Below are positions 1 to 64,000 of a stretch of 64,000 bases of DNA, in pieces. The stretch covers positions 7,137,501 through 7,201,500 of the forward strand of contig NC_135245.1 in NCBI RefSeq assembly GCF_947623445.1, written 5' to 3'. Origin of the DNA: Clavelina lepadiformis. Taxonomy: Eukaryota > Chordata > Ascidiacea > Aplousobranchia > Clavelinidae. Numbering within the stretch: the first letter of the stretch is position 1; each line of letters opens with the position of its first letter. The position numbers and the translations under genes were made by a program. The notes below the pieces were generated by a model that was not told the origin of the DNA, did no database searches, and saw nothing but the letters and a program-made list of their open reading frames with translations.

Positions 1-1931
1 TTAAGACCGTAAAACCTTTTTAAATTTGAGGCTAAATTTAGCACATACGCATACGTTCGCCCTCTCTCTGCGTACTGTAATCTTTTACCTCTCGCTTCTG
101 TAAGTCAAGCAGACCGTGTCGCAAATAACGTGCGTCGTACGTCACTACGTAATTCGCAACCTCACGCACAAATCGGAGAAAATTGCTGGGGGTCACAGAA
201 ATTTCGAGAAAGCCTCCGAACACATGCCCACAATGAATGTATATAAAGAACACTATAATACCTGGATATCAAATTTCAAAGTCTGGAAGAGTCCTGAAAG
301 TTGATCCAAAACTTTAATAGTTACTTGTTCTTTGTTTTCAATGGCACACATTCCATTTTAACTATCGTTTTCAAATTTCACTTTTCTCTTTTACGTTATA
401 TTCGTCTCACGTTGTCACACTTTTACGTCAACGTTGTGATGTATTTGCGTCGCTACGACGACCACGCACCAAAATAAATGGACTATACAGCTTTAAGGCC
501 TGGTTATGTTATTAGCATGAATTTGTCAGGTCTAACGTACTATGGCATACCGGTCACAGATCTACAGCAAATAACTAATTAAAGAGGTTGTACGCGATGT
601 TGCAAATATTCCCAAATTGCAGCTGCGCCCAAATTAAAAGAATTTATTGATGTAAAGTTTTTATAGTGTTACGACATTGAATGCTAAATTTCGTTGGTTG
701 AAGGGTTGCTGTTAAAATAGACAACCTGATGCATTTGTATAATGTATCCACTGTATTCATAAAAGTAGCTGTACTTAGCCTATACAACCAGCAAGTTATT
801 AGTAATATCAGAAGATCAACTTTCTCAATACACTTTAACATTGAAAAATATATTGATATACAGTACATATATTCAGAAGATTGAGCTCACACATTGCAAA
901 AATATACATATACAATCTTTCGCCAAAAAACTGTGACATAAGTTGATACGGAAGTTCGCTGCTGTTACCTACCAGCACGCAATAAATGGTAACAGATTTA
1001 AAGAAAAATTTTCAAAAAGATCCAAGGCAAATTTCTTGTCTTAAAACACTTTTTGAACCAGAATCAGATTTTTTAGATCATCAATAAGTTGGATTCCACA
1101 TAAAAATGATAATAACCTCGCTCGTGCAGTGCTATAAAATGGAATTGCTTGCAAAAGAATTAAGGATAACCGCGCATGCATCATCAAACAACATGCAATT
1201 CTCTTCTTTAGGTTTTAAAGTGGTTCGTTTGCATAATTCAAAGATTTATTGTACATCATTGGACTTTCACGCACTGGTTGTTATGAAAAACAAAAATGTT
1301 TTTTAGAAACAGAACATTCGCAGTCTACATGCTTGTTGGTTTGCAGCGCCAAGAAAATTACGCAGCGTACCGGTTTTACGTCATAGTTCGGATCAGAATC
1401 ATTGACTTTGCGTTCAGACGTATTTACGTCAACGTCATCCAATATTTTACGTCGTCAAGCCTGAGGTGGTTTACGCAAATGTTTGAGAAAAATTCCTTTG
1501 GTAACAAATACAGGCGTGACAAACATTTACGTCTGGAGTCTAGACATTGATGGGAGTGCTTTTGGAGAATATCAACAACTGACAGCCACGGAAATTTTGA
1601 AGTATATTAAAATAAATGTTTACTTTCCAAAGAAATTTGTAAGATATTCCTTTGTTGAATTTTTAGTTTACGAGCTCAGAGAAATCGTATAGCTCTGAGC
1701 TAAAAAATCGCTAAAAAAATCGTATAGCTTTTTTGTATACATATCGACAGTCTGAACTTTGTTACAACAAATTGACGTAATGAAGTACAGACATATACTT
1801 GCAAAACAAAAATGAAATTATAAAAACACCATACTAGATCAGCGTTCTTCTATTAATTATTTATCGATTATTTTAAAATTTTTCAGGAATTCAGGCGAAA
1901 AAACTTCCTTCCTAAAACTTCCCAAGTGAAA
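1..1931. other. intergenic, no gene recognised
   Basis: Open frames here are short (under about 85 codons), lack splice-consistent partners and show no family resemblance. The sequence is AT-rich single-copy-looking DNA. I see no RNA gene or mobile element with recognisable ends. Confidence 0.5.
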
Positions 1932-2513
1932 TTAGAATTCTAATTCAATATTCAATCGCATTAATTTGAAAATTTCCCAATTCATTTTTTCAACGAACCG
2001 TTCGACGCCCGCCGAGCGACTTATCCCAAGAGATTGGTGTATTAGAAGATAACGTTTTGACGTCATCATCTCACCATGTGGCCTCTGGTAGAGTGGAAGC
2101 TCGAATAAATAACCAGCGGGTTTTCCAGAGGTTAAGTAACTGGTAATCAATATCGACAAACGCGCTGTGAAAGTTTCTAATCGTTACGACGTATACGTGT
2201 AATTTTCGAACAGCAGCTTATGTCGTGCGGATATTTCCGACAACTTTATGATACCAAAAAACATTTATTCCGCTTAGGATTTAACAAGTTGGTTTCATTC
2301 GTTGCAATCGACAAACAAACAAAAAAACAAACCATTTAAAGTAGGCATGAGAATATTTCAGTTTCAAAACAAATATCAATTTGCAGATAGTATTTTTTGT
2401 AGTATAGCGCTATAAAACTTCCAATGACCTTTAACTTTGATAGGGTTGAGCAGTGATTTGCATTTTACTTACCATGTCGTTGCAATAAGCGCCACAAAAG
2501 CCGATATAAACAT
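1932..2513 (-). CDS. candidate small secreted prohormone, two exons
   Basis: Seen: exon 1 (2513-2473) starts with ATG and ends at a strong donor (TG|gtaagt). Exon 2 (2139-1932) begins after a cag acceptor and joins in phase 2, giving an 82-residue product ending at TAA. Residues 1-19 look like a signal peptide (core FISAFVALIATT). A linker follows up to a dibasic Lys-Arg at 42-43, and then a 39-residue C-terminal peptide begins YLLIHQSLG and contains VERFVEKM. Inference: this is a peptide-hormone precursor cut at KR. The spacing of an LIH..LG motif followed by a helical VER..EK segment faintly recalls the PTH/PTHrP/TIP39 family (LMHNLG...ERVE), but the similarity is too short to be decisive. 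The polypyrimidine tract before exon 2 is weak and I found no canonical polyadenylation signal. It could be a chance ORF. Confidence 0.35.
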
Positions 2514-3122
2514 TTTATTAAGTAAAAACTAACATATTTCGAACTTTTCAACTAAATATTTAGTTCCTTCTGGCTTTGAGAACGAACAAATGTTGTTCGA
2601 AACATGTCTGCTTTTATCTAATAAAATATTTATACCTGCTTTTGTGTCTTTTTTTGCATCCACATGTTATATCAATGACATTTAATTTTTTTGTTTCTGT
2701 AGAAAAATACGATAGTGTGTGAAACTTATTGTTGAAGATAAACAATTTCGAACGCAGCTGTTGACATATACGTCTGCAACTGAAACCAAGCGGTAACAAC
2801 CAAAATATTCCTGGTTCCTCAGTTTCTGGGGGACTGCATACAACACACTCCAATAAAGCGTAATAATGAACAGTTTTCAGAGGATAGCGCTGGTAGAATT
2901 ACTTTCGGTAACACTTGAGACAATTATTCTTTAGTGCACTCTAGCGGCGTTATGATAACTTTTTTTACTTTTCACTCAAAGAAAAATTTGACATCACCTT
3001 TAAAAGTTATGTGTAAACATTGCTCACAACTGATTTTTCCAATTTTGCTTGCAGTCAAATTCAAGGTTATAGGAAATAATTGGCCGTAATTGTTTTTACC
3101 ATTTTATATTCAAAGCTATTAC

Positions 3123-3248
3123 CTCTCGGTTGAGTATATCTCATCAGTGATGACGTCAGATCAGTATCTCGGCTTCTCGTTAGTCTTGCTAAATCCATGA
3201 CGTCAGCTGGATTTGCCAAAGCAATCCTTTGTAGATACGCGGCATCTT
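3123..3248 (-). CDS. orphan internal exon of an unrecognised gene
   Basis: A 126-base stretch lies between a good acceptor (tttaacag) and a good donor (GAG|gtaata). It is open in one frame with phase 1 at both ends. It encodes about 41 residues rich in helix-forming and polar residues, including LQRIALANPADVMDLARL and LMRYTQPR. A second possible minus-strand exon at 4537-4483 encodes HTFVKQDDILQAILRYT and ends in a good donor, but its end phase (2) does not fit this exon directly. I do not recognise the family. A possible downstream continuation at about 2835-2680 has cysteines (YFGCYRL..SCVRNC), but that join is speculative. Confidence 0.25.
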
Positions 3249-6200
3249 CTGTTAAAACAAGACATATAACATCGTTGGTTATCTGGTATAAACGGAGTTG
3301 GGGAAACTTATCAAAGTTGTATTGGATCTATTTATAATTTGAAACAATGATCAAACATTTCCATCATTATTGATAGAACAGATAAACACGAAACTAAGAA
3401 TACTCCATTTCTAATTGGTAGCTACTATTTACTTACTACATTACACGTCAGTATAGGCAGGTGTGCGGCAATTGAAGGTATAGTTTTATTTTTATTTGCC
3501 ATAGGTCCAGGGTGATGCAAAAGGTGATATTGTTTGAGCTACCCGTGCTAATGTATACAAATCCTTATTCATCGGCTGATTCACCGAATTTGTGTGCTGC
3601 GGTTTACTTTACAAAATCTTATGTAGGCCAAACTTTGCTTGCTTTGTTAACATTTGTCTCTGGATACCTATAGTTTGCACAAATAAACTCCATGGTATCA
3701 CGGCTTTGATTTACCTTAAAACAACCATTTCGTTGCAATCATTTCAAAATAAAACATTTACAATAGTTGCTAAGCTTGTTTATTGCATTTGTGGCAACAA
3801 AATGTTTAAACTATGTTTTTACATGAGGCAGTTTTACTTCGTTTTACATTCCTACATGAGGCAAAGTCCATTTAAACTTAAAGCATCAAATATTTCGCCA
3901 ACTAGGTCAGTAAAAAGGTTTCTTATGTTGCAAAAATTATAACAGTGTGCAGACTATGACGACAATGACGACGATAAATCAATATTTCACCACAATAACT
4001 TTTGCATTGAGGTATTGCCACCCATACCATTGGCATCACACTGTATTGGGAAAACGCTTTGTAAACACAACCCATCACATCATTGTTAAAAGGCGACTAG
4101 AAGTGGCGACTACGTGAAATATTCAATGGCTTTTATTGGACTTCCGCCAACAAGGCCGTAGCCGGGGTTAAATTTTTACGGAAGCAGTTATGTTAATGAG
4201 TCCACGATTAGGCATGTTGTTAAATGCAGTTTATAGTATTTTGCAGTCTTGCAGTTTATAGCACTAAAAATGTTAGTGCCAGAATTCCAAAACATTTACG
4301 AAGGCAAGTGCCTCATTTGCCTCAATGTAATTATGGCCTAGATCCATCTTGTCTAATGAACACTACCAATCATCACTTTTTCAACCAAGCTAATTTTGTA
4401 AGCAAAACACGTGCGTTCTTTTAACAGTTGGGAGAAAAATGATTTAGGAAAAAACATGTAGGAAAACTTTGCACCTGCTTACCTGGTGTACCGTAAAATG
4501 GCCTGTAAAATGTCATCTTGTTTCACAAAGGTGTGGTCTCCAGTGATTCAACAAATCAATGTACGATATGACCAATATGGAAGTAGCTGCCCTTTTTCGC
4601 TTACGATTGTCACAACTTCTTCCTGTTCGTTCTGAGTAAATTCCGATCGAAATCGTTAACAAATCATCCGTATATTGAATGTAATTGTTATACTTGTCTA
4701 TATAAACGATGACAAACGCGATTCACACAATTCTGACTGTACCTATTTCTACCTATACCTGTGTGATATAGTGCACAGTATGATGATATAATACACTGAT
4801 ACATTTATATGGATAGATCGACAGGAAACGACACAGCACGGCGTTCTTTATGATAACATAATTAACTTCAAACGTTGCACTGTGCGTTTCCTATATTGAT
4901 ACGAGCGCTGATTTACACGCAGCGAAAAATCTCTAACTATAATATATAATATATTATAATTTTTATTCTTCTTTAATTTAGACCGTTGGTAGTTGTATCA
5001 AGCACAGATCGTCACCATCACGAAGCTTGTAATCATTGCTTTCATCGTCGATAAACAGCCGTTACAACAACTAAATAATCTAATAACTTTTCCAAGCAGG
5101 CAAATATCATCAACTGTAAAGCCTTTTCATAGCATTTCAACAATCCTAATAAAATCGAAGTTCTCTCTTGAAAAGTTATATAGAAAACGTTAAAACATAT
5201 GTTACGAATTTATTATACAGACACTTTTATATTACAGTTTAAAATTTTCTAAATTTTTCAGCTTTAGGGCTTCTGTTACTTATTTCATTGTATGAATTAC
5301 GACATTTAACAATCATTTATGACGTTTTTGCGAACTTTTCTAAGTAAAGGCACATAATATTGCGATAGCGTTTTTCAGATTACTACAAGAATATATACAT
5401 ATTAAGTGATTTCCTTGTTGTTAATATGATAGCATGTGGTAAAAATGGTTATTTATGCTGAGAATAATGCGGCAAAATTTGATCACTAATGGCTTAGACG
5501 GATATTCCTTAACCAGTAAATAAAACTCCATCCAATTGACCTATATGTTATATGACAGCTGCATGGTGGCATACTCTAATTCTATATCGTTATCAAAGAA
5601 AGTCTGAACAAGGGATTGTTATCGACGGTTGATTATTTCGGAAATTGAAGTGAAACTATTAGACAGTCGCGTCCTTTTTATTAAAATATCCGAACGTTTT
5701 GCGCCCATTCAACATAATGCGATTGAAAGATGTTTTGAATTATCTTAAACGTTACATAATAACACTTGGCTTCTCTTTCTTTTAATCGTTTGAAGACATC
5801 ACGTCCCCTCAATGAATGTTACGCTTTCCATGAGAAGGGGAAACAATAGCATCAAATGAGAAACGTGGAGGAAAAGCGTGTTTAGTTCACCGAAGAAAAG
5901 TCGTGAGGTTGGATACCGGTTTTCTACTACCGGTTGCATAATAATCAGCCATATACGTATAGAAAACATGATTTTAGTTATTTGTTGTGTAGTTTTTATA
6001 GGCTTACTTATTTGCATTTGCAAATGAAATTGGTCCCATGCTACATAGCTGCACGTCCATATACTTACTCGAAGACGAAGTTATTTTTCGATAAGGAATG
6101 TGTAAGTTTATCGGCCTATATAATTACGAGGGAACCGGAATAGTCAACTTTTCGCCTGTCATAAAAAGCACTTGCAACTAAATAAATTCGGAAACATGCG

Positions 6201-7736
6201 CGGAATTAGTTTTGTTGATTAATTTATTTGTGTACCAATCTTCGCATGTAGATATTCAGCGTATAGATACAAAGTTATTTTAAATCCAAAATGAAACTGT
6301 ATACATTGCATATACAGCAATCTTGTTCCACTGCATTTTTTTGCAAAAATTCAAAAGCTTTTTTCTTGATCAAAACTCTGTGTTGTCCAAAAGTGTCAGA
6401 AATTAAAATTATGCAAATAAGGCAAGGATGCGTTCCAACAAATATCTTTTACTTTCTTTTGTGTCGAAGCACGTGGTTCATTAAACACTGCATTTTTCGT
6501 TTATGTACATTTGTCATTGGCTTTTGCGAGATCACATATACATGTGTATAGTATAATACGTTAAATGCTTGTTGTATACGATACTGTTATATGTAACGTG
6601 TTTCAGAAAATACTTGAGCTTCAATCCCCAAATCTTTTTTGTGTGCACCTAGAACTGGCGTTTATTTCCCTGTCAGTCCAAGTGTTGTTAACCATCATCA
6701 TCTATTTTTGCTGAGAAAACTTTGAACTAAATTTCGAGCTTATTCAGTCAAATGGGATTATCAAAATCAAATCTTTCAGCAACACGAAAAGGTGAGATCT
6801 ATTCTGATGGGTGCAAGAACAAGCGTCGACGCTTCAGGATCAGCGGTGATTGTAATTTTTAGTTGGTGGAAGCGTTAAACAAAAATTTTTATTATATATA
6901 TTCTTTAATGTTAAGTATAAGAAGAAGCGTACATAAAAATAATCTTTTATGCATTTCACAATTAATCACATTTATAAGTAGGCTACTCCAAATATGATAC
7001 GTTGCTGTTTATAAGCGCTGCTATAATAATACACGTTTTTAGTGACATATGCTGTAGCAGCGGGTGGAACGTAGGGTAAAACGATTTCCCGTACGGACAC
7101 GATATAGAGTCAATCTATGATAGTGCTTCCTTCCATTATAGCTCCGATTTTTTCCCTACCTTCTGCCGCTGCGATGGAATAACGCGCTTTGTCGGAATTA
7201 CAGTATATTGACCTATATACTGTACCTGATTTCGTGAAAACGTTTTGAAAAACCTTGAGATTAATTAACTTATTAAAATCTATAATAGCAAACATATTAG
7301 TTCTGGACAATGTTAATGCCACAGGATCAATGCATATGAGATTTTAAGACACAATTTAAAGTGTCTGTTTGTTTAAAACCTTTTACTTTATGTAGGCTTC
7401 GTGTTCTAACACATTTGGGCAAAATGTTTTTTGGCTTTTTGTTCTTTTTTTTCACAACACAATTTCATGAAAACGAAAATATATTCCTATGCTGTATATA
7501 TTTACAGAAAACTGCGTGCAAAGTTTACCGCAAACTTTCAAAGTAAACATAAGAGTTTTTTATAGGCCATTTTTTTCTTGAAAAACATCTTGGCGCCAAA
7601 CGCATATGGACTTCTCCGGTGTTAACAACTTTAAGTAACGCCGATGGAGCGCAGCCATAAATCATTGGTTGGAGAGTCTTGTATAGTGTAAGTATAGAAG
7701 TAACTTTGAAGTGTTTTGTGGAAGAAAGTTTTAGAG
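3249..7736. other. intergenic, nothing firm
   Basis: Apart from the doubtful exon at 4537-4483 (-), I see no supported gene. Short ORFs at 4224-4424 (+) and 6291-6551 (+) lack coding character. An AT-only tract lies near 4940-4965. Confidence 0.45.
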
Positions 7737-8424
7737 ATGAACACAAAAGTGTTTCTGCTACTCTTGAGTTTGTACTGCTCTTGCACGTCAGCGCGTACAT
7801 CTACTAACGTGCAGTCAGTAAACGTTGGAAAGCAGATTTTGTGCTTTCAAGGCAAAAGCTGGTCGGTCAAAAACCTAGTTGAAGCCGCTTCCGACTTCCA
7901 AGGATACGGATGTTGGTGTGGAGCTTTCAATGGTGGGGGCAGCAGAAGGGTTGTGGACGCGGTGGATAGGTGATGTGCTAACTAAAGTTTTACAAACACC
8001 TTTTATTTTAAACTCATAAAATATAGTTTGCATTTCTAAAACTGTTTGTAATTTTAGTTGCTGTAAAGCGCACGATCTTTGCTTTGACAAGGCTGAAGAC
8101 AAACTTCCGTGGTATATTCCAGACAAGGTTCTTCTAGGGACACCGTACACAATTGTGTGTGAAAATAATATGGCAAGATGTGGTAAGATTCAAAAAAAAC
8201 TTTTAGCTAGCATTTTAAAAATTTATACCAATTATAATTTTGTATAAATATGTAGGAAGGAAAAATAGTAAATTTGCTGAAGTTATTTTTTTCATATATT
8301 TTCAGAGGGATTCACATTATCAAACTCCATATGCAAATGCGACCGTGTTTTTGCCGAATGTATTGCTCGGAATATAAACGCTTACAATTCCAAGTACGCC
8401 CATTATAAGACAAGAAATTGTTAA
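7737..8424 (+). CDS. secreted phospholipase A2, three exons
   Basis: Calcium-dependent secreted phospholipase A2, which hydrolyses the sn-2 ester of phospholipids. Exons: 7737-7969, 8058-8182, 8306-8424, with phases 2 and 1 at the joins; product 158 residues. Seen: a signal peptide at 1-18 (core VFLLLLSLYCSC). The calcium-loop motif YGCWCG is at about 57-62, followed by a glycine-rich stretch and then VDAVD-S-CCKAHDLCF with the catalytic His83-Asp84 pair. Later cysteines (ICKCDRVFAEC and the terminal Cys) fit the disulfide-rich fold. The loop between CG and CC is about three residues longer than in the classic group I/II pattern. I cannot assign the exact group. A digestive, immune or other secreted role is equally possible; nothing here shows a venom role. 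ATG 7737 is chosen because it gives an immediate signal peptide. AATAAA at 8501 is the likely poly(A) signal. Confidence 0.88.
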
Positions 8425-8500
8425 AAAGTCAATCACATGTTTAAACTTGTTTGCTATATATATGGCATATATTTTGGAAATGGAAAAGTTATTTGGAAAG

Positions 8501-8506
8501 AATAAA
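8501..8506 (+). other. poly(A) signal of phospholipase A2 gene
   Basis: AATAAA lies 77 bases after the stop codon of the phospholipase A2 gene on the same strand. Confidence 0.6.
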
Positions 8507-10510
8507 CGTTTGGCATCCAATTTCGATTTCTCTAATTTTCACTACTTTGAAAGCTAACGCAAATCTTTGCATGAGGTAGATCATGTAACAATTACTCCCT
8601 GTCTTTTGGCTCTGAACAGGACTTGCTCTTTCCAGTAGAGCGCAACTTAGATAGACAAGCTGACATTTACCTTCACCCAGAAGCATGAATAAACAGGTGA
8701 AAAAAACTTCGGTCACACTGCGAACAAACTTATTAATTAAAACGATAGCAGGTGTTCCATCAAGGCGATCATATGACTAAACTGATTTATCCAGTGAGCA
8801 TACTTGCAGTTAATAGCATTTGTGAACATGGCAAGCCTATCACAAAATACATAGATTCCGACGCAAATAGCGCCTATATGCACTAAAAATTGGTTGATTT
8901 GTTTGACGCCATTTTTGTTGTTGCGGCCACAATTGTTAAGCAGCATTTACAGTAAAAATTGGTCAACTAGTGACTAAATCTCTTATAGGTATCCGTAGAA
9001 AGCAAATTTTTCGCAATATTGTATCAAATGTAAAAATTATGGTAAATTTTGTACAAAGTTTTATTTTTATCAAGAGCGGGCTTGGCCGAATCTTGCCGTG
9101 GAGTTGGTTGAATCATCTTTATTATCGTAAACATTATGTCTACAAACATACTTTAATTACTGGTGTAAAATTCTGGCCGCGAGAGGATTTTACAACAGAG
9201 TTGTATTGAATGACTATGTACGCAGATTGCGAAAGTAATGTTTTATTTCAAACAAAAAACAAACGGACAAGACACGCTTCGGGAAGTTAAACAGCTATAC
9301 TTAAAACAGTTTGCTTATTATGGGACGCAGTAAGCGCAAACAATATTCCCATTACTTGTACCTAATTTAGGAGCTCACACATTACAATTTAGTTCCATGC
9401 ACTTCAATCAGGTCTTTGTGCTTAGCTGTAAGAAAAAAGCTTTGCACATATAGATTGCAAATATTGAACGAGTCAAATTTGGCTAAATCACCTGATTCAT
9501 CCAACCCCAATTAAGGCACACGTTTGTGTAATTTTACCATTTAACTTAGTGGCGCCATCCAACAGTCATGCACAGTTGCACGCGCATGGCAGGGATGGAA
9601 ATCATACCCTACCAAGGCTACCATGATACCGTTATGAGAAAAGAGGTCAATCAAATGCAAGAGACTGCTATAAAATAAACCTGCATCTTATTTTAGAAAG
9701 TGACTATTTCAGCGTAAGTATAGGTCACGTAGCCCGTTGTTAGAGTTAGGCAGTTGGGTTAGGAGAATGGTAAATGTAGATCTTAGCTATTTCAGGTTTA
9801 ATTGAAGTTAGATTGAGTTTATAAAGTAGATTTACGTTAGGTTTAGGTTAATATGTTATAAAAATCAAACAAGATCAACAAAAAAAATGAAAAAACTGGT
9901 ACTGTACAATTTTTTCCAGTGAAATATTGGCAGTCTTAGTTTTATCGGCTATCAACAAGCGTCATTATGCATTTTGATATGAATCATACACACTTCTAAA
10001 CAACAATAAAGTGAAGCATAAAAATTGCTTTCAATTTACAATCGCCTACCTTTAGGCCTTAGCTATATAAAGGATAACATAACACTTTCATCATTTTTGA
10101 TCTCGGAATTTATTTTTGGCGTCTTTTTACGGTAGCTATAAACTTTAAAAACCTATCGGCCAATTTCTGTGAAAACAGAAAGCCAACAGAAGTTTCCTTA
10201 TACCCTCGATTTGTGATATTAAAGTATTTGGTAACTACTTTTCATCCAGCTCATCAAAACTTTGATCGAATGCAAATAATCTGAATATCTTTGGTCAAAA
10301 TCCCTACTAATTCCATGTAGCCTAGCCTACATTCGCCTACAACAACGCTTTCATTAGGAAGAAGTTTTATTCGGGTAGGCTATGCCCAAATGCCGGGTGA
10401 ACGGTTGTGACGTTACGTGCTCCAACACCAACAGCAATGTCGTTGACCAATGAACAATGCTTACTTGAGTCGAAATTAATAAAAATAAGTTATGCCTTTA
10501 AACCTTTGGA
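8507..10510. other. intergenic between phospholipase A2 and PLEKHH
   Basis: I found no coding exon here. The stretch contains one copy of a dispersed repeat family (about 9700-9925), listed separately. Confidence 0.5.
9700..9925 (+). repeat. dispersed repeat family R1, copy 1
   Basis: It shares with 13960-14175 and 33805-34015 an ordered set of blocks: a GTTAGGAGAATGG-like block, a TTTTAGCTATTT-like block, a TATGTTATAA block and a final GTAAAATxGTTGCAG-like block. The ends are weakly inverted (CTATTTCA.. / ..TGAAATA), suggesting a decayed MITE. All three copies are in the same orientation. Confidence 0.5.
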
Positions 10511-10732
10511 ACTGGTATGGTATGATGATCTTTTTCCTCGCACTGAGGAAAGTCTTTGCACGACTTAAACCCGGCGATGATTTCTCATCATTCGAGCCCC
10601 GGTTACCGAGCTAGCCTTCGTGCAAGCTCCGTTTGTTTTGTTTTTATTTTCATTTTTATATCGGATTGCCCGAATGTAGGACCGTACACCAAGTCCACTG
10701 AACAAGAGCAAGTGTCGTTACTTATAATGCCT
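10511..10732 (-). repeat. tRNA-derived SINE, 5'-truncated copy
   Basis: The reverse complement matches the body and tail of the SINE at 37011-37630: the block CACTTGCTCTTGTTCAGTGG, then a CTAGCTCGGTAACCGGGGCT-like block, then AATCATCGCCGGGTTTAAGT. The tRNA-like head is absent, as expected for 5' truncation during reverse transcription. Confidence 0.6.
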
Positions 10733-10999
10733 TGCTCTACTTGATGACGCAACACTTTTTCTATGCGGGCTCTCGGACTATGATAAATTTTTTAACATCA
10801 GGAATAATTTAAAAAGTAACCAGCCTATATTGCGAATAAATGATTGAATAAATAACCAGTAAATCGATAACCAAATTCACGCTGCGGTTATGCTTTGCTT
10901 GTCGATTTTGGTCACGTCACAAATTTAATGACGTAATGCCACAAGACAAGTCTCTTGTTGGTTCCTTTTTTCTCTCAGTGGCAATTTTCATGCTCAGCT

Positions 11000-11420
11000 G
11001 ATCAACAATCGCGTCTGCTTGTTGTGCTGGCTCAGTAGTAAATCTGCGGGTAGCCAAGTAGTTGGCTGTGGAGTATGAGATGTTCGTTTAGTTTTGTTGA
11101 CGTTGAGTGCCGGTAAGTGCTTCTTCGTGCGATTTGGGATTTAATAATGTACTGATGTGCAGCTAATTAATTAACAAAAGCGGACTTTATAAAATACACG
11201 GCAAAGCGTTGATTTTAAATTTACATTACTCCCGTCGCCCGTTAAACTTCAAACACGAAAATACAAGGAAAGTTTTTGTTAAAATGAAGACGGCGAGCTT
11301 ATTTATATCGTATTGAAACGACCTTCTAAAAGCGTTAAAAACAGACTAAGTAACCACATTAATTTTCAGAAATAAACTGGTGGCAGGTCCGGTCTGATTG
11401 CGCTCTTAAAGCTTGAAAAG
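11000..11420 (+). other. possible 5' untranslated exons of PLEKHH
   Basis: A transcript-like stretch ends in a strong donor at 11112 (CCG|gtaagt). A second small exon, 11370-11420, has an acceptor (ttttcag) and a strong donor (AAG|gtaagc). Neither has an open frame into the next exon, so they would be noncoding. The first coding exon could then be entered at an acceptor near 11970, 25 bases before the ATG. This is inference from splice sites only. Confidence 0.35.
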
Positions 11421-11995
11421 GTAAGCCTACATCGAAAGCATACAGTGTAAGATTTCCACTCTTTGAATGGCCCGATGTGTTTACATTCTACAAATTCATC
11501 AGTTTAGGCTGACTAAAAATAAGAAACCCTCGGTCTTTGCACTGTATAGCGTCGCCTTGCAACCTTTTACTAAAAGGAGTTGTTACGCATACGATTAAGC
11601 AATATCATGCTTTTTATTAAGACTAGCCAACTGAACGCCGCTAAACCATCCACACATTCTAAACTCTAAAGTAAGCTGTTGTGCTAAGACTGTTTTATTG
11701 CTTCGCTGCCTCCAGTAAACTGGGTGACCGTTCAAAATAAAAACGCAAAAGATTTAAGGTAATAATTAACAAATCTGAAATGTACTGTATTCCCTGTGTC
11801 CAGAGATCATAAGATAAAGACCTCCAGAAGTTTATGAGGAGTTAGTGATGGCTGCAAGCATGCAATAGTGAATGATGAAATGCATGTGATTGCATTTTCT
11901 GTACCAATTGGGATGAAATGCTGAAGTGATATTTAATATGTAAATCAACTTCATTGCACTGGTGATATAGCAAAGAGACAAAAAGGCACAACAAA

Positions 11996-27699
<15,704 letters not shown>

Positions 27700-28132
27700 C
27701 GTCATCACTGTTCTGTGATTTAATCACATTCCAATGGCATAATCTTTTTTCTAATCGTTTTGCTCAGGACTGAATAATGAACGATGCATTGCTCCTTGCT
27801 TCCATTCAACCTATCACCATGTTTTTATGACATGTGCTTGTGCTATATGCATTGCTTGCAATCCATTTATATTTGTTAGCTGGTATGTTGTTTTTTAAGC
27901 TGTTTCACCCCGAATACTCCGCCATCATGTCATTTGCTCGCTATTGGCACAAGGATTGTCAACAAGTTACGATGTTTTTGAAATATTCGTTTCTAAACTT
28001 TCTCCAAGCTTCATTTTTCGGCGCACATTATCCTACTCAGGAATATCATGCAGGCGTTTTTTAACCAACCCCTGTAAATTGCGTTATCGTCATATCTTTC
28101 GTGCAGTATTCATTTATCATTTAATAAACCTC

Positions 28133-28138
28133 ATATCT
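28133..28138 (+). other. poly(A) signal of PLEKHH
   Basis: AATAAA lies 434 bases downstream of the PLEKHH stop codon and is the first canonical signal I found on the + strand after it. Confidence 0.45.
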
Positions 28139-28480
28139 CAAAAAGAAGACGTAAAACAAGACGTAATTTTGTGACCAACATCATGTGAGAAACCTACGAT
28201 TTAGTTTCTTGCATAATAAGTTAAGGATGGATATTTTATACGATGAAAAAATGAAACTTGCACGCTAATAGATCTCAATGAGTCTAGATCAGAGTTACCC
28301 AGGCTGTACACATCACTCAGAAAAATTAGCACTTCTTGCACATGGCTATATGAACATTAGGCGTTTTTGGTTGAAGTGTATTTAGCTGCATTATCAATGC
28401 TATATTTGCCGTGAGCTTAAAGATCCACTTAAGAAAACCCTGATTTAGATTCATTGCAGAACACTGCTGGGATCGCCCCA

Positions 28481-31069
28481 TTACGTACACAGCTCTTCGT
28501 TCAATTCCGCGTCTGACATCTTGGTGTACTTAAATTTTATCGTGTTGTCGTGGAAACCGAATGACGTCATTCGCACCGCGGCATGACTTTGGTCCAGAAC
28601 AAATTTTTTTAATCCTGAAATAAAATATCTTGCATGAGGGTTGGAAAATCTAGAACATCTTTACTGTTGTAAGTTGAATAATTATCGCAGTTATAGTTGG
28701 ATCGACGTCTTATACCATCGCTTTTGTACGGTGCTTGGTATCTCTGGACCAGGGTCATCGCCGCTGTGTCTAACGAGTCACCTTTCAAAATTTCTATGGT
28801 GTCATGGCGAGTGGCGTTGACCTGTTAATTTGAAGTGTACATAGTTAACTTTAAGCCGAAACGTCTTGCTGCATACTTCTAGTTCTACACAGCGGTCAAA
28901 AATTGTTTTAATATTAATATTAATTAAATATTATTTAATCTTTCCTCGTCAATACCGTAAAATTAAAATGGTATTTGGCATATATTTTAACTATATCTAA
29001 TTAATGTTAACCTAAAGTTCTGTAAAATCGGTACGCTTTGCCATTCTTACGTTTTCGCTGCTTAAAAGAACCTCTTCGACTTCAAGTAGCGTAGGTTGAA
29101 TTATTGAAAAAGTGCAACTTCTGCCTTGAACTGAATACATTGTGTATCTTCCTTGAGTTGTCGGTGTCACCACGTTACATTTCACTACGTGCATGAAAAA
29201 AAAAGTTATATTGTATGCTAATTGCAAAGCATCATATAGTTAGTCAGAGGCGTATATAGCTAACAACAACGTAAAAAGGAATATCTGTTACCGGGCGCAG
29301 CATACCCAGAGTGCCAAAAATACGTCGATAATGCTGTTTTTCGCAAAAAATGGAGCGCAAAATGTAAATAAATGAATTAAATTTTGTTTCAGTTGTATGG
29401 CAATTGCTTTGAGGAACATCTCATACAGGTATCTGATACGTGATGAAACAATAAAAATAATTTTGTCATTTGCTCCCTCCCCACGACCTAACTGAACCAT
29501 TTTGAGCGATAATAAAATGAAAATAAACACTTCAAAAAATAAAAAAAATATTCTGAAGTGTAGGATATTATTTCAGTAAATAAAACGTTTGAAGGATTCT
29601 GGCCACTTACAGCAAAAACCATACAAGCGATTTTAAGAAATAATTTCAAATTTTCAACTCAAGCGCGAAACGTTAGGGTACAGCTCACAAAAAAAAGTTA
29701 AACTTTGTATTCAGAACGGCATTCTATTGTCAATAATAATAAGTAAAACTTCATAAATAGTTATTATAAATGGAGCCCCGGGTGAAAATATTAAAGATAA
29801 GTTTACAGAAAATAAAATGTTTAGCTATACGTCGTCGAAAATAACCCGTATTTATGTACAACAACATGAGTGGTACTGACTCCACAGCAAAACATGCAAC
29901 TAAGACAGAACGTGCAGTAAAACTTACAACTCGTAGCGTAAATCCTTCTGAAACGTATTTTGATTTCGCTGTTCATGTACAAACGGAATTGAACCAAGGC
30001 AACATTTTGCGTAGAAGTAAAAGTTAAGGCCGTCTGATATCGAGCTCTCTGCCGCTCACAAAACCCGACAATTCTCTTTTCTAGGGGAAGAGCATGATCA
30101 CCGTCGCTAGGAAGAATATTGCCACGTGCCATCCATCCATCAAATATCTGTCCTTCCAAAAATTATCCACATTGAGGAAAATGCTTACGGTGACTTTTAG
30201 TATACTTGGTATAGGAACGTTGTGTTTGATGTCATTGTACTAAATTTAAACTCTTAATCACGGTTATATAAGTTGTTTGCTGAACTGTACAATCTTTATT
30301 CACCTCAAGGAATTCTCCTTGGTCACAGTCAACTTTTGCTTCCAGAACTTCGACCGAAATAATTTCGTGAACGTCTCCAATGAGGTAAACTCCGCATAAA
30401 GCTTGACTTTCATCAGTTTGAACAAAGGTCAAATCCGAATCCACTTTAGCCATATCGACACAATCTGAGCATACCCAAATATAAAACCCTGATGCTGGAT
30501 TTATATTTGCACCATGTAAAGGAAACATAAAGACAACAAATTGTAATAATTATTTTTTCCATTCTATATTTATTTTTAATTTATTTCAAACAATTTTATA
30601 ATATATTTTTTATTTGTGCATTTTTGATGAAAACGTTTTCAAACATATTGCATGTCTTTACAAGTTTTGAAAAAACTTGTTTCTTATTTTTCTACGAACA
30701 TTGCGCCATGTTGTTCTAAAGTGGAATTATACAATTATGCCTGTACCTCATCAATGTCATGATAAATTTATATAAAGAAATAACACTTAGTAAAAGTATT
30801 TCTGCAAAGCAGAGGTAAATACTTAGAGATCTAGATGATATTGAATAAGGCTCGGTTGGGCCGGGCCCTGTGATGATTTGAGCTTGGTCTTCGTCATTGC
30901 TGGGCTGCAATTAGTGCACTACAGGTTAGATAACGTAAATTACATATACACTGGAAATATAGTTTAATTTCGACCTAACAAATGGAAACAACCGTACCTG
31001 ACAACGTAGTGGAGAAACAAGAAATGTCAGCAACAAATATTCCGCAAAAAGTTCTTTGGTGGCTCTCAT
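28481..31069 (-). CDS. CRHBP: corticotropin-releasing hormone binding protein
   Basis: Secreted protein that binds CRH-family peptides. Seven exons on the minus strand: 31069-30998, 30904-30823, 30464-30304, 30147-29928, 29184-29051, 28821-28665, 28614-28481; product 319 residues (human about 322), all joins in phase. Seen: exon 1 is a signal peptide (core YLLLTFLVS). The family cysteines follow: NCVDM (C53) with ALCGV (C75), DCDQGEFLE (C98) with GFCE (C135), KCNVV (C181) with SCTFSI (C202), and YNCDN (C268) with the penultimate residue C318. Conserved landmarks are the FDGWMARG and SxQNVAL segments and the closing VRMTS..NTIKFKY. Spacings within the first three pairs are within one residue of the human protein. 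One further vertebrate pair (about C237-C264 in human) has no counterpart here. No canonical poly(A) signal was found downstream. Confidence 0.92.
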
Positions 31070-33804
31070 TCTCTGATGGCTCTGTCGCCTGGCAGCAAGA
31101 AACTGTGCTGTAATATCTCAAACAGAAAACTTTTGCTTGTAGTTTATAGAAAACCTGTGAATTGGCCTTTTTCAAGATAATGTCTTTCAGAAATCAGTAA
31201 TACCATTTAAGCTTCCGCTCACGTAGCATATTCAAGCAGCTATTTGCGAATGACGATTTCAATATATACCGTAAGTGTGAAGTATTTCAAACATTCAATA
31301 GCAATAGTCTTACTGCGGAAAAACAAATTTGACTTACACGCTTGTTTCCATAAGGCTGCAAGTTTTTGCCGAAAGAAAATTTTACTTGTCAACTGTGACC
31401 CACACCATAACCCTGCTTCGTGCATGATTAACGTGTATTAGAAATTCATTCACTTTTTTGCCTCATGTAGTACTAATCTATACATAAATATAGGTTACAA
31501 ATAGAGAAACAAATGTTTTTGTTTGCTGTTTCGATTATAACCAATGTTTTTCCTATAAGCAATCCGGTAAGTATCAAGAAATTATACCTATTCATGTTTG
31601 CTTATGGTGGTCCATCGAGACGATGACGATCGAGACTGCCCCGTTTACCAAGGTGTTGGAATTGACCTTGTCCAGAATTGAAGTCCAGAGGATTTTCTTC
31701 AAGTGGCCATGATATCGTTTTTAGGGCGTCTAGGAGGACACGAACCATCAGAATAGATTTTCAGTATTTTTTTTCGATTTAGACTTAACAAAACCTAACA
31801 ATGACGCACGTTGTACGTGCCTGTAGCTACATCACCTTATTAATTTGTTTTTATACAATAAGAGCTTCTTCAAAAGCAAGCCATACAAAGGTTTAGTATC
31901 TCCTGTAATAAAAACCTCAAAGTAAGCCCTATTCGTGAAAATACATAGGAGAGCATATCATTAGTTGATTTATAACTTAATTTATTTAAAAAGGTTGTAG
32001 CCTATACTGCAATAGCCTAAATATGCACAGTGGAATTACTATTAAATCAATTACTAATTAGGCACCATTTTTATAGGAGGTTGTGTAGTGTATAATAAAT
32101 GTAAGATTCCGTCTTTTTTCATGCATAGCATTGCGAGATGTTAGGTTAAGTATGTTTTCCTAAACCATTTAACTGTTATCCATGGTATGTACGTATTTCT
32201 TTACGTATTACAGTACTTGTTTCTTGTACTCCCAAAGCCTAAACGTGTGCAATTCCGCGTGGGTTTGGCACCATATTACCGCCACGTTATGGACTATTAG
32301 TTTTAATTTTTGACTTTGCCGAATTCTTTACGTTCCTTCCCGTCAATTAGCATTGATTACTTTGTTTTATAATTCTTTTCGCTCTTTGACATTTCATTCG
32401 TTTACGGCGCTCGGTAGGTCATGACTCCGGATGACGAGTAAGTAGAGAAGGTTGTGCGTTATTCTTGCACTTAGCCGGGGGTGTCTCGAGCGTACTTGTA
32501 TTAAACAAAATTATTGCGGATTGCCAAAAACTAACTTGTATTGTCGTGTTGGATGCTATAGTACTTGTCTGTGAAAGACGAGCACGCACACATGTTTATA
32601 CACAATTGACAAATACCACTGTATAATCAGTGTAAACCTGATTAAAGCGATATGTCCAAGTTATGACAACGAGGTCATCGCATGATGGCGACGTGGCCGC
32701 CACACCACTCCACCGGTAGATGAAGCTCGACTTTTTCAGCGCGAAATGGCGAGATAAGATCGTTAAAATGGCAAAAAGTTCGTTGCCGTCGTTTCAGGAA
32801 AGTCGAGCCTAGGATTGGTGATGGCCTCGAACTGGAAAATAAGTGTTTTGCACTCATTCATTGTTTCAGTCCGTCAGCTCTTCAATACAGTTTACATTTT
32901 CTACGTGTTGTCCAATCTGTTTCTGCGAATGTGCTAACCAAGCCATTTATGTGTCAAGCAAATTTGAGTCGTATGAAGTCATAGTCAAGTTACGTTTGTG
33001 CCATAAACTTCAAAAGTTTGCAGATCTACTTTCTAATGAAAATCTAATGAACAGTCATTTCAAGTTGTGTCGAATTTCTGAAAACTTACCATTGACAGGA
33101 GAATATTCCTTGTTACAGCTAGCTAGGTAGAATACCAGCTAGGTTACAGGAAAATGCGACTTTAGTCGACTCCTGTTATTACTATCTTGGCTCGTTTTTC
33201 TAATCTTAATTTTTTGAAGGTACAATACTGAATAGAATTGAAGTTTTATAACCGGGAAAGTCCCTACAAAAACACAATGCTTTTTATTCAGGGAAATTCC
33301 CTTGCATGATTGACAAGTTATGTTATGTGAATCAATAAACAACACATTAGAAAATGAAGAAGAGGAAGTGAAACTTCAAAAAGGAACTGAAAGCTGATGA
33401 GGTTGGCGTTTTGCGTGTCTACTTTAATTTCCAGTCGTTCATTCTCAGACTGCAAGATTTTGGGAAACTGCAAAATTGCTTGCCAAAGTAAACATTCTTT
33501 ATCTATACTGTAGGTGTATCCATTTTATTAATTTGCAGATGAAAGTCATAGGCTATTATGCTATAAAGTTAAGCAGCAACTGTGTGTTTGGTTTTATAGT
33601 ACCTAATGCAACTTTCAGTGAGGAATGTAACATTTTTTTTCACCAGACAGCACATATAATTGTCGATAGCTGCTGCATGAGCACCAATGGGTCATAGTGG
33701 AAAGTTTGGCACATGTACGCAGGGGACTCATCAACGTGCACAACAAAATGGAAAGTGTGGTATACGCATGCACACGACGTATTAATGTGCACACCAAATA
33801 TAAT

Positions 33805-34015
33805 ACAAAGTACTATTTCACCATAAGTAGGTCACACATCCTGTTGTTAAACATAGGCGGTTAGGTTAGGAAAAGTCGATTTTAATGTCTTAGGGTGTAA
33901 TTGAAGTGCATAACCACAGGATACATGTTAAAACATTTAAGTTAGTTAACAAGAATCTGTGAAAATAGATCCAGAATTACGATTGTTTTCGGTAAAATGG
34001 TGACAGACAGTATAA
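33805..34015 (+). repeat. dispersed repeat family R1, copy 3
   Basis: Ordered blocks shared with the other copies include TAGGTCACACATCCTGTTGTTA (close to TAGGTCACGTAGCCCGTTGTTA in copy 1), GGTTAGGTTAGGAAAAG, AACATTTAAGTTAGTTAACAAGAA, CTGTGAAAATAG and GGTAAAATGGTGACAGACAG. The ends CTATTTCACC / GGTAAAATGG are partly inverted. Confidence 0.5.
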
Positions 34016-34029
34016 TACTAATATTCATG

Positions 34030-34620
34030 TCAAACAAACAAGGTAAATTTAGTCGTTCGAACATCAATTTATAAATTAAGTCTCCATTTCATGCTGTCAC
34101 CCCAAAGTGTATGTCTCTGTATGATTTATTATCAAAAACTGTCATAATTTCTAGTCAGTCGTGCTCCCCAAACTTTTTCACGTTCACACTTATTTCTAAA
34201 ACAAGCAAGGTAAATTTTGTTTTTTGAACACCAATTTATAATAAACTAAGAATTGAAGCTATATTACATAACGTCACACTGAAATATGGATGTTTCTCAC
34301 CCAATTTTTTGTCAAAAAAACTGCTATACTTTCAATTCTGGCCAATTAGTAAAGATGCAATAACTTAGGCATATCTGAGGTTACGCTTCCTTGAAAAAAT
34401 TTTGCATTTACAATATTTAAAATGGTGCAATGCTTAAAATCAGTTACATCAAGAAGTTTTCTGAAATACTTCAACACAAGAAATTGACTGATAAGTACTA
34501 GAGGTGCAATAATTAGTAAGTATGCTTTCCTGAAAAAGTTTGGATTTGTAACATTTAGAATGCATTGTCAGGAAAGTAACCTGCTGAAATATATGGAAGT
34601 TTAATGTATGTTAATTGTCA
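34030..34620 (+). repeat. degenerate tandem duplication
   Basis: The blocks AAGGTAAATTT...GAACA-CAATTTATA and TTTTTGTCAAAAA/ATTATCAAAAACTG recur about 165 bases apart (near 34040 and 34207). A block reading TGCAATAA..TTAG then GCTTTCCTGAAAAAxTTTGxATTTxxAATATTTA recurs near 34358 and 34505. The copies have diverged. Confidence 0.35.
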
Positions 34621-35569
34621 TAAGAACACCTATGAGGTATTTCGGGAAAATAATAGCAGAAAATATTTCAAAAAAAGGTTTTTCATAACTGATAAAATTT
34701 TTCAAATAAAATATTTGATGTACTCTTGTTGTTATTCTTTGGCCACGTAATACTAAACACGGAAGGCTTCAGTATGATAGGTATAATGGAAAGGATAAAA
34801 GCAAAGAACGTTTTACTTTTGTTGAGCAATACAATAACCACAACGTGTTTTGTCACAAACTACATCAGATTTCAAACAATTTTCAGATCACAGTATGCTC
34901 ACAGTTACCAATGCCTCAAAAGTATTTAGACCTATATTCAGCTTTACACGTCACTCATAGTCTCGTGTGTAGTGGTATCATGTGAAAAAGAGGCGTTCAC
35001 CTTTTCATTGAAACAGCTAGGCCTCAAGGAGATGAACAAGTCTATAATCTACTAATTTTATTAGAATCGTTCTTAAACCTTAAAATTCTTGAAAAGCACA
35101 CGATTTAAGCTGTTGCTGTCTGAAGATGTTTCAAAGACAAGTGTGCATCAAAGAAAATAAATTAAATTTGTGCAACAAAATACCCTTTTTGCACTATTTT
35201 CTGCTCTAATTGATTACTTTGTGGATTGATCATGTCTGGTACACACTGCACACCACCTTCATCCTGTATGGTACTGGTTTCACTACCATTTATATAAAAA
35301 GTAAATTCTGAAGCACAAGGTTTTTGTGATTATTACTTGTTACTACCATTAATTTTTAATAAATATTTCTAAAATTCCACATTTTTCGATTATTTATAAA
35401 TGTAATATTGTGTCATAAATCTTTCCCAATATTTATTAAACCTGTATGTACTGGGCTTATTGTTATTTTCTTTCTTGCATGTTTGGCAAGACATAACTTT
35501 CCTATCTAACTTTCCTTAGAAAAAATCCAGTTATATAATCTGGTATAAAGGCAAACTAATTCAAGAAAT

Positions 35570-38500
35570 ATGTGGCAAAATGAAAAGAACTTGGGTGCTG
35601 ATGTTAATCAAACTCACCATCAGTTAATTAAGCATATGAAGGATATGAGTTTTGATAATGCTAAAATAGAGGAAGCAATAGTTAACACAGGTAATAACGA
35701 TACAAAATTGAATCGATAATAACGCAATATAATGCAAGATTTTGCATGAAGGCATTAGTTAAATAGCCAGTCCCTAAGCGACTCCAAAAAACTTTAAAAA
35801 ACTTTCTTAAGTTTTTTTTACAGAATATACTTATATGAAATTTTATTTGGTAATATCTATTTTATTTTGGTTAATCTACTATTATATAAATCACTAGGGC
35901 ACCATTAAATGGTTTTCGAACTAATTCCGACTATTTGGTGTGGAATGATTTGTTCAATATCATGCTGTAGGCTACATAAAGTAATCAAAACTTAACTGTT
36001 TGTTTGATGAAGATGATTTGAAAAAAAAGATGTAAACAAACTTTATCTTAGAAAAGGCTATGTAGGCTTTGAATGTACCTAAGCCTCACTTTTTAGTATT
36101 TTACTTTATAGGCACTGGGTCAGAAGTGAATGATGATAATGTATCAACTCTGATAAACTACTTGATAGAAAGTTCATCTACTGCAGCACCTACACCATCA
36201 AGCAGTAGTAGTAAGTTATTATAACTTAATCTACAAATGAATTTTCATGCCCTTGGATATTAAGTGTTAGTGTCTGCTTAGTCTTTTCTAGAAATACACT
36301 TAATGTTAAAGTGAGTCATGCTTGGAACAAATTGTATAGGAAATTGGGAACATTTTGTGATGTGATTTGCGCAGAAAAAAGCTTGATGATCATGCTTAAC
36401 TTGGCAGTACAAATTTTACTGTTTTCAGCTAATATGTCGCATTTTGTCACGTCATTTGTGTTAGAGATAGGATTACCTTGTTTGCAGTTAAAACAACAAA
36501 ACTACTTGAAAAATCATACTAAGCAAACAAATTTATGGTACTTTTTTACTTTTAAAAATAAATAAGATCTTATATTATCATCCTTGGCATATGCCACACA
36601 CATTGGTTCATATTTAACTGTCGGTTTATTAGAGGATTATCAAAAGCCAGTTTCAAATCCACTAATAACTGCCTCTAGACTGTTTAATCTAAATCAGTTA
36701 ATATTTTCAATGAGCCAACATGAGGTGTGCAAATACTTTCGGTTGTTATGGAAAGAATGCAGAATTCTAATTTTAAAACAACTTTTTTGAGTTTTATATG
36801 GCCTATTGGTACACATATTTTCAAAACCAATTCATTAAATTTAATCAAAATCACTCATACTATCGCTACAAAGACTTGTGTAGAAAAATATAAATAAAGT
36901 TAACCTTCAGAATGCCAAACTATATCCTTTTTTTATTTTACTTTAATGTTTGGTTAACACGGTTCAGACAACATCTACAAAGACTTGGTATTTGGTATTC
37001 CTTTAGTGTTGGTTCAGTAGCCGAGTGGTTAGAGCACTAGTCTTGCAATAACGCAGTCCATGTTTAATACTCAATGGCGCTACCATTGCAATGCCATAGA
37101 CCAGGGTTTCCCAAACTGGGGCCCGTGATTACTGCACTGGGGGTCCAGACTAGCTGTAAAGTCTGACTTTGCCGAGTTTGCTCGTGATGAATTGTTCCGA
37201 GAATTGATAAATTGCGCAATAAACAGCAACCTCATCCATCGCATTGATGTTGTCAGTGTAGTTAATAAGCATGAAGTGTTATTTATTTTTGGGTTTATAT
37301 TATCTTTCTTTGTTGGTTAGGCAGAAAAATTGATATGACATAAGGTTTGGGGTCAAGAAAAAAAGATTTACAAATAGGGGTCCATGGCTGAAAAAGTTTG
37401 GGAAACCCTGCCCTAAACGAAAGCATTAACAACACTTGCTCCTGTTCAGTGGTTCTGATGAAAAGTACAAAATTCGGGCTACACAAGATGCGTTTACCAA
37501 TCGAAACTTGCGCAGTGGCTAGCTCGATGGTTGGGGCTCCAGCAATGAGGAATCATCGCTGAGTTTAGGTTATGCAAATACTTTTCTCTGTCTGAGGATA
37601 AAAAATTATGATAACAGGCCATACCATGCCGAGACCTTTCCAAGAAATATATCATAAAACATAAAACACCCAGATACTGTATATCTATTGTGATGCTATT
37701 AAAGAAAAATTGGTTTAGGTTTATGCCACAGCAGACCTTCTGTATATGGTGGAAGGCATAGGGCTGTACAAATTATCAAACCTGCAGAAAATTCCAATGG
37801 TTACACGCTTGATCAGGATGCCCTGGAAAGGGTATTTTCCCAGCCTCAGGTTGCCAATTGTCCTGTGTCAATCTGTTCGCTAGCTGGTGCAATGCGTGAA
37901 GGGAAGTCATTTTTGTTGAATCTCTTCCTCATGTACTTCCACTCTGGAAGGGTATGCGAATATGCCTTATACAATAATATTGTTTAGTTGACTTATGCGT
38001 CACGTAACTAAATGTATTTATGTAACCAAATGTATTAGGCAGAATGGCAAATAAATAAAGTTTGCAGTTTGTTTCTAATTTCATAATGTTTCAAGGAAAA
38101 TTCCATTAAATATTTGCTATTATTTTGTTTTGTTGACCTTTTACACGTGGTATTTCTGAGTAGTCTATTATGAGTACATTAATTAACAAAGTGTGATCTC
38201 ATACATATTTTAACTAACAATTGTTTACCGGATTAGTCTGAAGCTTGGTTAAATGACAAAAGAAAAACGTTGTTTGACGGATTTGGATGGAGAGGAGGCC
38301 ATAATCGATGTACTCAAGGAATATGGATTTGGGATGAACCATTTCCTGTCAACACAAAAGATGGTGATGTAAGTTATTTCATGAATTAAAAGACTGAACC
38401 TAATTTAAAGTTTTACTAATGTTAGCGAATTGAGTTAATTAATTAACAAAATGAATAAATCAAGCACTTAAATGAAGATAAACGATATTTCTGATTATTA

Positions 38501-41500
38501 GGTTGTCGTCTTTCTAATGGATACCCAAGGAGCCTTTGATCATGAGAGTTCAATAAAAGGCTGTTCCATCATATTTGCGTTGAGCACACTGATCAGTTCT
38601 GTGCAAATCTTTAACATCATGAGGCAGATACAAGAAAATCATTTGCAACATTTACAGGTAAAGTTAAGTCATAGCATGGACCTATGTGATGGAAGCACAT
38701 ACTGTAAAAGAGAATTTTATTCATTTCTAAGTGATTTTTTACAAGTAATCTTGTGTTAGGAATTTTAATTTTAGATGTGCGAAATATTGGCAACCAAAAG
38801 TTGATTTAAGTAGGTATCATAATTTACAATATGACATATATTTAGTGAGCAGCATTGTTTAGTTATAGAACTGTGCCTATAGCTTGTCTTCTAGACTTTT
38901 GGGTCTGTGTCATTTAATTATTAATACCATCATTAGTACTTCCAAAAATAAAAGATATTGAAGTGCAACCGTTTATTGACTCTGTAGCCGAGTGATTAGA
39001 GCAACCAGCTTGCAATAATGTGGCTCAATTTTTGATACCCAGTGACGTTATCATTGTAATTTGCATAATTGGGCATGGCATTAAATGATGCTTGCTCTTG
39101 TTCAGTAGTCCTGATGGACAGTCTCAAACTCAGGCAATACAATATAAAAAAACACAAATAAAAAACTGTGTATCATTATGTGTATTGAAACTTGCACAAC
39201 TGCTAGCTCCATAACCGGAGCTCAAGCAATGAAGAATCATTGCTGAGTTTAGTAAAGATTACGATACCCATCTAGGACTGGTGAATTTTATTTTTGTATA
39301 CAGTCGAATCCGCTTAATTCGGACACTTTGGTTCCGCTCACTTTTGGCCGAATTAAGCGGAGAAACGGCTTTGTCCGAATTAAGCGGAAAATCAATTGTT
39401 CGTTTCATGGTCATGCGTAAAGTCAAAAAATGCATTTAAAATACTGTACTGTTGCGTAATAAATGAATTGCAGCTGCGCTATACTGCAGTAACTGGCACT
39501 GATCGCATAAAACGTCTTCGTTTACTTTAGTGAGCAATTTCACTTTTTGTGCTAAACTTTTCTGTACAATTTTGTCCTACAAGATGGACGCAATTGTACC
39601 GAAGTAAAAGCGACTATGGAGCTGGCACGGCCTTATATCAGTTCATTGTCGATTGTTACTGCATGAATCGTCATTGTTTCACCATAATCACTCATAATGC
39701 AATTGAATCTTGTCTTAAAACGAACGAAGTACTGTTTATTGTATCATAACCTAACGATGGAATTGCCAACCTGTGTCCGAATTAAGCGGAGAATTGTCCG
39801 AATTAACAGGAGTTTTTTACGTTCAATTTTTACTTTTGTTCCGTTCCTGAGCATTTTGGCCGAATAAAGCGGTTGTCCGGGTTATCCGGTGTCCGAATTA
39901 AGCGGATTCGACTGTATATAACAAATGTATATTGTATCTAAATTTCACTGTGTGGGTGTATTTCTGCAGCTTTTTACAGAGTATGGTAAGGTTGCAAAGC
40001 AGCAAAACAGTTCTTCTCAAGGAAAGGCTTTTCAGGTAAAGCTTTTACTAATGAAATTTATGAAAGCACGTTGCCTGAGACACTTGCCACTTTACTATTG
40101 GTTACCGGTATGCTTTTGTTTAGTCTTTGATGTTCCTTGTGCGGGACTGGCATAACCCTGCATACAGAGGTCTTCAAGGTGGTTGCCATATCTTGAAGGA
40201 TGTTTTACGCATTAGAAATTCCCATCATGATCTTACAGCTGTCAGAGAAAACATACATGAATCATTTGAAGATGTAGGTTGCATGTTGTTACCAAAACCA
40301 GGAGATCGAGTTGAAATTAGAAATAAAAACGGCCCACTGGTCACAATTGGAGGTAAACACCATGGAACTACTTATACCTATGTGAAAAAAACAAAAGTAT
40401 TAATAAATGAAGCATATAGCGTAAGATGTTAATCATTGTGCTAATTTGGTTTGTGTATACCAAAATAGATAATAATTAATTTAATGTATACAATTATACA
40501 TGCTTTATACATGTGTGACGATAATACATGATAATACACATGCATTATCTTTTTTGTTAACAGACATGAAACCTGAATTTCTTGATGAAGTGAATGAGCT
40601 TGTGAAACATCTTTTCAAAACTGGTATTGTGTGTAAGCGAGTTAATGATTCATTGGTTACTGGTCTTGGTATGATCAATTTGATCATTGCATATTGCAAT
40701 GTATTTGAAAGTGGAGACATGCCAGATATTCAACCCATTATGGAGGTATCGTATCTTATTGTGATCATTTTTTGAAAAAAAGTGGTTCAATTTATATGAC
40801 ACTTCAGTAACTCAGTAGGAATTGTAACTAGTACTAACTCTTTCTTTTGATCTTCTAGTCGACAAGCTTGATTTTATTTATATTAAATAAAAGTTTAAAG
40901 ATTAAAGTTTGACAAATGACAAGATTTTTTTTTAATTTTTTTTTAAGGCTACAGCTAAAGCAGCTATTGTGGCTACCATTCAGAAGTGTAAAGATGAATA
41001 TATTACAGAAATGAAACAGGTAAACACCAAAGTTTTTTGCAGTACGAAAATTAACACGTTACATAAGTTATTTATTATCAAAACTGACACTTCAGATATT
41101 AACAAAATTCCCAAATCATAACAATTTATGATAAAGTGTGCAATAATAGTAAAATTTATAAATGTACCAGTAGTGTTTTGAATTGGATAATTTACTGGAA
41201 CCTTACTTTGTTATCCTTTTTAAGTTTAAATTTTGTTTATCATTTATATTAATTTTACTTTGGATTATAACATATTTTAACTTAAAGCGTGGCAAAATAT
41301 ATGTTAATTACAAACTACAACCAAACACTAAAAACCCTGACAAACCTTGTTTTTTGTTTGAACTGTGTTCTGAAGCATATGGAGGATGAAGGATTTGTGG
41401 AAGAAGATTTGTTGAGAAAAAGACATGATAGGATAAGAAAAGACACAATCTCACGATACAACAGCTGTCCGAAAATGGGTGGAAAAGGCTTGATTGACGA

Positions 41501-44500
41501 TTATCGGAGAAAACTTTCTCAGCTCATCGAACAAAACTATGATAATTGTGTAATGCTAAATGCATCATTAAAAGTATGTTGATAACTTTTGAAGTGCTTT
41601 AATGCATTGCCAGCATACAGTTTTTCAGTGGCAACCACTGTAGTTGTTAAAAGCTTTTCTAATCGTAGTTAACTATTTCAGACATCATCTGTTATACTAC
41701 CTGATATAATTAAAGGACATTTTTGTAGGAAAAGATGAAAAAAGAAATAAGAGATCAAGTGGACACTACAAAAACCATTTATGTTACTCACATGGGAGAG
41801 GTAGATTCTTAATTTTAATGCAATTACATAAATGTTATTTTGTAATTAAAAACTTTTTCATTACATTAACATGTTCTAGCTATGTGGATCGTCTTACCTT
41901 GATGAGAACACACTGAACCAACGACATTGTGAAATTTCCAAACAGATGGTGGAATTCTTTGTAGAAAATACAAATCATTACCCCCAGAATACGGTTGCAG
42001 AATATAAGACTGAACTCAAAAAGTTGATAAAACATGAGTTTAAAAGCATTTTATTGAAAAACAGATATAAAGAGGTGATGTATTTTTAGTAAACAATACA
42101 TTGGTGCATCTTCTAATAATGCAGGGATGGGGAACGTTTGGCTTGAAATTTTATCAGGCCCGTAAGTTGTGTCATCACGATTCTTAGTCCACTTAGCAAC
42201 ACCGCAATGCTATAAAAATCTTTGACATATAGAAATCTAGCCTTTTTATTAATTATTTACCATATCCCTTACCAAAGATAAGCATTTTCAGTCATCTCAC
42301 CAAATATTAGTTAATAACTGGTGCAGTAAACTCATGCATTAAGCCATTGTTTGTTGTAAATTGTGTTCATAAAGGTTTCACAGTTTGCCTAAGATATAAT
42401 ACAATTCAAACGGCACTACATAGCAAAAAGGTTCTCCATCACTGCAACAAAGCATAGTATGTAGCGGGAACACTCAGCAACATTTTTATTTTCGTATGGT
42501 GCATATATTGTTGATTTGAAATAAACAAAATCATTTATCAATAAGAATGACTCTATATTTTGTATTCTAAACGTACATCCAACAAATTAATCTGGTTTAA
42601 AGAAAGTTATTTATCAATATGACACATATATTTGTTCTATTGCCTACCAACGTTTTTATACTTGCACTAATGTGACATTTACCATTTTTTCTATTTGATA
42701 AAGTACTGTACATCAAATGTATTCCATTTTCAGATGGAATTTGTACAGAAAATAACATCTTCAGCCTTGGAAGCAGAAAACGTTTACACCACTATCATGG
42801 ATGAGGTTATTTACAAAACTGTTCAGTTTTTAAGTGAAAACTTTAAACGTTTACAATATACTCAACATTTAGTATATTTTCCAGTTGGATTGTTAATTAA
42901 TTTATTTGGAAAACATAAACTAAAATATTATAAAGTAAAATATTTCGAAAAAAGTAGACTTGATGATATTTAAATAAAATAAAGAGTTTTCTCAACTATT
43001 CTAGAAATGTGAAGGCAAACACTTGGATGAGACTGAATTTAAAGCTGCCCACAAGCATGCCTCCGAACAAGCCTTGACCAAATTGATTTCAAAAAGCTGT
43101 TGTGAAGATAAACCACTTCATGCTCAAAAAAAGTTAGAACTGGAAGTAAAGATAATGGCCTTGAGAGGAAAGTACACACAGTCAAATGACATGGTCAAGG
43201 TGACGCAAATGCTTTAAAAATTTTTTCAACCTTCAGTTTCTAATGTTCAACTTATTCGGTTATTGGACATGGAAGAATTATACAAAGATTTACAATTTTT
43301 CAAAATCAGCTTAAATCCCCATGCCAAAATATTCATTAAAATGTTTTATTAGTACATCCTGGCAACCTTGCCTTTGTTATGTAGAGATTGCAACAGTTGA
43401 AATTACTGGAAGTTATGGTGCAAATAAAAACACTTTACAATAGCTTGATGGATGAGGTTGGTTATTGTATTTGCAGTAAAGTATCAATTGTGAAGTTACA
43501 AATGTAAAATTACAATTGTGAAATATTATACTTTTCGTAGATACTGGTCATGAAGAATTATTTGACATGCTATTGAAAAAGACTTTTTTGCAAATTTTTA
43601 GGGCTGTGGCAGCCGCTATGTTGATGAATCAGAGATCAATCGTTTGCACGACGACAGCAAAAATCAAGCAGAGGCAGTCATTATGTCAATTGAACCTGAG
43701 CATGGAAAAGAATTTGCTGACAAATGCCGTCAAGAGTTAGATTGTTTTCTGGATGATGCTTTGCAGAAAATCTCTAGAAAAAATGATAATTTTAAGGTGT
43801 AACTTTCAGATTAGGCCACAAAAAGTGTGAAAATATTGCAACTGCAATGAAACTTTTGATTATTCTTTTATTCTGTACAGAGAGAGGGTTCTAAGAAACT
43901 TAAAGAGCAAGCTAATAAAGTTTTCGAAACTTTTGTTCATAGAACTGAAGAGGTTTGTAAAGCAATTTCCATTTAAATAGTTTCCAGAAATGTTAAAGAA
44001 TAAACTTAAACAAAACATGTCTTAACGTAGAAACCATAAAATAGGAATTTATATGAATCTATTACTTCAAAAGATTAATGAAAAAATTAAATAGCAATTA
44101 TTTGTATTTTTTTAAACAAAATTGCTACAATAATAATCTATAACAATTGTACTTTGGCATCAAATTTGTCGGTGGTTCTATTAATGTATTTAGATCTAAA
44201 TTGGTTATTGCAGATCTCAAATGAATATATTTCAAGCAAAGTGCTGGAAAATAAACTACGAAAATGGAAGATTGATGCAGTAAACCTGTATGAAAGTGGT
44301 CAGAATGAACCTGCTGACGAATTTCAGAAAGTACAAGATGAATTGCAAAAGAAACTGGAAGAGCAGTGCACCCTGGCTCTGAGTAATAACGAAAAAAATC
44401 AGGTGAATTATTAGCTAAAAGTCTCAGATTATGTATTATTTAGTATAACATGAATATTCCATGCCGGTTCTAGATTACTGTTAATTTGGACACCTGCAAA

Positions 44501-45529
44501 GACGTTTAAATAATTTTTGTTGATGTAATTAAAAATTTTAAAAATGTTGGATCAGAATAAGCATATACAATACATATCTTAATCCATTAAAAATTTTGAT
44601 ATTTTATTTTTGCAATGTATGATAGCAAGGTGAAAACAGTTTTATGTCGATATTAAAATAAAAACGAATGAAACATCTTTATAAAACTGTACACTTTAGG
44701 GTCGGGCAAAGGATGAGGGTAACTACACTCTACAAGTTGCAAAACTAGCCTATTTGACAGCTATGGAGCAGGTATGACGTTAATTTCTGCTAGATGCAAT
44801 TTTTGCTACAAATCACGGCTCACATAGTTTGGTACTATATTTAATACTACAGTAGTTGGTTTTCGTAAGCTTACTGGACTTTACCTGAACAGATTTCTTC
44901 TTGCTAGCATGCAATAAGTGGATTATAAAATTTGTTTCAGTGCTCAGTTTAACTTTTAGATTATTATATGCAACAATACTTGTTGTGAAACTGTGTCTTG
45001 TATTTAGCTATGTGACGGTAAATATATAGAAGAAGCAACACTACTTTCCTACCATCAACAGCAATCACATACGATACGCAATAACATTGCATGTCAGATC
45101 CAGAATGCAGAAATAAAAAATGATGTAATAACAAGATTTGATGAGGAAGTAATGGAATTGTTTCAAAAAAGCAAGGAAAAGAACAAAAAAAATGATTCAA
45201 CCTGGATGTGGAAAACAGCCAAGGCAGCTGGAACTTTTCTACTTAGTGCAGGAACAGCTATGTTGATCAACACAAATCATCCATATAAATGGGCTATTGC
45301 AGGACTAGGTGGACTGGATAGCATCTTAAGATTTTTCAATCCATCAGATAATAAGCAAGAAGTAGGCCAGAATGCCTTGAGGCCATTCCCAGTTCCACCC
45401 ACGGGTGTCAACCAGTCATCAAGCGTTGATCCTCCTTCCTATCAAGAGACCGTGAAAGATTCGGAAAGCACTCCTTCTCATGCGAATCAAGGTTCAAGGC
45501 CAAAGAGCAAATCTGCTTCGAAAAAATAA
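35570..45529 (+). CDS. UBA-like/atlastin-type GTPase with six stalk modules
   Basis: Dynamin-superfamily GTPase of the atlastin/GBP type. Twenty exons, 1047 residues, all joins in phase: 35570-35690, 36112-36210, 37719-37951, 38237-38368, 38502-38657, 39970-40035, 40124-40352, 40564-40745, 40948-41019, 41376-41573, 41729-41800, 41880-42074, 42734-42805, 43005-43199, 43385-43456, 43602-43796, 43881-43952, 44214-44402, 44700-44771, 45008-45529. Residues 15-62 look like a UBA domain ([18 protein letters not shown]). GTPase motifs follow: P-loop GAMREGKS (130-137) with the atlastin-type arginine at 133, switch I region near T177, DTQG (202-205), and LVRDW (274-278). Residues 407-496 match the atlastin three-helix bundle (ATAKAA.., KMGGKG..), and five more copies follow to about 930. 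The end has two short hydrophobic stretches (945-960, 968-984) and a PPSY motif (1016-1019) in a polar tail. Known family role: homotypic ER membrane fusion in atlastins. Whether this protein fuses membranes is unknown. The UBA call is less sure than the GTPase call. Confidence 0.9.
37011..37630 (+). repeat. tRNA-derived SINE, interrupted by a MITE
   Basis: The head GTAGCCGAGTGGTTAGAGCA is a tRNA-like A-box region. The body resumes after an inserted element (37102-37410) with CACTTGCTCCTGTTCAGTGG, GGCTAGCTCGATGGTTGGGG and AATCATCGCTGAGTTTA. It lies in intron 2 of the atlastin-like gene, in the gene's orientation. The same family occurs at 38981-39285, 10511-10732 (-) and 60455-60525 (-). Confidence 0.75.
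37102..37410. mobile_element. hAT-type MITE nested in a SINE
   Basis: Terminal inverted repeats CAGGGTTTCCCAAACT and AGTTTGGGAAACCCTG match over 16 bases. The flanks ccatagac and ccctaaac agree at 6 of 8 positions, fitting a decayed 8-base hAT target duplication. There is no transposase ORF. It interrupts the SINE, so it inserted later. Confidence 0.75.
38981..39285 (+). repeat. tRNA-derived SINE, full-length copy
   Basis: It starts with CTGTAGCCGAGTGATTAGAGCA (tRNA-like head) and continues with TGCTTGCTCTTGTTCAGTAG, then a GCTAGCTCCATAACCGGAGC-like block and AATCATTGCTGAGTTTAG. Located in intron 5 of the atlastin-like gene. Confidence 0.7.
39301..39914. mobile_element. Tc1/mariner-type (pogo/Tigger-like) MITE
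   Basis: A 614-base element with inverted ends CAGTCGAATCCGCTTAATTC and GAATTAAGCGGATTCGACTG, flanked by TA on both sides (39299-39300, 39915-39916). The motif CCGAATTAAGCGG is repeated several times just inside both ends. The central ORF of 66 codons is not transposase-like. It lies in intron 5 of the atlastin-like gene. Confidence 0.8.
40948..45175 (+). repeat. six tandem exon-pair modules in atlastin-like gene
   Basis: Every module is a 72-base exon (24 residues) followed by a 189-198-base exon, all phase 0. The short exons start at 40948, 41729, 42734, 43385, 43881 and 44700; the long partners start at 41376, 41880, 43005, 43602, 44214 and 45008 (the last runs on into the C-terminal tail). 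Short exons share an aromatic at position 18 and Glu or Gln at 24, usually with Met at 22 ([48 protein letters not shown]). Long exons mostly begin C-x-G/S-x-[YH]-x-[DE]-E ... H ([36 protein letters not shown]). Copy 5 has lost the Cys and His. Confidence 0.9.
42122..42444. mobile_element. decayed hAT-type MITE
   Basis: The ends CAGGGATGGGGAACG and (reverse complement of the right end) CAGTGATGGAGAACC are imperfect inverted repeats. The flanks taataatg and caacaaag agree at 5 of 8 positions. There is no coding potential. Located in intron 12 of the atlastin-like gene. Confidence 0.55.
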
Positions 45530-45886
45530 ACGAAATTGAATTTTGGACTTTTTGTTTATGCAGCATCCTAGAATCGTCTCAAACCAGTTTATTGACAATT
45601 ATAGTTTTAATGAATAGTGTGATCGTCTCAGCAAAGAAATCTTATACTATTTTTTGTGTCATTTAAATTTTGTGTTTAAAACATTTTTGTGAAATATTCT
45701 GTTTCCAAAACCGATTTTTGATCATGTAAAGTTGTTTCATTGTTTTTGGGTGAGTAATTAAGGTTTTGCAATGATTTTTTTATTGGATATTGATTGCGCT
45801 TTTTTATTTTTAACATGTACACAGCTGTCACATTCTAAACTGTTCTTTAACATTTTTCTGCAGAACAAACAGGCATATAGGCTGCA

Positions 45887-45892
45887 AATAAA
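45887..45892 (+). other. poly(A) signal of atlastin-like gene
   Basis: AATAAA lies 358 bases after the stop codon and is the first canonical signal I noticed after it. Confidence 0.45.
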
Positions 45893-47117
45893 ATACCACT
45901 TTTTTGGGTGATCGTGTGTTCATTTCTCTTCCCTTATCTTCTATTTTATCATTTTTTCTCCATGCTTTCGAATCCGTTTGTTTTTTTCATTTTGCAATGT
46001 TTTAACTTTAGATTGTCAAAAATTTGAAAATCATGCTCAATACTACAACAGTAATGCTAAAAAGATCTGGTGTAAGTAAATCGTAAAACCTGAAAGCATC
46101 ACGAAAACGTGTTTAGTAACGTTGGGAAAGCGTTAGCTCTAACGTTAACAGCAACGTTTTTAAAACGTCTTTTAGAAATGACACGTTTATGTAAAAATAA
46201 CAGGGTGAAAATAACGTATACAAAAACGTCTTAAAATACGTAACTCTCAAGTTAGCAAGACGTTTTTAAGACATCTTTTGGAATCCTCGCTTTTACATAA
46301 GTTTATAAAAATGTTAAATTTTTCTTATTTTAACGTAAGAACAACTAATTGGTAACATTTTTTGTGAACTGGAGTTATGATCCCAAACAACTTTGCACAC
46401 CGCTTCATCTTAACTCCAATCTAAACGAAACTCCACACATCACTGGTAGCGAGGTTCGACTTATTCGGTCTTCCTGTAGTTCAAGATCACTAAATTTTGC
46501 GTCAGATAAGTAACGTTAAGGTTATTACTTGTCCATTGGGCAAGTAACTTATTCAAGCTTGTTAAGGTGCTTGAAAGACGCTGTTTCCATTGTCTTCCAA
46601 GTTGTGACATTATAACTATATTTCTGCTATTTACCATGCTGTTACGTAACGTCATACTTGCCATAAATTCATTCTCAGTTCACGGCATAACTGTTAACCT
46701 ATCGAAGAATAGTTGATTGGAAATCTGTTCCGTAAACATGCTATGTACCTTGCACTTTTAAACTTATTGTACTAAGATAACCTCGACTTCTAAGAACATT
46801 TTCCACAGCTTCTTTACATTGTGGGTGAAAATGCAAATAGCCTATATGCGCCGATGGGCGAAATATACTTTTCTAAAAACTTCCTGACTGTCAGCTCTGT
46901 GATATTTTTTATTAAATTATATAGGTAGGGGCAGTAGCTGAACGGGCATGTCGTATGATGGAGTAGTAGACTAGCCTATGCTACGTGAAGACCTGATTTT
47001 CATATTTTGTGCCTGTTTGTGGAGATATAAGTTAATAAGGTCTGTGTACATCCTGACATTTTTACTTGATGATAACTGATAGCAATCTTGCAAATTATTT
47101 CACGTATTGGTGTCTGG

Positions 47118-48309
47118 TCTGTATTTCATGGCAGGATTCAGCGAGATCTCGGCTGTGCAGGAAACACACCCGACATAAATTTCATGGAAATTTTAGCACA
47201 CTTGACTTTGTACAAATAAATGACCGTCTAACGGTCTAAAATGTAAAATACGACTTTGCGTTTGTGGTAGTTACTAGTTAGTAAAGCGAGACACCACCAG
47301 AGACACATAAGGCCATGTCCATTGCGGGGAAAAAAATCAATTAAATTTTGCAAAATGCTTAGAATCATCGACGCGTGACGAAAGAGCACGGAGGTTTCAT
47401 ACTTGCAGCCATAATGATAGGCGAAATTTCCAGAGACAGTTTTTACCAAGCACTTGCTAAAATTCTCTCATAACGTCACCAGTTGCAGCATGAGTAGCAC
47501 CCTGCAATTAGTGGCGTCATGTAGTTGCTGTTTAGTAGTTTAAAGAACCAGGGGAATTTAATAAAAACGGCTGTTCTTGTTTCACAGCTGCCTGCTTTTT
47601 TTAATAACACCCTGATATTGATCGTTTACTGGTCAGTAAATGACATGCTGCTGTTCATGACGTAATGAAAAGACTGTCATTGCTCGAGCAGCACCCTGCT
47701 GTTATTGGTTGTTTCTGATAACTGGACAGCTCGCTCTTTGTTTATATCAAGGATGTTCAAGAGTGTCAAAATGTGAACATAAGTTACGCTATCCTCACCC
47801 ATACAACCAATCTTTATATTTACAAAACATAAACAATACAATATTCATTTCTCAAATTCTATTCTTTCTAAACAATATTCTACTATTTTTCTTATACAGT
47901 TTTTTGAACAAAAACTACTTCAGCCATTCCCTTTGTTGAAAAAGTAACCAGCTACTGAACACGTCACGAACAGCAGCCTGTCTGTTAATGAGTCAGTATC
48001 AGGGTGCTATTGGAAAACAGCAGTCCGCTATTTAACAACAGCGCACACACTTTTGAATATGGCCCTGCTTCCTAATATCGATGAAAATCGACGAAAACTT
48101 ATTGCACTGACATGATTTTCTGATGAGGTGTTATGTTAGGATAGATAAATTCATATTTACAGTTACAAGTATTTGCATGGATTTGAACTGAAGAAAGATT
48201 GAAAAGACCTAGGTGCACACTGGCAAGCTATTCATAACTGCACATTTGAGTCACCAGGTTTAAACACCCGACACCCGAAATCTCAGCGAATCCTGCCATG
48301 AAATACAGA
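47118..48309. mobile_element. 1.2 kb non-autonomous inverted-repeat transposon
   Basis: The terminal inverted repeats are identical for about 22 bases (TCTGTATTTCATGGCAGGAT and on) and imperfect for a further 15-20. The element is flanked by CTGG on both sides (47114-47117, 48310-48313), a possible 4-base target duplication. Inside, the words CACCCTG and CAGGGTG recur in both orientations with GCTGCTG-like neighbours, giving a fold-back character. No ORF resembles a transposase. I cannot assign the superfamily. Confidence 0.65.
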
Positions 48310-49322
48310 CTGGGTTGCGGCTTAGCTCCAGGCTTTATTTGAAGTTGTTTCCATAAAGTGCATATCATACAGTTTGTGCTGGAGGAATATGTTTTATACT
48401 TCACATATGAACCTTCTGAAATAAGCTATTCTATGCAGAGCTGTGCAACCGCTCTTTTAAGAAAAGCCTTACTCGTGCTTGCGCTCCTCTGTAAAAATCG
48501 TGCACACGTTTTGTCGCTCACGTTCTCTTAGGGCCTAAGACTAAGACTTAGGCGATTAAAACATATTTCCACTACTGTGTATTTTCGAAAACCTATTGTA
48601 TTCGTACGTTGCAAATTTACATTGCAAAATGTGTATTCAACTGCAAGTGTAATTGCTTATTATTTGTTTTATAAATGTTAGGAAATTAAATGGCATCTGA
48701 TGTTGACAAGTTTTGTTTTGGTCACACCTTCCGCAAATGATTAATAGGCGAGTAGAGTATTAAGAACCTTCTAGAATTGTACAAATGCCGACGTTTAGTA
48801 GTTTAATATCTCACTTTGAAAGAATTGGTTAATTTATAATAGTAATGACAATATAAAGCAACTTACGTCACTATGGTGACAACTTTGCTCATTTGTGTGA
48901 ATCTCTTTATCATTGACCATTGTTATCACTTAGTTCTGAAGTGCTTAGTACATATTGTATTGTTTAGTTTTTGCCATTAAGTTCGCAAAGCAAAGATTAT
49001 GCATGCAAATAGTCTCAAAGCATTCCTTTAATCTTTATAAATCCAACGATTTGTATCCAGTTTGTGCATTCTCAACATTAATTGTGTGAGCTACCAGCAA
49101 ATAACCCTTAGAAGAGAACACCTTCGTGGTTCCGTTCTTCCCTTGAAACAAAGAGTTTCACTCCAAAATTGGTTCCAGAAAAAAGGAAGGCGCTGGTGCC
49201 TGACTCTGATGTTATCACACCGCAATATTGTTGATTTAAGTTAATACACTAAAATATTGTGATATATACTTTGCTTTTACAGACATTACTCCAGTATTTT
49301 ACCCAATAAGTGTTTGATTAAA

Positions 49323-51345
49323 ATGAGTGAGTCTTTGTTGACTGCTGCTGCACTTCTGGACTCAGGTCTACTTTTGGTGTTAGCTGTATATTTTGTATCC
49401 TTTTTATTGAATTTATCGTATCTATTGAAGTACAACAAGTATGGCCAAATTAATGTTGGCTGTATCTATTTTACCGAAAAAAAAGTTTTCCATTCAGCCG
49501 TATTTGTTTAAGACCACTGTCATATGTTACTTAAATGGTTAACTACAGCAGTGGTGGGATTCAGCCGGTTGTTAACAAGCGTTTGTATAGGCCTATGTGT
49601 ATATCAGCCCCGGGTCAATATGGCATGCTGCTAGTGAGAGAACCGGATGTTAAAATATTTGAATCCCACCACTGAGCTTCGGTATATAATTATATTATTG
49701 TTACTGACTTACAATTAGTTACCTGTTGATTTTTGGTCCTACTGATTGTGGCTTTGCTTAAAAACAAGTACACAACTTGCAAATGTGAAGCAGCCCCTGA
49801 GCTATTCATCTAATCTTGTATAAATTCATAATGTTATTTAATTCAATTTAAAGTCCTTATCTTCCAGTTGGGTAGATCATTACTTTGTCAGATCTGGAGT
49901 GTGACTACCTAAATGCTTCAGCTTGTTGTGAAAAATTGAACAAATGGGTCTTACCAGAGGTAGTAGCCGTATGTGTTATACCTCCTCTTCTACTCTTCTC
50001 TGGTCATTGGATTATGTTTTTATTTTCGTTACCGTTTCCCCTGTTTTTAGCAAATCGGTAAGGTTTATTTTGTTCTACTGTTTTCTGTCTGAACTATGCT
50101 AAATGAAGATGTTGATAGTTTTATGGTATTGTACCTTTTGTTTGTTTAAAATTAAAAGCATGGATATAAGTAATTTCTGAGTCGTTTTTCTACAGGTATA
50201 TTGCAATTTCTGCAGGGAGTATTGGCTTTTACGATCCTACTGAAATTCATAACCGAGGTTTATTGAAAAAATATATGAAAGAGTCAATGATCAAGCTGAT
50301 TTACAATATAGTTTCTTTTTTTGTTTTTCTTTATTGGTAAGTTTCTTTAGAGTTGATAGATAGTAATAATATTGTTGGAAGGGGGAAATGCCCTGGTATC
50401 GGCCAGCTTCCTTTTGAAAACTACCTCCAACTCCGGTCTGCAATGCATGTTGGCTCACATTTAGATTATAGTAGCTTTTCTTGAACATGCTTTAATTTCC
50501 AATAATGATTTGTTTGGACAAGATACATTCAAATTAGCATTATTTTACGTGTTCTTATGTTAGAGTTTCTTTAGGCATTTTTGTGTGGAAATGTGGCATA
50601 TTCTAGGATCTTGAACTATCTAAGTAAGACATTCAAAATAGTCGTTTGTTTTGTGTCACTCCAATGCTTAATCAAGTAGAGGGCTGGTTGTTTTCCATGG
50701 TCTGGGCCATTTAAGGGTTGTTGTTTATTCTCAAAATAAATAACGTACATTAATTCCAACATGTACTACTAAGAAATGACTTACAATCAATTTTGTAGCG
50801 TTAAGGCAGTGCTTCTCAATCTTTTTTGCGGCGACCCAAATATTAAACTTAAATTAATAGCGATGCTGAGGCGACCCAATTTTTTTACCCAAAAATTGAG
50901 TATTTTCATATTTAGCCTTGACTCGAACGTAGCTAATCTAAAGTCTCACAGCAAATAATCATCACCATGCTTCTTCACTTGTGTTTCGGCAACAATGCAC
51001 TATGACGTCAACAAACAGTCAATATGCAGTGAATAGAGTAAGGTACTCAGTTATCGAACGACTTTGTGGACTAGTTTAATTGGCAACGGTGCCACTTTTG
51101 GGTCGCGAACCAGGGGTTGAGAAGCACTGCGTTAAGGTAAGGCCATGTTCTTAGGGGCACTTCTTTCACAATTCATCACCATAAGACAGCAATGGCCTAT
51201 ACTCTGCTAAGGCCGGTACCTTTGCACTTTTTCATAGTTTCCAAGTTACTTACTGCTGTAAAAGGTTAACATTAATTAATTATGCTTTTTTTTCAGCTTT
51301 ATTTATTCCTTAGTGGTAGCTGGTCCTGCTGTGAAGAGCAGTTAG
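49323..51345 (+). CDS. CNIH4: cornichon family member 4 (CNIH4)
   Basis: Cornichon-family cargo receptor that helps load membrane proteins, including GPCRs, into COPII vesicles at the ER. Four exons: 49323-49394, 49876-50057, 50196-50336, 51297-51345; product 147 residues (human CNIH4 139), joins in phase. Seen: residues 9-30 form the first membrane segment and run into the family hallmark [20 protein letters not shown], then LNKWVLPE. Two further hydrophobic stretches follow around 57-85. [20 protein letters not shown] matches the CNIH4 subtype ([13 protein letters not shown]) rather than CNIH1-3, and a last membrane segment ([20 protein letters not shown]) precedes a short tail. ATG 49323 directly precedes the membrane segment. 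AATAAA at 51372 is close to the stop. Intron 3 carries a hAT MITE. Convergent with WDR26. Confidence 0.95.
49549..49674. mobile_element. short hAT-like MITE in CNIH4 intron 1
   Basis: Inverted ends CAGTGGTGGGATTCA and TGAATCCCACCACTG match with one slip; the inner GCCGGTT and AACCGG also pair. The flanking 8-mers do not match, so the target duplication has decayed or the ends are slightly different. Confidence 0.6.
50807..51129. mobile_element. hAT-type MITE with perfect 8-bp duplication
   Basis: Ends CAGTGCTTCTCAA and TTGAGAAGCACTG are perfect inverted repeats. Both flanks read cgttaagg (50799-50806 and 51130-51137). No transposase. Located in intron 3 of CNIH4. Confidence 0.88.
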
Positions 51346-51371
51346 CATCTCATATTCTATTTTCATTTGAT

Positions 51372-51377
51372 AATAAA
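51372..51377 (+). other. poly(A) signal of CNIH4
   Basis: AATAAA lies 26 bases after the CNIH4 stop codon. Confidence 0.6.
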
Positions 51378-52410
51378 CAGATTTGCTAGCAACCCACATG
51401 TGGTATTGAAGGGTTATGTGAATTATGGTGCAACTGGAATTATGTATTGTGCAATAATGTGATGCATTATTATATCAAATAACTTTTACCTGATGTTTTG
51501 CTTGCGTGAGCAAGTCTGATTGACAAATGCAAACAATTTTAACAGCCTGGTGTCATAAATTGTAATATAGCTTTGGACAATTGCTAAGTAATATGCCAGC
51601 ATGTTGGTAAAGTTGAATGACACTCATTTACATCAATACAAGTTATCTAATTTTTTGAGTGATTGCTTCAGCATACCTTTTGAAATATTTCATGCTATTA
51701 TTTGTTAACGAAGATTGGTTATATGCGCACAGTAAAAAGAAAGTAGAAAAATCCAGATCATAATAATACGTTTATACTTAGACAAATGGTTGATATACCA
51801 TAAAATCCTAGGTTGAAACTTTTAGAAAATATTTTTTTTACTTAATTCAACAGATCATGCAGAAGTAGTGAGTTTTGTCAGAGCTGATAATAAACTGCTT
51901 GTTTACACAAAGGCACTCAGACCGATGCAAAAGATTGGAACAACATGCCACATATTACTATTAAAAGCCTAACACCTGCAAACTACATCAGCCGTTCAAA
52001 GGGTCAAGGATTACAAGTTTTTACCAATTTCGGATACGGCCCTAATAAATACTGTAACAAAAGATTCTAATTCAATGTGCAACTTTGTGATACTGGTTAT
52101 TAACAGGACAATATGAAAGAGGATTCACTGTTAGTACGACAGTTTTGATGTTCATGAAAGCATTTCTTAGAAAGTTTTCGCCAAAATTACCTGGTAGCAT
52201 ATTATAAGTTATATGATCATAAAGTTGCACATACACACAGGCATATTGACTCAATATAATGCACTTCAATTCACAAAAACAATTTTCAATCTAAACAAAG
52301 GCCACAGTTCATTCCTCAAGCTATTTGTTAAAACAGACAATGGAGGTTCACAGATGAGCAGGTCGCTCATCATAAATAATCTAAAAACATCAGCTTCGAG
52401 GAGTTAAAGG
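51378..52410. other. intergenic between convergent CNIH4 and WDR26
   Basis: About 1 kb between the two 3' ends with no gene or clear repeat. I found no canonical WDR26 poly(A) signal on the minus strand near its stop. Confidence 0.5.
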
Positions 52411-55400
52411 TCAATCTTCTAACCAGTATGATTCATCATCTGAATCTGGGAAAAAAGAATATTCTCTATTCAGTTAAACGTTATATACAATAAAATTGAA
52501 AATGCTCATAATTATATCATGTACACCCTACTGAGCAGGAGTTTACAAGCTGCAAGTCCCCTGTCTGAAGGGACCCCCAGAGATTGAAACTTCCAGTTTA
52601 TAAAATAAAATTCAACGGAAGCATTCTGGGGATTCTGCTTCCTTTAACATTTCTTGGATACGGATAACATCTTCAAATATTAAGCTACTTCCATCAAGAT
52701 CTAAATTATGCCCATGATATCTTAATATGGTTCTTGTGTTCACTGTATGTGCTTCAAAATAAATGTTAACACTTTTAGCCAATGTCATGTCTCTTTGTAT
52801 GAGTAGTACCTGATTCTGAGGTATCTTGTGGTCCCCAAATCCTAACAGTACCGTCATCGGAGACACTTGCAAGCATACTAGGTATAGCTTTATTCCACGA
52901 TACACAGTTAACAGTTTTGCTGTGCCCTGATAAGGTATCTATTGGTTTATCACGTGAACGATGCCATATGTATACTTTGTTATCTAGAAATAAAACAATT
53001 GAACAACATTTAAAAATACAGTATCGCTAAAAAGATTTTGTAAGTCACAAATATCGATTGATTAACTACAATTTTTTGTGTCATCCATAAAATATGTTTA
53101 TTAACTCTTGTAAAATTATTTATTCAAAAGAAGTTTATGCAGCAATGCACTGAGTGAAGATTTTTCATGTTAAAAACGGCTATGATACCATGTGCTCTAA
53201 GATTGCACTGGCACATTGCAAGACTGCAAAAAAGGAAAAAGAGGGGAGTAAGAGTACCTTCGCTTCCACTGGCAACATATTCCTCAGATGAACCACCAAA
53301 GCATGAAAAGATAGTGTAAAATCCCTGGACAACACCGTGAAATTTTCGAACTAAGATCTGGTCATCGATGTCCCATAAGTGTACTCCCTGAAAAAGCCTT
53401 TCAAGTGAGCGATGTATCATAAAAGATAAAATGACAAGTTTATGCATCTAAATTCTAACCTGAGTTGCAACATTGAGCAGGATAAAATGTCCATCAGAGG
53501 ACAAGGAAAAGGACATGATTGGATGATCTTCTTTAATGCTGAAATGAATTAGAATCAACAATAAATTACAACCTCAAAACGTGCACGGTGGATATCACTA
53601 CCAGCAGTGTATCTATATAATTATCTGTATATATTTAAATATATATTAAAAAAATTTGATCGATCACTTTCACCAACTCCAATGTTGGCGTACGGCGAGA
53701 TGTAATTCTGTAATGCTTTGAGTTACTCTAGTCTAGCTTTCTGTAAAGTATGATGGAATTATATAAATATTGTACACTAACATATTGTAATCTGACATAT
53801 CTTCAAAGTTATATCGTCGGACTCGTTGCTGTGTATCAGCTGCAATCACAGTTTTATTGTCTGGTAAACAGCCTAGGCTTTGAACTCGGACTCCTTCCCA
53901 GGATTCAATGACATTTCCATCAAGATCCTGCAAAGGAGATTTTTTTGTAAGCACAATACAACCAGACTTAGTAGACTAATGAAACCTAGTTTGTCAACTG
54001 CAGCCAACCACAGGTATACCACATACTTCAAAAATTATTTAATGAACATAGCATACAAAAGTAATTGAAGAGGATAAGATTAACTATCCATGAGACTTAC
54101 ACATTGATAAAATTGACCTTTGGTACCACCAGCAACATATTTTTTACCATCAGGCATCCAAGTGCCACAACTTAAACTATCATCTGATGAATGACTTAAC
54201 TTTGAGCATAATTCACCAGTCTAAAAAGATAAACACAGCAACAGGTTATATCTCAAGATGATCAGCTTATAGCACAGGGGCGGGCAACATACGGCCCGCG
54301 GGCCGGACCCGGCCCTCGATGGGATTTTGAGCGGCCCGCAGACAGTTCAGCAGTTCAGTTTTGACTTTAGCAGATTATGAAGTACATTATTCGTTAATAA
54401 ATTCATTAAATACTGTTTTTGGTCTCTATGCTTAAAACTTAAAGTTTACATTAAACACGATTTATTCCTTGTATAGGTGGATAAATACACGATTAATGTA
54501 TCAATTCAGGAATACGGCCCGCCAAGTACTTTATTTTCTCATATCAGGCCCGCCAACCGAAAAAGTTGCCCGCCCCTGTTATAGCACATTACCTGTGTAT
54601 GATACTAACAAAGCAAATCTAATTCAACATGGTTAATGAGGGTTATATGTTTGTTAATATTTTGTTCACATGTCTAGCAAATATTACGCCAAACTTGCTT
54701 TTGTGTGCTTTCAATTTATAAAGTTTTATAACAAATCAAATTAGGACAGAATGTCATGCTGCAATCATTCCAACTCCAATAACCAATGGATTTTAGTCAT
54801 CAGCACGATTACCCGCGTAACCATTGGGTAGCTAACACCTGCCCAATAGTTTTGTCAATCTACTGTTGACATACAGTGTAGCACTTTAGCTAGTGTAAGT
54901 GAGAAATGCCCTGCTTATCATTCGTAAACAATTTTTTTTATGTTTGGCAAATGCTGTGCAATAACGAATTAACACTGACATGAACATCTGCCACCACGTT
55001 TGACAAAAATGATGCACAATATACAGCAGGTTGGCCATCCTGTATTGGAGAACTATGCCCTTAAATCATGAAATGTTGCATATACACTATGCATTGTTTC
55101 CCTAAAACAACAATGGGTCTGGCTCTTGGATATTAACAAGGCTATTTAAAAGTCTTTGGACTGATTTTCATGTAGAGCTTTAACTACTAGTACTACCAAT
55201 TATAGATTCCAATACAACAACCTCCAGGTAAAACAATAACTGCGATAAAAGTTTTTTGTTACAGAAAAGAAAAGAGATCTCAGTTAAACGTAATAATTTA
55301 ACAGCTGAAAACGAGCTTAAAAAGACCAAGAGTTTAGCTTGGGACTTTCCATCTTACAACCCATTTTATTTGAAGGCTTTCGTTATAGATGAGATCTATA

Positions 55401-58400
55401 ATAGCTTGCTAGCGCTTATCTTTCGGTGTAACAAGGTAGCTTATTAGCTAATTTAACTACAAAGCATGTATACTTACTTGTGCATTCCACAACCAAAGTT
55501 CTGAAGCTTCTTCTGTACCACAAGCAATAATGTGGGTATCTGTGGGATTCCATGCAAGAAAACCTACACCGTAAGTGTGTCCAGTAAGGGAACGGGCATG
55601 GGTAACACGATGAGTAACCTGCAGAACACATTTGAGAGGAACCGTTGCATAATTGACATTTAAAAGTAGGTCAAATAAAAGACTATTTAAATTTTTTCAT
55701 CCAATTGATTAAGTTATAAGAGCTGTTTGTATATAACCCACTTTTATATTACAGTATCCATAGAATAACAAGTTTTTAAGAATATAGTTCTCTCCATGAA
55801 AACACTTGGAGATTGCATTAAAAAAATTCGAATTGATTACACACTTTTTGGAGGGGTTACCACCATTACATGCGTTACCAATACACCATTGCAGAGTATT
55901 AACTCAGGGAATTGCAAAAAATAAGACATAGTGAATCTGGAAACTAGGCGACTCTCTTACTTCAGTGGTACTTTGTTCTGACCCTGCTTGTATTACTGTA
56001 ACTCATTATTCCCTTGTACTTACTGGGTCAACGTTCCAAATAATCACATAGGAATCCTTTGAGCCAGTTGCCAGCATCTTGCCATTATGAGAAAAACAAC
56101 AAAACCAGATCTCGTCAGTGTGTTCATTCAGAACTTGTTGTGTCACAGCAGGAAAGTTTCTTCTGAATAAACAATCATAACTTGGGTTTGACTAAATCGA
56201 AAAATATGCCCATCAGATTTCAAAGTAAGAACACACTTACCATATATGTGGGAAAACATTCAAACCATTTGCAATACAATATTGAGTTTGTCACATGCTT
56301 ATTAATGAAAGACCCAGACCTTAAACACGTGTGATCAATGAGCAAGGATGAGGTGTCTAAATTTGGCAGCAACGAAGAATTATGAAAAAGACATTTGCTC
56401 TGTTGGTACTCTAATGCTTGTGTCAGAAGTGTTTTAAGTCGATTAGGACGCATCATTACTGAAATGGGTAGGAAACCTATACATCAAAGAATTAATTTAC
56501 TGTAATTTATGGCTGTAGTTACAAAAATGCATAAAAACTTGAAAAAGTTTGGACGAAAGAAATAAAATAATAAAACAGTTCTGTTAAATGTATAGACCCA
56601 GATAAATGTATACACACTTGCCTTGTAATTTTTCAAGTAGTTTTGCTCTTGACTTCAGACCTTTTCCATCCCAATTAGCAGCCTTGCATAATTCATCTGA
56701 CGTTGAAATCATCAAAAACCTAAGCCATTTTCAGTACAATGAACATTAAAATCTAGGAAAATATTTTGTTGCAAAAGATTAAGACAACATGATTTCATTG
56801 CCTAATAACTTTATTGGCATACGGTATTGAATCATTAAATATTCCATTTTATGTAAAAGCAAACCAAAACTCAATACAATGTGTGTGCGTACCCAGAAAG
56901 TTGATGCACTCGACTGACATATATTCTGAGGGGAGTAATTTGGTTTCGTAAGCAGTGTAAAGCATCAAGAAGTTTGCCATCATCAACAAGTTCTAAAAAT
57001 TTTTGCTCCAGCACAAAAAATTTCATTTTCTGCAAACAATAAAATCATTTTCAAAATATGAATAATCCTTTTAATTTTTAGTTCAACATCAGAGATGGGT
57101 TAACTGTGTGTTGAATTTTGAGTATACCGAACTTAAATGCAAAAATCTGAATCATTTTAAGAAGGATATACAGTATAATAACCAATGATAACACATGTAC
57201 GCTGAAGAATATACAAATAATCGAAACATACTTTTACACATGCCAAATCTAGGTTTTCCCTATACCTGTATGATACAAAAAAACATCAGAATATTCTCCT
57301 TTTATTCTTTTTCATTACCGCGAATGAATTTTAGCTTTTTTCTTAACAAATTAAAGTATAATCGTTTCTATATAGTGCTAATTACTTGAAGGTGGCGCTG
57401 ATGTTTTAGCAAGGGTTTCATGTCAGGCAGTGCAGCTTCCACTTTGCTCCATGCGCCATCCATTATATTCTCTCGAAATTTTGTGGCTGCCGAATGTTCA
57501 AGACAGCAACCAGATTCCATCATAAGCATATCAGACGATTTCCTGTTGCAAGAGAATTCAACTGTTCAAAAAGTTGATTTTGGAAAGATAAGAATTGCAG
57601 CTAAAATCATATAACAAAACTTGCTAAACTTGTTTTTGTGTGAAATCACATTTACCAGCAAGCAATATATAATGGTACAGATAAAAACCTGTGACATGGT
57701 GTTCATTATATGTAAAACTAAATAGTTTTATAGCAGTTGTGTAATCCTAAAAAAAGTAACAGCGGGTTTCGTTGTCAATGTACTGTTTTCTAACAAGGTA
57801 TTGCAGCCGAATATTTATGGCCATTGTCCAAATTGGTAAGTCTCTGCACAACTTTGCGATTACTGGTCAATTACAATCACTTTCAAGAGCCCTGATTAGT
57901 AACATCTTCTGCATACATTTTGTTTAAATAGGTGCAACCCAGCAGTTTGTGTAATGATAGATTTATTTGTGACCTGGCTCAGGATCACAAACATATAAAC
58001 ATATGCAAATGTTACAAAACTACGTTGCTATGCTCTAATACTAGGGTGGCAAACATATTTACTTTAAAAACACACATGTTTTCAAAATTTCAGAAATTGT
58101 CAACGTTTTTTACTATTTTTGTTTTTGATGCATAATTTATTTTTAAATTCATTAAATTCAGAAGCATACAATCGATCTCAAACAGCTTTCTTTAAAAAAA
58201 CGCATAGTCCACACCTTGCAATGCTTCTACTAAAGACTAAAGTGTTATAAAACATGGGTGAACACAGTTCTCAAACTTAACGCTTGATGAGAATGTCCAC
58301 TCCAGTGCACTGGTTTTTGAAAGCAGAAGGCAAATAAATGGTTTCCTGCTTGTGACGACAACAGCTTCCTTTGTCATTGGTAGTTTTGCTTATAATTTTC

Positions 58401-59401
58401 CCGGTAGAAAATAGCAAACTTATCTATTTTGCAATAGATTGCAAACCTTATTTATGTAATGATCATATATTTTACCTTGTTTTCATTATTTAATTAAATC
58501 AAAACCAAAACGCAGAATCATGATAAAACAAACCAGCAAGAAAAATGGATCGTGATCAACTTTCAAAGAAGTGGGAGAGGGTCCCACCGGTACACCACTG
58601 TATATGCCATGTCTGTTTTTTTTCACTGTTCACACTATTTAAAGAACTGCATTTGATCTGAGAAATCGACACGTAACCATAACACTTCTTCATACGTCAT
58701 AAAAAATACAACTATTGTTTAGGTAAGTAAGGATCTAAATTGAAGTTCAATGTTTCATATCAAACTTACTGTCAACATCAATCTTTCAATATAAAGAAAT
58801 TGCTCAGCTGGTGAATTAATTCTTTTATAAGCCAGGGTGAGCTTCGTCAGGGTAGATTACAATAAGAGAATAAGAAATATTTTTTGAAAACTACAAACAT
58901 CTAAAATTACCTAGATACGAGCAATAACTAAGAAACAATGGGTCACTCACCCTCAAGAGTTTGCGAAACGTTGGTTTATAAAAGAACTAATTCATCAGCT
59001 GAGCACTTTTGTTATTGAAATTATGCCTGGTGGTAAACATAGTACCATTCTTTTAAGTTTCTGAGTTTCTGCATTTATAGGCTAAGCTTTTTTTTCAAAC
59101 TTTAACCAGTTAGGCAAACGCATTCAATAACCACTGGTCAATACTAAATGAAATTCTTAAATGAATATATCAATATCTATACTTACTTCAGCCCAAGTGA
59201 AGACAGATGTTGACCAACAAGCCGTACCACTTCTTTATCACTTTCAGATAGATTTAGACTGCACTTTTTAAATTCCAGTTCTGGGTTACCATTGTTTGTC
59301 GTGACAATTGACTTTGAACTTGATGGGCCATCCTTCAGCGCAGTTGAAGCTGCTCTGTTCTCGGTGCATGCCCCATTAATAACTGCCGCATGTGACTGCA
59401 T
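52411..59401 (-). CDS. WDR26: WDR26, CTLH/GID ubiquitin-ligase subunit
   Basis: LisH-CTLH-WD40 protein, the scaffold subunit (yeast Gid7 counterpart) of the GID/CTLH E3 ligase. Thirteen minus-strand exons: 59401-59187, 57542-57386, 57029-56893, 56719-56622, 56458-56320, 56162-56024, 55618-55478, 54220-54101, 53927-53782, 53538-53460, 53387-53258, 52983-52810, 52445-52411; 569 residues, all joins in phase. Seen: LisH at about 52-84 ([20 protein letters not shown]); CTLH to about 165 ([20 protein letters not shown]); [18 protein letters not shown] at about 203-220; then WD repeats from about 250 to 550 ([43 protein letters not shown]). The acidic end is ESYWLED. Intron 4 uses a GC donor (CAAG|gcaagt). 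The start is uncertain: the frame is open upstream of 59401 to a stop at 59488-59486 without another ATG, so an upstream exon could add residues. Intron 7 carries a hAT MITE. Confidence 0.94.
54275..54578. mobile_element. hAT-type MITE with perfect 8-bp duplication
   Basis: Ends CAGGGGCGGGCAAC and (reverse complement of the right end) CAGGGGCGGGCAAC are perfect inverted repeats, followed by GGCCCGC-rich arms. Both flanks read ttatagca (54267-54274, 54579-54586). No ORF. Located in intron 7 of WDR26. Confidence 0.9.
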
Positions 59402-60454
59402 TCCGAGCCTTTGTCGCTTCAAAGGTGGAGGAGACAAGCCGCCCTGATCTGATCCAGATGAAGATGCCAGTATTTCAGGAGGAAGCTACTGGAGGGTTCT
59501 TCTCAAAGAAGATTGACTACCCCAGCTTTCACTTCAAACAACAAACCCTTTTCTTTCAGGGATACAGACTAGCAATGTGGTCGTCTGAAGGATTACAAGT
59601 TCAAACTCAAACCATGTTTGCAGCCATCTTCTTGCTTTTTGATAATACCAACACTTTATAGCACACAGTAGTAGCCCAGAAATTTGCCTAAGCTAAACAA
59701 CTTGCAGTGTCACTATTGCCGTGGTTGCATGATTACAGTAATTTCCTGCAATGATATTTCACAACAAAACATGTCACCCAACATGGTGTAATAAATTTAT
59801 GAAGACCCGTTCGATATGTAAACTATTACCAGCTATGATATGATATTCTCATTGAGGGGTACAATTTGCTTGCAATAGTGCCGGCACATAATTACAATTT
59901 TACATATAGGTTACATATGGTATAGAAAAATAAAGTTAAGCTTCAGAGTGCCAATTTATATCTTGTTTTTTTAATTTCACAAATATGATACTTAACTAAA
60001 ACATCTTTATTGCTTGTCATAAGCATCATTAATGTTAACTTGTACATGCATGCCTTATTATATACCAATACATACATTTGCTGTGTCATAGTATATGCAA
60101 CTTTATGTGACATTTAATAGTAAGGTGTTTTGTAAACATTTTACTGCTTTAAAAACAGCTTTAGTTATCGCAATATAGACACCATTTGTAGCTGGATGGA
60201 CAGCATTATGTGGCTTTAAAGCAAACTGGGACTATATATGCAAAAACATTTCAAAAACATATGCAAAAAATCTTTCTAAAATTACATTAATCTGTTAAAG
60301 GTTGTGACATGAACAACTGAACATGTTTGATGTAGCTTACCTATATGAAAAACAAGTCAGAACTCTGAAGTACACCAAATTATGACAAGGAATAAATATG
60401 GAGACAATGACATATGTTATGAAATCCCAGTCATAGCATAAAAATGGGTATTCA

Positions 60455-60525
60455 GAGTATAAATGGTGTGGATGGAGGAAAGCCTTCGCGCCACTTAAAC
60501 TCAGCGATGATTCCTCAGCCAAGTT
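60455..60525 (-). repeat. tRNA-derived SINE, 3' fragment
   Basis: The reverse complement gives GAGGAATCATCGCTGAGTTT followed by AAGTGGCGCGAAGGCTTTCCTC. This matches the tail of the SINE copies at 37011 and 10511. Head and body are missing. Confidence 0.55.
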
Positions 60526-61500
60526 GACTTATTTTTTTAAGAAAGTCGGTTCTAGCACTTGCTGTTTTTCAAGGGATTACTTCAATGTTTTAACAAGTAT
60601 GTTTATCAAAAGTTCATTTTAATTAAACTTTATTGCCAATTAAAGCATTCATTGTTTTTTTTTTAATCTACAAATGTCTATTAAAATCGCAAAAAATGAG
60701 GTTACATATGTTTTGAACTCTGGAGTAACCTGCAGTGAGAACTTATTAGCAGCAAAAAAACATTGCAAATGCAGCCGGATCCGTGATTCAATAAATATCA
60801 GTATAGAGTACTGACAAAGTACCTACAGTACTAATTTTTTAAAACAGTAACGAATACTAGTACCGGTGGTACATTTCTTGCCAAGTACCAGTGTTACCGA
60901 TGTTACCGATGGTATTTTAAAGTACAGACTGCCTACTTCTAATTACAACAGCATAGCGAAGCTTGGGTGACTTACTGCAAGCCTAACTCATTAGCCACTC
61001 TGCTGCTAATAAAAACAGTCACAAATAAAATATTTGTCATATAACTTCACAAAAATGAATGTCTTGTGCAATGAAATTCCAGTATTTTCAGTATAACCGT
61101 TTTGTTATTTCTAGGTAGAATATCAGTGACATCTACAGCCTTCAACTAGATACGACATATTCTTACAATTGTGCATTACATTAGATATAGGCTAGGTGTT
61201 ATGATGGACATGTATACATTATATTTAATTGCTTAAAATCAAGGTACAGCTTCAATCCTCAACCTATGAGTATTGGTAAATAGTTTAAATGTTTATATAC
61301 AATATACCACAATTGTTTAAATTTATAATTAAGCACAGTTACACAGATCTTGTGTTATAGTAGGCCCATCAAAGGTGACCTACAAGAAATTTTGACATAT
61401 GATACCAAGAACAATGGCAAATAACAGTGCAGGGTAAATTTAAAAATGGAATGGAAATCGAAATATTTTATAAAAAGTATCAGTATTCAAAATGACCATG

Positions 61501-61536
61501 GTTTGAATTGATATATATATATACATATATATATAA
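61501..61536. repeat. AT microsatellite
   Basis: A run of alternating A and T with a single C interruption (tatatatatacatatatata). Confidence 0.7.
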
Positions 61537-64000
61537 ACTCAAGTTCAATTAACTACTCCAAATGGAATTCCATAGACAATAACAATTAACTTTGTATAAT
61601 GTACATATCATTCAGATTTGGATTATTGATTACAAACCAATTATTTTGGGCAGTTTTGATATAAACCAGTAAAAAATATCACCTATATTCACTATGCTTC
61701 CAAGGTCAGCATCTAAAATGCTTTTAATGCATCAAAACACTGGTAGTCAGCTTTTAAGGACCGAACCAATCTATTTCTCCAAAAGTGTCTAAAAATTTGT
61801 ATTTCTACAAATATAGCAGAAAAGTAGTAGATAGTCTTTAAAAATGGCAGTCTCTAAAAATTTATTTTGTGGTCGCCAAAGTCAAAGCATAAAAAACTTA
61901 AGTATTGTAAGTATAGGTATGCAGTTACTCATAACAACCACAAATCGGCACACAGTTCATAATGGGTCAAACAAAATAGCTCAGAAAACAATAATTTAGG
62001 CAAAAGCAGAATAAGATAGCACCACGAGAATGAACTTCATGGCCCGCTAAGGTATGTATTTTTATAAGAATAGTGTTATTAAAATCAAAATTACACTGTG
62101 TGGACTTAGTGTAAGTATATGCAAGTTGACCAATTACTTCGTCTTGATTATTATCCAATACAAATTAAACAGCCAGTACTAAAAACCACACAAAGTGAGA
62201 CAATATGGTATTAAACGTTATCTTTTTGCAACAACCTTTTACAGCATCAGATGTTTGTTAAAACTGTGAAATCTACCAAGATGCTTACAAGACACTTGAA
62301 TGTATGCATATGGTGTTCACTGATACGTTTTATGCGTAAACTGTGGTGTCCTACATTGTGCTAAACTGTGTTGCTTACCACATCTGTCATCCATATACAG
62401 TACTGGTATGGATGTTGTTCGTCATGAAAACGGACTGCAAAATTCCAACAAAAATAAACATACATCATTTTTATGCATGGTAAATTATGAATCGCAATAA
62501 TTCACTGGCAAAATGGCAGAGAATTGGCGTGAGCTTAGTATTAGGTTGTAGCAAGAGTAGAAAGAAGCCTAAACACAGTGTAAAAAGTACATGGACTTAT
62601 TTTTGAAATAATATTGGCATTTTTAGACCTACTAAAGAAAGTCCTTGTATACATCAATGATTGCACAGTTGCTGGTGTCCTAGTAGCCAAGCTTTAGAAT
62701 GATATTTGTTTGAAATTTAGGTGCGCATAAAGGTACATTGCTAGATAGGTATTTTTATTCTGAATTTGTTATTAAATGATTACATTATGTAGCAACCCAA
62801 AATGTCTAGATCGGTTCACCAAATTACAGCCCGCAAGGTTAATTTGTCCGGCCCGCCTCACTGAATCACAAATGAACTTTTTGTATTGTAGCTTATTGAA
62901 CAAAGTGAGAATTTGTGCTGCGATCGTCAGTACTCATGATTATCTTGCCCTTTGTGAAAAAACTTTGGTGACGCCTGGTCTAGACAATGTATTTTGATTT
63001 CGTACTAATTTGAAGTAGGAGTTTCAGGACTCACCTGTGTGAAGATGCTAAGCATTTTCTAATGTGACTGAAGTATTTGGTGTTGTATACTTAGGTATCG
63101 AGCCAAATTCTAAGGCAGCCATGTCCAACCCGTAGATGGCATGTGGTCCTGTTGTTATGTATGCCCAGTAATGACAAATAAAATTTAATATGCAGCAAAC
63201 AGTTGTCAAAAATACTACAACCAGTGCAAATAGACCGAAAAAAACTACCTTCAGCTAGAAAAATGTGAAATTTGGAGTCACTTGCCAAAAATAAAAAATT
63301 AAACAGAAATGGCAACCTCTCACAGTGTATAGGTGTTCGAGTAATATATATTGCTGAGCAGTGGAGACTTTGCGTTTGTAGTGCTTTTCGGAGTTATAAC
63401 AGCAAGTGGGTCGCTGCAAAACTGTGCTTAAGCCTTGCACAATTTAAAATTGCATTAATTAATAGTGATAATTTTTTCAATTAAACTCAGTGTTAAACTT
63501 AATCAAGTTTAATAAATTATTCAATCTGCGGCCCTCACTTTTTGAGCATAATTTAATGTTAGTTTGCAATCCAATATTGCAATTTGGACTTAAAAATGAA
63601 AAAAACAAGGTAACAGACAATTGGAAAGTCATAGGAAAGTTTCTAAAGTAACTTCCGGAATGTCCAAACTGTGAAGCATTTGACAACATTTACAAAACAG
63701 TCCAAAATAAAATTTTGAGATTGCTTTAAAATGCTTGTTTAAGACACACTATGTTGCAGCGGTGATTAAAATTTAACAATCTTAAATTGAAAATCATTTC
63801 GAAAATGAACAGCCTTGAAAAAAATGTATATGGTATTATTCAATTACGCGTAATGGCTATTGTCCACGTGGGAAAGTTTGCTGTTTTTAGATGAGAAATC
63901 CCCTTGATAAAACAATAGCCGAGATTTGAAAGTTTGCTAAGAACACCAAGGATTAAAATTAATTGTTCGTTTAATGGCTGTTGTTTCATGTTGTCGTGTG

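Follow-up and report, generated by a model that had tools for sequence, protein, structure and literature searches.

A stalk-extended atlastin-family GTPase with six tandem bundle modules in the sea squirt Clavelina lepadiformis

Stalks that exceed a single helical bundle have been described before in relatives of the atlastins. The accessible text of a comparative study states that the helical bundle of Sey1p is significantly longer, and offers the spacing of ER junctions as one example of what this might serve (PMC9804665). The silkworm protein BmAtlastin-n, of 770 aa, is described in the accessible part of its report as antiviral, with a GTPase domain, a coiled-coil middle domain and no TM segments (PMC4926086). 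Atlastins have also been raised as possible stand-ins for guanylate-binding proteins (GBPs) in invertebrates, in the accessible portion of a review (PMC9005921). In the open literature that we surveyed, judged mostly by titles and abstract openings, we found no description of a tandem-bundle atlastin; titles yielded nothing pertinent on atlastin in tunicates, and no literature was found on a guanylate-binding protein with a UBA domain in invertebrates. Here we describe a gene in the window, a 64,000-nucleotide stretch of Clavelina lepadiformis DNA, whose product is a stalk-extended variant within the known atlastin family.

Gene structure and module homology

Exons rebuilt from the window define a 20-exon gene at 35570-45529 on the plus strand, on which all features below lie; all 19 introns are GT-AG, and the single open frame codes for 1044 residues. 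A protein search identified the gene as RefSeq LOC143463183, isoform X1, with a product of 1047 aa (P0001). The draft and the RefSeq protein differ at one junction and are otherwise identical: the RefSeq protein implies an exon 2 end at 36210 and an exon 3 start at 37719, and the draft places them at 36214 and 37732. The public annotation thus holds one 1047-aa protein, and at this level the gene is not split. Two tRNA-like stretches are intronic.

Exon 1 (35570-35690) carries the start codon and the first half of a putative UBA-like domain, including predicted helices 13-25 and 30-40; exon 2 (36112-36210, its end taken from the RefSeq protein) carries the remainder, with predicted helix 48-63, and a Ser/Thr-rich linker. 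AlphaFold2 predicts all three helices confidently. The UBA-like assignment is only suggestive: the Pfam family UBA_DHX29 matched the N-terminus of P0001 at E 0.2, below the curated cut-off and behind two unrelated families (0.15 and 0.17), UBA_7 was the sole match of the paralog P0002, also below the curated cut-off (E 0.084), and UBAP1 was found in the PDB below threshold (E 0.75). The GBP/atlastin-type G domain follows at 37719-40745 in exons 3-8 (37719-37951, 38237-38368, 38502-38657, 39970-40035, 40124-40352 and 40564-40745). It matches Pfam PF02263 (E 2.2e-54) and keeps the active-site motifs, namely the P-loop with arginine, DTQG and RD. Of the 27 PDB sequences matched with E no higher than 0.001, the top 13 are the atlastins; atlastin-3 matched at E 1.9e-79 and GBP5 at E 6.5e-16.

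The stalk beyond the G domain consists of six modules of ~89 residues each, coded by pairs of exons. Module 1 (40948-41573; exons 40948-41019 of 72 bases and 41376-41573 of 198 bases) was recognised by phmmer and by the 18-module profile described below, and falls with the bundle of human atlastin-3 in one phmmer match covering residues 86-491 of the 1044-aa draft. The earlier note had equated it, as residues 407-496, with the ordinary middle domain; this stands, also in RefSeq numbering, on the atlastin-3 alignment and the predicted fold. Pairwise alignment, the profile and the AlphaFold2 model delimit module 2 (41729-42074; exons 41729-41800, 72 bases, and 41880-42074, 195 bases), module 3 (42734-43199; 42734-42805, 72, and 43005-43199, 195) and module 4 (43385-43796; 43385-43456, 72, and 43602-43796, 195). 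Module 5 (43881-44402; 43881-43952, 72, and 44214-44402, 189) is the most diverged in sequence, with an unchanged predicted fold. Module 6 (44700-45202, end approximate), supported by the same three lines of evidence as modules 2-4, comprises exon 44700-44771 (72 bases) and the opening portion of exon 45008-45529. All 12 stalk exons are phase 0. The pairing of 72-base with 189-198-base exons proposed earlier holds for all six short exons and five of the six long ones; the last long exon carries the C-terminus too.

The modules are very diverged from one another. In global alignments, 10 of the 15 module pairs gave z values of 3.2 or more, and for each of these at most one of 300 shuffles scored as high; the five weak pairs (z 1.7 or less) were M1-M3 and four of the five involving module 5. 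We further scanned 53 proteins with a profile of 18 modules, six from each of three Clavelina paralogs, which contains the P0001 modules by construction. These scored 63-88 bits, compared with 5.7 for the best shuffled domain in 1060 shuffled sequences; each of the three paralogs had six matches, and all 25 ordinary atlastins (analyst's classification) had exactly one. Independently of this profile, the HMM-HMM comparison that the earlier note had proposed joined each of the six module types to the ordinary-atlastin bundle, with hhalign values of 77-98% (profiles of three sequences per module type, and of five for the ordinary bundle). Among Clavelina types 1, 2, 3, 4 and 6, 9 of 10 pairs reached at least 80% in at least one direction. 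Type 5 did so with none of its five sisters; its values were 77-85% against the ordinary bundle and at most 61% against any sister module, and it is the soft spot of the homology case. No sequence match of modules 2-6 to solved structures was found, the stalk profile finding atlastin module 1 alone (all 11 rows within profile positions 1-88). At the sequence level, the six modules are shown to be homologous to the atlastin three-helix bundle and to repeat a phase-0 exon-pair pattern, which is best explained by tandem duplication of one exon pair. The expanded stalk, the core of the original observation, is therefore confirmed by the rebuilt exons, the RefSeq identity and the module scores.

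Predicted rod and C-terminal tail

The AlphaFold2 model contains six bundles, with modules 2-6 sharing one fold that equals that of module 1 and is thus not an unrelated one. At four of the five joints the bundles share a helix of 54-56 residues, in which the intron falls after 30 residues; the fifth joint (module 3/4) is broken in the model, with low confidence at residues 671-679. Helix 3 of each bundle is therefore predicted to be continuous with helix 1 of the next, clearly so at four of five joints, which would make the stalk a spectrin-like rod. The overall shape of this rod is not established, since the pTM is 0.51 (with a shallow alignment for modules 2-6) and the module 3/4 joint is of low confidence. 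We estimate a rod of ~25 nm, compared with ~4-5 nm for one bundle, taking ~4.2 nm per bundle from a 56-residue shared helix at 1.5 A per residue that spans two half-bundles. Of the six-fold longer lever arm suggested earlier, the six bundles are thus predicted, and the length is derived from predicted geometry.

The C-terminal tail (45203-45529) contains a Gly/Ala-rich hydrophobic stretch at residues 944-962, a second at ~968-985 (assigned by eye), a PPxY-containing tail that ends KSASKK, and the stop. A membrane anchor had been assumed for this protein, and the data do not bear this out: residues 940-1047 have pLDDT under 50, and the best 19-residue hydropathy is 0.97 (944-962), compared with 1.88-2.56 in the three ordinary atlastins P0005, P0009 and P0023. 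The stretch 968-985 has a moment of 0.45 and lies in the same region of pLDDT under 50. The paralog P0002 has stretches with hydropathies of 1.41 and 1.44. Any membrane anchor of the window protein is thus weak and putative.

Relatives in Clavelina and in other lineages

The same genome contains two further six-module paralogs, P0002 and P0003, with the same module order as P0001; the three stalks are 27-56% identical. P0003 bears the source name 'guanylate-binding protein 7-like'. By a simple Nei-Gojobori count, the stalks of P0002 and P0003 are constrained (dN/dS 0.24 over 528 codons, 0.13-0.37 per module), and their tails are the least constrained part (0.68 over 50 codons); several synonymous distances exceed 1, so some of these ratios are rough. 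An ordinary atlastin, single-bundle and with an open frame of 564 aa, is encoded on C7, and a gene on C4 appears to have 14 modules. The first module of the latter matches type 1 best (56 bits) and the last type 6 (65 bits); modules 2 and 7, with best profile scores of 6.5 and 7.2 bits, were called from the exon pattern, and because its exon ends were chosen by eye, its frame and length depend in part on that choice. Module number within one genome is thus 1, 6 and apparently 14, and the family seems able to alter reach in modular steps, given the six- and apparently 14-module relatives side by side. Members of the atlastin family occupy about 22 places in the genome (analyst's grouping), several of them in tandem. 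Other GTPase clusters were seen on C2, C3 and C4 (22.1 Mb). The six-module paralogs, the 14-module relative and the possible UBA domain were absent from the earlier note, whose overall interpretation is supported in part.

Long stalks also occur outside the sea squirt. The moth protein P0034 (Spodoptera litura, 768 aa) is predicted to fold as five bundles (pLDDT 84.7) linked by shared helices of 43-46 residues, and belongs to a moth set of seven rows, one of which (P0049) was assigned to moths by the tree. A clade putatively labelled plankton, one row of which has a transcriptome accession, has three modules per stalk in the 18-module profile scan. No tunicate besides Clavelina was found among organism-bearing rows of the 7995 candidates scored, which were proteins of about 574 aa or more. 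Between the three lineages, 8 of 63 module pairs reached at least 80% by hhalign in at least one direction, the strongest being type 1 with plankton 1 (95%), moth 3 with plankton 1 (94%) and type 2 with plankton 3 (91%). A module tree of 69 rows and 90 columns, poor at many of its forks, places the moth modules in two groups (1/3/5 and 2/4) and the plankton modules together at 88/70, and sea-squirt modules do not form one clade; in the G-domain tree, branches are long and a suitable outgroup is missing. It is likely but not proven that the three arrays are separate expansions. By length, order and lineage, BmAtlastin-n probably belongs to the long-stalk moth group, and the design of the window protein may be common to it. 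A stalk beyond one bundle is not unique, since both Sey1p, in the accessible text (PMC9804665), and, by prediction, the moth protein have it.

Possible function and comparison with known systems

We slightly favour the reading that the window protein is a long-reach, GTP-driven tether or scaffold, with defence as its likeliest use. GTP-driven dimerisation of G domains would link two rods, either between two membranes or inside a single coat; the putative UBA-like domain might recruit the GTP-driven head to targets marked with ubiquitin, and the C-terminus, though weakly hydrophobic, might keep the distal end at a membrane. The role of everyday ER fusogen could fall to the ordinary atlastin on C7. 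By analogy, defence in the manner of GBPs would be the likeliest use, since the family has multiplied, partly in tandem, and since antiviral activity is described for a moth atlastin whose length and order are similar.

It is somewhat unlikely that the protein is a soluble GTPase that serves in GBP-like defence without a true membrane anchor, its stalk self-assembling on microbes or their vacuoles. The weak C-terminal hydrophobicity, the spread of the family over about 22 places (analyst's grouping), several in tandem, and the source name of P0003 all speak for it, as does BmAtlastin-n, antiviral and without TM segments in the accessible part of its report (PMC4926086). However, the sequence is that of an atlastin by the E values given above, and the hydrophobic pair of P0002 is more convincing. 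A role in ER fusion with an extended stalk in the manner of yeast Sey1p, in which G domains dimerise, bundles swing to pull two ER membranes together and extra bundles space ER junctions, is unlikely: we observed neither a clear transmembrane hairpin nor an amphipathic tail helix of good confidence, the genome has the ordinary atlastin with its 564-aa open frame, and a large rmsd indicates that the stalk courses differ. Module numbers of 1, 6 and 14 in one genome and the strong divergence among modules would agree with an evolutionary by-product, exon-pair duplications having drifted in number with function unchanged. This is quite improbable, as the six modules and their order are conserved across three paralogs despite 27-56% stalk identity, every module has dN/dS of 0.13-0.37 between P0002 and P0003, and the end modules of the 14-module gene are still best to types 1 and 6. 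Finally, two genes joined by annotation, or modules that are alternative exons never used together, can hardly be the explanation: phase-0 stalk introns would permit in-frame skipping and the label isoform X1 implies that other isoforms are annotated, but isoform X1 has all six modules, and standalone modules would sever the helices shared across exon joints.

The finding bears on what stalk length does in dynamin-like membrane GTPases. The 1, 6 and 14 modules of atlastin-family stalks in one genome, all copies of a single phase-0-bounded repeat unit, form a natural length series, suited to tests of reach, tethering and fusion against lever length. The finding also touches on whether atlastins took defence roles in invertebrates without GBPs, as raised in the accessible portion of PMC9005921. 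More tentatively, and with some doubt on our part, atlastin stalk length might be a modular trait, repeatedly expanded from the same ancestral bundle (6 and 14 in the sea squirt, 5 in moths, 3 in plankton), giving long-reach rod GTPases to which cell-autonomous defence of the GBP kind passed in animals that have no clear GBPs; if this is true, the 14-bundle gene would carry its GTPase on a rod close to 60 nm long.

Among known systems, spectrin-type repeats are tandem three-helix bundles with continuous connecting helices and resemble the window stalk; unlike them, the window modules resemble the atlastin bundle, and we claim no homology with spectrin. Unlike GBP1, GBP2 and GBP5, to which the sequence match is far weaker than to atlastin, the window protein has six bundles, and its KSASKK end is without a CaaX box. 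As to the GBP layout of a two-bundle middle domain and a GED (helices 12-13) after it, full-length GBP1 (1f5n) aligns over model residues 87-586 only. With Sey1p/RHD3 it shares a stalk exceeding one bundle, 5ca8 and 5ca9 aligning over model residues 87-760, although the 27 PDB sequences matched with E no higher than 0.001 include no Sey1p chain, and we know of no exon-pair repeat in Sey1p/RHD3. The moth long-stalk atlastins (P0034) likewise combine an atlastin-type G domain with a long helical stalk, of five bundles there, with modules probably of separate origin. Compared with ATL1/2/3 and Drosophila atlastin, the window protein carries six bundles where they have one, shows no clear transmembrane hairpin and has a putative UBA-like N-terminus, yet it has the same GTPase domain with P-loop, DTQG and RD motifs, and its module 1 corresponds to their single middle-domain bundle.

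Gene structure and homology of the stalk modules

The window gene is an atlastin-family GTPase whose modular stalk is extended to six modules, and to 14 in a relative. It lies on contig C6 (20,771,506 bases) of the 209-Mb Clavelina lepadiformis genome. Rebuilt from the raw sequence, the 20-exon gene at 35570-45529 has one open frame, with GT-AG in 19 of 19 introns, and it matches RefSeq LOC143463183 isoform X1 (P0001, 1047 aa) apart from the exon 2/3 junction, which the RefSeq protein implies to be 36210/37719. Residue numbers follow P0001; "draft" denotes the 1044-aa rebuilt model, numbered three lower past residue 74. Residues 407-937 are encoded by six exon pairs, each of 72 plus 189-198 bases and all phase 0, and the last long stalk exon additionally encodes the tail. 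The six-module array described in the earlier note is confirmed.

Pairwise global alignment gave z ≥ 3.2 for 10 of the 15 module pairs in P0001, the weak ones being M1-M3 and four of the five pairs with module 5. The HMM-HMM comparison suggested in the earlier note was made with hhalign, using one profile per module type pooled from the three six-module Clavelina paralogs (P0001, P0002 and P0003). Each of the six types matched the ordinary atlastin bundle at 77-98%; among types 1, 2, 3, 4 and 6, nine of ten pairs reached at least 80%, and type 5 reached at most 61% with any sister type. A profile of all 18 modules found six matches apiece in P0001, P0002 and P0003 and exactly one in every ordinary atlastin (25/25 rows so classed by us), the top score among 1060 shuffled sequences being 5.7 bits.

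Intron 5 carries a MITE-like element (39291-39924) with terminal inverted repeats of 36 bases that are 94% complementary. Two similar stretches at ~37010-37070 and 38980-39040 look by eye like the head of a tRNA-derived SINE; no tRNA was called in the window by ARAGORN. In the neighbouring sequence, 21923-22312 on the plus strand matches a PH domain (Pfam E 3.2e-8), and ORFs at 15.8-24.5 kb may share one gene with it.

Relatives in the same genome

A genome search with P0001 listed at least 52 matches. P0002 (C6, 7764-7772 kb) and P0003 (7803-7811 kb) lie ~0.6 Mb from the window gene, and each encodes its stalk in six short exons and as many long ones. Between these two, dN/dS was 0.24 for the stalk (528 codons; single modules 0.13-0.37) and 0.68 for the tail (50 codons); synonymous distances from P0001 to either were mostly saturated. 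The G-domain exon for residues 196-247 (C6:7771246-7771404 in P0002, 7810539-7810697 in P0003) is nearly identical, and gene conversion there is probable: its dS is 0.07, set against 0.51 over the portion of the domain that was compared.

An ordinary atlastin is encoded at C7:12756388-12757584 (minus strand), where one 564-aa open frame spans both the G domain and its one module, uninterrupted as if in an intronless gene or a retrocopy. Further atlastin/GBP-type G-domain genes, several in tandem, occur at C2:0.418-0.454 Mb and 1.437 Mb, C3:2.69-2.73 Mb, C3:17.897-17.936 Mb (five genes with G exons and weak module exons) and C4:22.12-22.19 Mb, giving ~22 places in all, counted by eye.

An array much longer than that of the window gene belongs to a GTPase gene at C4:6052222-6063255 (minus strand), in which we read 14 consecutive modules. 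Its 27 stalk exons (6060798-6052222, with the G-domain exons above them), whose ends were chosen by eye, all have lengths divisible by three and are free of inner stops. The separate short exons measure 72 bases in 12 of 13 cases and 69 in one, modules 7 and 8 have no intron between them, and one donor is GC. Scored against the six Clavelina types, module 1 matched type 1 (56 bits) and module 14 type 6 (65 bits); modules 10 and 12 matched type 4 (49 and 36 bits), modules 5, 6, 9 and 11 type 3 (38, 36, 27 and 43 bits), and module 13 narrowly type 5 (19.9 versus 18.5 for type 4). Modules 3, 4 and 8 showed no clear type, and the best scores of modules 2 and 7 were just 6.5 and 7.2. A module tree gave the same types for modules 1, 6 and 10-14; however, it grouped module 5 with type 5 and left modules 7, 8 and 9 unplaced. 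The simplest reading is that the middle of the array grew (or shrank) while both ends were retained.

Long stalks in other animals

Among 53 collected proteins, 12 of the 14 rows of a plankton clade had three module matches exceeding the shuffle maximum, and 4 of the 7 rows of a moth clade had at least three. AlphaFold2 modelled P0034, a 768-aa Spodoptera litura protein, with pLDDT 84.7 and pTM 0.56 (19-row alignment); we read its predicted helices as five bundles linked by 43-46-residue helices. In its published account (PMC4926086), silkworm BmAtlastin-n is a 770-aa protein with a GTPase domain and a "coiled-coil middle domain", described there as without TM segments and as having an antiviral effect on BmNPV, in transgenic silkworms as well as in cells. 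By this published length and domain order, it probably belongs to the moth group. Since most modules match the ordinary bundle better than modules of other lineages, the sea squirt, moth and plankton arrays fit separate expansions; 8 of 63 cross-lineage pairs reached 80% in hhalign.

GTPase domain and possible function

P0001 keeps an intact P-loop with its arginine and the DTQG and RD motifs. Its GBP/atlastin-type G domain (draft residues 99-365; PF02263, E 2.2e-54) is the sole Pfam family exceeding its cut-off in the protein. The predicted structure has three confident helices in the first 63 residues. This N-terminus, like that of P0002, looks UBA-like by eye, with UBA-family profile matches below threshold in both (E 0.2 and 0.084) and a UBAP1 match also below threshold (E 0.75). 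In a long Clavelina relative, P0004 (984 aa), a different segment (residues 1-143) replaces this region, with no Pfam match over the cut-off. The P0001 tail contains a PPxY motif, DPPSYQET (residues 1015-1022; window 45428-45451), a possible WW-domain ligand.

The G domains of atlastins and of GBPs dimerise on GTP, according to PMC12312388 and PMC9005921, respectively. By our estimate, a GTP-driven G-domain dimer with six-bundle rods would bridge ~25 nm per arm. The earlier interpretation of a membrane-anchored atlastin with a lengthened stalk stands for the modules, which are homologous to the atlastin bundle, but the membrane anchor is weak. A main rival is a Sey1p-like role, drawn from PMC9804665, in which the extra bundles would set spacing at ER junctions during fusion. 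A tether or coat is our preferred reading over a fusogen, given the weak anchor, the presence of an ordinary atlastin and the multiplication of the family. The likeliest use, by analogy with PMC4926086 and PMC9005921, would be ubiquitin-guided defence.

Unlike ordinary atlastin with its one module, P0001 has six and the C4 relative 14 as we read it. Human atlastin-3 aligns with draft residues 86-491 in a single piece (phmmer E 1.9e-79), whereas the match to GBP5 (draft residues 129-440, E 6.5e-16) is far weaker.
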